Assembly (NCBI RefSeq): GCF_017094505.1
Contig: NZ_CP064787.1
Coordinates: forward strand, 2,728,001-2,792,000
From: Halapricum desulfuricans
GTDB lineage: Archaea; Halobacteriota; Halobacteria; Halobacteriales; Haloarculaceae
Reading direction: 5' to 3'
DNA: 64,000 nucleotides
Positions 1-64,000 of this stretch are shown here, piece by piece. The notes under the pieces are model-generated. The model did not search any database and was not told the DNA's origin. It was given only the letters and a program-made list of their open reading frames with translations. The translations under genes were made by a program, and so were the position numbers. Every line of letters begins with the position of its first letter. The first letter of the stretch is position 1.

Positions 1-359
1 ACCTGCTCGTGGGCGTCCATCCCCGGGAACGCGGGCAGCAGCGACGGATGGACGTTGAGGATCGTCGGCTGGCTCTCGACGAACTCCTCGGTGAGGATCC
101 GCATGTACCCGTCTAGGGTAATGAGGTCGAACTCGTACGCTTCGAGGGCTTCTTGCACCCGCAATTCGTGTTCACGGCGGGTTTCGTCCTCGTCTTTCGG
201 GACGACTTCGGTCGGAATGCCGCGTTCTCGGGCCTGTTCGAGGACCGGCGCGTCGGGGTCGTTCGAGAGGGCGACGGCGAACTCCGCCCCACCCGGAGCC
301 CGGTCGGCGATGTTCAGCAGGTTGCGGCCGCGATTGGATGCCATACCGGCGAGTTTCAT
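1..359 (-). CDS. purN: Phosphoribosylglycinamide formyltransferase domain (PurN), N-terminal part, runs off the window
   Basis: The minus-strand reading begins MKLAGMASNRGRNLLNIADR and continues without a stop to the window edge, about 119 residues. The N-terminal GMASNRGRNLL nucleotide loop and the later TLDGYMRIL and NVHPSLLPAFPG segments are typical of formyl-THF-dependent GAR transformylases, which act in purine synthesis in the cytoplasm. In many haloarchaea this domain is fused to a PurH-type domain, but the C-terminal half lies outside, so fusion cannot be judged. The start is the ATG at 357-359. The gene diverges from halorhodopsin. Confidence 0.85.
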   Translation of the reverse strand, partial: MKLAGMASNRGRNLLNIADRAPGGAEFAVALSNDPDAPVLEQARERGIPTEVVPKDEDETRREHELRVQEALEAYEFDLITLDGYMRILTEEFVESQPTILNVHPSLLPAFPGMDAHEQ

Positions 360-577
360 ACCCGTGAGCGCGTGTCCAGCGCGCAAAGTAGTTGCGGAAT
401 CGTCGACACGCCCGTTTCGAGGCAGTGGTGCGACCGACAGATGATGAACGAACGCCGAGACGAGTCTCCGACAGACCGAGCCGAACCGCTGCGTCGCTCC
501 GTTCTCGTGACTGGTCGGTTCCCAAACCAGTTTGGTACGGGTTATAGGGTCGTGTGGGTTGTGTTTCAAGTGGAACT

Positions 578-1441
578 ATGTCACAGACGATACCGACAGT
601 CCTTGCGCAGGTGTCCCAGCAGGACATGTTCAAACACGTACTGAACGACCCCCTCCTCGGGAGTTCGATCTACGTCAACATCGCGCTCGCGGGGCTGACG
701 TTGCTGTTGTTCGTGTATATGGCGCGCAACCTGACCGATCCGCGCGCCAAACTGATCGTCGTCTCCGTGATGGGGGTGTCGGCCGTCTCGATCGCCAGCT
801 ACACCGGACTCGCGTCGGGGCTGACGATCGGAATTCTCGAGATGCCGGAGGGCCACGCGATGTACGAGACGACGACAGAGCTGGCCCACAGTGGAGAAGA
901 GGTCGAGGGCACAGTCAGCCTCTGGGGCCGGTACCTGACGTGGGCGTTCTCGACGCCGTTCATCCTGCTCGCGCTCGGCCTGATCGCCGGGTCGAACCTC
1001 ACGAAGATCTTCACGGCGATCGTCTTCGACGTCGGCATCATGATCACCGGTCTGGCCGCCGCGCTGACCACGTCCTCCTATCCGATGCGGTGGGCCTGGT
1101 ACGGGATCAGCGTCACGTTCTTCCTTGTGGTCGTCTACATCCTGCTGTTCGAGTGGCCCGAGGACGCCAGACAGGCCGGGACAGCGGACATCTTCAACAC
1201 CCTGAAGATCCTGACGGTCGTGCTGTGGTTCGGGTACACGATCTGGTGGGCGCTCGGCAACGAGGGACTGGCGGTCATCGAATCGGTCGGGCTCACCTCC
1301 TGGGGCTACAGTGCCTTCGACGTCGTCGCGAAGTACCTGTTCTCGTTCCTCGTGGTGAAGTACGTCGTCGACAACGTCGAGAAAGTCAGCGCCGGATCCG
1401 ACTACGGCGCGACCTCGAGCGGCATGCCCGCCGACGACTGA
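578..1441 (+). CDS. hop: Halorhodopsin, light-driven inward chloride pump
   Basis: A 287-residue seven-helix retinal protein. At the positions matching bacteriorhodopsin D85, T89 and D96 it has T121, S125 and A132, the TSA pattern of halorhodopsin, so it should pump chloride rather than protons. R118 matches the conserved helix-C arginine. K252 in the AFDVVAKY segment of helix G is the retinal Schiff-base lysine. The ATG at 578 (MSQTIPTVLAQ) is chosen over an in-frame upstream start because it gives the usual family length and N-terminus. Acting in the cell membrane, it would support chloride uptake and osmotic balance in light. A small membrane gene follows in the same direction. Confidence 0.95.
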   Translation: MSQTIPTVLAQVSQQDMFKHVLNDPLLGSSIYVNIALAGLTLLLFVYMARNLTDPRAKLIVVSVMGVSAVSIASYTGLASGLTIGILEMPEGHAMYETTTELAHSGEEVEGTVSLWGRYLTWAFSTPFILLALGLIAGSNLTKIFTAIVFDVGIMITGLAAALTTSSYPMRWAWYGISVTFFLVVVYILLFEWPEDARQAGTADIFNTLKILTVVLWFGYTIWWALGNEGLAVIESVGLTSWGYSAFDVVAKYLFSFLVVKYVVDNVEKVSAGSDYGATSSGMPADD

Positions 1442-1525
1442 TCGTCGCGGCGTTTCATAGTGACGCGGCTCGAACAGGCAACGCGGACCGAAACGCGTTT
1501 CGCCGCGTCCGAACAAAGCCTCGGC

Positions 1526-1906
1526 ATGCACGACCGAATCGAGCGCGTGACCGGCGCGACCACCTCGATCGCGCTGGTCGCCGCCGCAGTGCTACTCGCG
1601 CCCGCGTTCGCCGGCTTCGGCGCGTCGCTGGCGCTCGCGGCCGTGGCGGTCGGTCTGACCGTGCTGACCTTCGTCGCTCGCGAGACGGTTCGCGGCCTCG
1701 CGCCAGTGCCGTGGCTGGAACTACACTTCGAAACGGTCTGGGCGGGGGCGGCAGTCGCCGCGCTCGTACTCGTCGCGTTCGCCGGCGTGACGGCCGCCGA
1801 GCTGCAGACGCTCGGTGCGGTCGTCGGCCTGCTCGGGCTGTTCAACTACCTGCTTCGGCCGATCTATTTCGCGCTCGGGAGCGTTCTCACCCGGGTGACA
1901 AAGTGA
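1526..1906 (+). CDS. Small integral membrane protein of unknown function
   Basis: A 126-residue protein starting MHDRIERVTG. It has four predicted hydrophobic stretches at about residues 12-30, 33-50, 70-90 and 95-115, with a conserved-looking FNYLLRPIYF segment near the end. It lies 84 bases after halorhodopsin in the same direction, so co-expression is possible. I recognise no domain. An earlier in-frame ATG at 1460 would add 22 residues that look non-conserved. Membrane location is clear; the function is not. Confidence 0.7.
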   Translation: MHDRIERVTGATTSIALVAAAVLLAPAFAGFGASLALAAVAVGLTVLTFVARETVRGLAPVPWLELHFETVWAGAAVAALVLVAFAGVTAAELQTLGAVVGLLGLFNYLLRPIYFALGSVLTRVTK

Positions 1907-1961
1907 CCGATAGGCCGGGCACAGCGTCGAGGTCGCCGGTAATCAGACCCAATGACACAGA

Positions 1962-3167
1962 TCACTGGACGCCGATAACCGTCGAAAGGGCGGCGTAGAT
2001 GCCGTATCCGACGACCACTGAGGTCCCGAGCGTGAGGAGCCAGAAGAGGACGGTGACGCCGATCTTCCGCCGGGAGACGCCCGCCGACCCCGCCGCGAGT
2101 CCACCGCCGATCACGCCCGAGATGATAATGTTGTTGAACGAGATCGGGATCCCCAGCGCGATCGCGGTCTGTGCGATGACGAAGCCCGGAACCAGCGCGG
2201 CGATCGATCGCCTGACGCCGAGCTGTGCGTACTCCCGAGAGGTCGCCTGCAGCAGACGCGGGGCACCCATCCACGCGCCGGCGAGGATTCCGACGGCACC
2301 GATCGATAGCAGGACGATCACCGGCAGGCCGAGCTCGTCGACGAACAGCGCCTGCAGCGGGCCGGTCGCGAGGCCGACCTGACTGCCGCCGCTGGAGAAG
2401 GCGACGATGCTGCCCAGCACGACCAGAAACGTCCGGATGCCCTCCTCGACGGATCGCTGGGTCCGACGGCGGATGGCGACGAACCCGAGCGCCGCGAACG
2501 CGATCGTTACGAGCAGCTGCATCGGTCCGACACCGCCGATCGTCGGGAGGTCGACGACCATCGAAGCGAATCCGGCGATCGAGTTCTGGTCAGCCCCGGG
2601 CGGGGACGGAACGACTCCGAGCTGAATGTTCGCGACGATAGCGGCGACGACCGCCGCCAGCAACGGGACGCCAACCGTCTCCGGGATGTCGTCCCGTCGG
2701 AGCAGGGTCGCGGTCGCGTAGGCGATCCCGCCCGAGACCGGCGGGACGAGCAGCCAGAACCGGCCGAGCCGTCGGTAGGTATCGACGGCCGGATCGCCGC
2801 CGAGCGACAGTCCGACGCCGACCATCGCGCCGGTCGTGGCGAACGCCGCCGGCACGGGATAGCCGGTGTAGACGCCGAAACCCATGAACGCCGCCGCGGT
2901 CATCAGTCCCGCAGTCGCGGCCAGCGGCGTGATCGAGACGCCGCCGATCAGGTCCGTCCCGACGGTCTCGGAGATCGCGCCGCCCTGCGCGACTGCGCCG
3001 AGGGCCGCGAGAATCCCGATGACGAACGCCGCCCGCATCGTCGAGATGGCGCTGGCACCGATCGCCGGGGCGAACGGCGGGGAGTTGCTGTTTGCCCCCA
3101 GCGCCCAGGCCATCCCGAGTCCGGCCAGCGTCGCCAGCGCGGCCAGCACGTAGAACGTCGCGGCCAC
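1962..3167 (-). CDS. pit: PiT-family inorganic phosphate permease
   Basis: A 401-residue membrane protein with about ten hydrophobic helices. The N-terminal helix ends in GANSNSPPFAPAIGA, the phosphate-transporter signature, with S in place of the usual D. A second related motif, ISFNNIIISGVIGGGLAAG, lies in the C-terminal half, giving the internal duplication of the PiT/Pho-4 family. It should couple phosphate uptake to a cation gradient across the cell membrane. It is transcribed toward the halorhodopsin block and diverges from the zinc-ribbon gene at 3392. No PhoU gene accompanies it here. Confidence 0.9.
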   Translation of the reverse strand: MAATFYVLAALATLAGLGMAWALGANSNSPPFAPAIGASAISTMRAAFVIGILAALGAVAQGGAISETVGTDLIGGVSITPLAATAGLMTAAAFMGFGVYTGYPVPAAFATTGAMVGVGLSLGGDPAVDTYRRLGRFWLLVPPVSGGIAYATATLLRRDDIPETVGVPLLAAVVAAIVANIQLGVVPSPPGADQNSIAGFASMVVDLPTIGGVGPMQLLVTIAFAALGFVAIRRRTQRSVEEGIRTFLVVLGSIVAFSSGGSQVGLATGPLQALFVDELGLPVIVLLSIGAVGILAGAWMGAPRLLQATSREYAQLGVRRSIAALVPGFVIAQTAIALGIPISFNNIIISGVIGGGLAAGSAGVSRRKIGVTVLFWLLTLGTSVVVGYGIYAALSTVIGVQ

Positions 3168-3391
3168 GTCAGGGCCGCCCCCGGTCTGTGTGCTGTCGCC
3201 AATGCGGTCCCGTCTCTCGTCGCGGTCCAGACACGTCGCTCGCCCGAACGAGTCGGCCGAGTATCGGGCGTCCGGACGCGAGAGTGTGTACCGTCACACA
3301 CAGTATATCGCCGCCGCTCGACAAAAGCGTTCGCGAGACCCCGGTCGGTGTCTGGCGGCACCTTCTTGCCTTCGGGGGCGTATTCCCGGAT

Positions 3392-3916
3392 ATGTACGCT
3401 GTCGTCGGGTGCAGCGAGTGTAGCGCGCTGTGGGTCGTCGAGGGGCGACCGGAGACGACCCAGTGTCCCCGGTGCGGCACTCGAAAGCGGTTCGATCGAC
3501 TCAAGCAGTTCGTCACGACCGACGACCCCGACCGGGCGAAGCAGGCCCGGGCGGCGATGCTGGCCGAGCGCCAGGAGATGGGCGAGGCGTTCGCCGACCT
3601 CGATGACTTCGCGAGCATGGCCGCCCGACTGGACGAGGCGGGGATCGACGACGAGACCTATCTGGAGTCGTCGGGCGTCAATCCCGAGGCCGCCACACAG
3701 GCGGGCGATCGAGCCGAACAGGGAGTCGGCGGTTCTCGCAGTCGCAAGGAGACTGTGACCGACGCGCTGGTCGAGCTCGACGAGCCGACCAGAGACGCGA
3801 TCGTCGCGTACGCACGGGAGCGAGACATCACCGAGGAGTACGTCGATCGCGCGCTGGAGAAACTGCGTCGGGCCGGCGAGATTACGGCGTCGGACGGCGT
3901 CTACCGGCAGCTCTAG
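3392..3916 (+). CDS. Zinc-ribbon protein with C-terminal helical domain
   Basis: A 174-residue protein starting MYAVVGCSECSALWVV. Four cysteines (CSEC near residue 7 and CPRCG near residue 29) form an N-terminal zinc ribbon of about 35 residues. The middle is acidic and helical (residues 50-110). The last 45 residues (TRDAIVAYARERDITEEYVDRALEKLRRAGEI) look like a small winged-helix or replication-factor-like C-terminal domain. This architecture is common in haloarchaeal proteins of unknown role; nucleic-acid binding is my inference. The ATG at 3392 starts directly at the ribbon, and longer upstream readings are not plausible. Confidence 0.8.
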   Translation: MYAVVGCSECSALWVVEGRPETTQCPRCGTRKRFDRLKQFVTTDDPDRAKQARAAMLAERQEMGEAFADLDDFASMAARLDEAGIDDETYLESSGVNPEAATQAGDRAEQGVGGSRSRKETVTDALVELDEPTRDAIVAYARERDITEEYVDRALEKLRRAGEITASDGVYRQL

Positions 3917-4005
3917 CTGGTCCCGAGTCAGTGGTGCCTCTGGGGGCGAGACTTGAGCGACGCCGTCCATCAACCTTGAAATATGTCGGGAGTGAATGGC
4001 CGGTA

Positions 4006-4410
4006 ATGGCGCTGTCCCTCCCTGCGGACGGACGCGACCTCGTCCTCGGCACCGGAGCCGGCGTAGTCGGGTTCCTGTTCGGCCTGGCACTGCTGGTCGT
4101 GGGTGCGGCCGGCCGGATCGACCTGCTCGATCAGCTGCTCGCGGTCGTCGTGCTCGCGGTCGTCGCGTTCGCGTTCGGCGTCGCCGGCCTGTACGACAAC
4201 GTCGCGCTCGGCGTCCCGAGACGCGGCGCTGCACACCTCGTCTCCGGCTCCGCGATCGTGCTGGCGTTGCTCGCGCCCTACGGCGAGTCGGGCCGGCTGT
4301 TCGCCGCCACGGCCGGGCTGTTCCTGCTGGCCGCCGGGATCTACCAGCTCGCGATCGCGGTCGGGGTGCTCGAATCCGACCAACAGCCCGCCGACGAACT
4401 CGAAACGTGA
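4006..4410 (+). CDS. Four-helix membrane protein of unknown function
   Basis: A 134-residue protein starting MALSLPADGRDLVLGTG. Hydrophobic helices lie at about residues 12-35, 42-62, 75-92 and 98-120. Its stop codon TGA overlaps a GTG in the -1 frame (GTGA at 4407-4410), the usual arrangement of translational coupling to a following gene, but that following frame is broken (see 4407-4799). Function is not recognised. Confidence 0.7.
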   Translation: MALSLPADGRDLVLGTGAGVVGFLFGLALLVVGAAGRIDLLDQLLAVVVLAVVAFAFGVAGLYDNVALGVPRRGAAHLVSGSAIVLALLAPYGESGRLFAATAGLFLLAAGIYQLAIAVGVLESDQQPADELET

Positions 4411-4799
4411 CCGGCGCGCGCCCCTGACTCGACCCCGCCAGCGGTGTCGTCGGCGTCCTGGCCGGGGCGGTCATCGTCGCGGCCGGGCTGTTCGGGTCGC
4501 TGACCGTCGCCGGCGTCGATCTCGACGTCACCGACACGGGGCTGTTCGGTGCCGGCTTCAGCGCCGTCGGGGTCGACCACCTGCGAGTCGGTGCCCGCAC
4601 CCGCGGACGCGGAGAACTGATCGCCGGTGCGGGCGCGATCGCGTTCGGGCTGCCGTTTTTCGTCTCTCGCCCTATCGTTCCGTTTCTGCTGGGCGTGCTC
4701 GGACTGGGGTTGGACGGGACGGTCCTCGTCACCGAGAGCTTCGGTCTGTCGGAGCCGGAGTTCTCTGTGATCAAGGCAGACGCCTCACGACGGCGACTC
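4407..4799 (+). pseudogene. Broken membrane-protein gene with a stop at codon 7
   Basis: From the GTG at 4407, which overlaps the stop of the upstream gene as GTGA, the frame reads six codons, meets TGA at 4425-4427, then stays open. The open part has protein-like content: hydrophobic stretches (VVGVLAGAVIVAAGLFGSL, then IAGAGAIAFGLPFFV) and acidic loops. No ATG or GTG occurs in that frame until 4695, and no stop is reached before it enters the antisense of hmgA. The best reading is a coupled membrane gene inactivated by a nonsense change and a lost natural stop. A sequencing error at the TGA is possible. Confidence 0.5.
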
Positions 4800-6011
4800 T
4801 CACCGACCGTGCTCGGCGTGGGCGCTCGCGAGACGGCGGCTCGCGAGCGCGCCCAAAAGCGAGAGTTCGCCGGCCAGTGCGCCCGCCGCGAGCACTTCCG
4901 CGAGCGCGTCGCCGTTCGTCCCAGGCGGGTCGCCGCCGCCCGCGAGCCCGAGAATCTCGAGCGCTTCCGACTGGGTGGGGAGTCCCGTCCCGCCGCCGAC
5001 GGTCCCGACCGCCAGCGCCGGCAGCGTCACCGACGCGTACAGGCCGTCTTCACGGGCTTCGACGCTCGTGATGGCGTGTGCGCCCTCGACGACCTGGGCG
5101 ACATCCTGTCCGAGCGCGAGAAAGGCCGCGCCGACGACGTTGGCGACGTGAGCGTTGAACCCCAGGCTGGCGGCCTTGGCGCTGCCGAGCAGGTTCTTCC
5201 GGGTGTTGGCCTCGGCGATCGCCTCGGGTGTCGTCCCGAAACGGTCCTCGATCGCGTCCGCCGGGAGGAGGACGTCGGCGGCGACCGACCGGCCGCGGCC
5301 CTCGATAGCGTTGATCCCGGCCGGCTTCTTGTCGGTACAGAGATTGCCCGAGACGGCCACCATCGAGGCCGGCGTTTCCGATTCGATCACGTCGGCGGCT
5401 TCCCGGGTCGCGATCGTGGCCATGTTCATCCCCATGGCGTCCTTGGTGTCGTAGACGAACCGGACGAAGACGCTGTTGCCGACGACGTAAGGCGTCGCCT
5501 CGCGCAACTCGCCGTGGCTGGTCGTCGACTCCGCGGCCCCCGCCAGCCGATCGAGGCTCCCTCGAACCCAGTCGGCGACAGCGGCGGCCTCGCGGACATC
5601 GCTCGTCTCGAAGACGGGCGCGCGGGTCATCCCGCGTTGCAGGACGGTCGTCGACGCGCCGCCCGCCGCCCGGATCGCGCCAGCGCCCCGGTTGACACTC
5701 GCGACCAGCGCACCTTCCGTCGTCGCCAGCGGCAGATAGACGGATCCGCTTGCGGCCTCGCCGTCGACTGGGAGCGGTCCGGCGACGCCCAGCGGGACCT
5801 GCGTCGCGCCGATCATGTTCTCGACATTGGGTTCGGCGCGCTCTGCCGGAAACGCGTACTCGCCGATCGCTTCGAGTTCGACGCCGAGTTCCGTCGCGAG
5901 GAGGTGCCGGCGGGCCGCGGCGGCGGTGTCGGCGTCGGCGTGGTCCTCGAGTTCGTACAGTCGGAGCTCGCCCGCCCTGACGCGCTCGGCGAGCGTCGCG
6001 GCGTCGGTCAT
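4800..6011 (-). CDS. hmgA: 3-hydroxy-3-methylglutaryl-CoA reductase (NADPH)
   Basis: A 403-residue soluble class I HMG-CoA reductase, the mevalonate-forming step feeding archaeal ether-lipid and carotenoid synthesis. Visible signatures are ENMIGATQVPLGVAGPL with the catalytic Glu, the MGMNMA substrate loop, SGNLCTDKKPAGIN with the catalytic Lys, ALGQDVAQ with the Asp, and a C-terminal His in SAHAEHGR. The start MTDAATLAERV at 6011 gives the usual haloarchaeal length; eight further upstream residues are possible but unlikely. It diverges from dys. The enzyme family is the target of statins. Confidence 0.97.
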   Translation of the reverse strand: MTDAATLAERVRAGELRLYELEDHADADTAAAARRHLLATELGVELEAIGEYAFPAERAEPNVENMIGATQVPLGVAGPLPVDGEAASGSVYLPLATTEGALVASVNRGAGAIRAAGGASTTVLQRGMTRAPVFETSDVREAAAVADWVRGSLDRLAGAAESTTSHGELREATPYVVGNSVFVRFVYDTKDAMGMNMATIATREAADVIESETPASMVAVSGNLCTDKKPAGINAIEGRGRSVAADVLLPADAIEDRFGTTPEAIAEANTRKNLLGSAKAASLGFNAHVANVVGAAFLALGQDVAQVVEGAHAITSVEAREDGLYASVTLPALAVGTVGGGTGLPTQSEALEILGLAGGGDPPGTNGDALAEVLAAGALAGELSLLGALASRRLASAHAEHGR

Positions 6012-6114
6012 ATCTGTACCTGACCGGGGAGTCACCTAACGGTTGTCCCGTCCGGAGTGTGGCCGAGCGATCGATTTCGAGGTATTCAAACCGCTCCCGG
6101 GAGTAGACGCCTGC

Positions 6115-7089
6115 ATGGACGCCGACGAGACACGCGACAACGTCGTCCCGGGGAGCGACGAGGAACTGGACACCCCGGACGTCCGCGGCTACGACTTCCG
6201 CGGGGAGTTCGACTTCGAGGCGATGATGGACGCCTACGCGACGACCGGGTTCCAGGCGACCCAACTCGCCGAAGCGATCGATATCGCCGAGCGCATGCAG
6301 GAGGAAGACGCCGAGATCTATCTCACCTTCACCTCGAACATCATCTCATCGGGGCTGCGCGAGACCGTCGCGTATCTGATCCGAGAAGGGTACGTCGACG
6401 TCGTCATCACGACCTCCGGGTCGCTGACCGAGGACGTCATCAAGACGGCCAAACCCTTCAAGATGGGCGAGTGGGAGGCCGACGAGGCACAGCTCCGCGA
6501 GCAGGGGATCAACCGTCTCGGCAACATCTTCGTTCCCTCGGACCGGTACGTCTGGCTCGAGGAGTACCTCTATGACTTCTTCGATGACTTCTTCGCCGAG
6601 GAGAAGATCCGGACGCCGACCGAGTTCGCACGCGAGTTAGGCGAGACCCTAGAGGACGAGGACTCGGTACTCAAGCAGGCCGCGGACAACGACGTCCCGG
6701 TCTACTGTCCGGCGCTGACCGACGCCGAGGTCGGCAACTTCCTGTACTACTACCGGCAGGCTTACGACTCGGAGGTCGGCATCGAGATCCTCGACGACTA
6801 CGATTCGCTCATCGAGGACGGGCTGCTGGCCGACCAGACGGGGCTGATCGCCGTCGGCGCTGGCGTGCCGAAACACCACGCGATCATGACGAACCTCTTC
6901 CGCGGCGGCGCGGACCACGTCGTCTACATCTCGACCGGCATGGAAGGCGACGGGTCGCTGTCCGGCGCACCGCCCAGCGAGGCAGTCTCCTGGGGCAAGA
7001 TCAAGGAGGACGAGGAAACCAACTACACGCTCGTCGAGGCCGAGGCGACGCTCGTCTTCCCGCTTTTGGTCGCGAGCGCGTTCAAGTAA
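6115..7089 (+). CDS. dys: Deoxyhypusine synthase
   Basis: A 324-residue enzyme that transfers an aminobutyl group to a lysine of aIF5A, using NAD. Recognisable segments are FTSNIISSGLR and VVITTSGSLTEDVIK near the N-terminus, GVPKHHAIMTN, STGMEGDGSLSGA, and the C-terminal EAVSWGKIK, which carries the catalytic lysine. The ATG at 6115 follows an in-frame upstream start at 6043 whose extra 24 residues have no family match. A dispersed repeat with hairpins follows the stop within two bases. Confidence 0.95.
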   Translation: MDADETRDNVVPGSDEELDTPDVRGYDFRGEFDFEAMMDAYATTGFQATQLAEAIDIAERMQEEDAEIYLTFTSNIISSGLRETVAYLIREGYVDVVITTSGSLTEDVIKTAKPFKMGEWEADEAQLREQGINRLGNIFVPSDRYVWLEEYLYDFFDDFFAEEKIRTPTEFARELGETLEDEDSVLKQAADNDVPVYCPALTDAEVGNFLYYYRQAYDSEVGIEILDDYDSLIEDGLLADQTGLIAVGAGVPKHHAIMTNLFRGGADHVVYISTGMEGDGSLSGAPPSEAVSWGKIKEDEETNYTLVEAEATLVFPLLVASAFK

Positions 7090-7090
7090 A

Positions 7091-7170
7091 CCCACTTTTT
7101 ACTCCCTCGGGTTTCCTCGCGCCTACGGCGCTGCGGGAACCGCTCAGTCGCAAAAACGTGGGGAAAAACG
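7091..7170. repeat. Dispersed palindromic repeat, copy 1
   Basis: This segment begins CCCACTTTTTACT and ends GCAAAAACGTGGGGAAAAA, with GGGTTTCCTCG and TGCGGGAACC between. The inverse complement of 17029-17113 shows the same ordered blocks at nearly the same spacing. The ends (CCCAC-T5 and A5-CGTGGGG) and the inner GGGTTTCC / GGGAACC are complementary, so a transcript would fold. It lies immediately after dys. Confidence 0.75.
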
Positions 7171-7171
7171 A

Positions 7172-7223
7172 CCTCGGCTTCGCTCCGCTCAGCCGAGTGA
7201 AACGGCTCGCTTCGCTCGCCGTA
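7172..7223 (+). terminator. Two stem-loops after dys
   Basis: CTCGGCT and AGCCGAG enclose a short loop, and a second stem pairs ACGGCTCGC with a GCTCGCCGT segment. Both stand between the dispersed repeat and the oppositely directed 7226 frame, where convergent transcripts would meet. No long T tract follows the stems, but the repeat before them contains T5 and A5 runs. Confidence 0.35.
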
Positions 7224-7225
7224 TG

Positions 7226-7510
7226 CTAGTCCCCGACCGCCTCTTCCACGATTTCGATCTCCTCCTCTGTCATCCTGTACAATTCGTAGACGATGTCGTC
7301 GATCAACTCATCGGTGCGCTCGATCTTTTCCTCAAGTTCCTCGGCCCGGGCTTTCGTCTCGGTGTAGTTTTCGAGCCCACTCTCGACGTCGGCCACGCGG
7401 GGCAAGGTCAGCTGTTGCAGGCGGTCGATCAAGGAGTTGGTCTTGGTGGCGGTCTCCCGGAAGTCCGCGAGCCCGCCGGCCTCCTCGACGGGCACGAACG
7501 CCTCAACTAG
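7226..7510 (-). pseudogene. C-terminal stub of a type IIG/Eco57I-like restriction-modification protein
   Basis: After about 18 residues that are probably read-through of the mcrC end, the frame gives VLVEAFVPVEEAGGLADFRE, a coiled segment rich in K/E (YTETKARAEELEEKIERTDELIDDIVYELYRM), and TEEEIEIVEEAVGD. The tail, DELIDDIVYELYxMTEEEIxIVE, is the hallmark C-terminus of large Eco57I-type and related methyltransferase-nuclease proteins. Catalytic domains are absent: the upstream DNA is mcrC, which ends at 7518. I infer that a larger gene was replaced or deleted, leaving the last 95 codons. A free-standing small protein is the alternative. Confidence 0.55.
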
Positions 7511-7517
7511 GACTATC

Positions 7518-8861
7518 TCACCGTGACAGTACCCGTTCGACGACAGTAGACAACCTCTCTTCAAGTTCGGACGCTTGAAGGATCCGGATCGATCGCTGTT
7601 CGTCTAGCGATGCAGTCTCCGTGTCTTCCAAGTCTTGTACCACGAGGACACCGTTCCAGCCGGTTCCGAACGCTGGGTCGTCGTAAACGAACGTCTCGTC
7701 TTGCTGGAGAAAGGCCAGATACTCTAATGTCTCTTTGATTCCCCCTCGGATCGTCTCGGGACGCGTCGAGTTCTTGACTTCCGTGATCAGGTACTCGCGT
7801 CGGTCGTCAGCGCTTATCTCAAGGACGATCACGTCGGGACGGCCCGTCGCGTCGGAGAACTCATCGTCGAGGAAATACGTGTTCGCGACGCGCCGTGATT
7901 CGCGCTGGATGAGTTCTGTTCTCGAAAGGTCTTCGCGGTCCTTCTCAGAGACGTCTGAGAAGAATTTCAGTCCTCTGTCTCCGCCGGAGTTGTTGTGGTA
8001 TAGGACCACCTCAGTCCCGTCCTGTGAGAGGCGTGCGACCTCCTGTGTCGCGGATTCAATCGTCTGCAGTTCGACACTGTCGTCGCTCAACTCCTCGATC
8101 GCGGAGACGTATCTGAATAGCACGTAGAGTTCGAACAGCGTCTCATCGTCGTCCGGCGTGATCGCAGTCGTCTCCAGCAGCGATCGGATTGCGGCCTCGT
8201 CACCGTCGACACTCCGTTCGTAGTCTCCCAAGAGGCGAGCCGCAGTCCGATACAACTCGCTTCGAGAATCGGCAGCACGCTGAAGCATGCGCGGCGTCGG
8301 TTCGTAGCTCGCGGGTGACCTGATCCGACGAACGTGGACGTTCCGCTCGAACAGTTCCCGCATCCGTTCGATCAGGTCCGTGCTCTCGCGCCACCGATCC
8401 GTGATCCACTTGTAGTCGCGCCGGAGATACGGTTCGGCCTCGTCGAGCGTCGTGTATATGATCGATAGCAGGCGCTTCAGCACGAGGTTCTCGTCGATGT
8501 CGTAGCTCTCCGTGCGGTGCTCGCAGACGAACAGCGACCGATCGTCGGGATTGCGTGAGTGTCGGGCCTGGAGGGTCTTCCCCCAGTTGATACGGCCGTC
8601 GACGCTGCCACGGGTGCGCCGAGAGGTGTTCTGCGTCTGTGTTTTGATACGCCGGAGTTGCTCGGGGAGCGACTCGACGAAATCGACGACGGCGGGTCGA
8701 AGGATGAAGTGCAATCTGACGAGTCGCTCGTAGTCGTGAAACCGTTCGTCGAGCGCGTCCGGTGCGATCTCCGAGACGACGTGACGGTCCGAGAAGGAAC
8801 CGTGCATCACGTACGCCAGGATGTCCTGGGTGAGTTCGTCGAGGAGTTCGTCCCTATTCAT
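7518..8861 (-). CDS. McrC-like nuclease subunit
   Basis: A 447-residue protein. The C-terminal third has a PD-(D/E)xK core: D343 in GRPDVIVLE and E361-x-K363 in LITEVKNS. A conserved TLFELYVLFRYV segment (about 241-252) matches the helix that precedes the nuclease in McrC-type proteins. The N-terminal 240 residues are helical and charged and probably bind the partner ring. Its start overlaps the end of the McrB-like gene by 8 bases, so the two are co-translated. In McrBC systems this subunit cuts modified DNA after GTP-driven translocation. The target modification cannot be read from sequence. Confidence 0.8.
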   Translation of the reverse strand: MNRDELLDELTQDILAYVMHGSFSDRHVVSEIAPDALDERFHDYERLVRLHFILRPAVVDFVESLPEQLRRIKTQTQNTSRRTRGSVDGRINWGKTLQARHSRNPDDRSLFVCEHRTESYDIDENLVLKRLLSIIYTTLDEAEPYLRRDYKWITDRWRESTDLIERMRELFERNVHVRRIRSPASYEPTPRMLQRAADSRSELYRTAARLLGDYERSVDGDEAAIRSLLETTAITPDDDETLFELYVLFRYVSAIEELSDDSVELQTIESATQEVARLSQDGTEVVLYHNNSGGDRGLKFFSDVSEKDREDLSRTELIQRESRRVANTYFLDDEFSDATGRPDVIVLEISADDRREYLITEVKNSTRPETIRGGIKETLEYLAFLQQDETFVYDDPAFGTGWNGVLVVQDLEDTETASLDEQRSIRILQASELEERLSTVVERVLSR

Positions 8862-10383
8862 CGATCGCGACCTGCAAGACGTCAGTTGCGAGCCGACCTA
8901 GCCGCGTCTCGTCGACAGCGTCGACGGCGGCGAGTCGGCCAGCGATCCGTTCGCGACGCGGAACCCCCTCGAGTTGAGGGAAGACGTAACTACCGACGGC
9001 CTCGGTGAGCGATCGCTCCAGCGAACTGGGTGTCGCCGCGACGTGAGCGAGTATGTCCTTAATGATCGCCGGACCGATCTTTCGCTCGTCGACGACGTTG
9101 TTCGTCACGTACCACACGTCGCCGACGGCCTCGCGAACGCCTGACTCGACGTCCATGCCCCAAGTCTCCGCGTACGCGTCGACGAGCGCGTCACGTTCGT
9201 CTTCGTCTTCCGGGACTGTGGGTGCGTCGACGTAGACGAACGCGAACCGTCGCATGAACGCGTAGGACATCTCGTACAGCGACGTCTTGTCGTAACTGTT
9301 CATCGTCGCGATGAGCCGCCAGGATTTCGGAACGGCGTACTGATGCGGTGCAAGGTCACCGTCGACGTTGTCGGCGGGCAGCAGTTCGATCTCCTCACCG
9401 TCACGAGTGAACGGCAGCGTCACCGCCTGACCTGACAGGAGTGTAAACAGCTGTCCGAACGACTTGTCGATGTCCGATCGGTTGATCTCGTCGATTATCA
9501 GGATCTCGTTGCGCCGGCTGTCCTGTCGCTTGAAACAGCGGAGGACCTGCCCGGGCGTGAACGACAGGTCGTCACTCTGTTCTTCGGGCATATACCCACC
9601 GATCGTCTCGAACGTCGACCAGTCCGCCGTCGCAGTCGTCGTCTCGAACCCGGTGAACACGTCCGAGTTCTGTGCGGCGAGATGAGACGCGACGAGCCGT
9701 GCGATTTCGGTCTTGCCAGTCCCCGGTGGCCCAGTGAGAACGATGTGCTTGCCGGCATCCAGTGCCGCCGTGATCTGCTGGGCGATCTCCGCGGCGCGAT
9801 CGTCCGGAAAATACAGTCCCGAAAACACGTCCGGATCCACGGCGAAATCCGGGTTACCGTGTCGATCGATCTGTTCGTCGGCGTGCGTGTCGCCGTACAC
9901 GAGCGACGGGACAGAGCCGTATCGACCGCGGATTCCGCCGACACCCATCTCGTTGAGCGGCGAAAAGCCGAGCGGATAGTCGCGACCGTATCCAGCCAGT
10001 TCGTGTATCTCGGAGGAATCGACGCCGAGTTCGACGGGAGCGTCGAGATAGATCAGACAGACCCACGGCTCGTCAGGCTCGTGATTGGGCCAGATATCGC
10101 GGCCGATCGGCTCGTTCTGTTCCGTGGCCTGCACTTCGGCGGCATACTCGTAGGCCCCATCGCGGTAAAAGAACAGAAAGTCACCGGGAGAGACCTTCTT
10201 CCAACTTCCCTCGACGGTCGATTTCGTCCCCCACAGCCGGACTGTCTCGCCGTCGATATCTGTCTCCGCACGTGGGCGAACCTGATCGGCTGAGACACCG
10301 TCGAGAACCGTCCGACGGAAGTTATCGGCCGCGGCCTCGTTTCCGATCGGCGCGAGAAACACGTCTGGCCCCGAGTAGGTCAT
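8854..10383 (-). CDS. McrB-like AAA+ NTPase with N-terminal EVE/PUA-like domain
   Basis: A 509-residue protein. Residues 5-165 resemble the EVE/PUA-like fold (DVFLAPIGN; VSPGDFLFFYRDGAYEYAAEV), a module that in other defence proteins recognises modified bases. Residues 190-460 are an McrB-type AAA+ domain: Walker A GPPGTGKT at 218-225, Walker B ILIIDEINRS at 294-303, and an IATMNSYDK...RRF segment at 358-380. Together with the overlapping McrC-like gene it makes a modification-dependent (type IV) restriction system. The ATG at 10383 is favoured over a 41-residue longer reading, because a TATA-like TTTTATCC lies about 25 bases upstream, implying a leaderless transcript. Confidence 0.85.
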   Translation of the reverse strand: MTYSGPDVFLAPIGNEAAADNFRRTVLDGVSADQVRPRAETDIDGETVRLWGTKSTVEGSWKKVSPGDFLFFYRDGAYEYAAEVQATEQNEPIGRDIWPNHEPDEPWVCLIYLDAPVELGVDSSEIHELAGYGRDYPLGFSPLNEMGVGGIRGRYGSVPSLVYGDTHADEQIDRHGNPDFAVDPDVFSGLYFPDDRAAEIAQQITAALDAGKHIVLTGPPGTGKTEIARLVASHLAAQNSDVFTGFETTTATADWSTFETIGGYMPEEQSDDLSFTPGQVLRCFKRQDSRRNEILIIDEINRSDIDKSFGQLFTLLSGQAVTLPFTRDGEEIELLPADNVDGDLAPHQYAVPKSWRLIATMNSYDKTSLYEMSYAFMRRFAFVYVDAPTVPEDEDERDALVDAYAETWGMDVESGVREAVGDVWYVTNNVVDERKIGPAIIKDILAHVAATPSSLERSLTEAVGSYVFPQLEGVPRRERIAGRLAAVDAVDETRLGRLATDVLQVAIDE

Positions 10384-10406
10384 GGCCCGAATATGAATCC
10401 ACGGAT

Positions 10407-10463
10407 GGATAAAACATCTAGAGACGTGTGATCTGTCGACTCCTCTCGTCCGACGATTTATCA
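10407..10463. promoter_or_regulatory. Divergent promoter pair between mcrB-like gene and small zinc-finger gene
   Basis: On the minus strand GTTTTATCC (10407-10415) lies about 25 bases before the mcrB-like ATG. On the plus strand a TTTATCA element (10457-10463) lies about 23-26 bases before the 10486 start. Both spacings fit leaderless haloarchaeal transcription, so the two genes share a spacer of about 100 bases. This is assigned by eye. Confidence 0.45.
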
Positions 10464-10485
10464 GTGAATACGTTACCAACCGGAG

Positions 10486-10704
10486 GTGATGCACCTGCGT
10501 CGACATCCGACCTCACAATGTGAACACTGTGGTAGTCGACTGTGGTACGGGGTCAAATCCGAGGGGGACGGCTGGAAAGTACTGTACGAGTGTACGACCC
10601 CCGGATGTGAGAGAGACGCCGCCACTTCGTTCATCGATATGGCATCGGTTTCGGATCGTGATCAGGTGTACAAGCATGCCGAAGCGATCGGACAGACGCT
10701 GTAA
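10486..10704 (+). CDS. Small zinc-finger protein next to the McrBC-like pair
   Basis: A 72-residue protein with CEHC near residue 12 and a second cysteine pair in ECTTPGCERD near residue 35, a short zinc-binding knuckle, followed by a helical tail (DQVYKHAEAIGQTL). The start is either GTG at 10486 or ATG three bases later; the GGAGGT at 10482 is too close to serve as a normal ribosome site. It is divergent from the McrB-like gene. A regulatory or accessory role in the defence island is only a guess from position. Confidence 0.6.
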   Translation: MMHLRRHPTSQCEHCGSRLWYGVKSEGDGWKVLYECTTPGCERDAATSFIDMASVSDRDQVYKHAEAIGQTL

Positions 10705-10730
10705 CATCCGAAATCTGGAGAATATCAGGA

Positions 10731-10928
10731 CTACTGCCCTTGGCCCCGAATAGATTTCACCTGTGATTCTGACCCGCACCACTCACGACAGACAGCACCG
10801 TCGTCGGCGACCTCCGCGCCTCCGAACCAGTCAAAGCGCCACAACTCGACGTCGATCGAGAATTGCTCGCGTACCGACCACCGAGTCACGAATCCAGTGA
10901 CTGTCAGTATCCGGTCGTGTATCTGCAC
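10731..10928 (-). CDS. Hypothetical small protein
   Basis: A 65-residue reading frame with MQIHDRILTVTGFVTRW, then VELWRFDWFGGAEV and CREWC. The aromatic-rich WRFDWFGG and the paired cysteines look like a folded small protein rather than random translation. It starts TGCAT-proximal at 10928 and converges with the 10486 gene. No family is recognised and no clear promoter is seen, so it could be spurious. Confidence 0.35.
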   Translation of the reverse strand: MQIHDRILTVTGFVTRWSVREQFSIDVELWRFDWFGGAEVADDGAVCREWCGSESQVKSIRGQGQ

Positions 10929-10965
10929 GACGGACAGAACCCTGCATGCGGTCGTGACAGACGGA

Positions 10966-11241
10966 CTACGCGCCTGACAGCTGAATCGCGCGCACGATGA
11001 CGTACATGAGGACGATCGCCGACCCGACAGCGAGAATCAACTGTCCGAGCCACGTCAGTGCGGTCCCGATCAGCGGCCAGAGGCCGGTCACCGCGGTGAC
11101 GGCCGCGCCGAGATACAGCGGGAGCAAGCCGAGAATCCCGAACAGCAAGACCAGCCCCAGGATCGGGTAGGCTTCCCGCCAGATCTGTCCGAAGTCAAAC
11201 GTCCCGGTCTCCATATCGATGAACGGCGTCGATGAGGACAT
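10966..11241 (-). CDS. Small membrane protein of unknown function
   Basis: A 91-residue protein if started at MSSSTPFIDMETGTFDFG (11241), or 100 residues from the ATG at 11268. Two long hydrophobic segments (about 25-55 and 60-85 in the shorter form) and an amphipathic N-terminus are visible. It lies 77 bases downstream of dapE on the same strand. Function is not recognised. Confidence 0.6.
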   Translation of the reverse strand: MSSSTPFIDMETGTFDFGQIWREAYPILGLVLLFGILGLLPLYLGAAVTAVTGLWPLIGTALTWLGQLILAVGSAIVLMYVIVRAIQLSGA

Positions 11242-11318
11242 CGAGAACACCTTCGGCCACCCGGCCAAAATCGCTTCGGGAAGGTACAGTGGCTATTTTC
11301 GTTTCGCGCACCGACCGA

Positions 11319-12398
11319 TTACCGGAGCATCGCTTCCAGCGTCCCGGTGACGGCCTCAGCGGCGGCGTGCACTTCTGACAGTCGGACGTACTCCCGGTCG
11401 CTGTGGGCGACAGCGCCCTCCTCGTCGGCCAGCACGCCCGGTCCGAACACGACCGTCGGCGCTTCCTGCGCGAAATACGAGGCCTCTGTCGCGGCACCGA
11501 ACGGCCGAACGTCGCCGCCGCTTGCCGCCGCGAGCGTCTCGACGAGCCGGTCGTCGGGATCGGTCGCGAACGCCTCCAGAAATGGGGTCTGGCGGTCGAC
11601 AAAGGCGACCTCCAGCTCCACCCCCGCCGGGAGTCGCGCTTCGAGGTGCTCGACCAGCCCGGATCGAAAGCCCTCGGCCGTCTCGGGCGGGACGCTCCGG
11701 CGGTCGAAGGTGACGGCACATTCGGCGGGGATCTGGTTCGGCGCGTCGCCGCCCTCGATCAGCGTCGGCACGAGCGACGGCCGGCCCAGTTGCTCGTGCT
11801 CGCCGGGCCCGCGGGCCTCGTCGTAGGTCGCCAGCCCCTCGAGTATCGGTCCGGCCGCGCTGACCGCGTTGTCGCCGCTTTCGGGCTCGGCCGCGTGCGC
11901 GCTCGTCCCCGTGATCGTGACCGTCCCCTCGAAGCGACCCCGGGCAGCCGTACAGACGTCCAAGCCAGTGGGTTCGCCGACGATGAACCCGTCGGCGTCG
12001 AACCGTCCCCGCAGCGCGGCGGCCCCCGTCGAGTGGACCTCCTCGTCGGGCGTGACCGCGAGAGTCACCGACCCCCGTTTCGGCTCGACGGAGAGAAAGG
12101 CCGCGAGCAGCGCGGCGAGCGGGCCCTTGGCGTCACAGGACCCGCGGCCGGTGACGACCTCGCCGTCGCGCCCGTACGGGACGTGCGGTGGGACCGTGTC
12201 GATGTGCGTGTTGAGCACGAGGTGTGGCCCCGCTCGATCGCCGACTCGCGTCGCCAGCACGTTCCCGGCGTCGTCGACAGTCGGCTCGATCCCTTCTCCC
12301 TCCAGCGTCTCGACCAGCAGGGTTCGCATCTCGGCGACCGACTCGTGGGACGGCGTCTTCACGGCCCGCTCGTGGAAGGCCTCGAGGTCGAAGGTCAT
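11319..12398 (-). CDS. dapE: M20-family deacylase, probable succinyl-diaminopimelate desuccinylase
   Basis: A 359-residue zinc peptidase-like enzyme. Metal-site segments are visible in order: LNTHIDTVP, GRGSCDAKGPLAALL, TPDEEVHSTG, VGEPTG and the C-terminal VAHSDREYV. It should release succinate from N-succinyl-LL-diaminopimelate in lysine synthesis. It overlaps dapF by 4 bases (12395-12398), which supports this choice over related ArgE or LysK deacylases. The start is the ATG at 12398 (MTFDLEAFHERAV). The upstream acylation steps are not in this window. Confidence 0.85.
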   Translation of the reverse strand: MTFDLEAFHERAVKTPSHESVAEMRTLLVETLEGEGIEPTVDDAGNVLATRVGDRAGPHLVLNTHIDTVPPHVPYGRDGEVVTGRGSCDAKGPLAALLAAFLSVEPKRGSVTLAVTPDEEVHSTGAAALRGRFDADGFIVGEPTGLDVCTAARGRFEGTVTITGTSAHAAEPESGDNAVSAAGPILEGLATYDEARGPGEHEQLGRPSLVPTLIEGGDAPNQIPAECAVTFDRRSVPPETAEGFRSGLVEHLEARLPAGVELEVAFVDRQTPFLEAFATDPDDRLVETLAAASGGDVRPFGAATEASYFAQEAPTVVFGPGVLADEEGAVAHSDREYVRLSEVHAAAEAVTGTLEAMLR

Positions 12399-13258
12399 CG
12401 TTCGGCGACCACTCCGTCGGCGGGGACGGCCGTCTCGAACTCGCGCTCGACCGGGCCCTGCAGCGTCGCGCCGTCGGCAGTGCGCGTGACGACTAACCGC
12501 CCGCCCGGCGGGCTGACGGGGACGGACTGGTCGGTCTCGACGCGCCCGAGCTCGTGAGCGGCAGCGACGATCGCAACCGCGCCGGTCCCACAGGAGCGCG
12601 TCTCGCCCTCGACGCCGCGCTCGAAGGTGCGCTGGTCGTAGCCGAACGCCGGTCCGTCCGCCCGCTCGGAGGCGACCGTGACGTTCGCGCCCTCGGGGAA
12701 CACCGCGGCGTGGCGCACCGGCGGGGCGATCGTTTCGAGATCGAGCCCGGCGACGTCCTCGACAAAGGCGACGGCGTGGGGAACGCCCGTATTGACCGCA
12801 GTGACGGTCAGCCCCTCGATCTCGCGCTCGATCAGCGGTTCGTCGAGCGTCGTCGGCACGGCCCCGGGATCGAACGTCGGCTCGCCCATCCCGACGGTGA
12901 CGCCTTCCGGCCCGACCTCGGCCGGGTACGCGCCGGCCGGCGTGTCGATGACGAACTCGCGATCGCCAGTCCGGGCGGCCGCCCACGTCGCGACGACCCG
13001 GGCACCGTTGCCGCACATTTCGGCGATCGAGCCGTCGGGCTGGACGAGCGTCATCTCGACCCGTGGTGGGTCGGCCCCGGCGTCCAACTCCAGAAACAGG
13101 ACGCCGTCGGCACCAACACGTTCGCCGTCCGGGTGATCGAGGCCCGTCTCCCGGTCGGCCAGCCGCCGGGCGAAGGCCGCTCTGCCCTCGACGGGCGCGT
13201 CGGCCTCGACCACGACGAAGTCGTTGCCGGTGCCGTGGTACTTCTCGACGGTGATCAT
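12395..13258 (-). CDS. dapF: Diaminopimelate epimerase
   Basis: A 287-residue enzyme interconverting LL- and meso-diaminopimelate. The two catalytic cysteines are visible in EMCGNGARV and RSCGTGAVA, each in one of the two pseudo-symmetric halves, and the N-terminus KYHGTGNDFVVV is characteristic. It overlaps lysA by 4 bases at its start and dapE by 4 bases at its end, a coupled three-gene lysine operon on the minus strand. Confidence 0.96.
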   Translation of the reverse strand: MITVEKYHGTGNDFVVVEADAPVEGRAAFARRLADRETGLDHPDGERVGADGVLFLELDAGADPPRVEMTLVQPDGSIAEMCGNGARVVATWAAARTGDREFVIDTPAGAYPAEVGPEGVTVGMGEPTFDPGAVPTTLDEPLIEREIEGLTVTAVNTGVPHAVAFVEDVAGLDLETIAPPVRHAAVFPEGANVTVASERADGPAFGYDQRTFERGVEGETRSCGTGAVAIVAAAHELGRVETDQSVPVSPPGGRLVVTRTADGATLQGPVEREFETAVPADGVVAER

Positions 13259-14505
13259 CGCTCGACCTCTAGTCGGGTCAGCTCCGAAAGGGTTTCGCGT
13301 TCGACGGCGAGTCGGGCCCGCCCGTTCTCCTCGAGGGAAACGACGGCCGGACGGGGCCGGGAGTTGTAGTTCGAGGCCATCTCGTAGCCGTACGCCCCGG
13401 CGTTGCCGATCGCAAGCACGTCCCCGCGCTCGGGACCGGGGAGCTCGCGGTCCCGGCCCAGGACGTCGGCCGTCTCACAGATCGGGCCGGCGATCGTCGC
13501 CGCGACCGACCCGCGCTCGTCGGCGTCAGGTGCCAGCGTCCGGATCTCGTGGTAGGCGTCGTACATCGCCGGGCGCACCAGCGTCGTCATGCCCGCGTCG
13601 ACGCCCACGACCGTCGTCTCGGGCGTCGGCTTGACCGTGTTGACAGTCGTCAGGAGGACGCCGGCGTCGGCGACGACGTATCGACCTGGTTCGATCCCGA
13701 GTGTCGCGTCAAGTTCGCCGACCGCCTCGCGGGTCGCCGCCGCCACGCTGTCGAGATCCAGCGGTTCTTCGTCCGGACGGTAGGGGACGCCCAGCCCGCC
13801 GCCGACGTTGAGAAAGTCGAGGTCGTGATCGAGATCGCGCGCAAGTTTGCCCATCCTGGAGACGAGTTCGCGGTGGGCCGCCAGATCCGACGCCTCGTGG
13901 ATCCCGCTGCCGGCGTGGGCGTGCAGGCCGACGAGGTCGAACCCGCGATCGGCGATCTCGTCTGCGAGTTCGGGGACGCGATCGTACGGGACGCCGAACT
14001 TCGGGGCGTCGCCGGTCGTGACCTTCGCGTGGTGGCCCGCACCGACGCCCGGGTTGACCCGGATCGCCAGCGGGCCGTCGTAGCCCCGCTCGGCGAGCGC
14101 CTCGAAGGTGTCGGCCGCGCCGACGGTGATCACCAGCTCGAGGTCCCGAGGCGGGTCCGCGGCGAGTTCGACGACGCGATCCAGATCGTCGGCCGGCGGG
14201 TTGACCGCGGTGTATCGGACCCGGTCGAAGCCGGCGTCAATTGCGCGCTGGAGTTCGCCGGCGGAGGCACACTCCGCGCCGAGATCCGTCTCTGCGACGG
14301 TTTCCAGCGTCGCACGGACGGTGTTCGCCTTGACGGCGTAGCTGATCGCCTCGTCGTGGAAGGCCGCCCGAAGGTTGGCGACGTTCTCCCGAACGCGTCG
14401 CCGGTCGAGGACGTACAGTGGCGTTCCGTACTCGTCGGCGAGATCGCGAAGCGTGGCCGCGTCCCAGTCGGCGAGGCGGCGGATCGGTGGTCCCTCGGTG
14501 GTCAT
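13255..14505 (-). CDS. lysA: Diaminopimelate decarboxylase
   Basis: A 416-residue PLP enzyme making lysine from meso-diaminopimelate. The PLP lysine lies in ISYAVKANT, the HAHAGSGIHE and GGGLGVPY segments bind the cofactor phosphate, and EPGRYVVADAG and CETADVLGRDRELP fit the C-terminal active-site contribution. It is the first gene of lysA-dapF-dapE. The start MTTEGPPIRRLADW at 14505 gives the normal family length. Haloarchaea have no meso-diaminopimelate murein, so the pathway serves lysine only. Confidence 0.96.
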   Translation of the reverse strand: MTTEGPPIRRLADWDAATLRDLADEYGTPLYVLDRRRVRENVANLRAAFHDEAISYAVKANTVRATLETVAETDLGAECASAGELQRAIDAGFDRVRYTAVNPPADDLDRVVELAADPPRDLELVITVGAADTFEALAERGYDGPLAIRVNPGVGAGHHAKVTTGDAPKFGVPYDRVPELADEIADRGFDLVGLHAHAGSGIHEASDLAAHRELVSRMGKLARDLDHDLDFLNVGGGLGVPYRPDEEPLDLDSVAAATREAVGELDATLGIEPGRYVVADAGVLLTTVNTVKPTPETTVVGVDAGMTTLVRPAMYDAYHEIRTLAPDADERGSVAATIAGPICETADVLGRDRELPGPERGDVLAIGNAGAYGYEMASNYNSRPRPAVVSLEENGRARLAVERETLSELTRLEVER

Positions 14506-14581
14506 TACGGGTCATTCGATCCGGCCGCAAATCATAGTGACTATCCTGACCCGCCGTCATAGATGTCCAATCAACACCAAG

Positions 14582-14588
14582 TACTATA
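14582..14588 (+). promoter_or_regulatory. Probable TATA box of the 14613 UspA gene
   Basis: TACTATA stands 25 bases before the ATG at 14613, in a short AT-rich spacer between divergent lysA and this gene. The spacing implies a leaderless mRNA. Confidence 0.4.
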
Positions 14589-14612
14589 GGCCAATATGTG
14601 GTATTGATTGCC

Positions 14613-15032
14613 ATGGGGGAACAGATCGCGATCGTCGTGGACGAAGGCGATCAGGGGAGTTCGCACGTCGAACGCGCAATCGACAGCGCGAGAGAGCACG
14701 AGGCGACGCTCCACGGCCTGTACGTGATCGACGCGTGGCGGTTCGGTGAATACTCGGTCGACGGATGGAGCGTGCTCGAACGCGAAAAGCAAGAGGAGAA
14801 GGGAAAGCAGGTCCTAGAGCAGATCCGGCAGCAATGCGAGCGCCACGGCGTCGAATTCGAGCAGGAAACGACAGTCGGCAAGCCGAGCGAGACGATCCGT
14901 GACTTCGTTCGTGACAACGACATCGACTTGCTCGTGTTTTGCGAACCGAGAGGAGAGGGGAAGACACACAATTCACCGCAGATGATCAGAGATCTGCAAA
15001 GAGAACTGTCAGTGGAGATAGAAACCGTCTGA
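14613..15032 (+). CDS. Universal stress (UspA-like) domain protein
   Basis: A 139-residue single-domain protein with the UspA fold pattern: beta strand IAIVVDEG, a helix with SSHVERAID, strand LHGLYVIDAW and strand IDLLVFCEP. The canonical GSxGxxG ATP-binding tail is replaced by CEPRGEGKTHNSPQM, so nucleotide binding is doubtful. It diverges from lysA. A stress role is inferred from family only. Confidence 0.75.
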   Translation: MGEQIAIVVDEGDQGSSHVERAIDSAREHEATLHGLYVIDAWRFGEYSVDGWSVLEREKQEEKGKQVLEQIRQQCERHGVEFEQETTVGKPSETIRDFVRDNDIDLLVFCEPRGEGKTHNSPQMIRDLQRELSVEIETV

Positions 15033-15206
15033 CGTCGCGAACACGACTGTGGTGATATTCGCTCTGATTACCGCTATTCGCGCTGTAGAACGACCACAAC
15101 CGGATATCTCGGAAATTACGACAGACGCGCCCGGCTGTCACTGATTTCGTCCGTACGGCGGCTGACGGGCCAGGCCTGCTCGGAGAGTCGCGCTACCTCG
15201 GTTCTC

Positions 15207-16871
15207 CTACATCATACCGCCCATGCCGCCGCCCATACCGCCCATGCCGCCGGCGCCGGGTCCGCCGGCGCCTTCCTCGTCACCGCCGGACGTCGAGAGA
15301 TCGCCGGCAGCGATGATGTCGTCGATCTTCAGCACGAGGTTGGCGGCCTCGGCGGCCGAGGACAGCGCCTGCGATTTGGCGTGGGCCGTCTCGACGACGC
15401 CCGCCTCGTAGGTGTCCTCGATATCGCCGGTGAAGACGTTCAGCCCGGCGTTCTGGTCGCCGTCCTCGTGGGCGGAGCGGAGTTCGACCAGCGTGTCGAT
15501 CGAATCGAGGCCGGCGTTCGCCGCAAGCACCCGCGGGATCAGTTCAAGCGAGTCCGCGAAGGCCTCGACAGCGAGCTGTTCGCGGCCGCTGATGCTGTCG
15601 GCGTAGTCGCGCAGCCGGCTCGCGAGTTCGACCTCGACGGCACCGCCGCCGGCGAGCACGAGCCCGTCCGCGACCGCCGCGGCGACGACGTCCAGCGCGT
15701 CGTTGACGCCGCGCTCGAGTTCGTCGACCACGTGGTCAGTCGAGCCGCGCAGCAGCAGCGTCACGCCGTGGGAGTTGTCGCCCTCGACGACGAACCACTC
15801 GTTGTCGGCGTCGTAGGTGATGTCGCCCGATCCCAGGTCCGCCTCGGAGAAGTTGTCCAGATTGGAGACGATGTTCGCGTCGAGGACCTCGCGCATGAAC
15901 TCGATGTCGGACTTCTTCGCTCGCTTGACCGCGAGGATTCCCTCCTTGGCCAGCATGTGCTGGACCATGTCGTCGATGTTCTTCTGACAGAAGACCACGT
16001 CGACGCCGGCGTCGGCGATCGTCTCGACCATCTCCTCGAGCTGCTGTTCCTCCTGTTCGACGAACTGCTGGAGCTGGGACGGGTCGTCGACGCTCAGCTG
16101 GGCGTCGGCGTTGGTCTCTTCGATCTCCAGTGCCGTGTCCATCAGGAGGACCTCGGCGTCCTCGAAGTCGGTCGGCATGTCCTCGTGGACCGGGTCCTCC
16201 TTGAGGAGCACGCCCTCGACGAGTTCCGAGTCCGCGGCGGTTCCGCTGGCCTCGGTCGTGATGTCCAGGAACTCCAGATCGACGATCGAGGAGCCGTCCT
16301 CGGCCTCGACCGTGACGTTCTCGACGGCGTCGACGATCAGCTCGCCGAGCAGGTCCTTGTTCTGCTCTGCGCCCTTGCCGGTCATCGCCGTCTCGGCGAC
16401 CTGCTTGAGGACGTCCCGGTCATCGACGCTGACTTCCTCAGCCACGTCGTCGATCTGGCTCCGGGCCTCCTTGGCGGCCATGTCGAAGCCCTTGATGACC
16501 GTCGAAGGGTGGATGTCCTGTTCGAGCAGGTCCTCGGCGTTTTTCAGCAACTCGCCCGAGATCGAGACGGCAGAAGTCGTGCCGTCGCCCGCCTCGTCTT
16601 CCTGGGTCTCGGCGACCTCGACGATCATCTCCGCTGTTGGGTTGTCGATGTCCATCTCCCGGAGGATGGTCACGCCGTCGTTGGTGACCGTGACGTCGCC
16701 CGTCGAGGAGACGAGCATCTTGTCCATCCCCTTCGGACCGAGCGTCGAGCGTACCGACTCCGCGACCGCTCGGGCCGCGGAGATGTTGTGGCTCTGTGCG
16801 TCCTTGTCCTGCATCCGCTGAGAATCCTCGCCCAGAATGACCATGGGCTGTCCCTGCATTCGCTGGCTCAT
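15207..16871 (-). CDS. ths: Thermosome subunit (group II chaperonin)
   Basis: A 554-residue Cpn60/TCP-1 protein forming the double-ring ATP-driven folding machine. Visible signatures are RSTLGPKGMDKMLV, TVTNDGVTIL, the catalytic DGTTSA in the first equatorial domain, the apical LLLRGST segment and VLAGGGAVEVEL in the second equatorial domain. The C-terminus is a Gly/Met-rich GGMGG tail, as in haloarchaeal subunits. The start MSQRMQGQPM at 16871 is chosen; the 44-residue upstream extension is Arg-rich and unlike the family. Confidence 0.96.
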   Translation of the reverse strand: MSQRMQGQPMVILGEDSQRMQDKDAQSHNISAARAVAESVRSTLGPKGMDKMLVSSTGDVTVTNDGVTILREMDIDNPTAEMIVEVAETQEDEAGDGTTSAVSISGELLKNAEDLLEQDIHPSTVIKGFDMAAKEARSQIDDVAEEVSVDDRDVLKQVAETAMTGKGAEQNKDLLGELIVDAVENVTVEAEDGSSIVDLEFLDITTEASGTAADSELVEGVLLKEDPVHEDMPTDFEDAEVLLMDTALEIEETNADAQLSVDDPSQLQQFVEQEEQQLEEMVETIADAGVDVVFCQKNIDDMVQHMLAKEGILAVKRAKKSDIEFMREVLDANIVSNLDNFSEADLGSGDITYDADNEWFVVEGDNSHGVTLLLRGSTDHVVDELERGVNDALDVVAAAVADGLVLAGGGAVEVELASRLRDYADSISGREQLAVEAFADSLELIPRVLAANAGLDSIDTLVELRSAHEDGDQNAGLNVFTGDIEDTYEAGVVETAHAKSQALSSAAEAANLVLKIDDIIAAGDLSTSGGDEEGAGGPGAGGMGGMGGGMGGMM

Positions 16872-16995
16872 ACTCAGTCGTGGATTGAATGTGGTTCTAT
16901 ATAAACGTGTGGGTTCGGAGTCGCCTCGCGTCTCGTGGTCCTCGCCGGTGAGTCCGTGCGGCAGCAACAAGCATCCGCGCCGCAGGCGCGGTTCA

Positions 16996-17026
16996 CCGGA
17001 CACGAGGCCGGCGGCCGAGTGTCCGG
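16996..17026. repeat. Perfect 8-bp stem
   Basis: CCGGACAC and GTGTCCGG face each other across 15 GC-rich bases, directly beside the dispersed repeat copy at 17029. It may act as part of that repeat or as a transcript-end structure for the leftward tRNA transcript. Confidence 0.5.
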
Positions 17027-17028
17027 CA

Positions 17029-17113
17029 GTTTTTCCCCACGTTTTTGCAAACGGGGTTCCCGCAGGCTCGCGTGGCGAGCCGAGGAAACCCCGTGCAGTA
17101 AAAAGTGGTAGTG
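17029..17113. repeat. Dispersed palindromic repeat, copy 2 (inverted relative to copy 1)
   Basis: Read on the minus strand it gives CCACTTTTTACTGCACGGGG, then TTTCCTCG, a palindromic core GGCTCGCCACGCGAGCC, GCGGGAACCCCGT and GCAAAAACGTGGGGAAAAAC. The outer and inner blocks match 7091-7170, while the stem bases differ. Here CACGGGGT and ACCCCGT pair, which the other copy does with other bases. Confidence 0.75.
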
Positions 17114-17178
17114 GACCACCGAAAGACTCACTCCGTTCGTCTTTCGAGCCCTCACTCGCTCACGACGCTCGCCCGTGA

Positions 17179-17198
17179 GGACGGCGGGGATTTGAACC
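17179..17198. repeat. Partial copy of the tRNA-Ala 3' end
   Basis: GGACGGCGGGGATTTGAACC repeats the 3' part of the tRNA-Ala gene (17303-17323) except for one missing C. A shorter inverted copy, ATTCAAATCCCGCC, lies at 17245-17258. Partial tRNA ends next to an intact tRNA are the usual scar of site-specific integration, but no integrase gene is present. Confidence 0.6.
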
Positions 17199-17264
17199 AC
17201 GCGAACACGGTCGCCTCGCGTTGCTCGGCGCTGCGTGTTCTCTCATTCAAATCCCGCCTCTCAG

Positions 17265-17300
17265 ATTTGCGTCGCTCGCGGTTTGCGAGCGACAGCAAAT
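17265..17300 (-). terminator. Strong hairpin right after tRNA-Ala
   Basis: ATTTGC-GTCGCTCGC and GCGAGCGAC-A-GCAAAT pair around a 5-base loop, 15 base pairs with one bulge, ending one base from the tRNA discriminator position. A transcript end or tRNA 3'-processing role is plausible; an inverted-repeat element end is the alternative. Confidence 0.5.
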
Positions 17301-17301
17301 A

Positions 17302-17373
17302 TGGACCGGCGGGGATTTGAACCCCGGGCCTCTTCCTTGCGAAGGAAGCGATCTGCCACTGATCTACCGGCCC
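17302..17373 (-). tRNA. tRNA-Ala (anticodon CGC)
   Basis: The minus strand folds as a full cloverleaf: acceptor GGGCCGG / CCGGTCC, D stem GATC, anticodon stem CTTCC / GGAAG with loop TTCGCAA (anticodon CGC, reading GCG), and T stem CGGGG / CCCCG with loop TTCAAAT. The discriminator is A, and CCA is not encoded. There is no intron. It lies 104 bases downstream of rpsJ on the same strand. Confidence 0.95.
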
Positions 17374-17476
17374 GCGTATGTCGTCCCACGAAGCGCAGGC
17401 GTTTGAATGATGCGATTCCCCTGCGCGTGAGACCAGCGTTCCGAACGGCGCGGTGCCGCTCGACTCCCAGGCGTCG

Positions 17477-17785
17477 TCAGTCCTCGAGGACGATCTCGAT
17501 GGAGACGTCGTTGGGCACCTGGATGCGCATCAGCTGGCGCAGCGCACGTTCGTCGGCGTCGATGTCGATCAGCCGCTTGTGGACGCGCATCTCCCAGTGC
17601 TCCCAGGTCGCCGTCCCCTCGCCGTCGGGCGACTTCCGGGCGGGCACTTCCAGCGTCTTGGTCGGCAGCGGAACGGGCCCGCTGAGCTTGACGCCGGTCT
17701 TGTTGGCGATCTCGCGGACGTCATCGCAGATGTCGTCCAGATCGTCCGGGTTCGTGCCCGCGAGCCGAACGCGTGCTTGCTGCAT
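17477..17785 (-). CDS. rpsJ: 30S ribosomal protein S10
   Basis: A 102-residue S10 protein starting [17 protein letters not shown]. The conserved [20 protein letters not shown] loop and [11 protein letters not shown] segment are clear. Its start overlaps the EF-1alpha stop by one base, the conserved archaeal tef1a-rpsJ pair. The C-terminus [11 protein letters not shown] is standard. Confidence 0.97.
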
Positions 17786-19056
17786 TATTCGCGCTCTTGA
17801 ACGCTCAGGACCTTCCCTGCCGCGATGGTCTGACCCATGTCGCGGATGGCGAAGGACCCGAGCTCGGGGATCTCGCTGGACGGCTCGATGCTGAGCGGTT
17901 TCTGCGGTCGGACGGTGACGACCGCCGCGTCACCCGACTGGATGAAGTCGGGGTTCTCCTCGGCGACCTCGCCGGAGGAGGGGTCGATCTTCTTGTCGAT
18001 GGACTCGACCGTACAGGCGACCTGTGCGGTGTGGGCGTGGAAGACCGGCGTGTAACCGGCGGTGATCACGCTCGGGTGCTGCATGACGACGATCTGCGCC
18101 TGGAAGGTCTCGGCGACCGTCGGCGGGTCGTCGGCCGGACCACAGACGTCGCCGCGGCGGATGTCGTCCTTGCCGATGCCGCGGACGTTGAACCCGACGT
18201 TGTCGCCGGGGCCCGCGTGGTCGACTTCCTCGTGGTGCATCTCGATGGTCTTGACCTCGCCACCGACGTCAGACGGCTGGAAGCTGACGTTGTCGCCGGG
18301 GTTCATCGTCCCGGTCTCGATCCGTCCGACGGGAACGGTCCCGATGCCGGAGATCGTGTAGACGTCCTGGATCGGCAGTCGCAGCGGCGCGTCCGTCGGC
18401 GGCTGGGGCTCCGGCAGGTCGTTGAGCGCTTCCAGCAGGGTCGGGCCGTCGTACCAGGGCGTGTTGTCCGAGGCGGACTCGACGTTGTCGCCCTCGAACG
18501 CGGAGGTCGGGATGAAGCTCGCGTCGTCGGTGTCGAACGACACCTGGTTGAGCAGCTGCTTGACCTCTTCGACGACCTGCTTGTAGTCGGACTCGCTGTA
18601 GTCGACGAGATCCATCTTGTTAACGGCGACGATGAGCTCGTCGATACCCAGCGTCTTCGAGAGGAAGACGTGCTCCTGGGTCTGGGGCTGGACGCCGTCG
18701 TCGGCGGCGACCACGAGCACGGCGTTGTCGGCCTGGCTCGCGCCCGTGATCATGTTCTTCACGAAGTCGCGGTGCCCGGGACAGTCGACGATGGTGAAGT
18801 AGTACTCGTCGGTGTCGAACTCCTGGTGGGCGATGTCGATGGTGACCCCGCGCTCGCGCTCCTCGGCGAGGTTGTCCATGACGTAGGCGAACTCGAAGCC
18901 GCCCTTGCCCTTCTCTTCTGCTTCCTCGCGGTACTGCTCGATGACGTGCTCGGGGACGGACCCTGTCTCGAACAGGAGTCGCCCGACCATCGTACTCTTT
19001 CCGTGGTCGACGTGGCCGATAATGGCCAGGTTCTGGTGCGGTTTGTCCTCACTCAT
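17785..19056 (-). CDS. tef1a: Translation elongation factor EF-1 alpha
   Basis: A 423-residue GTPase that brings aminoacyl-tRNA to the ribosome. G motifs are GHVDHGKS (residues 14-21), DCPGH, NKMDL and the SAFEG segment; the switch [15 protein letters not shown] follows. Domains II and III ([22 protein letters not shown]) complete the protein. It is followed by rpsJ with a one-base overlap and preceded by homoserine dehydrogenase, 114 bases away. Confidence 0.98.
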
Positions 19057-19170
19057 TGGTATCTCACGCGCAGAGGCGCTGTATCGGAATCATTCGGCAG
19101 AAGCAATTAAAACCGTTTCGATACGCCGTAAGCGCCATCCCGTTGCCGTCTGTCGATTTGGGAACCGCTG

Positions 19171-20130
19171 TCACGGATCGAGCCGCGAAAGGCGACCCGC
19201 GTCCGCCAGTATCGCCGTCGCGGTCTCGGGGCCGCCGGCACCCCGCCCCGAGAGGTTGAGCCGGCCGGCGTGTTCGGTCTCCAGCCGGACGATGTTGGTC
19301 GTCCCCGTGACCGCGAGGTCGCTGTGTTCGGGGACCAGCCGCGGGCCCACGCGGATCTCCCCGCCCGCGACCTCGCCGATCAGCCGGATCGTCCGGCCGT
19401 CCTCGCGGGCCAGCTCCAGCGCGCTGGGCGGGATCGCGTCGATCCCCTCGACGGTCGCGTCCTCGAGGGTGTACTCCCGGTCGTCCTCCGCGAGGACGTT
19501 CGCCAGGATGACGCACTTCAGCGCGGCGTCGGTCCCCTCCACGTCGAAGGACGGGTCCGCTTCGGCGACACCGAGGTCCTGGGCCTCCGCCAGCACGTGC
19601 TCGTACTGGAGTCCCTCCGCGGCCATCCGCGAGAGGATGAAGTTCGCGGTCCCGTTGAGCACGCCCCGAGCGGCGGTGATCGTCGCCGGGCCGTAGTCCT
19701 CGATCGTCGACAGCACCGGGATCGCGCCGCCCACCGTCGCCTCGAACCGGATCTCGCCGGCGCTGTCCTCGGCCAGCGCCATCACCTCGCCGTAGCGCTC
19801 TGCGACCGGGCCCTTGTTGGCCAGCACGACGTGGCGGTCGCGCTGGAGCGCACGCTCGAGGTAGCCGAACCCCGGCTGGGCGTCGCCCAGCGTCGTCGGC
19901 GTCGCCTCGACGAGGACGTCGTACTCCGCCGTCAGCGCGTCTTCGGGGTCCGCTGTTCCGACCACGCCCTCGCTGTCCTTGCGTTCGAGGACCGCGTCGG
20001 TGTCGAGCCCGTCGGGATCGATCGCGGCCGAGCGCGAGTCGGCGATCGCGGTGACAGTGTGGCCGTAGTCGCCGGCCAGTTGCGCGACCGAGCGACCGAC
20101 AGCACCGGCGCCTGCGATCGAAAGCCGCAT
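19171..20130 (-). CDS. hom: Homoserine dehydrogenase, copy 1
   Basis: A 319-residue NAD(P)-dependent enzyme making homoserine for threonine and methionine synthesis. The N-terminus IAGAGAVGRSVAQLAG is the dinucleotide loop, VVLANKGPVAERYGE carries the catalytic-site Lys, and GGAIPVLSTIEDYG and GVLNGTANFILSRM are family signatures. It overlaps the ACT-domain gene by one base (20130). A second pair at 21497-22977 is a paralogous duplicate sharing stretches of identical DNA with this one. It has no C-terminal ACT domain; the neighbour may supply it. Confidence 0.95.
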   Translation of the reverse strand: MRLSIAGAGAVGRSVAQLAGDYGHTVTAIADSRSAAIDPDGLDTDAVLERKDSEGVVGTADPEDALTAEYDVLVEATPTTLGDAQPGFGYLERALQRDRHVVLANKGPVAERYGEVMALAEDSAGEIRFEATVGGAIPVLSTIEDYGPATITAARGVLNGTANFILSRMAAEGLQYEHVLAEAQDLGVAEADPSFDVEGTDAALKCVILANVLAEDDREYTLEDATVEGIDAIPPSALELAREDGRTIRLIGEVAGGEIRVGPRLVPEHSDLAVTGTTNIVRLETEHAGRLNLSGRGAGGPETATAILADAGRLSRLDP

Positions 20131-20657
20131 CAGACGCCACCTCCCGCCGCCAGCGGCTCGATCACGCGCAGGCCCTTCTCCTCGGCCACCCGTCGCACGG
20201 CCGCGAACGTCTCCGCGATCGCACCCTGATCGGTCTTCAGCCGGAGCCGGGCACTCGACTCGTCGTCGGTTCCCTCGGGCGCGGACAGCGAGAGATCCGC
20301 GACGCGGCTGTTCGCTTCCGTCCGCAACCGCGAGAGCGTGTCCGAGAGGTCGGTATCGACGAGATGGCCCACGAGGACGATCGTCAGCTCCTCGCTGTAG
20401 CGTTCCTGTCCGGCCTGAACGACGTTGACGCCGGCCTCGCGCAGCGCCTCGACGATCGTCTCGAAGCGCTCGGGCGTCGCCTCCAGATCCACCTCCACGG
20501 GGATCCGACCGCGCGGCGTGACGTTGCCCCGCTCGTGGAAGATCGACAGCAGGTTCCCGCCGTTGTCGGCGATCGGTTCCAGCGCTCGGAGCAGTTCCCC
20601 TGGTTCGTCGACCAGCTCCAGTCGCACGGTGTAGGCCTGGGTTCGCGTCTCGCTCAT
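20130..20657 (-). CDS. ACT-domain amino-acid-binding protein, copy 1
   Basis: A 175-residue protein with two ACT-like halves: residues 9-75 (VRLELVDEPGELLRALEPIADNGGN) and 90-170 (ELTIVLVGHLVDTDLSDTLSRL). ACT domains bind amino acids and regulate metabolism. Adjacency and one-base overlap with homoserine dehydrogenase suggest feedback control of that enzyme, probably by threonine or another product; that is inference. It is paralogous to 22453-22977. Confidence 0.9.
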   Translation of the reverse strand: MSETRTQAYTVRLELVDEPGELLRALEPIADNGGNLLSIFHERGNVTPRGRIPVEVDLEATPERFETIVEALREAGVNVVQAGQERYSEELTIVLVGHLVDTDLSDTLSRLRTEANSRVADLSLSAPEGTDDESSARLRLKTDQGAIAETFAAVRRVAEEKGLRVIEPLAAGGGV

Positions 20658-20827
20658 CGGACGCTCACCCCGCTCTCGATCGGGTTCATGCTACCTGGCG
20701 TACGCCGGACGCCGTCAAGAAAGTTCGGACGAGAAACCGGTGGCGGTCGCCACAAACCAGACGTATCGTCTTCGCTCGACGCCCCGCTCTGAAATAGCAT
20801 ACACCTATCACCTTAGACAGCCAACAT

Positions 20828-21424
20828 ATGGGCATGGATATACGATCACGAACTCGTAACGCCGAACTCGCCCGCGGGGCGGTCGCCGGCGCTCTCGGTT
20901 TTTTCGCTGGCTATCTGCTCACGTGGATCTTCGCCGGCGCGAAGGTCACGAATCTCACGATCGGCGGAGTCTTCGGCGGCGGTGTGCCGGACTGGCGGGC
21001 GGTCCTGTGGGTGTTTTACGACAGTCATTTCGTCGGCACGCGGACGCCCGAGGTATTCGGCCCGGGCGGCGATCGCTGGGCCGGCGGCGACCTCATCGAC
21101 ACAGTCAAACTGCTCGGCGTCGAGTACCTCTATCTCGTGCCCGTCGTCGTCCTCCTGATCGGGGGCGTGGCGATGGCACGTTTCGCCGGCGCGAGGACGG
21201 CCAGAGACGGAGCGATGGCTGGCGCCACTCTCACACTCGGGTATGTCCCGCTCGTGCTCCTCGGGCTCTTCGTCGCCACCCAGGGCGGGGTGGCGCCCAG
21301 TCCGCTCCGCGCGCTCGTGATCGCGGGTGTCGTCTACCCGATCGCGCTCGGTGCGATCGGCGGTGCTGTCACCGGTTTCTATTTCGATTCAGCGAGCGAA
21401 TCTAGTCGCGCCCAGCGGACGTGA
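20828..21424 (+). CDS. Membrane protein of unknown function
   Basis: A 198-residue protein with about four hydrophobic helices: residues 15-35, 96-118, 130-150 and 160-185, and a Gly/Pro-rich outside loop between the first two. It sits alone on the plus strand between the two ACT-hom pairs, so the duplication did not simply copy in tandem. The start is ATG 20828, or the ATG two codons later. Function is unknown. Confidence 0.7.
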   Translation: MGMDIRSRTRNAELARGAVAGALGFFAGYLLTWIFAGAKVTNLTIGGVFGGGVPDWRAVLWVFYDSHFVGTRTPEVFGPGGDRWAGGDLIDTVKLLGVEYLYLVPVVVLLIGGVAMARFAGARTARDGAMAGATLTLGYVPLVLLGLFVATQGGVAPSPLRALVIAGVVYPIALGAIGGAVTGFYFDSASESSRAQRT

Positions 21425-21496
21425 ACGGCGTTCCGGTCACGCTGTCGGCGTGCAGCCGGGCGGTAAGAAATCGCTCTCGGAGTCGCGTGACGGCTG

Positions 21497-22453
21497 TCAG
21501 AGCGGGGAGAGCCGACCCACGTCCGCGAGCATCGCCGTCGCGGTCTCGGGGCCGCCGGCACCCCGCCCCGAGAGGTTGAGTCGGCCGGCGTTTTCGGTCT
21601 CCAGCTGGACGATGTTGGTCGTCCCCGTGACCGCGAGTTCGCTGTGTTCGGGGACCAGCCGCGGGCCCACGCGGATCTCCCCGCCCGCGACCTCGCCGAT
21701 CAGCCGGATCGTCCGGCCGTCCTCCTGGGCCAGTTCCAGCGCGCTCTCGGGGATGTCCTTGATTCCCTCGACGGTCGCGTCCTCGAGGGTGTACTCCCGG
21801 TCGTCCTCCGCGAGGACGTTCGCCAGGATGACGCACTTCAGCGCGGCGTCGGTCCCCTCCACGTCGAACGCGGGGTCGGTCTCGGCGACGCCCAGGTCCT
21901 GGGCCTCCGCCAGCACGTGCTCGTAGCCGAGCCCGGCGTTGGCCATCCGCGAGAGGATGAAGTTCGCGGTCCCGTTGAGCACGCCCCGAGCGGCGGTGAT
22001 CGTCGCCGGGCCGTAGTCCTCGATCGTCGACAGCACCGGGATCGCGCCGCCCACCGTCGCCTCGAACCGGATCTCGCCGGCGCTGTCCTCGGCCAGCGCC
22101 ATCACCTCGCCGTACCGTTCGGCCATCGGCCCCTTGTTGGCCAGCACGACGTGGCGGTCCCGCTCGAGGGCGGTCTCGACGTGGCCAAAGCCAGGTTGAG
22201 CGTCGCCCAGCGTGACCGGCGTCGCCTCGACGAGGACGTCGTACTCGGCCGCCAGCGCGTCTTCCGGGTCGGCCTCGCCGAGGTGGCGCTCGCCCTCCCG
22301 CTGGCGTTCGAGCGCGGCCTCGACGTCGATCCCGTCGGCGTCGATCGTCGCCGCCTCGACGTTGGCCATCGCGGTGACAGTGTGGCCGTACTCGCCGGCG
22401 AGTTCCGCGACGGAGCTGCCGACGGTGCCGGTCCCGACGATCGCAAGCCGCAT
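21497..22453 (-). CDS. hom: Homoserine dehydrogenase, copy 2
   Basis: A 318-residue paralogue of the 19171 gene, with the dinucleotide loop IVGTGTVGSSVAELAG, VVLANKGPMAERYGE and GVLNGTANFILSRM intact. The N-terminal third differs in sequence (many codons and residues), whereas central and C-terminal DNA is nearly identical: 21941-22114 equals 19621-19794 base for base. Both copies keep the visible catalytic segments, so both may be active. Confidence 0.93.
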   Translation of the reverse strand: MRLAIVGTGTVGSSVAELAGEYGHTVTAMANVEAATIDADGIDVEAALERQREGERHLGEADPEDALAAEYDVLVEATPVTLGDAQPGFGHVETALERDRHVVLANKGPMAERYGEVMALAEDSAGEIRFEATVGGAIPVLSTIEDYGPATITAARGVLNGTANFILSRMANAGLGYEHVLAEAQDLGVAETDPAFDVEGTDAALKCVILANVLAEDDREYTLEDATVEGIKDIPESALELAQEDGRTIRLIGEVAGGEIRVGPRLVPEHSELAVTGTTNIVQLETENAGRLNLSGRGAGGPETATAMLADVGRLSPL

Positions 22454-22977
22454 CAGACACCACCTCCGGCCGCCATCGGCTCGATCACGCGCAGGTCCTT
22501 CTCCTCGGCCGCCCGTCGCACAGCCGCGAGCGTCTCCTCGACGGCACCCTGATCGGTCTTCAGCCGGAGTCGGGCGCTGGACTCGCTCTCGGCACCTTCC
22601 GGCGCGGACAGCGACAGGTCCGCGACGGCACCGTTCTCCGCGCGCAGTCGCGAGAGCGTGTCCGACAGATCGGTATCGACGAGATGGCCGACCAGCAAGA
22701 CTGTCAGTTCCTCGCTGTAGCGTTCCTGGCCGGCCTGGACGACGTTGACGCCGGCCTCGCGCAGCGCCTCGACGATCGTCTCGAAGCGCTCGGGCGTCGC
22801 CTCCAGATCGACCTCCACCGGGATCCGACCCCGGGGGGAGAGGTTGCCCCGCTCGTGGAAGATCGACAGCAGGTTCCCGCCGTTGTCGGCGATCGGCTCC
22901 AGCGCGGCCAGCAGTTCGCCGGGCTCGTCGGCCAGTTCGAGTCGGACGGTATAGGACTGGGTGCGCGCCTCGCTCAT
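22453..22977 (-). CDS. ACT-domain amino-acid-binding protein, copy 2
   Basis: A 174-residue paralogue of the 20130 gene, about 90 percent alike by eye, starting MSEARTQSYTVRLELADEPGE. It overlaps the second homoserine dehydrogenase by one base, as in the first pair. Differences cluster around residues 108-125 and 150-160, which could alter ligand choice if the two pairs are regulated differently. Confidence 0.9.
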   Translation of the reverse strand: MSEARTQSYTVRLELADEPGELLAALEPIADNGGNLLSIFHERGNLSPRGRIPVEVDLEATPERFETIVEALREAGVNVVQAGQERYSEELTVLLVGHLVDTDLSDTLSRLRAENGAVADLSLSAPEGAESESSARLRLKTDQGAVEETLAAVRRAAEEKDLRVIEPMAAGGGV

Positions 22978-23083
22978 CGGACGCTCACCCCGAGATCGGA
23001 AACGCTCATGTTGGTCTCATCTGGTCGCGGCGGTTGTAAGTCAATTTCGTCTCTGTAGCGCAAGGTGAGAACGCCTCGCTGAC

Positions 23084-24352
23084 CTAGCCGATATACTCGA
23101 ACAGCGTCCCGAGCAACAGCCCGGCCCACAGCAGGAGTCCGACGACAAGCAGGCGATTCCGGTGGGCATCGGCGGTCGCGCGCTGGGCGGCCCCGGCGGC
23201 GATCAGCCCCAGCGCCAGGACGACCCCCACCCGCTGGAGGACGATCTCGATCGGCAGCACCTCGACGCCGAGATAGCCGTAATCCAGGAAGAGCGCGACC
23301 GAGAGCGCGCTCGCGCCCGTGACAGCGGCGTCCATCCGTCGACGGATGCCGCTGGCGAACGCGTAGGTCACGATCGGAATCCCGACCGCGATGAACGGAT
23401 ACAGCAGGGCCGCGATCGCGTGCATCGACAGGGCGGGCACGTGCCACTCAAGCAGGACGCCGGCAGCGCGAACGCCCAACACGAGCGCGACGATACTGCC
23501 AAAGAGCAGGCCGTGACGAACGGTTACCCGGTCGACGACCGCCCGGATCCGCCTGCGATCGACCGCGGTGAGTCGCTGTCGCCAGAGCTCCCGTGCGGAG
23601 ACGAGTCCGAGTCCGAACGCGGGAAGCGCGACGAACAGCTCGACGACCGTCGCCCAGCCGTCGGCGTCGGCGGGGCCGTCGTTGTCGAGATACGCCCGCC
23701 AGACGCGCTCGACGTACGGTTCGGACATGAGATCCCGTTCGACCTGTCGTTGCCCCCGCTGGACGCCGTCGACGGAGTGGCGCAGCGTGAACCAGTCGAA
23801 GTGCTCGGTATGGACCTGCATGGCGACCCACGGCTCCTCGTCGGAGACCGGGGACTCGTAGAGGCGGACATGTGTCCGGTAGCCGTAGTAGTCGCCGTTG
23901 TGGAGCTGGTCAGTCTCGCGGATCCACTCGCCGGACTCCCCGTCGTGGACGTAGGCGTAGCGGGCAGTCCCGGTCGTCTCGCCCCACTCGATTGTCGTCC
24001 CGGTGAGGTTGATCCTCTCGGGGACCGGATCGGTCGGCTCGGCCGGCCGCTGTGTCTCGTCAGTCCGGTTCCAGGTATGCTCGTCGCTCGAGCGCAGCAG
24101 CTCGACGACGGTGTCGGCGTCCTCGCGGACGACCACGTTGATCGGGCTGCGCTTTCTGAACTCCCGGCTGGGGCTCAGATAGGTCCAGACGCCGCTGTCG
24201 TCGCCCTCGAAGCGGAACAGTTCGCGCTCGTCGCTGTCGGCCGTCTCGGGAGGCAGCGTCTGTACCGTCGGGGTCGTAAACACGACGAGGACCGCGCCGA
24301 AGACGACCGCCAGCGCGAGTACCGTCCCGGCTATCCTGACGCTGCGACGCAT
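23084..24352 (-). CDS. Membrane protein with large external domain
   Basis: A 422-residue protein starting MRRSVRIAGTVLALAVVF. A single N-terminal helix (7-28) is followed by a predicted extracellular domain (about 30-225) with many Thr/Glu/Tyr residues. Then come about six hydrophobic helices to the C-terminus (VALPAFGLGLVS; LLFGSIVALVLGVR; AIAALLYPFIAVGIPIV; last LLVVGLLLWAGLLLGTLF). I recognise no enzyme or transporter motif. It diverges from the kinase-like gene at 24450. Confidence 0.7.
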   Translation of the reverse strand: MRRSVRIAGTVLALAVVFGAVLVVFTTPTVQTLPPETADSDERELFRFEGDDSGVWTYLSPSREFRKRSPINVVVREDADTVVELLRSSDEHTWNRTDETQRPAEPTDPVPERINLTGTTIEWGETTGTARYAYVHDGESGEWIRETDQLHNGDYYGYRTHVRLYESPVSDEEPWVAMQVHTEHFDWFTLRHSVDGVQRGQRQVERDLMSEPYVERVWRAYLDNDGPADADGWATVVELFVALPAFGLGLVSARELWRQRLTAVDRRRIRAVVDRVTVRHGLLFGSIVALVLGVRAAGVLLEWHVPALSMHAIAALLYPFIAVGIPIVTYAFASGIRRRMDAAVTGASALSVALFLDYGYLGVEVLPIEIVLQRVGVVLALGLIAAGAAQRATADAHRNRLLVVGLLLWAGLLLGTLFEYIG

Positions 24353-24449
24353 AGTCACGATATCGAGACGCCACGAGTATGGTTCTGCTGGTCGATCGCG
24401 GCCGAGAGCCAACCTACAAGGCCGGCCGGCACGTGGAGACACCAACGCG

Positions 24450-26240
24450 ATGCAGCCAGAGTCGTCGGGGCGGACCGCCGAGCGATCGGGTGCCGGATCG
24501 GAGGCTCCAGCCGCTGGTCTGCAGGCCGCCTCGTCGATCGGGACGGGTGTCAGGCTTCGGGCGCTGTGGCGGCTGCTGGTCGTCGTCAGGACGTTCCTGC
24601 CGCTTGCGATCGCCTGGTGGCGCGATCGGCGTCGGTACCTGCTTTTCGGCGGCCGGCGTGACGTCTCGGACGAACAGCGCCACGAGCGGGCCGAGTACCT
24701 CCTCTCGGCGTTCGTCTCGCTCGGCCCGACGTTCATCAAGCTCGGGCAACTGCTCTCGACGCGCCCGGACGTGCTCCCGCGGGCGTACGTGGACGTGCTA
24801 TCCCGACTGCAGGACCGGGTGCCGCCCGACCCCTGGGCAGAGGTCGAACCGTTGCTGGAGGCGGAAATCGGCGACGTCGAGTCGGTCTTTGACTCGTTCG
24901 ACCGCGAGCCGATCAGCGGGGCGAGCCTCGGGCAGGTCTACACCGCGAACCTCGACGGCCGGCGCGTGGCGGTGAAGGTCCTGCGGCCGGGCATCAGGCG
25001 ACGCGTCGAGGCCGACATCCGCGTGCTGTCGGTGCTCGTCCCGGTGCTTGCCAGGTTTGCACCCCGATCCCAGCAGTTCACGCTTGAGAACCTCACCGAG
25101 GAGTTCGCGGCCTCGATCCGCCGGGAGATGGACTACGAGCTGGAGGCACAGACCCTCGAGCGGATCGCCGAGAACTTCGCCGACGACCCGAAGATCCGCC
25201 TCCCGGAGGTCGAACACGAGCACTCGACCGACCGCGTGCTCGTCATGGAGTACGTCGACGGGATCAAGATCACCGACCTCGACGCGCTCGAACGGGAGGG
25301 GATCGACCGGTCGGCAGTCGTCGAACGGCTGGAGGACGCCTACGTCCGGATGATCGCCGAGCACGGGCTCTTTCACGCTGATCCCCACCCCGGGAACCTG
25401 GCGGTCCAGCCCGACGGGACGATCGTCTTCTATGACTTCGGGATGGCGGGGCGACTCGACGATCGGACCCGCGAACAGCTGTTGGAGTTCTACGTCGCCG
25501 TCGCCGAGGACGACGCCGACCGGATGATCGACGCGTTCGTCGCGATGGGGGCGCTCGATCCGAACGCCGACCGGCAGCTGATGGCGGAGGCGTTCGAGCT
25601 CGTGCTGGACAGCTACCGGGGCGAGGAGATCAGCCAGTACCGGGTGGCTGAGCTGTTCGAGCAGTTCCAGGGGACGATGCAGGAGATGCCGATGCGGCTC
25701 CCGCAGGACCTCGCGCTGGTCGTCCGCGTCTCGAGCGTCCTCGAGGGGGTCTGTCGGACGCTCGATCCCGAGTTCGACTTCATCAGCGTCGTCAGGGAGT
25801 ACGTCGCCGGGCGCGCGACTGAGACGGCGACAACGGAGCGAGTCCGCGAGGAACTTCGCTCGCGCGCGGTCGATCTCGAACGGAGCGTGCGGCGTCTCCC
25901 CGGACAGGTCGAAACCGCACTCGATCGTGCGGAACGCGGCGAGCTCGGGGTGTCGATGGACATCGAGTCCGACGACGACGTCTTCGGCCGGCTGGCCCGA
26001 CAGGTCGTGCTCGGGAGCGCGACCGCGGCCGCCGTCGTCGCCACTGCGGGCCTGTACGGCGTCGGCAACGGATCGTGGGCAGTCGTCGCCGGGGGCGCGA
26101 CGCTGGTGCTCGGCGCGCTCACGAAGCGAGCGTTCGCGACCGACGGACCGCGGCGGGACGTCCAGGCCGGCACGACGATGGCCCGGCGCAGCCTCCGGGG
26201 CCGAAGCCAAAGCGACAGCGATCAGCAGCGCGGCCGGTGA
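24450..26240 (+). CDS. ABC1/AarF/UbiB-family atypical kinase-like membrane protein
   Basis: A 596-residue protein. The family-specific KxGQ helix is visible as FIKLGQLLSTRPDVLP (about 94-109), then the Ala-rich loop ISGASLGQVYTA, the catalytic-site lysine VAVKVLRPG, HADPHPGNLA and the metal-binding YDFGMAGRL. The C-terminus has a hydrophobic segment (about 514-560). UbiB-type proteins support isoprenoid-quinone synthesis or lipid homeostasis; in haloarchaea menaquinone metabolism is plausible, but unproven. The start is the ATG at 24450. Confidence 0.9.
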   Translation: MQPESSGRTAERSGAGSEAPAAGLQAASSIGTGVRLRALWRLLVVVRTFLPLAIAWWRDRRRYLLFGGRRDVSDEQRHERAEYLLSAFVSLGPTFIKLGQLLSTRPDVLPRAYVDVLSRLQDRVPPDPWAEVEPLLEAEIGDVESVFDSFDREPISGASLGQVYTANLDGRRVAVKVLRPGIRRRVEADIRVLSVLVPVLARFAPRSQQFTLENLTEEFAASIRREMDYELEAQTLERIAENFADDPKIRLPEVEHEHSTDRVLVMEYVDGIKITDLDALEREGIDRSAVVERLEDAYVRMIAEHGLFHADPHPGNLAVQPDGTIVFYDFGMAGRLDDRTREQLLEFYVAVAEDDADRMIDAFVAMGALDPNADRQLMAEAFELVLDSYRGEEISQYRVAELFEQFQGTMQEMPMRLPQDLALVVRVSSVLEGVCRTLDPEFDFISVVREYVAGRATETATTERVREELRSRAVDLERSVRRLPGQVETALDRAERGELGVSMDIESDDDVFGRLARQVVLGSATAAAVVATAGLYGVGNGSWAVVAGGATLVLGALTKRAFATDGPRRDVQAGTTMARRSLRGRSQSDSDQQRGR

Positions 26241-26444
26241 GCGAACCGCGTCGCCGATCGAGCCACCGGATTCGATGTCTCAGGCACGGCCGATGGATTT
26301 CTTTTCGGGTTTCTAACTATTTCGGACGGAATCAGAAATTTTAACCGGTTTCTTCGTTCTATCATCGGCTGTATGCTGTCACGGGGGTGGCCGTGCGGAG
26401 GTCGTGGGGACCTGTCGGTACCGATCGTGGCGGCCGTGTGAGAC

Positions 26445-27368
26445 ATGTATCGAGGACCTCTGTCGTCTGCGGACAGTCGCATCGACACCTGCCCGGAGTG
26501 TGGCGGTCGCGTGACAGGCGGAGCCGAACGCGTGTGTCAGGCGTGTGGGCTCGTGCTCGAGGCCTCGCCGCCCGACCGACGGACGCGATCGCGCGACGGC
26601 GGCCGCGGGACGGGCGCGCCGGTGAGCCCGACGCGTCCGAACCGCAGGCTCTCCTCGCGGGTCGGGCGAAGGCGGGACGCACGCGGACGGCCCGTCGCCG
26701 AGCGGAGGCGGCGTCGACTGCACAGACAGCGGACACAGCACCGGCGGGCCGCCCGGGCCGCGAACAAGGAGACGCTCCAGCCGGGGCTCTCCGAGATCGC
26801 CCGCGTGTGCGCGGTGCTGGATGTCTCCGGCAGCGTCCGTGCGAGCGCGAGCGTGCTGTTCCGGCGGGCACTCGCGGAGCATCTACTGTACGGCCGGGCC
26901 TACGAGTCGATCGCCGGTGCGACGGTCTATCTGGGAGCCCGGCAGGTCGACGTCGTGCGGACGCTCACCGAAGTGGCGAACGCGAGTCGGTGTCCCAACA
27001 CCACCGTCGTTCGTGACGTCCGGTTTCTCCAGCGTGAACTGAAAATCGCCGTCGGCCCGCTCTCGGCGGCCGTGTACCTCCCGCGGCTGCGGTCGGCGCT
27101 CGGCCTCGACGAGCGGGCCGTCCGGTCGGCGCGCAGGCTTCTCGAGGCTGCGATCGCGGAGAACCTTCACAGCGGGCGCGACCCGAAAGGCGTCGCCGCC
27201 GGCGCGCTGTACACCGTCTCGCGACTCGATGAGCGCACTGTCGACCTCCGACAGACCGAGGTCGCGACGGCGGCCGACGTCTCCCCGGAGACCGTCCGCG
27301 CGCGGTTCGACGAGTTCGCGTCGTGCTGTCCGGAGGTGCTCGACGACGGGAACGCGGCGTCCCCGTAG
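26445..27368 (+). CDS. tfb: Transcription initiation factor IIB paralogue (TFB), divergent
   Basis: A 307-residue TFB. The zinc ribbon is intact: C16, C19, C31 and C34. Residues 45-105 form an unusually Arg-rich B-reader and linker region lacking the usual FDxKxxFRxR pattern. Two cyclin-like repeats follow (about 115-205 and 210-300), with YESIAGATVYLGAR in the first and PKGVAAGALYTVSRL in the second. It would recruit RNA polymerase with TBP at a subset of promoters. Haloarchaea carry many TFBs; this one looks like a fast-evolving, condition-specific paralogue. Confidence 0.88.
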   Translation: MYRGPLSSADSRIDTCPECGGRVTGGAERVCQACGLVLEASPPDRRTRSRDGGRGTGAPVSPTRPNRRLSSRVGRRRDARGRPVAERRRRRLHRQRTQHRRAARAANKETLQPGLSEIARVCAVLDVSGSVRASASVLFRRALAEHLLYGRAYESIAGATVYLGARQVDVVRTLTEVANASRCPNTTVVRDVRFLQRELKIAVGPLSAAVYLPRLRSALGLDERAVRSARRLLEAAIAENLHSGRDPKGVAAGALYTVSRLDERTVDLRQTEVATAADVSPETVRARFDEFASCCPEVLDDGNAASP

Positions 27369-27382
27369 CCGTCGCGTCTCGG

Positions 27383-28204
27383 TCACGCGACGACGATGCT
27401 CCCCTCCGGCGCACCGACGCTGTCGGCGACGACGCCGCACTTGACCAGAAACAGAAAGTAGACGTCGGCGTCGACGTCGCTGAACAGTTCGTAGTTGCCC
27501 TGGCCCTTGCTGAGCACGACGTCGGCCTCGCGGAGGCGCTGTTCGAACCGCTCGGAGATCGTCCCGACGCCGTCGGCCCCGCGCGTTCGCACGCTCGCGA
27601 CGTCCCCCAGACCGACGGCACGCGCCTCCGCCGCCGTCGCGTCGTTGAGAAACGGTCGGTCCTTGACGACGACCTCGACATCGGCATCGAGGCGTTCGAT
27701 CAGCAGCCGATCGAGGACGATCTCGCCGGCGTTGTCGGCCAGATACAGCACGTCCGAGGCCGTCTCGAGGTCGGCGCGCAGTTCGTCGAGTCGGTCCACC
27801 GCGAAGGGCTGCTCGAGGACGTCCTCGATCGTCGCCTCGATGTCGACGTCGTGGCCCGGGCCGACGTCGATGACGTTGCCGGCGATCGCCAGCCGGACGC
27901 CGTGTTCGAGGGGGTCGTCGGCGCGTTCGAGGCCCGCCCGCAGCTCCGGGACGAGGCCCTCGACGGTCTCGTTTGCGACGCGTTTGTGCTCGGCGAACGG
28001 GTCGCCGTCGCCGGTCTCCTCGCGGACGATCGACTGCGCTCGCGCGGCGATCTGCATCGGCGTCGCCGTGAACGACATCTCGCTGATCGCCGCCGCTGCC
28101 CGTCGCAGGACGCGCTCGCGGGTCGCGTCGCTCGCGTCGGTCTGGCGGGCCGTTTCGAGAGTCTGGCGCAGGACACAGGGTGCACACTGCAGGTTCGCGT
28201 CCAT
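27383..28204 (-). CDS. DUF89/ARMT1-like protein, probable metal-dependent phosphatase
   Basis: A 273-residue protein with an N-terminal C7-x2-C10 pair, the conserved LYLADNAGEIVLDRLLIE motif of the DUF89 family, VVKDRPFLND and VLSKGQGNYELF with the likely metal ligands. The family shows metal-dependent phosphatase activity on sugar phosphates or related metabolites. It converges with the TFB gene and lies 109 bases downstream of the S-layer gene, separated by a terminator. The substrate is unknown. Confidence 0.88.
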   Translation of the reverse strand: MDANLQCAPCVLRQTLETARQTDASDATRERVLRRAAAAISEMSFTATPMQIAARAQSIVREETGDGDPFAEHKRVANETVEGLVPELRAGLERADDPLEHGVRLAIAGNVIDVGPGHDVDIEATIEDVLEQPFAVDRLDELRADLETASDVLYLADNAGEIVLDRLLIERLDADVEVVVKDRPFLNDATAAEARAVGLGDVASVRTRGADGVGTISERFEQRLREADVVLSKGQGNYELFSDVDADVYFLFLVKCGVVADSVGAPEGSIVVA

Positions 28205-28296
28205 GTCCGGACGGTCAGCAGCGGAGACGAAAACAGCGACGATCGCGCTCGGGAGTGCTGTGGCTATCGGGCGTGAAGAAATAAGAAATCGTCAGG

Positions 28297-28314
28297 AGTC
28301 AGCGGCTGCTGACT
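28297..28314 (-). terminator. Hairpin terminator of the S-layer-type gene
   Basis: AGTCAGC-GGCT-GCTGACT is a perfect 7-bp stem beginning at the stop codon. On the minus strand it is followed by a T-rich run (TTTCTTATTTCTTC) over 28263-28290. Stem plus T tract fits termination of a highly expressed gene before the DUF89 start. Confidence 0.6.
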
Positions 28315-31300
28315 TAGTTATTGCGGCGGGCCGCGAGCATCGCAGCGCCGAGCAGCGCGACGAGCGCGACGGCGATACCGAAGCCGGGTCCGTCACCGTC
28401 ACCTTCTTCGGTGGTGGTGTCGTCCTCGGTCGGCGAGTCCGTCGGCGTCTCGGTCGGCGTCTCGGTCTGCGCGGCCTCGATGGTCAGCTCGGCCGTCTGG
28501 CTGTCGTCGTCGGTGAACACGCCGTGCGTGTACGTGCCGGCGTCGACGCCTTCGGTCGAGACCGTGAACTCGACGGTCTGGCTCTCGCCGCCGTCGAGCG
28601 TGACGTTCTCGGTTGCGAGCGTGTCACCGGCGAAGCGGAACTCGACCGTCTGGGTCGCTTCCGTTTCGCCAGTGTTCTCGATCGTCGCCGAGGCGGTCAC
28701 GTCGTCACCCTGCGTGACGGTGCCGGGTGCGTCGAGGCTCGAGACCTCGAAGTTGGCCGGTTCGGCCGAACTCACGGACATCTCGACCGAGTTCGGCTCG
28801 TAGCCGGCCGGTCGGGTGCTGACCGTGTACGTCCCGTCAGACGCATCTTCAGGGACTGTCAGGACGACTTCGCCGTCCTCGTTGGTCAGCTCGGAAACGA
28901 TCCGTTCATCGGACGGATCGATCAGCGAGACGCTCACGTTCGCCGGGAGAGCGTTCCCGGTCGAAGTCTGGGTGAGCGCCACGGTGACCTCGTCACCGGG
29001 GCCGACCTCAGTCTCGGAGAGAGTGAGGTTGACCTTGAAGTTCGAGTTCAGCACGTCGAAGACGACGTCGTTGCCGTTCAGATCAGTGATCTGCACAGCG
29101 CCGCCATCTCCGAAGTTCTCTCCGTCAACCTCGTTGGTAAGGTGCATGATGGCGTCACCAGTACCGGTCGGGGTGACCGAGAGGAACCCAACCTGACCTT
29201 CCGTGAAGTCAGGCGTGACAACGCTGTCCCGCAGCGTCGTGGTCGTCCCGGCAGTGTCCTCGGACTTGGGGTCAGAGTCGGCGAAGCCGAAAGTCTGACC
29301 GTCCGGCAGGACGAAGTCGTTCGGACTGGCCGGGAAGGCCTCGACGCGGAGCGAGTTGCTCACGTCTTTGGCCAGGATCTGGTTTTCGGTTTCGTCATCT
29401 TCGGGGAGCTCGGCACCAGAGCGGTCGTAAACCTCGACGACCGGGTTCTGGGCTGCCGGACCACCGGTGGTGTTAGTCACTCCCATCGGGTCTTCGTCAA
29501 CGTCTTCCTGAGCTTCGATTTCCCAGGTCAGGTTCAGGATTCCATCCGACTCAGTGTCGTCCGTCGGCTGGAAGTCGTACTGGAACGTCCCGTTCTCGTT
29601 GTTGATTTCGACTTCACCGTCATCGTCATCGACAATTTCGAAGCCTTCGTAACCATCAACGGGGGAGTAATCGACCGTTCCGCTTTCTGCACCCGTGTTG
29701 TTGACCCTGATCTCAGCGAAGTCAGACGCGTTCAGCTCGTTTCCGACTGCGTCAGTCACGGTCGCGTTGACACGGTAGGTGCGGTCGATGCCGATCGTTC
29801 CGACATCGATGTCGGAGACGTTGGTGTTGAAGTTGTCCGTCGCGTTGTGACCCAGGTCATCTGGGTCTTCCGTGGAGTTCGGCACGTTTGTGCCGGACAC
29901 ACCGACGATCTCACCTTCGAGCATGGCATCCGCAGCCATGAACGTTCCCGTCTCGCTGGTGTTGGTGCTGTACGAGCGGTCAGGGGTTTCGATGTCGAGG
30001 GTGAACGGCTGCGCCGGAGCGTCAACCGTGTCGCCGGAATCGAAGACGAACGAGTCGTCGTCCTCGATGTTACTGCCCTGCGAGGAGACGTTCGCATCGC
30101 CGTTGTTTTCGATGTCGCTGATCACGTAGTGACCAGCCGTCGTGTTGCTTGCGTCCTCGTCGAAGCGCACCGAGAGATCTTCACCGCTGCTGGACAGCGT
30201 GACCAGTTCGGTCTCTTCGCTGTCAGCGTTGTGTGCGAGATCGTTGAGGCTACTGATCTCTGTGTCATCGATCCCGTCGGTGAGGTTGACCGGATCACCG
30301 TTCTCGTATTTGAGGTAGAACGCGATCTGGTCGTACTCCACGCCGCGGGTCAGCGTGAAGGCACCATCATCCATACCGCTGTAGGTGCTTGTGTTCTCGG
30401 CGTCGTACTCAACCTGCAGCGAGTCGTTAAGTGCGAGGTCGAGCTGTTCGACCGCAGCACGGTCGACCTCGTCACGCTCGAGAGCACCGTCCTCGCTGGA
30501 ATCGTTGTACTGGTAGGCGGTAAAGACGAGTTCAGAGACGTCTTCACCGATACCGTCGCCGTTGTCGTCGATTCCGCGCGGACCGAGCGAGACGTTAGCG
30601 AACTCGTATTCGCCGTTATTGACGTTCGCTGTCCGAGCGTCAGTGTTCGCATCGAGGTCGTATCCGGTCTGCGTCAGACGCACGCGGCCGTTGTTGACCG
30701 GTGCGTCATTATCGTACGGTGCGTTGACGACGGAGGTGAGGTTGAGCGTCGTCGAACCGGGGACTTCGTCAACCTCGTCACCGTCGACCTGGAACTCGGA
30801 GACTTCGAGTCCAGCAGTGTCGAGCGAGAGGTCAACGGGATCCTCGCCGTTGACGTGAACTTCGTGGTTGATCTCGGCGTCGTCCTCATCGACCGACGTC
30901 GGTCGGAGGAGGAAGACGTACTCGCCGCTGTCGTAAGCGGCATCGACGACGTTGTTGTTCCGTGAATCGAATGTCACGTCGCCCGTATCATCATCTTCGG
31001 AAATCGTCGCGTTGATGCTCGGGCCGCGGATCTCGATCCGATCGAATTCGCCGTCTTCTTCGCCAGGCTCGATCAGCTGGTTGCTCTCATTGCGCAGCTC
31101 GAAGCTGACGCGGTACTGGGTGATCCCGTCAAGGTCCTGGTTACCGTCCCAGCCGAGGCGGTCGTCGTTGGGACCGACGAGACGCTCGTCGGTGTCCTCG
31201 GCGAGCGGCAGAACCTCAACAACAGCCGGACCATCATCGGTGAGGATGTTGGTGTACGTCGGGCTGTCGTCTGTCGCGCTGTCAGGATTCTCAGTCTGCG

Positions 31301-33437
31301 GGTCTTCGACCTCAAGGCCGATGACGTTCACCGGGCTCGGGTCACCTACGGTGAACTCCTGCAGGTTCTTCTGAGCGTAATCAGGCTGACCATAGATTTC
31401 GAATTCACCGTTCTGCCCGTTATCGTCAGAGCTTTCCGGTGTGATCGTGGTGAAGTCAGGCGTTTCGATGGTGGTGTCCTCTGCAGTGACATTCGCCGCG
31501 AAGTTATCAAGCGGCGTCGCGGTGAACTCGACTATACCGGACGAGTTCGTCGTTAGATGGACGCCTTCGAGTACGTCATTTTCCTCGTCAACAACAGGGG
31601 TTCCCTGCGTGATAGATCCGCTCGAGTCGACAGTGAAGTTGCCTGCGTCTTCAAAGTCATTGTAGTCGGTATCACCGTCTTCGATGTCAAACTCACCGTC
31701 GACGTACACGCGAGCGCCTTCGATGGGATCGCCATCCTCATCAGTCACTTCGATGGTGTACGTGTCTTCGAAGTTGAGCGGGGAGTCGTCTTGCGCCTCG
31801 ATATCGATGGATGCTTCCTGTGGCTCGGTGGGCAGCGTACCGTAGCGGGTTGCCGAATGGTCGATACCGTTCGCCGTATTCTCGAACCCGAAGTCCACTT
31901 GCGAGACGTTGTGGGTTCCAAGCTGGACACCGTATCCATTCGGATCGTCACCGTAGATCGTCGAAAGCTCGGGGTCCTGCACACCGTCGTTGAACCGGAA
32001 CGTGAAGCTGAACTGGCCGTCGTTACCGGTTCGCGTCGTTCCAGTCTTCGCAACGTTGTTGTCCTCGTCGTACATCGACGTTCCGACGCGGTAGTTGTCG
32101 ATGGCGTTGCCGGAGCCGTCCTCCACGGTCCCGCTGATCTGGACGGTTTCGTCGTGGGTGACATCGGCGTCTTCAACGTCTACGCCGTCGATCTCCCAGT
32201 TGATGTCGAGCAGGGTGGTGAACGTGTCTGAGGACTGGTTGCCGTTGTCCACTCCATCGTCACCAACATTAACGTTGTACTTGAGTCCGTCGTATCGCTT
32301 GTTACTGTTATTAGTGCGCGTAGCGTCCCACGTCTCGCTGACGGAGAACTCACCAGTGTTGGTGTCACCGTTAGCGACGACAGAACCGTCGGGATCGACG
32401 AACTCGTAGTCGACGACGCGGTCGTCGGCGAGCAAGTCTTCCGAAGCGTTCTCAGACGTGAGGTAGACATCTCCTTCGACAGTCTGCTGACTGTTGTAGA
32501 CGATGACGTCCTCGTTAGCGACTTCTCCTTCTTCCGTCTCGAGTTCGAGGCGCAGGTCGTCAACGTCGTATGCGCCTTCGCTCGAGACGGCATCCGCGTT
32601 CGTCGCCGGCGTGCCGTCTGTCACATCTTCCGAGGCTACGTAGAGGCTGTGCGACCCGACGATGTAGTTCTCAGCTTCAACACTCGTGGCACCATCTAGT
32701 GAAACCGAACGATTGCCGAGTTCGGGCTGTTCGACAGTGATGGTTCCATCAATGTTGCTATCAACAACTTCGGTATCGTCGGAAGCGTACGTGAGTGGGG
32801 AGTCACTATTGACCGTGAGAGTGGCGTTCTCACCGAGTGCGGTGCCACTGTTGTGTTCCACGGAGTTAACCTCAATGTCGTCTGCCTCAACGGTGAAATC
32901 GGCATCCGACGCATCATTCTGTCCATCCTCTCGGACGCTCAGACTGAATTCTGAGCCGGGATTGACTTCGGAGGTGTTGAGGGTCGTATCGGCGTCTGCA
33001 CCAGTGAGATCACCGCTTCCACCAACGTCAATCGAGATGGTCTCGATGTCGTTGGCGCTGTTAGACGTATAATCGACCTCAATTCTCTCTTCGGATGGGT
33101 TATAGTTGATGCCGTCCACCGTCGCGCTAGACCCATTATTGGTCAGCGCAACGTCGGCTGGGATCGTCTCATTGAATTCCGATACGTCGATGTAGTACGT
33201 TGAAGCGCCCGAACCAGCGTTAGTATTGATGTCGAAGCTAACGGTCATCGAGTCACCGGGATCATCTGCCCGGACCGTCGGCACGACATCAACAGATGCG
33301 TTGCCTGATACGGGGTCGTCTGCTGCTGCAACACTGCCCGTGAGCGTAACTCCCATCGCGAACACTGATCCGACCATCAGCACTGCGAGGAAGACCGCGC
33401 GCAGTTTTTCAGCAGGTGTCGTAGTATTACCTGTCAT
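28314..33437 (-). CDS. csg: S-layer-type surface glycoprotein with PGF-CTERM anchor
   Basis: A 1707-residue secreted protein. The Sec signal is about residues 1-38 (AVFLAVLMVGSVFAMGVTLT, cleavage near SVAAAD). The ectodomain is very acidic, rich in Asn/Thr/Ser and holds many N-x-S/T sequons. Near the C-terminus a CARDB-like segment (FRFAGDTLATENVTLDGGES) precedes a Thr/Pro linker, then PGFGIAVALVALLGAAML and RRNN, the archaeosortase-cut PGF-CTERM signal. It is far longer than common haloarchaeal S-layer proteins (about 800-1000), so it is either this strain's lattice protein or a second surface glycoprotein. AT-richer codon use than its neighbours. Confidence 0.88.
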   Translation of the reverse strand: MTGNTTTPAEKLRAVFLAVLMVGSVFAMGVTLTGSVAAADDPVSGNASVDVVPTVRADDPGDSMTVSFDINTNAGSGASTYYIDVSEFNETIPADVALTNNGSSATVDGINYNPSEERIEVDYTSNSANDIETISIDVGGSGDLTGADADTTLNTSEVNPGSEFSLSVREDGQNDASDADFTVEADDIEVNSVEHNSGTALGENATLTVNSDSPLTYASDDTEVVDSNIDGTITVEQPELGNRSVSLDGATSVEAENYIVGSHSLYVASEDVTDGTPATNADAVSSEGAYDVDDLRLELETEEGEVANEDVIVYNSQQTVEGDVYLTSENASEDLLADDRVVDYEFVDPDGSVVANGDTNTGEFSVSETWDATRTNNSNKRYDGLKYNVNVGDDGVDNGNQSSDTFTTLLDINWEIDGVDVEDADVTHDETVQISGTVEDGSGNAIDNYRVGTSMYDEDNNVAKTGTTRTGNDGQFSFTFRFNDGVQDPELSTIYGDDPNGYGVQLGTHNVSQVDFGFENTANGIDHSATRYGTLPTEPQEASIDIEAQDDSPLNFEDTYTIEVTDEDGDPIEGARVYVDGEFDIEDGDTDYNDFEDAGNFTVDSSGSITQGTPVVDEENDVLEGVHLTTNSSGIVEFTATPLDNFAANVTAEDTTIETPDFTTITPESSDDNGQNGEFEIYGQPDYAQKNLQEFTVGDPSPVNVIGLEVEDPQTENPDSATDDSPTYTNILTDDGPAVVEVLPLAEDTDERLVGPNDDRLGWDGNQDLDGITQYRVSFELRNESNQLIEPGEEDGEFDRIEIRGPSINATISEDDDTGDVTFDSRNNNVVDAAYDSGEYVFLLRPTSVDEDDAEINHEVHVNGEDPVDLSLDTAGLEVSEFQVDGDEVDEVPGSTTLNLTSVVNAPYDNDAPVNNGRVRLTQTGYDLDANTDARTANVNNGEYEFANVSLGPRGIDDNGDGIGEDVSELVFTAYQYNDSSEDGALERDEVDRAAVEQLDLALNDSLQVEYDAENTSTYSGMDDGAFTLTRGVEYDQIAFYLKYENGDPVNLTDGIDDTEISSLNDLAHNADSEETELVTLSSSGEDLSVRFDEDASNTTAGHYVISDIENNGDANVSSQGSNIEDDDSFVFDSGDTVDAPAQPFTLDIETPDRSYSTNTSETGTFMAADAMLEGEIVGVSGTNVPNSTEDPDDLGHNATDNFNTNVSDIDVGTIGIDRTYRVNATVTDAVGNELNASDFAEIRVNNTGAESGTVDYSPVDGYEGFEIVDDDDGEVEINNENGTFQYDFQPTDDTESDGILNLTWEIEAQEDVDEDPMGVTNTTGGPAAQNPVVEVYDRSGAELPEDDETENQILAKDVSNSLRVEAFPASPNDFVLPDGQTFGFADSDPKSEDTAGTTTTLRDSVVTPDFTEGQVGFLSVTPTGTGDAIMHLTNEVDGENFGDGGAVQITDLNGNDVVFDVLNSNFKVNLTLSETEVGPGDEVTVALTQTSTGNALPANVSVSLIDPSDERIVSELTNEDGEVVLTVPEDASDGTYTVSTRPAGYEPNSVEMSVSSAEPANFEVSSLDAPGTVTQGDDVTASATIENTGETEATQTVEFRFAGDTLATENVTLDGGESQTVEFTVSTEGVDAGTYTHGVFTDDDSQTAELTIEAAQTETPTETPTDSPTEDDTTTEEGDGDGPGFGIAVALVALLGAAMLAARRNN

Positions 33438-33918
33438 AGTTGAATTCGATATCCTGTATCGCAGGATTCGTTTTCACGCACGTCGGTGCGTGACCGCGAT
33501 TCGCTTGTCGTTGAATGTATCATGCTGTCTATCAGCCTCAGCTTTGGCTACGTCAGTTACAATCCGATGGCGTCGTTAAATACTTTGTGTCCTCGTCTGG
33601 CTACCAATTACCGATTAGTTATACGTTTCCGGACGTACATTCAGAGCGTCTAACCCCGTGAAGAGAGGCATATATGTCTTGTCCACGAGCCAAGAATCGC
33701 CGTGAATGGCAGATAGCCGACAGTGGCGCTCGGATTGCGTCAGACGCTCGTGTGACATGGTACCACCCGACGATATACGGGCGTACGATCCCCGCAGAGG
33801 CCGATCCGTGACGCCAGATGCTCGCTCTGGATCACGCGCGTGTGTGGAAACGAGATGAAGATGAGACTGGAGATGAGACGCCGAAACGCTTTCCGACTGT
33901 CTCGCCGTCGATACCACC
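33438..33918. other. Leader and promoter region of the S-layer-type gene; otherwise no gene seen
   Basis: From 33438 to about 33555 is the likely untranslated leader of the surface glycoprotein gene. Its promoter is at 33573. Bases 33600-33918 hold no reading frame I can support; apparent frames there are antisense or low-complexity. Confidence 0.5.
33573..33585 (-). promoter_or_regulatory. Probable promoter of the S-layer-type gene
   Basis: On the minus strand AAAGTATTTAACG gives a TATA-like TATTTAA (33576-33582), with purines before it as a BRE. Initiation about 25 bases downstream, near 33553, would leave a leader of about 115 bases. A long leader is unusual for haloarchaea but fits a highly expressed surface protein. 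Confidence 0.5.
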
Positions 33919-34080
33919 ATGCCAGTCGACAGCGCAACGTGTCCCCACTGCGGGACGAGACTGACCGGCGACGACCTCGAGAAACTGACGATCAAAAGCG
34001 ACAGCATCGCGCCGATGGGGGCGGGCAAGAAAAACGACACACTGTACGTCTGCCCGTCGTGTGACGTCATTCTCGGCTAG
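33919..34080 (+). CDS. 53-residue zinc-ribbon protein
   Basis: Reads MPVDSATCPHCGTRLTGDD, a Lys/Ser-rich middle, then TLYVCPSCDVILG and TAG. Two CxxC pairs (residues 8-11 and 45-48) make a compact zinc ribbon. It is short but has clean haloarchaeal codon use and a conserved-looking layout. No ribosome site is visible. Function is unknown; such tiny zinc proteins are common in haloarchaea. Confidence 0.75.
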   Translation: MPVDSATCPHCGTRLTGDDLEKLTIKSDSIAPMGAGKKNDTLYVCPSCDVILG

Positions 34081-34166
34081 ACAGATACTGTCGTCCCCGC
34101 CGAATCGACGCGACGGTCGTCCCCGATTCCCTCACAGCGGTGCGACGAGCCGAGCGCCCCGACCGG

Positions 34167-34790
<624 letters not shown>

Positions 34791-34899
34791 GTCCGACCGT
34801 TCGGCCCCTGCCGGCGAAAGCGTTCCCCTTCGTTCTCACGCCGGGAGAACGCCACCGCCGAGCGGTGTGCTTTTGTCGCTCGCCGGCCAACACGCGCCG

Positions 34900-35139
34900 A
34901 TGGCAGGCGTCGTCGAGACGGTCGAACGGATGGCCACCGCGCTGCTCGTCGTGCCGGTCGCCGTGGCCGGCGCGCACCTGTTGGTCGGCGGGCAGACCGG
35001 CGCGGGTGCCGCGCTGCTGGCGATCGCGGCCCTGATGGTCGGGATCTCCGAGTACGTGAAACGGCCGTCGGACGTGCCGGCGTCGGCCGCCCAGCGAGTC
35101 GTCGGCTGGGTCGCCAAACCGCCCGACGAAGACGACTAG
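34900..35139 (+). CDS. Small membrane protein
   Basis: A 79-residue protein starting MAGVVETVERMATALLVVP. Two hydrophobic helices (about 12-28 and 34-50) are followed by a short charged tail. An upstream in-frame extension overlaps the riboflavin synthase leader and is unlikely. It diverges from ribE. Function is unknown. Confidence 0.65.
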   Translation: MAGVVETVERMATALLVVPVAVAGAHLLVGGQTGAGAALLAIAALMVGISEYVKRPSDVPASAAQRVVGWVAKPPDEDD

Positions 35140-35142
35140 TCG

Positions 35143-35574
35143 CTACTCGACCGGGATCGACCGCCCCTCGTCGTCGGGGTGTTGCTTTCGGAGCGTGACG
35201 GTCAGCACGCCGTTCTCGTAGGTGGCGCTGGTGCCGTCTTCGGTGACCGGATCGGGCAGCCGGATCGACCGCTCGACGGCCTCGTGGGACCGCTCGCTCC
35301 GGACGTAGACGCCTTCCTCGTGTGCTTCGACCTCGCGTTCGCGCTCGGCGGCGATTCGCAGCGTCCGCTCGTCGGGGAGGGTCACGTTGACGTCCTCGGT
35401 GTCGTAGCCGGGCAGGTCGACGACGGCGACCAACTCGTCGCCCTCGTCCCGGAGATCGACCGCCGGCCCCGAGAGCCGACCGCCGAACTCGACCGGGTCG
35501 ACGTTGGCGAACTGCTCGCTCAGTCGGTCAAACATCCGCTCGATGTCGTCGAAGGGATCTGATCTGGACGGCAT
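35143..35574 (-). CDS. Hsp20 small heat-shock protein
   Basis: A 143-residue protein with an alpha-crystallin/CS domain at about residues 36-125 (VDLRDEGDELVAVVDLPGYD to ENGVLTVTLRK). It ends SIPVE, containing an I-x-V motif like that used for oligomer contacts. It holds unfolding proteins in the cytoplasm. It converges with the 34900 gene with 3 bases between stops. Confidence 0.93.
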   Translation of the reverse strand: MPSRSDPFDDIERMFDRLSEQFANVDPVEFGGRLSGPAVDLRDEGDELVAVVDLPGYDTEDVNVTLPDERTLRIAAEREREVEAHEEGVYVRSERSHEAVERSIRLPDPVTEDGTSATYENGVLTVTLRKQHPDDEGRSIPVE

Positions 35575-35633
35575 GATCAGTCGCTAGTACGTCACGTCTC
35601 GACTTAATGTTGATGCCGAGAGGTCAGAACGGG

Positions 35634-36437
35634 CTACGAGACGACGTGTTCGGTATCGTACGAGCCGAGCCGTCGGACCCAGCCGTTCTCGGCGAGGGTC
35701 TCGATCTCTTCGAGGGCGGCCTGCGTGCGGTCCTCGTAGAGGCCGGCCTGGAAGTCGACGTGGAAGATGTAGTCCCCGAGTCGCTCCCCGCTCGGCCGCG
35801 ATTCCAGCCGCGAGAGGTTGATGTCGCGCTCCGCGAACGGTTTGAGCAGTTCCAGCAGGAGTCCGGGGTAATCGGAGTTCGGATAGATGACGATCGAGGT
35901 CTTGCCGCCGGCCGGCGAGCGCTCGTCGGCCCCGGCGATCGCCAGAAACCGCGTCGCGTTGGACGTCTTGTCCTGGATGTCCGTCGCGAGCGTCTCCAGG
36001 TCGCCCGCGTTATCGGGATGAGCGATCGCAGCCACCGAGTCGTCCTCTCGGGCGCGTTCGACCCCGCGGGCGGTCGAGGCGACCGCCTCGAGTTCGACGT
36101 CGGGATACTGCTCCTCAAGGTAGCCCCGACACTGGGCCAGCGCCTGGGCGTGACTGGCGACGGTCTCGAACGACTCCCCGCGGGCCAGCAGCGCGTGGCG
36201 GATCGGGGTGATGATCTCTCTGACGACCGCGATGTCGTACTCGGCCAGCGCGTCCAAACTCTCGGTGACGCTGCCCTCAATGCTGTTCTCGATTGGGATC
36301 ACCCCGCGGTCGTACGCGCCGTTTGCGACTGCCTGAACGATTTCCGTCACCGATTCGGTGAACTCGATGTCCTCGGAGACCGACTGTGCCGCCCGGTGTG
36401 AGTAGGTCCCGCTCGGCCCCAGCGTGAGCGTCTGCAT
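35634..36437 (-). CDS. pheA: Prephenate dehydratase
   Basis: A 267-residue enzyme of phenylalanine synthesis, starting MQTLTLGPSGTYSH. The catalytic domain (1-175) shows IPIENSIEGSV and the TRF-type segment SNATRFLAIAG. The C-terminal ACT domain (about 180-265) has the Phe-binding ESRP motif as RLESRPSGERLGDY and should give feedback inhibition. No chorismate mutase domain is fused. Confidence 0.96.
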   Translation of the reverse strand: MQTLTLGPSGTYSHRAAQSVSEDIEFTESVTEIVQAVANGAYDRGVIPIENSIEGSVTESLDALAEYDIAVVREIITPIRHALLARGESFETVASHAQALAQCRGYLEEQYPDVELEAVASTARGVERAREDDSVAAIAHPDNAGDLETLATDIQDKTSNATRFLAIAGADERSPAGGKTSIVIYPNSDYPGLLLELLKPFAERDINLSRLESRPSGERLGDYIFHVDFQAGLYEDRTQAALEEIETLAENGWVRRLGSYDTEHVVS

Positions 36438-36545
36438 ACGTCACGATAGACCGTAGCCCGTCAAAAACCGCCCGGTGTCTCCGAAGAGACGGCGCGATAC
36501 CGGTGCAACCACACGAGTCGTGTGATCGAGAAAGGACGACAGCGA

Positions 36546-36860
36546 TCACGCCGGCCCCGACAGCAGGACGAATCCCACGATCGCCATGTATAGCCCGACA
36601 ACGGTGCCGACGACCCCGATCGCTATCAGCACCCGATCCGACAGCTCCGGCGTCGACAGCCGGTCCGACTCGACCACGACGAGCCCGCCGATCGCGAGCA
36701 GCGTCGCCCCCATCACCAGCTGGACGAGCGACAGCACGGGCAGCTGCGACCCGTTGACGTACTGGCCAGCACCGAAACTCACGTTGCCGACACCGAGAAC
36801 GAGCAGCCCGATCCCGTAGAGCCGACGCGGAACCGCCGCTGAGCCGACCGAGAGCGCCAT
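36546..36860 (-). CDS. Three-helix membrane protein of unknown function
   Basis: A 104-residue protein starting MALSVGSAAVPRRLYG. Hydrophobic helices lie at about 14-32, 38-60 and 76-100. The long reading frame upstream to 37145 is not credible because the ATG at 36860 fits a clean N-terminus. No recognised family. Confidence 0.65.
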   Translation of the reverse strand: MALSVGSAAVPRRLYGIGLLVLGVGNVSFGAGQYVNGSQLPVLSLVQLVMGATLLAIGGLVVVESDRLSTPELSDRVLIAIGVVGTVVGLYMAIVGFVLLSGPA

Positions 36861-37056
36861 GTCTGGCGTCTCCGGGCGGTGTGATGTTAAACGCTCCCTT
36901 CGGTGTCCGACCCGGGGTAAACCAGATATCGATATATAGAATTCGCTCTGTCGCTGTGAAGTCCCGCCGTTCTCGGAAGGAAGTACCGCGACGTCTGCCG
37001 ACCTCGCATGGCGTTCTGGCGCAGGTGACTTCCGGCCAGAGAGCGAACGAACACCC

Positions 37057-37344
37057 ATGTCCAGCGGTTCCGACTCGAGCGGTGTTCGCGTCTGGCTCGT
37101 CGAGCGAACGTACTCAGACGACGAGCAGAACCTGATCATCCTCACCTACGCGACCACGGACGGCGAGCGCTACTACCGCAAGGAGCGGGCGCTCACCTCG
37201 TTCACCGACGCCCGCGACACGACGGCCGCCGTCGAGGCCGACCCGGACAATCTCGGTTCCGTCGACGACCCCGGCCTCCGGGAGCAATACGCCACTGAGG
37301 CCCGACGGATGCGGGACGCACACGAGCCTGGCGACGTGATTTGA
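37057..37344 (+). CDS. Hypothetical protein with haloarchaeal sequence character
   Basis: A 95-residue soluble protein with VWLVERTYSDDEQNLIILTY, YYRKERALTSF and a C-terminal helical acidic part. The regular beta-then-helix pattern and codon use support a real gene. It stands alone between a membrane gene and the converging MDR-family gene. Function is unknown. Confidence 0.7.
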   Translation: MSSGSDSSGVRVWLVERTYSDDEQNLIILTYATTDGERYYRKERALTSFTDARDTTAAVEADPDNLGSVDDPGLREQYATEARRMRDAHEPGDVI

Positions 37345-37380
37345 CTGGCCAGCAGACAGACGACGTCGATCCCGGCCGGA

Positions 37381-38400
37381 TCAGCGCTCGTCTGCGGAGA
37401 CAGCGACGACCTGCTTGCCGATGTTGTCACCGGCGAAGAGTCCGAGAAACGCGTCGGGCGCGTTTTCCAGCCCGTCGACGACGCTCTCGCGATGAGTGAT
37501 CTCGCCGGCGGCGACCCACTCGCCGAGTCGCTCGCTCGCCTCCTCGAACCGGGTGGCGTAGTCGCCGACGAGCAGCCCCTGAACTTTCGCGCGCACCGAG
37601 ATGAGCTGGGGGAGTTTCCGCGGCCCGGTCGGGACGCCCTCGTCGTTGTAATGGGCGATCTGTCCGCAGACGGCGACGCGGGCGTCGAGATTCAGCCGCG
37701 TGAACACGACGTCGGTGATCGGGCCGCCGACGTTGTCGAAGTAGACGTCGACGCCGTCGGGCGCGGCGTCGTCGAGCGCCGCCCGGTAGTCGTCGACCTG
37801 TTTGTAGTTGATCGCGGCATCGAAGCCGAGGTCCTCGGTGAGCCACTCGACTTTCTCGTCGGTGCCCGCGAACCCGACGACGCGACAGCCGTTGAGCTTC
37901 GCGATCTGGCCGACGACAGAGCCGACCGCGCCCGCGGCACCCGAGACGACGACGGTGTCTCCGGGTTTGGGCTCGCCGACCTCCAGCAGCCCGAAGTACG
38001 CGGTCCGACCGGGCATGCCGAGGACGCCCAGATATGCCGGCAGGTCCGCGACCGACGGGTCGACGGGGGCGACGCTGTCGGCGTCGAGGACACTGTAGTC
38101 CGCCCACGACCCGTTGCCGGTCACGAGGTCGCCCGCTTCGTAGGCGTCGCTCTCGCTCTCGACGACCTCGCCGACGACGGCACCCGCCATCACGTCGCCG
38201 ACGTCCCACGGTTCGGCGTACGACTCGGCGTCTCGCATCCGGCCTCGCATGTAGGGATCGACCGAGAGGTATCGCACGCGCACCAGGAGCTCGCCGTGGT
38301 GTGGCTCCGGGACGTCGCCCGCACGGAGTTCGAAGCTGTCCATGTCCGGTTCGCCGTCAGGGCGCTGTGCGAACACCCACTCGCGGTTCGAGTCACGCAT
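37381..38400 (-). CDS. NADP-dependent oxidoreductase, MDR superfamily (zinc-free)
   Basis: A 339-residue protein of the leukotriene B4 dehydrogenase / curcumin reductase-like branch. The start MRDSNREWVFAQRPDGEP is followed by SVDPYMRGRM, the cofactor loop VSGAAGAVGSVVGQIAK (about 154-170) and DVYFDNVGGPITD. Zinc-binding residues of alcohol dehydrogenases are absent. It would reduce activated double bonds with NADPH. It lies 68 bases after the esterase gene on the same strand. Confidence 0.9.
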   Translation of the reverse strand: MRDSNREWVFAQRPDGEPDMDSFELRAGDVPEPHHGELLVRVRYLSVDPYMRGRMRDAESYAEPWDVGDVMAGAVVGEVVESESDAYEAGDLVTGNGSWADYSVLDADSVAPVDPSVADLPAYLGVLGMPGRTAYFGLLEVGEPKPGDTVVVSGAAGAVGSVVGQIAKLNGCRVVGFAGTDEKVEWLTEDLGFDAAINYKQVDDYRAALDDAAPDGVDVYFDNVGGPITDVVFTRLNLDARVAVCGQIAHYNDEGVPTGPRKLPQLISVRAKVQGLLVGDYATRFEEASERLGEWVAAGEITHRESVVDGLENAPDAFLGLFAGDNIGKQVVAVSADER

Positions 38401-38468
38401 ATGCCGCCTTGCGGTCTCGCACCGAAAGCAGTTCCTCTTCCAGCAGTGGATTCCGGTGACGGTACCCG

Positions 38469-39602
38469 CTACTCCAGGAGTGCGAGCCGCACAGCGTCGG
38501 ACAGCCCGGCGACGCGGGCGGCGTGTTCCCAGGATTCCTCGCGGATGCCGTTGGTCACGTAGGCGAACCCGACGTTCAGCTCCGGATCGGCCCACCCGAA
38601 GACGCTGCCGAGACCGGCGTGACCGAACATGCGTTCGCGGCTGAGCGACCCGAACATGTCGTTTGCCAGGCCGCCGGTCCAGAACCCGAGGCCGTAGCGT
38701 GCCGGCCGCGAGAGCGTGCCGTCCGAGTCAGTTTCGGCGTGCGTCCGCGTCGCCTCCGCAACGGTCGTCTCCTCCAGGAGGCGAGTCCCGTCGAGTTCGC
38801 CACCGTTGGCCATGGCGGCGTAGAACCGCGCCGTATCGCGGGCGGTCCCGATCCCGGTCGCGGCCGGAACGACGGCACGCCGTACGCCTTCGTCGTTGAA
38901 CGCAGCTGCCGATTCGGACGCCGGAACGCCGAGGCCCTCACCCGGATCGCGGCAGCGGTCGAACGCCTCGAAGCCGGTGAGCGTGGCGACGTCGTCGTCT
39001 TCGTCGGCCGCAAGCCCGATCGACGTCCGCTCCATCCCCAGCGGATCGAAGACGTTCTCGGCGACGTATTCCTCGACGGGCTGTCCGCTGAGACGACGAA
39101 TGAGTTCGCCGACGAGCCAGCCGTAGTTGAACGTGTGGTAGGCCGGCTGCTCGCCCGGCTCGAACACTGGTTCGATGTCTTCCATGGCCTGGACGACCGC
39201 GTCCCAGTCGCTCCACTTCTCGGCTTGCTCGTCAAGTTCGCCGTAGGGGATGCCGGCCGTGTGACTGAGGACGTGCCGAATCGTGATATCGGCTTTCCGT
39301 GTATCGGGGTCAGCGAAGCCGGGCCAGTGCTGGACGACCGGGTCGTCGTACTCGGCCGTGCCGTCCTCGATCAGCTGATGTAGCCCGACGCCTGCATACG
39401 GTTTCGTGCACGAAAAGAGTAAATGACGGGTTTCGGAGGTCGTCTCTTCGCCCTCGGGTCCGGTCGTGCCGCCTGCGAAGTCGACGACCAGCTCACCGTC
39501 GACGTAGACCGCGAGTTGCGCACCGTGATGCAGGCCGACAGCGAGCTGACGGTCGAATTCTGCTCTGAGTTGCTCGTGATCGCTCTCGGTGATCGATTTC
39601 AT
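38469..39602 (-). CDS. Serine hydrolase of the beta-lactamase/esterase family
   Basis: A 377-residue protein with the SxxK nucleophile motif SCTKPYAGV at about residues 70-78 and the second-motif region TFNYGWLVGELI (YxN-like NYG). A third motif, FGHAGLGSVFGW, replaces KTG with HAG, as in EstB-type esterases. Esterase or peptidase action is expected rather than beta-lactam cleavage. The ATG is at 39602, with an alternative two codons upstream. Confidence 0.88.
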   Translation of the reverse strand: MKSITESDHEQLRAEFDRQLAVGLHHGAQLAVYVDGELVVDFAGGTTGPEGEETTSETRHLLFSCTKPYAGVGLHQLIEDGTAEYDDPVVQHWPGFADPDTRKADITIRHVLSHTAGIPYGELDEQAEKWSDWDAVVQAMEDIEPVFEPGEQPAYHTFNYGWLVGELIRRLSGQPVEEYVAENVFDPLGMERTSIGLAADEDDDVATLTGFEAFDRCRDPGEGLGVPASESAAAFNDEGVRRAVVPAATGIGTARDTARFYAAMANGGELDGTRLLEETTVAEATRTHAETDSDGTLSRPARYGLGFWTGGLANDMFGSLSRERMFGHAGLGSVFGWADPELNVGFAYVTNGIREESWEHAARVAGLSDAVRLALLE

Positions 39603-39752
39603 GCACATTAATAATGTTGATCGGGGCTGATTGACGTTTCGGTGTCGATACGGGAGGGCGAAGAGCGCCCACAGGTTCGGAAGATAGGGCGTTCTACAAA
39701 TGAGCCAGGGGTGAATTGGGCTGAATTGTCGTGAGATCGCTAATCTGTTATA

Positions 39753-39769
39753 ACAAGTCGAGGACTTGT
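39753..39769. repeat. Perfect 7-bp palindrome in the island's left flank
   Basis: ACAAGTC-GAG-GACTTGT lies between the esterase start and the truncated transposase. TAATCTGT (39741-39748) and ACAGATTA (39830-39837) also pair around it. It may be the transposon-end or transcript-end structure of the old IS. Confidence 0.35.
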
Positions 39770-39857
39770 GGCGAAACCATAAGAATTCAATCAAAATGGC
39801 GAGAATTTGCGTCGAGCGTCTACAGATTAGACTACCGAAAAAGAGCGAGCGCCAGAA

Positions 39858-40782
39858 TTAGACCGCTCTGTCAGGCGGGTCTAATCCATCCATGATCATC
39901 AGGATAAGGGATGATCCAAGAAAGTCTGCCAACGTCAAGATTGGATCTAGACGATCCTCGTGTGGTCCTCGGCCGTAGTCATCGTACGCTTCACTTGCGA
40001 TCTCCTTCAGGGAGTGATCAACAATCCGCCACATATTGTAGAGCAACGTACTGAAGACGAACGAGAAAAATCGCATTCGGTAGTCTTTCGACGCGATCGA
40101 CGGCACCATTGGCAACACCATTCGATATTCGTTTTCGATATCCCATCTGTGTGAATATCGATTCGTCAAGTCTTCAGCGTCCATCGGCGTCACATTGTCA
40201 CAATTCGTTGCGAAAAGTGCATATCCTGTATCATTAGCATTCCGGATGATCCAGTCATTCCGGTCTGCTGGCACGTGCATAAACGTCACGTCGTGGCTAT
40301 AATTATCCTCATCAACATCGGGATCCGACTCTGTGTCAATATATGGTGTGTTGTCACGCAGGTGGAGCGCTGCATCTTGTTCGACACGTGCCGTCACAGC
40401 TGGATCGTCACGTACTTCTTCGGCTTGTCCCCGGAGGTGTTCTGAATCCTCTTTCTTTGGAATCAGGTAGTCAACATCGTGCCGCTGATCGAGTACGTGG
40501 AATACCCCGTGTTGATCGAACGCTTTGTCAGCCATCACGAGATCGATATCCACGAGGTCGGTTGCTTGTTCCATCAGCCGATCAACGACTTCTGCCCACG
40601 AAACTGACCTTCCGTCCCCATCCTCCCAGACAGAGTGATGCCGGACTGGTTCGACAGCCAATATCAGCGGAACGTTATTTGAAACAATTGTCAGTGTTGC
40701 ATACTGGTATTCGTAGACATCGTCTTCCTGGGTTCCATTCACCATCCTTGGATAGTCATCCTTGGGAACCTTCTCTTTACCA
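39858..40782 (-). pseudogene. DDE transposase, N-terminal part missing
   Basis: The frame reads from the IS6-type boundary at 40782 as KEKVPKDDYPRMVNGTQEDD and continues about 300 residues to a TAA at 39858. Visible catalytic segments are DLVMADKAFDQHG (second Asp) and NRYSHRWDIENEYR, the Y-x2-R-x3-E signature of IS4-type elements with the Glu. The first Asp and the N-terminal domain are gone: the frame stops exactly at the neighbouring element's terminal repeat, so insertion plus loss of the far side is the best account. The internal ATG at 40745 is not the true start. Confidence 0.8.
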
Positions 40783-41345
40783 GGTACTGTCTAGTTCAGC
40801 ACCTCCTCAGCTGGAGTCGAGCCATCTAACGCTTGGTTCAGTCAATTGCGGTTGTAGTAGTGTCTAAAGCGTCTCAACTAGCGTTTCGCGCTTGATTGAC
40901 TGCCCCACCAGAACGAGTGAAAGCGGTTGATTCGCATAGCGACAGTCTGGAACCACTTTTCGATGTGGTTCCGGTCGTGATAGGCAAGATGACCGCTCAG
41001 ATCGTGACGAGAAGGGCAATCAGGTGGCCACCAGCATCGACAAGAAACACTGTGTCGCCGACATCGTGTTTCTCAGTGAGGCGGTGAAGAGTTGCCGTCC
41101 TCAGAAATATCTGATTTCTGCATGTGCGAACAAGAGCGTCGCTCTCGTTAACGCCGCGGGGTCGGTCCCGCGGCGGCTGAACACCTCTACTTCCAGTAGG
41201 AGTTTTGATTCCGTGTCGATAGCAGCGTAGAGCCACTTCTTTTCGCCGTCTACTTCGATTTGTTTCTCATTGACTGCCCCACGACGGCAGCGCTGTCGCC
41301 GGGTCGCTCTGTGTTTCAGCGAGTGTCTCTTTCCAGTACCAAATC

Positions 41346-41813
41346 CAGAGTGTCATAGAACCATTCACAACCCATTTTCTTACTCTTGTTATTCGCTGAA
41401 TCAGCCGGTAGATAGAAGGTGCGTATGTTGCACTGGCAGTCAGTTCAGATCGAGGTCGCCGGATCTCTCAGTCACCGGGCGTCCCGTTCAAGCACGTTCG
41501 TCGACAAGTGCGCTGATTTGACGGAAGAGAAGTATCGACGCCACAACGGATCCGATAACTATGCCAACGCGAACTCGGAACGCTACAAAAGAAACGAAGA
41601 AAACAAAACCAGATTGAGCAACCCACAAAAGCGACCGACTGAACCACCCTAAATTTTGACCGCCGTGAATCGACATATTGCGTTGTTCTATCTGAGCCAT
41701 ACTAGTCTCCTTGCACAACTGCAGTGAAAATCTTTCTAGCGAAGAATGAAAGATGTCCACGTTGTCTCTACCAATTGGCAGATTGGGTATGCCAACTGTT
41801 CTATGACACCCTA
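41346..41813. mobile_element. 468-base insertion element with inverted ends and 11-base target duplication
   Basis: The ends are CAGAGTGTCATAGAAC and, inverted, TAGGGTGTCATAGAAC, 14 of 16 matching. The host sequence AGTACCAAATC flanks it on both sides (41335-41345 and 41814-41824), and removing one copy restores the IS6 reading frame. No transposase is inside; a 70-residue frame is the only candidate gene. It behaves like a MITE or other non-autonomous element moved by an IS whose ends match. Confidence 0.85.
41488..41700 (-). CDS. Possible 70-residue membrane protein within the 468-base element
   Basis: The frame starts MAQIEQRNMSIHGGQ and has two hydrophobic stretches (LLWVAQSGFVFFVSFVAF and VGIVIGSVVASILLF) with an Arg between them, ending in a polar tail. 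It lies wholly between the inverted ends. An AT-richer element could contain this by chance, so it is uncertain whether it is expressed; if real it is a passenger membrane peptide. Confidence 0.35.
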   Translation of the reverse strand: MAQIEQRNMSIHGGQNLGWFSRSLLWVAQSGFVFFVSFVAFRVRVGIVIGSVVASILLFRQISALVDERA

Positions 41814-42058
41814 AGTACCAAATCGCTTGATGACAGCGATCGACACCCAACCAGTCTAAGACGGCCTCGACTTCATGTAATGAGAACCCCATCGAGTGAC
41901 GTCGAACCGCGAAACAACGTACGGGTGTCGGCGTGCCACTCGTTCTCCCAAACGTCTTGATTCTGTACGTCTAAACGTTCTCTGGGGAGGTCTGCGAGTT
42001 CCATAATCGGTTCTCGCTACGGCCATCTCACCTCTCAATCCCTCAACTAGACAGTGCC

Positions 42059-42273
42059 TGTCGGCAGGATCAGAATAGAGACTGAAACCAAAGCAGCTCC
42101 TTCAGACCTTGAAAACAAGGACAGCGCCAAGTTTTCAGGATCGGTCTGGCCGAACTTCCCGAGAGGGGAGGACGTCCCCGGAGAGGATACAAGTCAGCAG
42201 AACCGTCATCCGATGGATGCTCTGAAGAATTAACTGAAAGTTTAAGAGGAAATGGGGGAAAAAACCCCAGTCT
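42059..42273. other. Short spacer after the lipoprotein gene
   Basis: No supported gene. On the minus strand the lipoprotein stop is followed at 42250-42270 by CTGGGG-TTTTTT-CCCC, a stem with a T6 loop that may end the transcript. The missing N-terminal half of the truncated transposase is not found here. Confidence 0.4.
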
Positions 42274-43560
42274 TTACTGTTCTTCCTCTTCTTCCCAGGT
42301 CCAGAGGTCGGATTCTCTGTACTTTTCAGGTAATTTAACTCCTTCATCGGGATAGGCTTTTTCCGGCCAGTGACTTTCTGGTATACCCCAGTTGAAAGTG
42401 TCCTTCTTGTGTTCCTCGTATCCCACGTTGATGGCCCAGAGTTCTTTTTCCGTACTTTCTGCTATCTGGTACGGGTTTTCTCCCGTTCCCTGTTTGAGGT
42501 CTTCTTCTATCTCTGATCTTGTTCCTACCCTGATGTATGTTTCCTCGTCTATGGGTATGTCTTTGCCGTACGGTGTCGGCAGTGTGTTGTGGAAGAACTC
42601 TGTCAGGTTCTTGAGGATCTCCACTTCCTGGTTGAAGGTTTCGTTCTCCAGCCAATCCTGTGTCTCTCCGACTGTCTCTATTCCTTCTCTTGTATATCCG
42701 ATCTTGCCGAACCAGTCTTTCTCTGCCTCACGCCGGTCGTAATCTATTATCATCGTATCGTTGTTGATATCAGGCGGAGAACCTGCTATAAGCCATTTAG
42801 GGTCATCGTATTCTTCTCTTGTTCCTCCTTTTTCCACACCTTCTCTCCATTTTTCGACTCCTGTTGCCGCTCCTATCTGGAGCTTGTCTTCTTTCCAGAG
42901 TTCGACCAGTGCATCGAAAGAGTGAAGAGGTTGTTCTTCTCTGTCTCTATGCCTGAATGCCAGGTGTGCTCCTCCTCTTGACATGTGTTTGATCCAGTCT
43001 CCGTCCTTTTTCTCGAAGTTGGCCCCGTATAGTTCTCTTCCTCCAGTAATTCTACGGGAGAGAATCAGTTCATCGATGGAGTAGTCGAGTTCGTTGTGCA
43101 TGACCTCCCTGAATGTTCTGACCTGTTGCCACGGGTTACCTAATCCCTCACCTTCACGAGCTTCCCATTTCGCTATCTGATTGAGCTGTCGTATCGGTTG
43201 GCCCGGTACAAATGCCTGTAGTTTATCCTTCTGATAATCATTGAGGTGGTCGGTGTCCTGGTTGAATGTTTCCCTGTATATCTCCTCGAAGCCGTGTTCC
43301 ATCTCCGCTACTTCGACTCCGGCGATTGTCTCACGTTTCTCGGTGGTAGTTTCCTCTGTAGTATTTTCTTCTGTGGTAGTTTCTTCTGGTGTCTCCGTAC
43401 CTTCCGGTGTTTTTTCTGGTGTGCTCTCCGGTTTCTCTGTGGTCTTTCGGGTCGTGGTGGTGTCTGGCGGTGTGTCTGTTCCGTTGGAGTCGTTGTTGCT
43501 GGAGCACCCGGCAACTGCTGCTACTCCAAGGGTTGCGAGGAGTTCCCGGCGAGTCTTCAT
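42274..43560 (-). CDS. Tat/lipobox lipoprotein of unknown function, foreign composition
   Basis: A 428-residue protein starting MKTRRELLATLGVAAVAGC: twin Arg followed by a hydrophobic core and a lipobox Cys at 19, so it is probably exported folded and lipid-anchored. Residues 20-80 are a Thr/Glu/Pro spacer. Residues 85-428 are a soluble Trp/Tyr-rich domain with many Glu/Lys that I do not recognise (EKDWFGKIGYTREG; SHWPEKAYPDEG). Arg is mainly AGA/AGG, and third positions are AT-rich, unlike neighbouring genes. The C-terminus ends WTWEEEEEQ. Transfer from a lower-GC halophile is likely. Confidence 0.75.
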   Translation of the reverse strand: MKTRRELLATLGVAAVAGCSSNNDSNGTDTPPDTTTTRKTTEKPESTPEKTPEGTETPEETTTEENTTEETTTEKRETIAGVEVAEMEHGFEEIYRETFNQDTDHLNDYQKDKLQAFVPGQPIRQLNQIAKWEAREGEGLGNPWQQVRTFREVMHNELDYSIDELILSRRITGGRELYGANFEKKDGDWIKHMSRGGAHLAFRHRDREEQPLHSFDALVELWKEDKLQIGAATGVEKWREGVEKGGTREEYDDPKWLIAGSPPDINNDTMIIDYDRREAEKDWFGKIGYTREGIETVGETQDWLENETFNQEVEILKNLTEFFHNTLPTPYGKDIPIDEETYIRVGTRSEIEEDLKQGTGENPYQIAESTEKELWAINVGYEEHKKDTFNWGIPESHWPEKAYPDEGVKLPEKYRESDLWTWEEEEEQ

Positions 43561-43583
43561 ATAGTTGCTACTTGTCGGTTACT

Positions 43584-43592
43584 CATATATTT
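43584..43592 (-). promoter_or_regulatory. Probable TATA box of the lipoprotein gene
   Basis: On the minus strand AAATATATG lies about 24-32 bases before the ATG at 43560, consistent with a leaderless message. Confidence 0.45.
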
Positions 43593-43679
43593 CTATTGGA
43601 CACTAGGGCGGTGATACAGAAGCCTTCACGCTCCCTGAGTTGTCCGATCTTGGTTTTTGAGTGAGACGCGATTTTCGAC

Positions 43680-43937
43680 CTAGTACGAGTGATGATTGCG
43701 TCCGATCATTGTCTTGGGTAATACCGTCTGATGATCGAAACCCGCTAAGTGAGGCCTAAAGACGATTTGATTCGTGAAGTCAATGTACGACCAGTGACCA
43801 CTATACATGAGATTTTGATCATATAGGTGGATTAAGTGGCCTTGGGCGTGGGTAGTGCCCTCATATATGTCAGCTGTATAGTGCTTTGTAGGTTTCCGTC
43901 TTCCGAACCTGTGGAGCGCCACCCCAAGCAATTTCAT
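43680..43937 (-). CDS. Histidine-rich orphan reading frame
   Basis: An 85-residue frame with about nine His and many aromatic residues (GHLIHLYDQNLMYSGHWSYID; GFDHQTVL; GRNHHSY). It is not acidic, unlike nearly all haloarchaeal proteins. It could be a fragment of a degraded phage or IS gene, or chance. No promoter or family is recognised. Confidence 0.3.
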   Translation of the reverse strand: MKLLGVALHRFGRRKPTKHYTADIYEGTTHAQGHLIHLYDQNLMYSGHWSYIDFTNQIVFRPHLAGFDHQTVLPKTMIGRNHHSY

Positions 43938-44053
43938 ATATCGATTATTGGTTTATTACAGATAGTCACTGCCCGCCACCAGACAAGCGAGGGCTGCCAC
44001 AAGAGGACAGGAGGCAGCCGACATTTATGGTCGATCCCCGCGACTGTACACGC

Positions 44054-44431
44054 ATGCGCCGCATTGTCAATACGGACGACGCTCCGGCCGCAGTCGGGGC
44101 CTACAGTCAGGCGACAGAGACGGACGACCTCGTGTTCACGGCAGGTCAGATCCCGCTGACGCCGGAGGGGGACCTCCTCGATCACACCGCGATCGACGTC
44201 CAGACCGAACAGGCTCTGGAGAACGTCGAGGCGATCCTCGAGGCGGCGGGCTCGAGCATGGACGACGTCCTGAAAGTCACGGTTTACATGACCGACATCG
44301 AGCAGTTCGAAGCGATGAACGACATCTACGAGACGTTCTTCGAGGCAGAGCCGCCGGCGAGAAGCGCCGTCGAGGTCGCCGCCCTGCCGAAAGGCGTCGA
44401 CGTCGAGATCGAGGCCGTGGCGACGAAATAG
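44054..44431 (+). CDS. ridA: RidA/YjgF family reactive-intermediate deaminase
   Basis: A 125-residue RidA protein that hydrolyses reactive enamine/imine by-products of amino-acid metabolism. Conserved features are AVGAYSQA near the start, FTAGQIPLTPEG, TEQALENVEAIL, VTVYMTDIEQF, and PPARSAVEVAALPKG with the substrate-binding Arg. The ATG at 44054 is chosen over 44027. One base separates its stop from the next gene. Confidence 0.93.
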   Translation: MRRIVNTDDAPAAVGAYSQATETDDLVFTAGQIPLTPEGDLLDHTAIDVQTEQALENVEAILEAAGSSMDDVLKVTVYMTDIEQFEAMNDIYETFFEAEPPARSAVEVAALPKGVDVEIEAVATK

Positions 44432-44432
44432 T

Positions 44433-44636
44433 ATGGATCGAACGCATCGGGCCGCCGTCCTGTGGGGCGTGATCGGGACGCTCTCGTTTCTGGTGTTGCT
44501 GCAGGGCTATGAGTTGCTGGCCGACCGTCGGGTCGATCTGCTCGTGAAGTTCGGCGTCGCAGTGGGCGTGGGAGCCGCGACCACCGCCGTCACCCAGGGC
44601 GTCCAGACCAGACTTCCAGCCGGGGCAAACAGGTGA
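44433..44636 (+). CDS. Small two-helix membrane protein
   Basis: A 67-residue protein starting MDRTHRAAVLWGVIGTLSFL. Hydrophobic helices lie at about 8-27 and 38-55, separated by a DRR turn. It lies one base after ridA and 50 bases before the KH-domain gene, probably in one transcript. Function is unknown. Confidence 0.7.
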   Translation: MDRTHRAAVLWGVIGTLSFLVLLQGYELLADRRVDLLVKFGVAVGVGAATTAVTQGVQTRLPAGANR

Positions 44637-44686
44637 GACGACTGCGGTACCGAACGCTTATCCAGTTTCATCGCATAGCGTCGCGC

Positions 44687-45235
44687 ATGCAACACGTGAA
44701 GATTCCGCAGGACCGGATCGGCGTTCTCATCGGCGAGGGTGGTGAGACGATGCGGGAGATCGAGTCCCGGGCGGAAGTCCGGCTGGACATCGACAGCGAG
44801 AGCGGCGCAGTCAAAGTCGAATCAGTCGGCGACCCCGTGACGGCGCTGAAAGGCCCGGACATCGTGAAGGCGATCGGACGCGGGTTCGCACCCGAGGACG
44901 CGCTGGCGCTGCTCGAAGACGAACTCATGCTGTTCGACGTGATCGACATCGGTGAGGTCGCTCGCAACAAGAAGGACCTCAAGCGGATCAAGGGCCGGCT
45001 CATCGGCGAGAACGGACGGACGCGAGAGTTGATGGAGGAGCTGTCCGGCGCGTCGGTCTCGATCTACGGGTCGACGTTCGGGATGATCGGTGACCCCGAA
45101 CAGGTCGAGGCCGCCCGCGAGGCCGCCGAGATGATCATCGAGGGCGCGCCACACGGGTCGGTCTACTCGTTCCTCGAACGCAAGCACAACGAGATGAAAC
45201 ACAAGGGCATGGACTACCACCAGTTCACCGGGTGA
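44687..45235 (+). CDS. KH-domain RNA-binding protein (archaeal Pno1/Krr1-like)
   Basis: A 182-residue protein with two KH domains. The first (2-70) has IPQDRIGVLIGEGGETMREIE, with GEGG as the RNA-binding loop; the second (about 92-160) has IKGRLIGENGRTRELMEEL with GENG. Eukaryotic counterparts act in small-subunit rRNA maturation, and an archaeal ribosome-assembly role is likely. In many haloarchaea this gene follows a rio1 kinase gene; here RidA and a membrane gene precede it. The ATG at 44687 gives the N-terminus MQHVKIPQDR. Confidence 0.92.
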   Translation: MQHVKIPQDRIGVLIGEGGETMREIESRAEVRLDIDSESGAVKVESVGDPVTALKGPDIVKAIGRGFAPEDALALLEDELMLFDVIDIGEVARNKKDLKRIKGRLIGENGRTRELMEELSGASVSIYGSTFGMIGDPEQVEAAREAAEMIIEGAPHGSVYSFLERKHNEMKHKGMDYHQFTG

Positions 45236-45324
45236 ATCGACGGTCTCGCCGACGAGACGCCGCTTTTCTCGGAGGTGCCGGAACATATATCTGTCCGCTC
45301 CGAAAATCACACCACCACAAGACA

Positions 45325-46386
45325 GTGACAGAAAACACCGACTCGGGCGTCGACGTCACTCGCTCGGACGACCAGCGCGTCGGGGACGTCGTCGAGCGGT
45401 TGCGCGAGCTGCGGGCCGACGAGCAGCAGCGCTCTGAGTCGCCGTCCGATGGGGTGTTGCTCGACCAGCTCGAGGAAGTCCGCGAGCGGCTGCTGTCGTT
45501 CGGGCGGGAACTGGGGGGCGACCCGGAGGAAGTGACGGATCTGCCCTTTACCGAAGAGGCCGGGCTGTCGCGGATGCCCGAGCCGCTGTACGTCCGCCAC
45601 GACACCGAGATGCTCAATCAGGTCACCGCGTGGCTGCTTGGCGACCAGCACATCGGGCTCGTCAGCCCCTACGGAACGGGCAAGACCGCGTTCCGGGAGA
45701 TTGTCCGTCGGGATCTGGGCAAACACGACGAGTACGTCCTGGCGACGCTTGACAACCCCCGGGAGATCACGCCCCGGAAGCTGTACGCGGCGCTGCTTGA
45801 CGCGGCCGCCGGGGACGGCTACGGGATCGATCCCGACGAGTACGAACAGGTGCGAGATGGCGTCCCCTGGATCACCGAGGAGGCCAAAGACGCCGTCCGG
45901 GGGATCGTCACAGAGATCAGGGCCGACGGGAAGACACTGCTGTTGCTGGTCGACGAGATCGAGGTGCTACCCGAGGAATTACTCTCGACGCTGCAGGTCG
46001 CCGGCGACATGGGAGTGCGGCTGTTCTTGATGGGCACGCCGGAGGGCAAGCGCCGGGTCGCGGAACTGCGCGGGACGCTCGATTCGCGGCTGCGCTACTA
46101 CGAGGGGATCGACCCGTTCGGGCCGTCCGACGTCGCCGAGTACATCGGGCGATCGCTCGCGTACTTCCGGGGCGAGGAGTACGACGGGTCGTTTCCGGAC
46201 CTGTTCACCCGCGAGGCGATCCGGGACATCCACGAGGTGACCGAGGGCAACCCCCGCGAGGTCCGCATCGAGTGTCGGGAGCTGTTCATCCGGGCGGCGT
46301 TCGTCTGGTACCGGACCGGCCAGGGCGTCGACCGGATCCAGATCACGCCCGAACTCCGAGAGCGGCGGTTCGGCATGGAGTACTGA
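45325..46386 (+). CDS. AAA-family ATPase, ExeA/Orc-like
   Basis: A 353-residue protein with Walker A SPYGTGKT at about 114-121, Walker B LLLLVDEIEVL near 212, and a sensor-like LFLMGTPEG. The first 75 residues are acidic and helical. The C-terminal part (about 280-353) has TEGNPREVRIECRELF, resembling the lid of ORC/STAND-type ATPases. A GTG start at 45325 is favoured: a TATA-like ACATATATC lies about 38-46 bases before it, and the longer frame upstream is Arg/Lys-rich. The role is unknown; a palindromic repeat follows the stop. Confidence 0.75.
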   Translation: MTENTDSGVDVTRSDDQRVGDVVERLRELRADEQQRSESPSDGVLLDQLEEVRERLLSFGRELGGDPEEVTDLPFTEEAGLSRMPEPLYVRHDTEMLNQVTAWLLGDQHIGLVSPYGTGKTAFREIVRRDLGKHDEYVLATLDNPREITPRKLYAALLDAAAGDGYGIDPDEYEQVRDGVPWITEEAKDAVRGIVTEIRADGKTLLLLVDEIEVLPEELLSTLQVAGDMGVRLFLMGTPEGKRRVAELRGTLDSRLRYYEGIDPFGPSDVAEYIGRSLAYFRGEEYDGSFPDLFTREAIRDIHEVTEGNPREVRIECRELFIRAAFVWYRTGQGVDRIQITPELRERRFGMEY

Positions 46387-46467
46387 GAGTGACCGTTGGA
46401 CCGATGTACCGGTGCGACCACGGCTTCGTACGGTCGATCCGGAACAGACGTACAACGGTCACTATGA
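46387..46467. repeat. Palindromic intergenic repeat, copy A
   Basis: The outer stem is AGTGACCGTTG / CAACGGTCACT (46389-46399 and 46453-46463), the inner part has ACCGGTGCGACC and GGTCGATCCGG, and the end is ACTATGA. It shares its layout with copies B (52908) and C (60405). Confidence 0.7.
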
Positions 46468-46535
46468 GAGCCCGCCCTGCCGGAGGCGACCGAACCGAAA
46501 CGCCGTTTGGACGCCGGGTCTGAACTGACCACACG

Positions 46536-47732
46536 ATGAGTGGTGACCGGCACCGCGGGACGCTCGCGGTGATTCTCGCCTCGGCGACGCTGACGGTGAT
46601 GGCGGGGGCGATCATCGGGCCGGTCGTCCGCCAGATCCAGCTCGGCGTGGGCGTCTCGGAGTCGCTGGCCGGCCTGATCATCACGACTCACGGCGCGCTG
46701 ATCGTCGTCGTCAGCCCGATCGCAGGAACGATCATCGATCGCGTCGGGCCGCGCCGCCCCTACGTGTTCGGGCTGTTTCTGTACGGGATCGGCGGCGGAG
46801 CCGGCGTGTTCGTCGACTCGTTCGGCCCCTTGCTCCTCTCGCGGGTCGTCCTCGGAGTCGGCGTGGCCTTCGTCTACACTGGTATCACGGTGTTGCTCTA
46901 TACGCTCTACGAGGGCCAGCGGATGGACCGGGCGCTGGGACTGCGCAGCAGCGCCAACAGCGCCGGCGCGGCCGTGTGGCCGCTGGTCGGGGGCGCGCTG
47001 GGGACCCTCTCCTGGCAGGCACCCTTCGCCGTCTACCTCGTCGCGATCCCGCTGGGGCTGGCCGCGATCGCGGCGATCCCCGAGACCGGCCACGGCGGGC
47101 GACCGGGCGACGACCGGAGCCGTCTGGAGCGCCTGCAAGCCTTCTTCGGCGTGTTCCGGAGGGTTCCGGCGATCCCGGCGGTGTATCTCCTGTACTTCGG
47201 CGCGAACCTCCTGCTGTACGCGATCGTCGTGTTCTACCCGCAACTGCTGGCTGAACTCGGCGTCACCTCCACCGGACTCGTCGGGCTCTATCTGGCGGTC
47301 AACGGCGCGGCCGGCGGCGTCTCGGCGGTGCTGTACGACCGACTGTTGGGAGCTCTCGACCGGCATGCACTCGTGCTCGGGGCGTTCGCGCTGTGGATCG
47401 GCGGCCTCGGCGCGGCAGCGGTCGTCTCGACGCGGCTGACCGCGTTCGTCCCGGTCGTCATGTTCGGCCTCGGACTCGGGCTGGTGTTCCCGTCGTCGTT
47501 CGCGTGGATCGAGGCGCTCGCGCCGCCGGACCGGCAGGGCAGCCTCAGTTCGTACATCGCCTCGGCGGGGTATCTCGGGCAGTTCGCCGCGCCGGTCGTG
47601 TTCGGCGCCGTGCTCAGCGTGGCGGGGCTCCGGAGCGTGTTCGCCGCTGCGGCACTGGCGGCGCTCGGGGGGTTCGCGGCGCTCGGACTCGCACTGGCCC
47701 GTCGCGATCGATCCGCCGCTGGCGCGGCGTGA
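46536..47732 (+). CDS. Major facilitator superfamily transporter
   Basis: A 398-residue membrane protein with 12 predicted helices and the MFS loop 2-3 motif as GTIIDRVGPRRPYVFG (about 64-80). The central cytoplasmic loop is short (GHGGRPGDDRSRLERL). The first half resembles drug or small-molecule efflux MFS proteins, but substrate cannot be told. It starts MSGDRHRGTLAVILASATL. Confidence 0.88.
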   Translation: MSGDRHRGTLAVILASATLTVMAGAIIGPVVRQIQLGVGVSESLAGLIITTHGALIVVVSPIAGTIIDRVGPRRPYVFGLFLYGIGGGAGVFVDSFGPLLLSRVVLGVGVAFVYTGITVLLYTLYEGQRMDRALGLRSSANSAGAAVWPLVGGALGTLSWQAPFAVYLVAIPLGLAAIAAIPETGHGGRPGDDRSRLERLQAFFGVFRRVPAIPAVYLLYFGANLLLYAIVVFYPQLLAELGVTSTGLVGLYLAVNGAAGGVSAVLYDRLLGALDRHALVLGAFALWIGGLGAAAVVSTRLTAFVPVVMFGLGLGLVFPSSFAWIEALAPPDRQGSLSSYIASAGYLGQFAAPVVFGAVLSVAGLRSVFAAAALAALGGFAALGLALARRDRSAAGAA

Positions 47733-47801
47733 TACGGTCGGTATACGGCCGCCGACCCGAGACCGAAGTCGTCTTTTCCGTCCCTCCCCGATCGGTACCC
47801 G

Positions 47802-49499
47802 ATGGACAGCAGTCGACCGCTTCGGATCCTCGGGATCGAGGGCACGGCCTGGGCAGCCTCGGCTGCGGTCTTCGAGACGACCGATCCGACCCGTCGGACC
47901 GACGACGAGCGCGTCGAGATATACACCGACGCTTACGAGCCGGACAGCGGCGGGATCCATCCCCGCGAAGCGGCCGAGCACATGCACGAGTCGATCCCCG
48001 ACGTGGTCGCTCAGGCGCGCGCGACCGCCCGCGAGTGGGCCGACGAGCGCGGTGGGGGCGACGCCATCGACGCCGTCGCCTTCTCGCGCGGCCCGGGACT
48101 CGGGCCCTGCCTGCGGATCGTCGCCACCGCCGCTCGCGCGACGGCCCAGCGCTTCGACGTTCCGCTGGTCGGGGTCAATCACATGGTCGCCCATCTGGAG
48201 ATCGGCCGCCACCGCTCGGAGTTTGCCTCGCCGGTGTGTCTGAACGCCTCCGGCGCGAACGCCCACGTCCTGGGCTATCGCAACGGCCGCTATCGCGTGC
48301 TCGGGGAGACGATGGACACCGGCGTCGGCAACGCTATCGACAAGTTCACCCGCCACCTCGGGTGGTCCCATCCCGGCGGTCCGAAGGTCGAAAGGCACGC
48401 GAAAGACGGGAAGTTCCTCGACCTGCCGTACGTCGTCAAGGGGATGGACTTCTCGTTTTCGGGGATCATGAGCGCCGCCAAACAGGCCGTCGACAGCGGC
48501 GAAGCGGTCGAGGACGTCTGTTTCGGCCTGCAGGAGCACGTGTTTGCGATGCTGACGGAGGTGAGCGAGCGCGCGCTGTCGCTGACCGGCAGCGGCCAGC
48601 TCGTCCTCGGCGGCGGGGTCGCCCAGAACGAGCGACTCCGGGAGATGCTGGCGTCGATGTGCGAGCAGCGCGGGGCCGAGTTCTACGCCCCAGAACCTCG
48701 ATTTCTCCGGGACAACGCCGGGATGATCGCCGTGCTCGGCGCGAAGATGTACGAGGCCGGCGACACGATCGCGATCGAAGACTCCCGGATCGATTCGAAC
48801 TTCCGGCCCGATCAGGTTCCGGTCACCTGGCGCGAGGGGGAAGACTGGACAGCAGATGGGGATAGTGTTCGGCTCGGCACTAGCAGCCGAGATAATAGCG
48901 CCCGCGTAGCCGACGCCCTGCAGGGGGCGGAAGCGACCGTCACGATCGAGGACGGGACCGTCACCAAGCGCCGGAATCCGCGGGCCTATCGCCACGAGCG
49001 TCTCGACTCGCGTCTGCGCCGCGAGCGCACGCGTCTCGAGGCCAGGCTCACCAGTCAGGCCCGCCGCGTGGGCGTCCCGACACCGATCCTCGAGGACGTC
49101 GACCCAGAGCGAGGGCTGCTCGTCTTCGAGCGCGTCGGGGACGCCGACCTGCGGGACGACCCGGCCGAGCGCCACGTTCGGGCCGTCGCCCGACACCTCG
49201 CGACGATCCACGACGCCGGGTTCGTCCACGGCGATCCGACCACGCGCAACGTCCGGATCGAACGCGCGGCGAGCGACGACCGCCGCTATCTCATCGACTT
49301 CGGCCTGGGGTATTTCACCGACGATCCCGAGGACTACGCGATGGACCTGCACGTGTTCGACCAGTCGCTGACCGGGACCGCCGACGACAGCGAGTCGCTG
49401 ATCGCGGCCGCCCGCGAGGCCTACCGGACGGCCAGTTCGGCACCTGAGCCCGTCCTCGACAGCCTCCGGGAGATCGAGGGGCGCGGCCGGTATCAGTGA
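47802..49499 (+). CDS. kae1-bud32: Kae1-Bud32 fusion: tRNA t6A threonylcarbamoyltransferase and kinase of KEOPS
   Basis: A 565-residue fusion making N6-threonylcarbamoyladenosine at tRNA position 37. Kae1 occupies about residues 1-330, with the iron/zinc ligands H127 and H131 in VNHMVAHLE, GVGNAIDKFTRHLG, and LVLGGGVAQNERL. Bud32 (about 355-565) shows the kinase catalytic HGDPTTRNVRI and the metal-binding YLIDFGLGYF. The fusion of the two subunits is usual in Euryarchaeota. Start MDSSRPLRILGIEGTAW. Confidence 0.97.
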   Translation: MDSSRPLRILGIEGTAWAASAAVFETTDPTRRTDDERVEIYTDAYEPDSGGIHPREAAEHMHESIPDVVAQARATAREWADERGGGDAIDAVAFSRGPGLGPCLRIVATAARATAQRFDVPLVGVNHMVAHLEIGRHRSEFASPVCLNASGANAHVLGYRNGRYRVLGETMDTGVGNAIDKFTRHLGWSHPGGPKVERHAKDGKFLDLPYVVKGMDFSFSGIMSAAKQAVDSGEAVEDVCFGLQEHVFAMLTEVSERALSLTGSGQLVLGGGVAQNERLREMLASMCEQRGAEFYAPEPRFLRDNAGMIAVLGAKMYEAGDTIAIEDSRIDSNFRPDQVPVTWREGEDWTADGDSVRLGTSSRDNSARVADALQGAEATVTIEDGTVTKRRNPRAYRHERLDSRLRRERTRLEARLTSQARRVGVPTPILEDVDPERGLLVFERVGDADLRDDPAERHVRAVARHLATIHDAGFVHGDPTTRNVRIERAASDDRRYLIDFGLGYFTDDPEDYAMDLHVFDQSLTGTADDSESLIAAAREAYRTASSAPEPVLDSLREIEGRGRYQ

Positions 49500-49593
49500 C
49501 CGCAGCGCAGGTTACCGCGTCGGCCATGCCTGCCACGGGGACCGGACAGGGAGTTTCGGCACGCTTTTGCGGATCTGCCGCGGAGCCACAGCC

Positions 49594-50979
49594 ATGACAG
49601 ACCGGTCCGCACTTCAGGCCGTCTCGCCGCTGGACGGTCGCTACGCCCGATACACCGAGCCGCTGGTACCGTACGCCAGCGAGCAGGCGCTGATCGGCGC
49701 TCGCGTCGAGGTCGAGGTCGAGTACCTCCTCGCGCTCGCCGACCTCGAGGCCACGCCGCTCGAGCTCACCGACGACCAGCGCGCACAGCTGCGAGCGCTG
49801 TACGAGGAGTTCGACGAGCGTGACGCGGAGATCGTCAAGCGACTGGAGACGACGGGCTACGGGGACTACCCCGCGACCAACCACGACGTCAAGGCCGTCG
49901 AGTACTTCGTCCGCGAGGGCCTGCCCGAGGGGCTGGCGATCGACAACTGGATCCATTTCGGGCTGACAAGCGAGGACGTCAACAACCTCGCGTACCGGCT
50001 CCTGCTCGGCCCGGCCGTCGAAGACGTGCTCCTCCCGGAGCTGCGCGCCGTCCGCGACGCGCTGGCCGAACTCGCCCGGGAGAACCGCGCGGTCCCGATG
50101 CTCGCGCGGACCCACGGTCAGCCCGCGACGCCGACGACCTTCGGCAAGGAGATGGCCGTCTACGCCTTCCGGCTGGGGCGCGCGATCGGCCGGATCGAGC
50201 GTGCGACCGACGACCTCTCGGGCAAGCTCGCCGGGGCCTCCGGGACCTACGCCGCCCACCACGCCGCCTATCCCGAGGTCGACTGGCCCGCCTTCGCCGA
50301 GTCGTTCGTGGCCTCGCTGGGGCTGGAACACGAACCGCTCACGACGCAGGTCAACCCCGGCGACGACCTCCAGGCGCTGTTCGACGCGCTTCGGGGGGCG
50401 AACAACGTCCTGCTGGACCTCGATCGGGACATGTGGCTGTATATCTCCGACCGGTATCTCGGCCAGCAGACCCGCGAGGGCGAGACCGGCTCCTCGACGA
50501 TGCCCCACAAGGTCAACCCGATCGACTTCGAGAACAGCGAGGGCAACCTCTCGAAGGCCAACTCCGATCTGACCTTCCTGGGCGATTACGTCACCCACTC
50601 CCGGCTCCAGCGCGACCTGTCGGATTCGACGGTCAAGCGCAACGTCGGCGCGGCGCTTGCGCACTGTCTGATCGGCTACGACAAACTCCAGACCGGACTG
50701 GGGAAGGTCACGCCGAACGAGGAGGTCATGGCCGAGGACCTGCGGGCCAACCCGGAGGTGATCGGCGAGGCCGTCCAGACGATCCTCCGGCGGGAGGGCT
50801 ACGACGACGCCTACGAGCGCGTGAAGGAACTCACGCGCGGCCGGCGCGTCTCGCTGGCGGACTTCCGGGAGCGATTCGAGGACATGGACGTCCCGGAAGC
50901 CGTACGCGAGGAACTGAAAGCGCTGACGCCCGCCGAATACATCGGCCTCGCTGACGAACTGGCCGCCGACCGACAGTGA
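49594..50979 (+). CDS. purB: Adenylosuccinate lyase
   Basis: A 461-residue enzyme for two steps of purine synthesis. The superfamily signature SSTMPHKVNPIDFENSEGN is present at about 303-321, with TSEDVNNLAYR and ARTHGQPATPTTFGKE contributing the catalytic His and substrate sites. The start MTDRSALQAVSPLDGRY at 49594 matches the family; nine upstream residues are not needed. It converges with the Fic gene. Confidence 0.97.
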   Translation: MTDRSALQAVSPLDGRYARYTEPLVPYASEQALIGARVEVEVEYLLALADLEATPLELTDDQRAQLRALYEEFDERDAEIVKRLETTGYGDYPATNHDVKAVEYFVREGLPEGLAIDNWIHFGLTSEDVNNLAYRLLLGPAVEDVLLPELRAVRDALAELARENRAVPMLARTHGQPATPTTFGKEMAVYAFRLGRAIGRIERATDDLSGKLAGASGTYAAHHAAYPEVDWPAFAESFVASLGLEHEPLTTQVNPGDDLQALFDALRGANNVLLDLDRDMWLYISDRYLGQQTREGETGSSTMPHKVNPIDFENSEGNLSKANSDLTFLGDYVTHSRLQRDLSDSTVKRNVGAALAHCLIGYDKLQTGLGKVTPNEEVMAEDLRANPEVIGEAVQTILRREGYDDAYERVKELTRGRRVSLADFRERFEDMDVPEAVREELKALTPAEYIGLADELAADRQ

Positions 50980-51017
50980 CACACGGGAAATGTGAACAAC
51001 CAGACTGAATCTGCCGC

Positions 51018-52172
51018 TCACGACTCGTTCCCGAACGACCGCGTCAGAATGTCGAAGATGTCCACCGCTTTAAATTCCTGATAGCGTTCCTTGCCAGTCG
51101 TCTCCTGAAGCACACCGTCTCGCTCTAGCTCCGTAATCGCGTTCCGGGCCGTCTGATGAGACACGTCAAGCAGTTCCTCCACGTCGTTGGTCGTCACATA
51201 GGGATACTGGAAGAGGCGCATTGCGAGGCGGTCGGTTGCGGTCTTCTCGTGGCCGTACCGCGCGTCGTACTTCTGGCGTAATCCGCGAAGTTCGTCGGTT
51301 CTCGCCACCGCGTCGGCGGCCTGCTGGCGGATGCCGTCAACGAAGAAGTGAAGCCACTGCTCCCAGGCACCGTCTTCGCTCACCGCCCGCAGTAGTTTGA
51401 CATACTCGATTTTGTGCTCGTTGAAGTACGCGCTGGGATAGAGATAGGGATCGCTCAGATATCCCTGCTTGACAAGTTGCAGCGTGATTAGCAGTCGACC
51501 GAGCCGACCGTTCCCGTCGCCGTAAGGGTGGATCGTCTCGAACTGGTAGTGGACGATCCCGAGGTCAACGAGATCGTGGTAGGGGCCGCCCTGCTTGATG
51601 TAGGTTACGAGGTTTTCCATGAGTCCCGGAACATGGCTGGGAGCGGGCGGAATGAACGGTGCGCGATGGGGCTCGGGTGGCGGAATGTGTACCGGCTGTG
51701 ACCGGAATCTGCCGGTTTCATCTCCCTCGTCGCGGACGCCCGCCATGATCGTCTCGTGGAGGCCATGGATCAACTCGATAGATATCCCGCCGGTTTCGGC
51801 GACGCGGTTCGCCCCTTCTTTGACTGCTTTCTCGTAGTTCAACCCCTCCCGGAGGTCTCTGGTCGTTTCACCGCGATCGATGTCCGAAGGTCGAAACAGG
51901 TCTTCGAGTTCGAGGTCCGCACCTTCGATGAGTACCGACTCGACGGCCTCACGCCGCACTAGGGAGGTGTAAACGATGGGGCTCGCGTCCGTCTCTTCGC
52001 TGATTCCCTCCAGTCGACCGAGCTGGTAGATCGCGTCTTGGAGCGTCTCGTGAAATTCCGGGCCGAATTCGATCTCACGCGACGGCGGCAACTCTTCTGG
52101 AAGGTAGTATGACTGCTGTCCAAACGGGACGTATTTGCCGGGTGCCCGCTCGGGTAGCTCCTCGGTGGGCAT
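51018..52172 (-). CDS. Fic-domain AMPylator with internal inhibitory helix and winged helix
   Basis: A 384-residue protein. The core motif HPYGDGNGRLGR is at 215-226, the His being the base for adenylyl transfer to a protein target. An N-terminal inhibitory motif S79-VLI-E83-G84 fits the class II autoinhibition helix, so it should be silent until relieved. Residues 310-384 form a winged helix (VTTNDVEELLDVSHQTARNAITELERDGVL), typical of Fic/DOC proteins that bind their own promoter. A toxin or stress-switch role is possible. No separate antitoxin gene is next to it. Confidence 0.88.
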   Translation of the reverse strand: MPTEELPERAPGKYVPFGQQSYYLPEELPPSREIEFGPEFHETLQDAIYQLGRLEGISEETDASPIVYTSLVRREAVESVLIEGADLELEDLFRPSDIDRGETTRDLREGLNYEKAVKEGANRVAETGGISIELIHGLHETIMAGVRDEGDETGRFRSQPVHIPPPEPHRAPFIPPAPSHVPGLMENLVTYIKQGGPYHDLVDLGIVHYQFETIHPYGDGNGRLGRLLITLQLVKQGYLSDPYLYPSAYFNEHKIEYVKLLRAVSEDGAWEQWLHFFVDGIRQQAADAVARTDELRGLRQKYDARYGHEKTATDRLAMRLFQYPYVTTNDVEELLDVSHQTARNAITELERDGVLQETTGKERYQEFKAVDIFDILTRSFGNES

Positions 52173-52469
52173 TGTAGTTACTCACCCGAAATCACTCCTG
52201 GCTCAAAATATCTTCGCTAGATTGGAGTTAGACGTTCATATCGGCACAGAGTTTATTAATTCGTGATTGCTGTCCCGGGCGCTAACTCAAATCCGGTTCC
52301 ACTCCAGGGAAGTCGGCTTACTTGATGAGTTATACAGTCATACTGACTGAGGTCGGCTTCATAGGGGGATTGACAGATCGCTACGCGACTCTCGAACTGC
52401 CGGGCCCGAACAGTCCTGTCGTTCTGCCGAGGACACAACCCCTAAGACGCTACCGTCCCAAGTGGGCGT
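52173..52469. other. Spacer between Fic and Hsp20-like genes
   Basis: Nearly 300 bases with no gene I can support. TTTATTAATT near 52251 is AT-rich and could be promoter material, but it sits on neither start at the usual distance. Overlapping frames (for example 52322 onward) have no coding character. Confidence 0.4.
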
Positions 52470-52907
52470 ATGACCTCGATTCGAGACGTGGGGAAGACGA
52501 TCAGCAACGCCGTGCTCGAGAACGTCGGCCGGGCGATGGGACAGGCACAGGAACGGACGCCGCTCCCGGTGGATCTGCTTGAGAGCGACGACGCGTATCT
52601 GGCCGTGTTCGACGCGCCGGGCGCGACCAGCAGCGACGTGCAGGTCCGACTGAGCGGTCGGACGATCGACGTGCGGGTCGACCGGTTCCGGGAAGTCTAC
52701 GAGCACTTCGAGATGGTGCTGCCCGGTCGCGGGCTGTCGCTGGACGGGACCGTGACGCTCCCGGACGACGCGGCGATCGAGGCCGAGGGCGCGACCGCGA
52801 CGCTGCACGACAACGGGACGCTTCGGGTCGAGGTGCCGAAAGCCGAGGAGGAGCCCGAAGCGGAGTCCCCGGACACCGAAGGCAGCGACACAGAAGACGA
52901 AGCCTGA
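52470..52907 (+). CDS. Hsp20/CS-domain protein
   Basis: A 145-residue protein with an alpha-crystallin-like domain at about 33-115 (LPVDLLESDDAYLAVFDAPG to NGTLRVEVPK) after an N-terminal helix, ending in a strongly acidic tail (EEEPEAESPDTEGSDTEDEA). It differs from the Hsp20 at 35143 by the acidic tail and weaker domain. Gas-vesicle GvpH proteins have similar CS domains, but no gvp genes are near. A repeat follows its stop at once. Confidence 0.82.
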   Translation: MTSIRDVGKTISNAVLENVGRAMGQAQERTPLPVDLLESDDAYLAVFDAPGATSSDVQVRLSGRTIDVRVDRFREVYEHFEMVLPGRGLSLDGTVTLPDDAAIEAEGATATLHDNGTLRVEVPKAEEEPEAESPDTEGSDTEDEA

Positions 52908-52989
52908 TAGCGATTATTGTCGGTCTATTCCGGATCGACCGCCAGACTGCGGGCGGTCGTACCGGCAAATCGCTACAATAATCACTATG
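52908..52989. repeat. Palindromic intergenic repeat, copy B
   Basis: The outer stem is GATTATTGT / ACAATAATC and the inner stem is CGACCGCC / GGGCGGTCG, with CCGG on both sides and ACTATGA at the end. The outer stem bases differ from copies A and C, but pairing is kept. Confidence 0.7.
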
Positions 52990-52997
52990 AATCGGGA

Positions 52998-53597
52998 TCA
53001 CGTCGTGAGATCGGTCTCGTGGCTGGTCGCACAGTCGAGTTCTCCGGGGGCACGCCAGTCAGTTGTGAGTTCGAGAAACTGCACGAGGATGTTGGCCGTC
53101 GCCCCCCAGACGGTGTAGCCGTCGACGCGGAAGTAGTGCAGCTGAATCTCCCCGTACCGTGGGTGATCGCGACACTCGCTCTCGTGGTTATTGGGGTCGA
53201 GGATACCCGACAGCGACAGGACCGTGATCTCGGCCACCTCGCCGTCGTTTGGCGTGTACGACCGGTCGGGGATCGTCCCGACGTAGGGTCTGACGACGTA
53301 CGCGGAGACGGTCTCGAGGTCGTCCAGACGGCCGTGCAGTCGGGCTTCGGTCGGCCGGAGCCCGATTTCCTCGTTTGCCTCCCGGAGCGCGGTCTCGACC
53401 CTGTTGTCGTCTTCGGGTTCGCGGCGGCCGCCGGGAAAGCTCATCTGTCCGGGGTGGTTCTCGAGGTGGTCGGCGCGTTTGGTGAACAGCAAGTGCGGGC
53501 CCGTCGGCCGATCGACGATCGGGAGCAACACCGACGCCTCTCGGGCGTCGCCGTCGATATCGATGGGATCGTACTCGCGGATCGGCCCCAGGTCCAT
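52998..53597 (-). CDS. Nudix hydrolase, CoA diphosphatase-like
   Basis: A 199-residue protein with the Nudix box GGRREPEDDNRVETALREAN followed by EEIGL. Upstream is LLFTKRADHLENHPGQMSFPGG, the LLxxR...GQxxFPGG pattern of CoA pyrophosphohydrolases. It should split CoA or a related dinucleotide into nucleotide halves, using Mg. It overlaps nothing; the DUF7109-like gene lies 41 bases upstream on the same strand. Confidence 0.9.
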   Translation of the reverse strand: MDLGPIREYDPIDIDGDAREASVLLPIVDRPTGPHLLFTKRADHLENHPGQMSFPGGRREPEDDNRVETALREANEEIGLRPTEARLHGRLDDLETVSAYVVRPYVGTIPDRSYTPNDGEVAEITVLSLSGILDPNNHESECRDHPRYGEIQLHYFRVDGYTVWGATANILVQFLELTTDWRAPGELDCATSHETDLTT

Positions 53598-53638
53598 ATC
53601 GGTACTCGGACGCGAGCGCTAATAATTCGTCCGGCGAG

Positions 53639-54097
53639 TCACTCCCCGAGCGCGTCGTCCAGCCGCTGTCGGGCTCGCCCGAGATCGACCGGAGCCCAGA
53701 CTTCCAGTTCGTAACTGACGTCGAGCAGGTGTTCGATCCGCTCGCGGTCGCCGGCCTCGACGGCCGACGCGGCGTCGGCGCGAAACCGTCGCTGGGCGGC
53801 CTCGGCCAACCGGTCGCGATCGATCGTTCGTGATTCGACGTCGAGGATGTGCGGGAGGTCTGTCGCGCCCTCGGGCAGTTCGGGAAACGCGACCGGCCCC
53901 GGGACCAGCACCTCGTCGTCCAGCGCCAGCAGGTGGTAGTCGGTGACGGCCGCGTCGATGGCGTCGTCGAAACCCGCGGGCTCGCGGTCCGCGCCGCGCT
54001 TGTAGGCGAGTTCGACGCAGGCCTGCCGGAGCGTCGATCGGTCGAGCGCGCCGAACAGGTCGACGATCCCGGCGAGTTCATCCGGGGTGAACTCCAT
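53639..54097 (-). CDS. Haloarchaeal protein of unknown function (DUF7109-like)
   Basis: A 152-residue soluble, acidic and mainly helical protein starting MEFTPDELAGIVDLFGALDR. The order LRQACVELAYKRGAD, HLLALDDEVLVPGPVAFPELP and HLLDVSYELEVWAP is reminiscent of a haloarchaeal conserved family of unknown function. It could be the first gene of a two-gene unit with the Nudix gene. Start 54097 is favoured over 54127. Confidence 0.7.
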   Translation of the reverse strand: MEFTPDELAGIVDLFGALDRSTLRQACVELAYKRGADREPAGFDDAIDAAVTDYHLLALDDEVLVPGPVAFPELPEGATDLPHILDVESRTIDRDRLAEAAQRRFRADAASAVEAGDRERIEHLLDVSYELEVWAPVDLGRARQRLDDALGE

Positions 54098-54148
54098 GCG
54101 TGATAGCGTGACCGCCGGCGTCTTCACGCTGGCGGTCGGACCTGCCCT

Positions 54149-54700
54149 ATGGACCGCCGGACGTATCTCCAGGGAGCGGGTGCCGGCATCGCAGTGCTAG
54201 CCGGGTGTGTCGGTCGCGAGTCCGAACGGCCGGAAGGGGGTTCGACGCCGAACCGATCGACGAGCGCCGGCGACTCGAGTCCGACGACCGGCCAGCCGAC
54301 GATCCACGAGCGCTACGAGACGACAACCGTTCGTGCGCTGACACCGGACGACGAGGTTCTCGGGACGGTGACGGCAGCGGTCGCTGACACCCCGGAGCTC
54401 CGATATCGGGGCCTCAGCGACACCGAAGACCTGCCGACCGATCGCGGTATGCTGTTCGTCTTCGAGTCGATTGACGATCGCTCGTTCGTCATGCGCCGGA
54501 TGGACTTCGGCATCGACGTCGTCTACGCCGACGGTAAGGGAACGATCACGACGATCCGCCACGCGCCCGAACCGGGCCCCGACGAAGACGGCAGCGACCA
54601 GCGCTATCCCGGCCGTGGGCAGTACGTCCTCGAAGTCGTCTACGGGTGGACGATCGATCGGGGTGTCGAACCGGGCGACAGGCTGTCGTTCGAACTGTGA
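54149..54700 (+). CDS. DUF192-family lipoprotein
   Basis: A 183-residue protein. MDRRTYLQGAGAGIAVLAGC is a Tat-like lipoprotein signal with the lipobox Cys at 20. A Ser/Thr/Gly linker follows (21-50). Residues 60-183 are a DUF192 domain with ELRYRGLSDTEDLPTDRGMLF, FVMRRMDFGIDVVYADG and LEVVYGW. Function is unknown; some members sit in surface or stress settings. It should be on the outer face of the cell membrane. Confidence 0.88.
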   Translation: MDRRTYLQGAGAGIAVLAGCVGRESERPEGGSTPNRSTSAGDSSPTTGQPTIHERYETTTVRALTPDDEVLGTVTAAVADTPELRYRGLSDTEDLPTDRGMLFVFESIDDRSFVMRRMDFGIDVVYADGKGTITTIRHAPEPGPDEDGSDQRYPGRGQYVLEVVYGWTIDRGVEPGDRLSFEL

Positions 54701-54701
54701 G

Positions 54702-55796
54702 TTACTCAGTGGCGTCTAGCCCCTCCCGGGAGCGTTCGCGGACGGTCTCGGGCGAGATCGGCGCGTCCGCCCAGGTGGGGAGTCGCGTGTCCTCTCCCGG
54801 CGGGGCGATCGTCTCGGCGTAGGTCCGGACCTGCTCGCGCTCGTCACTCCGGTCGTAGGCCAGCCCGTTGAACGCCGCGTCGGCCGCGTACTGCTCGATC
54901 AGCGTCTCGGCGCGCTCGCGATACTCCGCCGGGAGCGTCTCGAAGTCGGGTTCGACGCCGGCGTCCGCGAGCACCCACCACAGCGCCCGGCCGACGGACC
55001 GACACATCTCGCTGAGGCCGTCGGGACCGCCGACCGAGCGGTGATCGTGTTCGTGCTGGCCGAGATCGACCTGCGCGGTGTCCGCGAAGCCGGCGTGCTC
55101 GAAGGCCCCGCCGAGCGTCCCGACTTCCAGCCCCCAGGTCCGGGGCACGCGAAGGTGCCGGGCGAGGTCGGCCGTCATCGCGAACTCGCCGGCCAGCGGG
55201 TACCGGAACGCCGCCAGATACGAGAGGATCGGCGCGTCGTGGACGTCTTCGAGCGCGCGGACGAGCGGGACGTAGAACAGCCGATTGAGCCGACCGTACA
55301 GGCGGTCGTTCTCGACGCGGGCGTAGTAGCCCTTCGCGAACGCGAACCCGCGAGCTAGCGGGAAGAGCAGTCGCGGGACGTGCGTGGGCGCGTAGCTCTT
55401 CGCGTCGGCGTCGTGAACGACGACGAACTCGCTCTCTGCGGCGGCGACCCCCAGCGCAAGCCAGACGTCCCGACCCTTGCCGCGGCGGCCGTTCAGCCCC
55501 GCGGACGCGAGCGCCTCGGCCAGCGGCGGCGAATCACACCACAGGACCGAAAGCGAGAGGTCGAACGTCTCCAGCCACGCTCGTACGTCCGCGACACGGT
55601 CCGGATCGGCACGGAGCGCGACGAGCACGCGACCGGGCGAGACGGTCTCGAGCGTCGAGAACACCCGCTCGGCGGCGAGGCTGGCGTGATCGCGCTCGGT
55701 CATCGGGACGACGACCGTCGCTCGATCGGTCGGGGCGTCCGGGTCGGCGCCGTCGAAATCGTGGAGCGTCGTGACCCGTTCCTGGACGTACTCCAT
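54702..55796 (-). CDS. Glycosyltransferase, GT81-like glucosyl-3-phosphoglycerate synthase type
   Basis: A 364-residue GT-A enzyme. Residues 15-130 form the nucleotide-sugar domain; VVVHDADAKSYAPTHVPRLL has the D-x-D-type metal site (HDADAKS). RRGKGRDVWLALG, FAFAKGYYARVEN and the later LDGL-like and HEHDHR segments match the glucosyl- or mannosyl-phosphoglycerate synthase group, which makes compatible solutes. The exact acceptor is inferred. The ATG at 55796 is preferred over TTG at 55805. Confidence 0.75.
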   Translation of the reverse strand: MEYVQERVTTLHDFDGADPDAPTDRATVVVPMTERDHASLAAERVFSTLETVSPGRVLVALRADPDRVADVRAWLETFDLSLSVLWCDSPPLAEALASAGLNGRRGKGRDVWLALGVAAAESEFVVVHDADAKSYAPTHVPRLLFPLARGFAFAKGYYARVENDRLYGRLNRLFYVPLVRALEDVHDAPILSYLAAFRYPLAGEFAMTADLARHLRVPRTWGLEVGTLGGAFEHAGFADTAQVDLGQHEHDHRSVGGPDGLSEMCRSVGRALWWVLADAGVEPDFETLPAEYRERAETLIEQYAADAAFNGLAYDRSDEREQVRTYAETIAPPGEDTRLPTWADAPISPETVRERSREGLDATE

Positions 55797-55870
55797 CACT
55801 AACAACTGAGAGCGCAGCGACGATAAACGCTCGCCTGCTGTCCCGTGTTGCCCATCAAGTTAGGTTCCCG

Positions 55871-57043
55871 TCACGCTCGCGCCCCGGTCGGCAGCCGGCC
55901 GGCCCGATAGGTGACGACGAGCCCGAGCAAGACGACGGCCAGCCCGACGGCAAAGGATCGATAGATCAGGGGGAACGAGAACCCGGCGTCGGTCAACAGC
56001 CCGACAGCCCAGCTACCGGTCGCCTGCACGAGCATCATCGTCCCGCTGTAGACGGCGTAGGCGCTGGCGCGGTGGCGGTCCGGCAGCGAGCCGAGCAGGT
56101 AGGTGTCCATCGCCGGGAACAGGCTGTGGATCACGTAGCCCATCACCAGCGCGACCGCGACCACCCAGGCCGTCCCGAAGGGCAACGTGAGCGCGAACAC
56201 ACAGAGCGCGAAACCGGCCAGGATCGACAGCAAGAGAGGGACGATCCGGACGCGATCGGCCAGCCAGCCCGTCACCGCGAACGCCGGGACGCCGGCCGCG
56301 AACACGCCCGTCAGCAGCAATCGCGCGTCACTGCCCGAAAAGCCGCGGGTGCGCAGATAGCTGTCGAGGAAGTTGAACACGCCCTGCCAGACGAAGCCGC
56401 TGGCGCTGATGACGACCACGCCGGCGAGGACGATCCGCCACTGGTGGCGGACGGCCGCGAGCAGGTCCCGGTCGTCGGTGCCTGCCTCGGGGAGTTGGGT
56501 CCGCCAGGCCATGAGAGCGAAGCCGACCGTCGAGAGCAGCGCGGCGACGCCGATGGCGTGGAAAGTCGTCCGCCAGTCGCCGACGAGCAGCGCGGCCGAA
56601 ACCAGCAGCGAGGCCACGGCCGCGCCGATCTGACTCGCCATGCCGTGAACGCCCAGCGCCGTGCCGACCCGACGGGGGAACAGTTCGCTCACCAGCGGGT
56701 TGGCCGCGATGAAGTACGCGCCGCTGGCGATCCCCATTAGGAACGCGCCGACCATCACTTCGGGGACGGTGTCGGCCGCGGCAATGAACGCCGAGGCGGC
56801 GGCCAGGACCAGCCCGGTCGCGCCGACGACGTAGTGACGCGGGACGCGAGTCAGCAGGTAGCCGGTCGGAATCCGCGGGAGTGCACTGCCGAGCCACGCC
56901 AGCGTCACGGTCAGCCCGATCGTCGCGTTGGTCGTGGCGAACGCCGCCTGAAGCGGTTCGACCAGCGGCGCGAACACCACGCGGGCGAGGTTGACGAGGA
57001 AGACGAGCGTACACAGCGAGCCGAACAGCCGGCGTCGTGTCAC
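55871..57043 (-). CDS. Major facilitator superfamily transporter
   Basis: A 390-residue, 12-helix membrane protein. LVTRV-like loop residues follow helix 2 (GYLLTRVPRHYVVG, about 60-73), a compact form of the MFS loop motif, and VVTYRAGRLPTG closes the protein. It starts MTRRRLFGSLCTLVFLVNL. It resembles sugar- or nitrate-type MFS permeases only loosely. It diverges from the small zinc-finger gene at 57133. Confidence 0.86.
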   Translation of the reverse strand: MTRRRLFGSLCTLVFLVNLARVVFAPLVEPLQAAFATTNATIGLTVTLAWLGSALPRIPTGYLLTRVPRHYVVGATGLVLAAASAFIAAADTVPEVMVGAFLMGIASGAYFIAANPLVSELFPRRVGTALGVHGMASQIGAAVASLLVSAALLVGDWRTTFHAIGVAALLSTVGFALMAWRTQLPEAGTDDRDLLAAVRHQWRIVLAGVVVISASGFVWQGVFNFLDSYLRTRGFSGSDARLLLTGVFAAGVPAFAVTGWLADRVRIVPLLLSILAGFALCVFALTLPFGTAWVVAVALVMGYVIHSLFPAMDTYLLGSLPDRHRASAYAVYSGTMMLVQATGSWAVGLLTDAGFSFPLIYRSFAVGLAVVLLGLVVTYRAGRLPTGARA

Positions 57044-57132
57044 ACCACGCCTTCGAACGGCCGCGTCTCAAGAGTTGCGAACTCGTCCGACCCGCCACGG
57101 GCTTTTTGAGAGTGCCTCGCATACTCCCTCGT

Positions 57133-57303
57133 ATGGAATCTGTCAGGAAGGGGCTCCGGTCGGGTGACATCGTCAAGGACACCTACGAACGACTCATGTG
57201 TGCCGAGTGCGACGAGACGCTCAAATCCGAGAACGACCCCGACGAGATCGGCACGGTCCGGATCTGCCCGGAGTGTGGCCGGGAGTGGAAGGAAGTGGGA
57301 TGA
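57133..57303 (+). CDS. HVO_0758-type small zinc-finger protein
   Basis: A 56-residue protein starting MESVRKGLRSGDIVKDTYER, with LMCAECDETLKSEND and VRICPECGREWKEVG giving two CxxC pairs. It closely matches a widely conserved haloarchaeal zinc-finger family of unknown role. The ATG at 57133 is clear; longer readings are spurious. It stands alone before the AdoMet synthetase gene, 65 bases away. Confidence 0.85.
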   Translation: MESVRKGLRSGDIVKDTYERLMCAECDETLKSENDPDEIGTVRICPECGREWKEVG

Positions 57304-57368
57304 CACCGGTACCGACCCGCGCGAAATCCCACGCTCGTCGCGGCGAGACCGCGGGAGAGTGATCCCGG

Positions 57369-58526
57369 ATGGAGCCGTCGTTCACCGTTCGCCACCTGGA
57401 TCGAAACCCCATCGAGTCCCGGGCGACGGAGTTCGTCGAACGAAAGGGGCTCGGTCACCCGGACTCGATCTGTGACGGCGTCGCGGAAGCCGTCTCGAGG
57501 CGCCTCTCGCAACACTACCTCGAGGAGTACGGACGGGTGCTGCATCACAACACCGACACGGTGCAACTCGTCGCGGGAACGACGGCCCCGGCGTTCGGCG
57601 GCGGCGAGACCGTCGACGCGATATACGTGCTCCTCGGGGGTCGGGCGACCCGGTCGGTCGACGGACGGGAGATTCCCGTCGACGATATCGCGATCGACGC
57701 CGCGAGAGCGTACGTCGACGCGAACTTCGCGGCGCTGAGCGACGACATGATCGAGTTCGAGTCGCGCATCGGCGAGACCTCGACGGACCTGCAGTCGCTG
57801 TTCGACTCGCAGGGCATCGGGCGGGCGAACGACACCAGCGTCGGGACCGGCTACGCGCCGCTCTCGGAGACCGACCGGATCGTCAGGGGGGTCGAACCGG
57901 CGATCCGCGAACGGGTCCCGGCCGTCGGCGAAGACGTCAAGGTGATGGGATGGCGGGCGGACGACGAGCTTCGGCTCACGGTCGCGGCCGCCGTGATCGC
58001 CCGGCGCGTCGCGGACGTCGAGGAGTACGTGGCCGTCAGAGAGCGGGTCGCGGAGCTGGTCGCCCGATACGCGGACCGGCGCACTGATCGGACCGTCACC
58101 GTCGAGGTGAACGCCGCGGACGACCTCGAGTCCGGGTCGGTGTATCTCACCGAGACCGGCCTCTCGGCGGAGATGGGCGACGACGGGAGCGTCGGCCGGG
58201 GCAACCGGGTCAACGGCCTCATCACTCCGCACCGGGCAATGAACCTCGAAGCGGTGGCGGGGAAGAACCCGGTCACCCACGTCGGGAAGCTCTACAACCT
58301 CATCGCCACGAGCGCCGCGGAACGGATCCACCGCGAACTCGGTGCCGACCACGCCGAGGTGAAACTCCTCTCGCAGATCGGACAGCCAGTGGCCCGGCCG
58401 CTGGCGATCGACGTGGATACCACGACGCGTGACGACGAGGCAGTGCGATCGATCGTCTTCGGGGAACTCGAGGACGTGGCGTCGCTGACCCGCGATCTCG
58501 TGGCCGGGGAGACGGACGTCTTCTGA
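57369..58526 (+). CDS. mat: S-adenosylmethionine synthetase, archaeal type
   Basis: A 385-residue enzyme that makes AdoMet from ATP and methionine. The archaeal-type N-terminal ERKGLGHPDSICDGVAE (about 24-40), HHNTDTVQLVAG, SVGTGYAPLSETD and GRGNRVNGLITPHRAMNLEA-type segments are clear, unlike bacterial MetK. It is the expected source of methyl donor for, among others, the methyltransferase at 59724. Confidence 0.96.
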   Translation: MEPSFTVRHLDRNPIESRATEFVERKGLGHPDSICDGVAEAVSRRLSQHYLEEYGRVLHHNTDTVQLVAGTTAPAFGGGETVDAIYVLLGGRATRSVDGREIPVDDIAIDAARAYVDANFAALSDDMIEFESRIGETSTDLQSLFDSQGIGRANDTSVGTGYAPLSETDRIVRGVEPAIRERVPAVGEDVKVMGWRADDELRLTVAAAVIARRVADVEEYVAVRERVAELVARYADRRTDRTVTVEVNAADDLESGSVYLTETGLSAEMGDDGSVGRGNRVNGLITPHRAMNLEAVAGKNPVTHVGKLYNLIATSAAERIHRELGADHAEVKLLSQIGQPVARPLAIDVDTTTRDDEAVRSIVFGELEDVASLTRDLVAGETDVF

Positions 58527-58600
58527 CGGGTCCCAGGCTGGGAGAGTGACGCTCTCGACGAGGGCGGCGAGTCGGCCCCACCGAGTCACGCACCGATCGA

Positions 58601-59434
58601 CTACCGAACGACGGTGACGGGTGCGGGCGACCGCCTCGCGACGGTCTCGGCGACGCTACCGAGGAGCACTCTCGAGATACCGGACCGGCCGTGGCTCCCC
58701 ATGATCACGTGGTCGACGTCGCTGTCTTCGACGTAGTCGAGAATCGCGTCCGCCGGCCGGTTGGGCCCCCATTCGACAACTTTCGTCGCGGACACGTGGG
58801 CGTCGGACGCTCGAACGGAGTCGACCGCGTTCGCCAGCAGCTGCTCGGCTTCCGTTTCGATCCGCTCGTACTCCGTCTCGGAGTACACCAGCTGTCCCTC
58901 GCCGTAGTGAGTTTCCATCGGGTCGATCGCGTGGAGGATCGTCGTTTCGACCTCCGGGAAGACGGAAACGGCGTACTCGAGGGCTTTCCTCGACTGATCC
59001 GAGTCGTCGATCGGGACGAGATGGTGCTTGTTGCCCGTCCGCTGGTGCGGGCGAACGATCGTGACGGGGACGGGCGCTCGCCGCAGGACGCGTTCGGCGA
59101 TGCTGCCCAGCAGGATCCGGGACGCCCCTTCCCTGCCGTGGCTCCCCATCACAATGTCGTCGACAGCGTTGTCCTCGCTGACGGCCACGATCTCGCGGCT
59201 CGGATGTCCGACGCGTATCTCGGTCTCGACCTCGATATCGTGACGTCCGGCGACGTCGAGCAGATCGGTAAACGCCCGTTCGGGCCGCAGTTCGTCCTCG
59301 TCGGGATCGGTGTATCGGGGATCGACAACGTGGACGAGCGTGAACGTCGCGTCCGGAAACGTCGCGATGGCGTATTCGAGCGCGTCGCGCGAGAGTGGTC
59401 CCCCGTCCGTCGGTATCAGCACGCTCCGTGACAT
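58601..59434 (-). CDS. Two-domain universal stress (UspA) protein
   Basis: A 277-residue protein with two UspA domains, about 1-138 and 145-277. Each has the ATP-binding tail: VMGSHGREGASRILLGSIAERV in the first and VIMGSHGRSGISRVLLGS in the second, G-x2-G-x9-G(S/T). Unlike the UspA at 14613, both nucleotide sites look intact. It diverges from the spacer before the methyltransferase. Confidence 0.9.
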   Translation of the reverse strand: MSRSVLIPTDGGPLSRDALEYAIATFPDATFTLVHVVDPRYTDPDEDELRPERAFTDLLDVAGRHDIEVETEIRVGHPSREIVAVSEDNAVDDIVMGSHGREGASRILLGSIAERVLRRAPVPVTIVRPHQRTGNKHHLVPIDDSDQSRKALEYAVSVFPEVETTILHAIDPMETHYGEGQLVYSETEYERIETEAEQLLANAVDSVRASDAHVSATKVVEWGPNRPADAILDYVEDSDVDHVIMGSHGRSGISRVLLGSVAETVARRSPAPVTVVR

Positions 59435-59723
59435 AGCAGCTAGTTCGCGCCCCGACGTGTTATCTGTTACCAATATTCGGAAAGGCGACAAACTGGCGAC
59501 GAGCGGGCCGAACCTCCGGGCTGCGACCGGACGGCTCGCGGACGGGCGACTACAGCCCCCTTCGTCGGGTTTCACGCCCGAGACGGCGTCGATCGCTTTC
59601 GCGATTTCGGCCGACACACTGTCTCTGCGGGCGCGAACGACGTTCACCTCGCCGGTCGCAGTCACACAGAACAGTCGTGGGGGGACGATGTCAGTTTGCC
59701 CGAGAGAGCCGGACGGCGGGCCG
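59435..59723. other. Spacer with no supported gene
   Basis: This 289-base gap separates two minus-strand genes. Long frames across it are antisense artefacts of high GC. I see no repeat or RNA gene. Confidence 0.4.
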
Positions 59724-60353
59724 CTACCTCCTCGCCCTGATTCCCACGAAAGAGCCGTCCCCGTAGCCCGATTCGATCGGTTCGGGTCCGTCGATATCAT
59801 CGAGCCAGTGATAGATCGTCTGGACGAACTCGAAGTCGGTGAATCCGGCGGCCTCGAGCACCTCGATCAGTTCGTCGGTCGAGACGAAGACCGCGTCTCT
59901 GTAGAAGGGGTTTTGCTCTTTCGTCTCCTGATAGATCTCGCCGACGGGGCTGTGCTTGTCGATGAAGCCGAGCACGAGTTCCCCGTCCGGTTCGAGAACG
60001 CGGGCGGCCTCGGCCAGCGTCTGCGTGATGTCGTCGACGAAACAGATCGTCGTCACGCTCAGCACGGTGTCGAACGTCGCCGCGTCGAACGGGAGCGACT
60101 CCGCGACGCCTCGAACCACCTCGATCCCGCGCTCGCGGGCACACCCGAGCATGGCCGCCGAGGGGTCGATCCCGACGTCCATCCCGAGCGGGCCGGCGAA
60201 GCGACCGCTCCCGACGCCGATCTCGATCCCGTACCCCGCCGGGGAGAGGAGGCGTTCGAGCGCCGCCAGTTCGGACCGGTAGGCCGCTTCGTGGGTTTCG
60301 AACCACTGCTCGTATCGGTCAGTGTGTTCCTCGAAGGGCGCCGTCTTGGGCAT
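59724..60353 (-). CDS. SAM-dependent class I methyltransferase
   Basis: A 209-residue protein with the AdoMet loop GIEIGVGSGRFAGPLG (about 40-55), the acidic post-II segment GIDPSAAMLG and motif-IV-like FDTVLSVTTICFVDD. It resembles the UbiE/methyltransferase-11 group acting on small molecules. Substrate is unknown. It ends in ESGYGDGSFVGIRARR. A palindromic repeat lies between it and the aldo/keto reductase. Confidence 0.85.
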   Translation of the reverse strand: MPKTAPFEEHTDRYEQWFETHEAAYRSELAALERLLSPAGYGIEIGVGSGRFAGPLGMDVGIDPSAAMLGCARERGIEVVRGVAESLPFDAATFDTVLSVTTICFVDDITQTLAEAARVLEPDGELVLGFIDKHSPVGEIYQETKEQNPFYRDAVFVSTDELIEVLEAAGFTDFEFVQTIYHWLDDIDGPEPIESGYGDGSFVGIRARR

Positions 60354-60404
60354 GGGCGGACTACGCTCCGTTCCGACACGAACGTTCCGGACAGAGGGCT
60401 GATA

Positions 60405-60488
60405 CTGATACGGTCGGTTGTAACGATTTACCGGTACGATCGCACGGATGCGATCGATCCGGAACAGACTTACAACCGACCGTATGAA
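60405..60488. repeat. Palindromic intergenic repeat, copy C
   Basis: The perfect 16-bp outer stem is ATACGGTCGGTTGTAA / TTACAACCGACCGTAT (60408-60423 and 60470-60485). The inner stem is CGATCGCA / TGCGATCG, bracketed by ACCGGTA and ATCCGG. It is the most regular of the three copies. Confidence 0.75.
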
Positions 60489-60500
60489 GCGAACAGCAGG

Positions 60501-61577
60501 TCACTCGAAGACCGCGTCGAAAGCGTTCGCCCCCATCGGTTCGAACGTCCCGGCGGCGACGTTCTCCTCGACGTGTTCGGGCGAGCCCATCCCGATCAGT
60601 GCGCTCGTCACGGCGGGGGCGCTCCGTGCGAAGTTGATCGCCCGCTGTGCGCGCGTCTCGCCGGCGAGTTCGGCTTCGACTCGGTCGGGCATCTCCCGGG
60701 CCAGTTTTCCCTGCATGAGACTCGCACTGGTGAAGACGTGCAGGTCGTGCTCGCTCGCGACCGCCAGCGCGGTCCGGCCGTCGTGGGCCGCGGTCGTGAA
60801 CGCGTCGGCCATCGAGACGTTGAACGGCAACTGGACGGCGGAGAAGTGATGTGCGTCGGCCCCGACCGTCGCGGCCGCACGCTCGGCGCGACCGAGCACT
60901 TCGGGAAGCGACAGGTGGCTCGGGTCGCCGGCGGGCACGCGAAACGCGTCCCAGGTCGCGACGCCGTAGGCGCCGATGTCGCCGGCTTCGACCCGGCGTT
61001 CGAGGAGCTCGAAGGTCGCCTCGAGGTGGTCGTAGACGTCCTCGCGGGATCGCTCCCGGAGTTGCGTCTCGGGATTGTGGAGGTAGTACAGGTCGAGGTG
61101 ATCCACGCCGAGGTTCTCGAGCGAGCGGTCGAGCTGGTCGTCGATGTAGGCGGGCGCGATGCAGTGCTGGCCCGCGACCAGCTCCTCGCGATCGATCAGG
61201 CCGGGCGCGACGAACTCCTCGTAGACGTACCGCCCGGGGTCGTCCGGTCGAGCACCGTCGAAGGGCAGGAAGCCGCCCTTGGTCGCGAGAAAGACGCTCT
61301 CGCGGCCGATTTCGCTCTCATCGATCGCCCGGCCGACGACCCGTTCGCTGCGCTGGTGGCGGTAGTTGATCGCCGTGTCGATGACGTTGATTCCGGACTC
61401 GAGCGCTCCGACGATCGCCGCTCGATAGGCCGAATCGACCTCGTCAGTCGGATCGCCGAGGTACGTGCCGACGCCGATCGAGGAGACGGCGAGGTCGCCG
61501 AACAGCCGGAAATACGTCCGGGCGAAGCGCTCGTGAAAGCGGTCACGGTAGGCCCAGGTCCCCTCGTAGGTCGCCAT
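60501..61577 (-). CDS. Aldo/keto reductase
   Basis: A 358-residue (alpha/beta)8 oxidoreductase. NVIDTAINYRHQRSERVVGRAI carries the catalytic Asp and Tyr, ATKGGF the Lys, and DLYYLHNPETQ the His; RSAPAVTSALIGMGSPEHVEEN marks the NADPH site. It should reduce carbonyls using NADPH. Start MATYEGTWAYRDRFHERF is the only clean choice. Confidence 0.9.
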   Translation of the reverse strand: MATYEGTWAYRDRFHERFARTYFRLFGDLAVSSIGVGTYLGDPTDEVDSAYRAAIVGALESGINVIDTAINYRHQRSERVVGRAIDESEIGRESVFLATKGGFLPFDGARPDDPGRYVYEEFVAPGLIDREELVAGQHCIAPAYIDDQLDRSLENLGVDHLDLYYLHNPETQLRERSREDVYDHLEATFELLERRVEAGDIGAYGVATWDAFRVPAGDPSHLSLPEVLGRAERAAATVGADAHHFSAVQLPFNVSMADAFTTAAHDGRTALAVASEHDLHVFTSASLMQGKLAREMPDRVEAELAGETRAQRAINFARSAPAVTSALIGMGSPEHVEENVAAGTFEPMGANAFDAVFE

Positions 61578-61647
61578 GGACGCGGTTGGGCGGGCACGCC
61601 CAAAAGCCGCGTGGTGGCGGCGGTTTCCGAACCGACGCGCGTCGCGG

Positions 61648-62808
61648 TCACTGCAACTCGCCGGTCATGGCCTCGAACAGCCGATCGCGAAGCTCCTCGA
61701 CAGTGAGTCCGTCCCCGGGCCCGATTCCCTCCATGTGCTCGATCGAGAGCTGTCCGCCGCCCATACGGGCGTGGCCGCCGGCCTGGGCCATCGGGATGTC
61801 CTTGACGGCAGTTTTCAGCGCCTTGCCCATGTGCACGCGGTCGTCGCGCGAGCGGCCGGAGAGGTGTAGCGTCCCGTCTCGCCGACCGATGACGACGACG
61901 GCCGTCACGCCCGCCAGACGGAGGAGTTCGTCCGCCGCCTCCGGGACCGCGTCCACGTTGCTCACCGCCTCGACGTCGCTGACGGCGAACGCGTCGCGGA
62001 CATCGCGGGACGTGATCGCTCGCGCCTTGACCTCGAGCACTTCGGCGTCGACTCCGGGATTGGCGACTCGATTGAGCAGTTCCTCGTCGGTGCCCCGATA
62101 GAGGAACCCGGCAGCGTCGAACTCCGCCGGAGAACAGCCGTTCGTCAGGTACTTCGTATCGGACTGGATGCCATAGAGGAGGCCAGTGGCGAGCGTGTCC
62201 GGGATCGTCGGCCCGCCCTCCGCATCGATCGGTACCCAGCCGAGTTCCTGCAGATACTCGGCGATGATCGTCGCACACGCTCCGTACTCGGGACGGACAT
62301 CGGTGAACGTCTCCCCCGTCCCCTCGCCGGGATGGTGGTCGACGACGGCGACCGGGTCGACTCCCTCCGAACCCTGGAACCCCCGCGGTTCGTTGTGATC
62401 GACCAGCACGACGGCCTCCGTCTCGAGGTCGCCGACCGTCCCGACGTGCTCGAAGTCCTGCTCGAGAACGTTCTCGAACGCGCGGTTCTCCGGCCGACGG
62501 ATCTGTCCCGGATAGTGGATCGTCGCGTCAGTCTCGACCGCCTGCGCGAGCGACCGGACCCCCATCGCCGAGGCCATCGCGTCCGGGTCGGGGTCCGGAT
62601 GGAGCAGGACCGCGACCTCGTCGTGGTCGTCCAGCACGCGCCGGAAGCGGGTCGCCGGCGACCGTCGCCGGCGAGAGAGCAGCACCCAGCCACCGGCGAG
62701 TGCGACAATGAAACCAACAGCACCGACCACTACCGCCGGGCGTTCCCCGAGCAGCGACGTGACGGCGTCGATCTGCGGAACGATACCCCCGTCATCCCCG
62801 GGTAACAT
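61648..62808 (-). CDS. Membrane-anchored DHH-family phosphoesterase
   Basis: A 386-residue protein. One N-terminal helix (about 25-45) is followed by a DHH domain: LLHPDPDPDAMASAMG, VLVDHNEPRG and AVVDHHPGEG with the metal ligands. DHHA1 follows, with MAQAGGHARMGGGQLS giving the GGxxxGGG-type site. RecJ/GdpP-like proteins hydrolyse short nucleotides or cyclic dinucleotides; the membrane helix favours a signalling role. Start 62808 is chosen over a nine-residue longer form. Confidence 0.88.
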   Translation of the reverse strand: MLPGDDGGIVPQIDAVTSLLGERPAVVVGAVGFIVALAGGWVLLSRRRRSPATRFRRVLDDHDEVAVLLHPDPDPDAMASAMGVRSLAQAVETDATIHYPGQIRRPENRAFENVLEQDFEHVGTVGDLETEAVVLVDHNEPRGFQGSEGVDPVAVVDHHPGEGTGETFTDVRPEYGACATIIAEYLQELGWVPIDAEGGPTIPDTLATGLLYGIQSDTKYLTNGCSPAEFDAAGFLYRGTDEELLNRVANPGVDAEVLEVKARAITSRDVRDAFAVSDVEAVSNVDAVPEAADELLRLAGVTAVVVIGRRDGTLHLSGRSRDDRVHMGKALKTAVKDIPMAQAGGHARMGGGQLSIEHMEGIGPGDGLTVEELRDRLFEAMTGELQ

Positions 62809-62910
62809 ACGACTGCATGGTTCGCCGACGACCATGAAGGTTCCCCCTTCTATCGACTGGGTCGAACCGCCAAGTGAGCAGTCACTGCGGGACGCAACCG
62901 ACTTCCTCGG

Positions 62911-63366
62911 TCACTCGGTATCCAGGTCGAACTGTTCGTGTTCCTTCGCGGCGTTGAGCACGACGCTCGTGTTCGACTCGTTGATTTCGGGGTCGGTCAG
63001 CAGGCCCTTGATCTGGTCGTTCATGTCGTCGGTGTCGAGGAACTTCCCGACGGCGATGACGTCGTAATCGCCGGTGACCTCGTAGACGCTCATCATCTGA
63101 TCGTGCTGGCGGAGCGTCTCTGTCACTTCCGGGAGCGCACTCCCCTCGACCTTCAACTGGACGATCGCTGTCACGTCGTAGCCCAGTTTGTCGTAATCGA
63201 CTTTCGGCGTGTACCCCTGAATGATCCCCTCGTCTTCGAGCGTCGAGAGGTGGTTCGAGACGGTCGTCACCGAGACGTCCAGGTCGTCAGCGAGGCTCCG
63301 GAGACTCGCCCGCCCGTCACCCAGAAGCGCATTCACTAGTTTCCGATCCAGATTTTCGTACGTCAT
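62911..63366 (-). CDS. lrp: Lrp/AsnC-family transcription regulator
   Basis: A 151-residue regulator with an N-terminal helix-turn-helix (about 18-45: [20 protein letters not shown]) and a C-terminal RAM/effector domain (about 60-140: [29 protein letters not shown]). It diverges from glnA, as Lrp and glutamine synthetase genes do in several haloarchaea, and probably controls it in response to an amino acid. Confidence 0.93.
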
Positions 63367-63394
63367 ACTAGCGCTACTCGCAACCGACCCATTA

Positions 63395-63463
63395 GAATTT
63401 TACGAATATGGGTTTCTGGCTCGTGGTTCGACCAGAATTGCGCAAAGCAGCAGGGTTTTTATA
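63395..63463. promoter_or_regulatory. Divergent promoters of lrp and glnA
   Basis: On the plus strand TTTTTATA at 63456-63463 is about 35 bases before the glnA ATG and predicts initiation near 63488, a leader of only a few bases. On the minus strand CGTAAAATTC (63395-63404) lies about 30 bases before lrp. The shared spacer is a plausible Lrp-binding region; no clear operator palindrome stands out by eye. Confidence 0.55.
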
Positions 63464-63494
63464 CCAGCCCCATATCTCACACCTGTAGATCACA

Positions 63495-64000
63495 ATGACA
63501 GGCGAACTCACGACGGAGGAACAGGCGGTCCTCGACGAGATCGAGGAGAAGAACGTAGATTTCCTGCGGTTGCAGTTCACGGACATTCTGGGGACGGTCA
63601 AGAACGTCTCGATCCCGGCCCATCAGGCCGAGAAGGCGTTTACCGAGGGGATCTACTTCGACGGCTCGTCGATCGAAGGCTACGTGCGGATCCAGGAATC
63701 GGACATGCGACTGGTTCCGGACCCGTCGACGTTCTCGATTCTCCCGTGGCGGAGCCGCGACGAGATCAACGGCGGCAACAGCGCGCGACTCATCTGTGAC
63801 GTCCACGACACCTCGACCGGCGAGCCGTTCGTCGGCGACCCGCGCGGCGTGTTGAAAGACGCGCTGGACCGTGCCGCGGAGATGGGTTACACGGTCAACG
63901 CCGCGCCCGAACCCGAGTTCTTCCTGTTCGAGGAAGACGAGAAGGGACGGGCGACGACGGAAACCAACGACGCCGGGGGATACTTCGACCTCGCGCCGAA
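63495..64000 (+). CDS. glnA: Glutamine synthetase, N-terminal part (runs off the window)
   Basis: The frame begins [20 protein letters not shown] and continues with [38 protein letters not shown] and [14 protein letters not shown], the N-terminal beta-grasp and first active-site strands of class I glutamine synthetase. It assimilates ammonia into glutamine. About 168 residues are present; the rest lies beyond the window. A TATA box and divergent Lrp gene precede it. Confidence 0.96.

Follow-up and report, generated by a model that had tools for sequence, protein, structure and literature searches.

Cargo-carrying, site-selective transposons are already known. The Tn5053/Tn402 res-site hunters carry cargo and enter a defined site in one preferred orientation, in some cases directly upstream of a recombinase gene (PMC7765201), and Tn7-like transposons are site-selective and carry defence genes (PMC8649781). 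The closest case to the family described here in the open-access papers searched is the surface-protein passenger gene Hlac_3088 of a haloarchaeal transposon in Halorubrum lacusprofundi, likened by its cargo alone (PMC10544981). Haloarchaea also hold unclassified transposases of ~600 amino acids, one of which is annotated as ISNCY in Haloarcula sp. JP-L23. Nesting as such is ordinary in these organisms, where elements inserted into elements are common (PMC3119063). Intramolecular transposition in the IS6 family causes deletions, and the flanking repeats are lost in the process (PMC7986276). What appears to be new at the present locus is a targeted family of cargo transposons, of which the locus holds a damaged member.

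The window, that is, the whole 64-kb stretch analysed, corresponds to positions 2728001–2792000 of the single-contig 2.94-Mb genome of Halapricum desulfuricans. A sister genome of the same genus (G001) aligns with it at ~95% up to 39669 and resumes at 43914 with a 7-b overlap, GAGCGCC, which is present as a single copy in this empty site. A clean empty site was obtained from this sister genome only. The bounds of the outer transposon (39670–43913, 4244 b) are taken from the comparison. It is bordered by CACAGGTTCGGAAGA at both ends in inverted orientation, a perfect match (15/15), and by a 7-bp target duplication (7/7), and both ends and the duplication lie exactly at the alignment break. A CTACAAA-like box accompanies the 15-bp end on either side. 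From left to right, the interior contains a transposase remnant, an IS6 element and a gene for a lipoprotein-like protein of 428 amino acids (Table 1). The initial annotation had described an IS4-like element with the transposase half expected beyond 42058 absent; the element is not, however, a small insertion without its far side, for both ends survive, and it extends to include the 428-residue gene.

Table 1. Features of the outer transposon, its target and the elements nested within it (positions in the window)
Feature	Position	Strand	Basis or remark
Left copy of target duplication, GAGCGCC, outer transposon	39663..39669	.	Occurs once in the empty site of G001
Left terminal inverted repeat, CACAGGTTCGGAAGA, transposase 3′ side	39670..39684	+	Perfect match to right end
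CTACAAA box, left end	~39694–39700		
C-terminal ~307 aa of ~620-aa DDE transposase	39858..40782	-	PF01609, 26.9 bits; alignment to full-length relatives
IS6-family insertion sequence, decayed gene on minus strand	40783..42058	.	Inverted repeats; alignment to intact copies
Palindromic repeat of ~54 b, PATE-like, inside IS6	41098..41151 (about)	.	Present in the 2464 kb copy
Left copy of 11-bp duplication, AGTACCAAATC	41335..41345	.	Single copy in intact IS6
MITE-like element, exactly 468 b, ends ~AGRGTGTCATAGAAC	41346..41813	.	Inverted ends, duplication
Small membrane-protein-like reading frame in MITE, ~70 aa	41488..41700	-	DNA match in G002
Right copy of 11-bp duplication, AGTACCAAATC	41814..41824	.	
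Cargo gene, 428 aa, lipoprotein-like	42274..43560	-	Reading frame, signal
CTACAAA box, right end	~43885–43891		
Right terminal inverted repeat, cargo side	43899..43913	-	Perfect match to left end
Right copy of 7-bp target duplication	43914..43920	.	G001 empty site
Target motif, AATTTCATATATCGATTATTGGTTTAT, 27 bp	43930..43956	+	37.9 bits; 16 b outside the element

The outer element apparently belongs to a widespread, undescribed transposon family; we found no description of it in the open-access papers searched. The end pattern occurs in 97 of the 391 genomes of the class, compared with one match for a reversed control pattern, and in relatives the same end is found ~190 b past the transposase stop. 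Intact relatives, 5.9–19.3 kb long, are cargo transposons that share these ends and in most cases have 7-bp duplications. Both ends together with a 7-b duplication were located for elements of 5923 b (Halomarina halobia), 6601 b (Halobacterium sp. KA-4 and Halobellus captivus), 8969 b (a Halobacteriales MAG) and 19.3 kb (G106). The 7-bp duplication is seen in the window, L113, L118, L120, L123 and G106; it is 6 b for the 17.4-kb element of G019 and 8 b for the 6601-b copy in Halopenitus (L119), and a matching duplication is absent in G091, H. roseum and G200. For several relatives no 5′ end turned up within the fetched loci, the 5′ ends of G106 and G019 lying farther out, and a de novo search for the ends of the compact relatives was largely without result. 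In G200 (C3:429463-463571), two family ends face each other 34 kb apart, with the motif described below on one side and no matching duplication; this pair is possibly a very large or rearranged member of the family.

The 6601-b element is common to several genera in nearly identical form. Four copies at different sites differ by 3–19 bases, and a fifth is located on a plasmid of Halobaculum roseum, where its transposase is annotated as a hypothetical protein. It contains only a DDE_Tnp_1 transposase, two regulators and a heavy-metal ATPase; TniA/B/Q and resolvase genes are not in it. Other members carry secreted proteins, some with TSP3 repeats. In the G019 element the cargo includes a short Argonaute and the nuclease that partners it, as well as Hma-like and DUF1156 methylase genes, and in that of G106 a LmuB-like ATPase (Lamassu-like) and a Schlafen-type protein; all of these are named from profile matches and their functions are predicted. 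The family shares with Tn5053/Tn402 its cargo and its oriented insertion at a defined site, at times close upstream of a recombinase gene. It differs from them in having one DDE_Tnp_1-type transposase in place of TniABQ and resolvase and duplications of 7 bp rather than 5 bp, and its target motif is only a candidate recombination site. With Tn7-like transposons it has site selectivity and defence cargo in common; from these it differs in the transposase and in having no TnsABCD-type gene set recognised as its core. The transposase is related to the unclassified ~600-residue enzymes, whose compact relatives have similar ends and the CTACAAA box but no cargo (2.1 kb in L085).

A rare motif of 27 bp, RATTYGRTATAGCGATATAYGRTTTAT, lies ~16 b from the insertions. 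Ten of the 13 sites collected first have it 16–18 b outside one end, and the weight matrix was built from those ten sites, which had been inspected by eye. The weight for the motif is carried by a held-out test on another 66 ends, which had been identified solely through the end pattern: the motif is present 14–20 b outside 34 of them and inside the element in none. About half of the ends is the most that could be expected, because each element has two. Random windows from the fetched loci contain the motif in 7 of 20,000 cases, and 138 kb of other loci gave no independent match. The spacing is fixed (mode 16 b), and 44 sites show no variation at positions 8–9, 23 and 26. The motif shows a weak dyad symmetry; the two-arm, 6-b spacer rule for archaeal dif sites, as taken from papers, is not clearly fitted.

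The empty site of G001 has the motif at the same spacing. Within the 64 kb of the window only two places score at least 17 bits, the occupied target and a second copy at 36917–36943 (minus strand, 35.4 bits). The second copy is unoccupied, conserved in G001, inverted relative to the occupied one and located 56 b before a small membrane-protein gene. The motif lies beyond the transposase-distal end in the cargo clade and beyond the transposase 3′ end in the compact relatives; in the window it is outside the cargo end. Four motif sites are 120–150 b upstream of tyrosine-recombinase genes, and others adjoin housekeeping genes, namely RidA in the window and RIO2 kinase in L113. In the latter locus, the RIO2 kinase gene is located between two inverted motif copies (1990 and 3081). 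Sites without the motif frequently adjoin other insertion sequences. At the 3′ flanks in L119, L120 and L089, the 6601-b element abuts the end of another insertion sequence with a ~600-residue transposase, which suggests that the same target was used repeatedly.

In close relatives, the transposase frame is 629–662 amino acids long and a winged-helix gene sits divergently directly upstream in every case. The minus-strand DDE frame of the window is open from 39858 to about 40781/40782, and this junction, the IS6 repeats and the 468-b split are all located where the initial annotation placed them. Full-length relatives align unbroken across 40782. A transposase naturally starting at this point, which had been named as the case against insertion, was not found. 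The remnant scores 26.9 bits with PF01609 (DDE_Tnp_1), against a Pfam gathering score of 23, and the full-length transposase of L120 scores 23.2 bits. Assignment to ISH3 (62 bits for the window and 60.4 bits for full-length L120, NCBIfam cut-off 225) and to IS4 (30 bits, NCBIfam cut-off 115) was rejected. The second D and the E are kept and the first D and the N-terminal part are gone; judged by alignment, the missing part would include the region of the first catalytic aspartate.

No N-terminal half and no winged-helix gene were found to the right of IS6 in the window. The half, reported absent from the start, has no match anywhere else in the genome, and the genome contains no other copy of this transposase. 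Inversion or translocation of the missing half is ruled out by the lack of a match, and the IS6 copy at 2464 kb is ruled out as an inversion partner, its flanks containing no piece of transposase. As both ends of the outer element survive, the deletion was internal to it. IS6 sits where the N-terminal half, the winged-helix gene and perhaps cargo were lost.

The inverted repeats of IS6 extend over 40781–40799 and 42042–42060. After subtraction of the MITE and one copy of its duplication, the element is ~797 b long, within the family range of 700–890 b. Uninterrupted copies of the kind proposed as a check are present in the same genome at 2463923–2464718 and 33546–34291 and align to 40783–41345 plus 41815–42058, the window copy matching in pieces. 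The intact 33 kb copy encodes an IS6-family transposase (172.7 bits, NCBIfam IS6 cut-off 125). The element resembles the archaeal clade of IS6 (PMC7986276) in the transposase of this intact copy, its length and its short inverted ends; it differs in its decayed gene, the missing 8-bp duplication and the two elements inside it. Besides the 468-b insert, several stops and frame changes interrupt the gene, and the copy differs by 9% from the nearest one in its own genome. No 8-bp target duplication surrounds it (flanks CTTTACCA versus TGTCGGCA); such a duplication is usual for IS6 but can be lost, and was not used to decide membership. Its absence could be plain decay. The two other main IS6 copies (G000:C1:2463923-2464718 and 33546-34291) are likewise without target duplications.

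The ~54-b palindromic repeat inside IS6 is present in the 2464 kb copy and absent from the 33 kb copy and the 2030 kb copy of G001; from this distribution it entered the IS6 lineage earlier, before the 468-b piece. Similar repeats recur in many haloarchaea, and one of the repeats adjoins a presumed TnpB-like fragment. The nest thus comprises four elements. The three levels and their order had been recognised correctly, relatives being unbroken across 40782 and intact IS6 being unbroken at the 468-b site, and the fourth, ~54-b piece, older than the 468-b one, had been missed.

The 468-b piece has the inverted ends (15 nt), the target duplication and the lack of a transposase of a MITE. By description it is similar to haloarchaeal MITEs of the ISH2 kind (PMC3119063), which are short, with inverted ends, a duplication and a small non-transposase reading frame, but its ends match another set. 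A candidate active partner is a 330-residue DDE transposase with the same ends in G032 (L098); no active partner with these ends was found in its own genome, where an ends-only relative is located at G000:1133501-1133929. The small reading frame has a 90% DNA match in G002, in which the frame is kept open. In L107 (375-1527), ends of this type surround a 257-residue gene, which we take to resemble a CPBP-type membrane protease.

The following account is, we believe, very probably correct. A transposon with a ~620-residue DDE transposase, a divergent winged-helix gene and cargo would have inserted beside the 27-bp motif with a 7-bp duplication. The empty site, the ends and the motif establish insertion at the marked site; the step itself would be cut-and-paste. 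IS6, already carrying the ~54-b repeat, would then have entered the transposase gene, and a deletion beside it would have removed the N-terminal half and its neighbour. The MITE evidently entered IS6 last. The transposon would thereby be stranded with no transposase of its own, although its intact ends could still move with one supplied from elsewhere. The initial annotation attributed the loss to a deletion or to IS–IS recombination; the loss itself is evident, and for its route we infer, most simply, intramolecular (cis) replicative transposition of IS6 or recombination between two IS6 copies, which would look the same. Given the 9% divergence of IS6 from the closest copy in the genome, its entry into the transposon might predate the arrival of the transposon at the present site, the move then being due to transposase supplied in trans.

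This divergence of IS6, set against flanks only ~5% from the sister genome, together with two perfect ends, would also fit an outer element that arrived already wrecked, IS6 entry and deletion having occurred elsewhere and a trans-acting transposase having moved the product. The genome contains no other copy of the transposase, however, and the remnant is still an open frame, and we find such an arrival rather unlikely. It is quite improbable that the left and right halves derive from separate transposons which IS6–IS6 recombination brought together. The lack of a duplication around IS6 and of any DNA shared between the right half and relatives would fit such a joining, but matching ends with a matching target duplication are expected of one element, and joining two would normally mismatch the duplication. 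A clean empty site comes from a single sister genome, which could be taken to mean that the 4.2-kb stretch is no more than a strain-specific indel of the ordinary kind, its ends and duplication being due to chance. With agreement of 15/15 and 7/7 exactly at the alignment break, and the same ends beside the transposase in many genomes (97/391, one control match), this explanation is refuted and retains practically no probability.

The motif could be an AT-rich sequence of promoter type, tolerated by many elements rather than recognised as a target. A TTTAT box and the location of some sites upstream of the housekeeping genes for RidA and RIO2 kinase are consistent with a promoter. Against it stand the fixed spacing and invariant positions in 44 sites and the rarity of the motif, at two per 64 kb and 7/20,000 random windows, and we regard the promoter explanation as unlikely.

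We favour insertion at a recognised target, and a broader picture can be proposed tentatively, at somewhat less than even chances. Haloarchaea may own widespread target-selective cargo transposons that use rare recombination-type sites and move defence, metal-export and surface-protein genes between genera, in parallel to the Tn7-like and Tn5053-like elements of bacteria; the window would hold a stranded member whose transposase IS6 destroyed. Little is known of how archaea exchange defence systems and metal pumps, and clearly bounded, target-selective transposons with Argonaute, Hma-like and Lamassu-like genes would supply a concrete vehicle. With its motif and ends, the family lends itself to tests in a laboratory haloarchaeon and might also serve as a genetic tool.

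The window shows the death of such an element, IS6 removing the transposase and the cargo gene staying. The cargo protein has a twin-arginine/lipobox-type signal, a Thr-rich linker and a body without a known domain. It has no match in Pfam, NCBIfam, PHROGs or PDB and a single weak match (26%, E 7.7e-6) among the 391 genomes; because the gene is without a close relative, the element as it was before the deletion cannot be seen. No cargo relatives were found in plasmids and no relatives in viral contigs. Upstream of the cargo gene, a 150-b stretch (43605–43757) is 70–73% like intergenic copies flanking a histidine-kinase gene at other places in the genome and in sister genomes.
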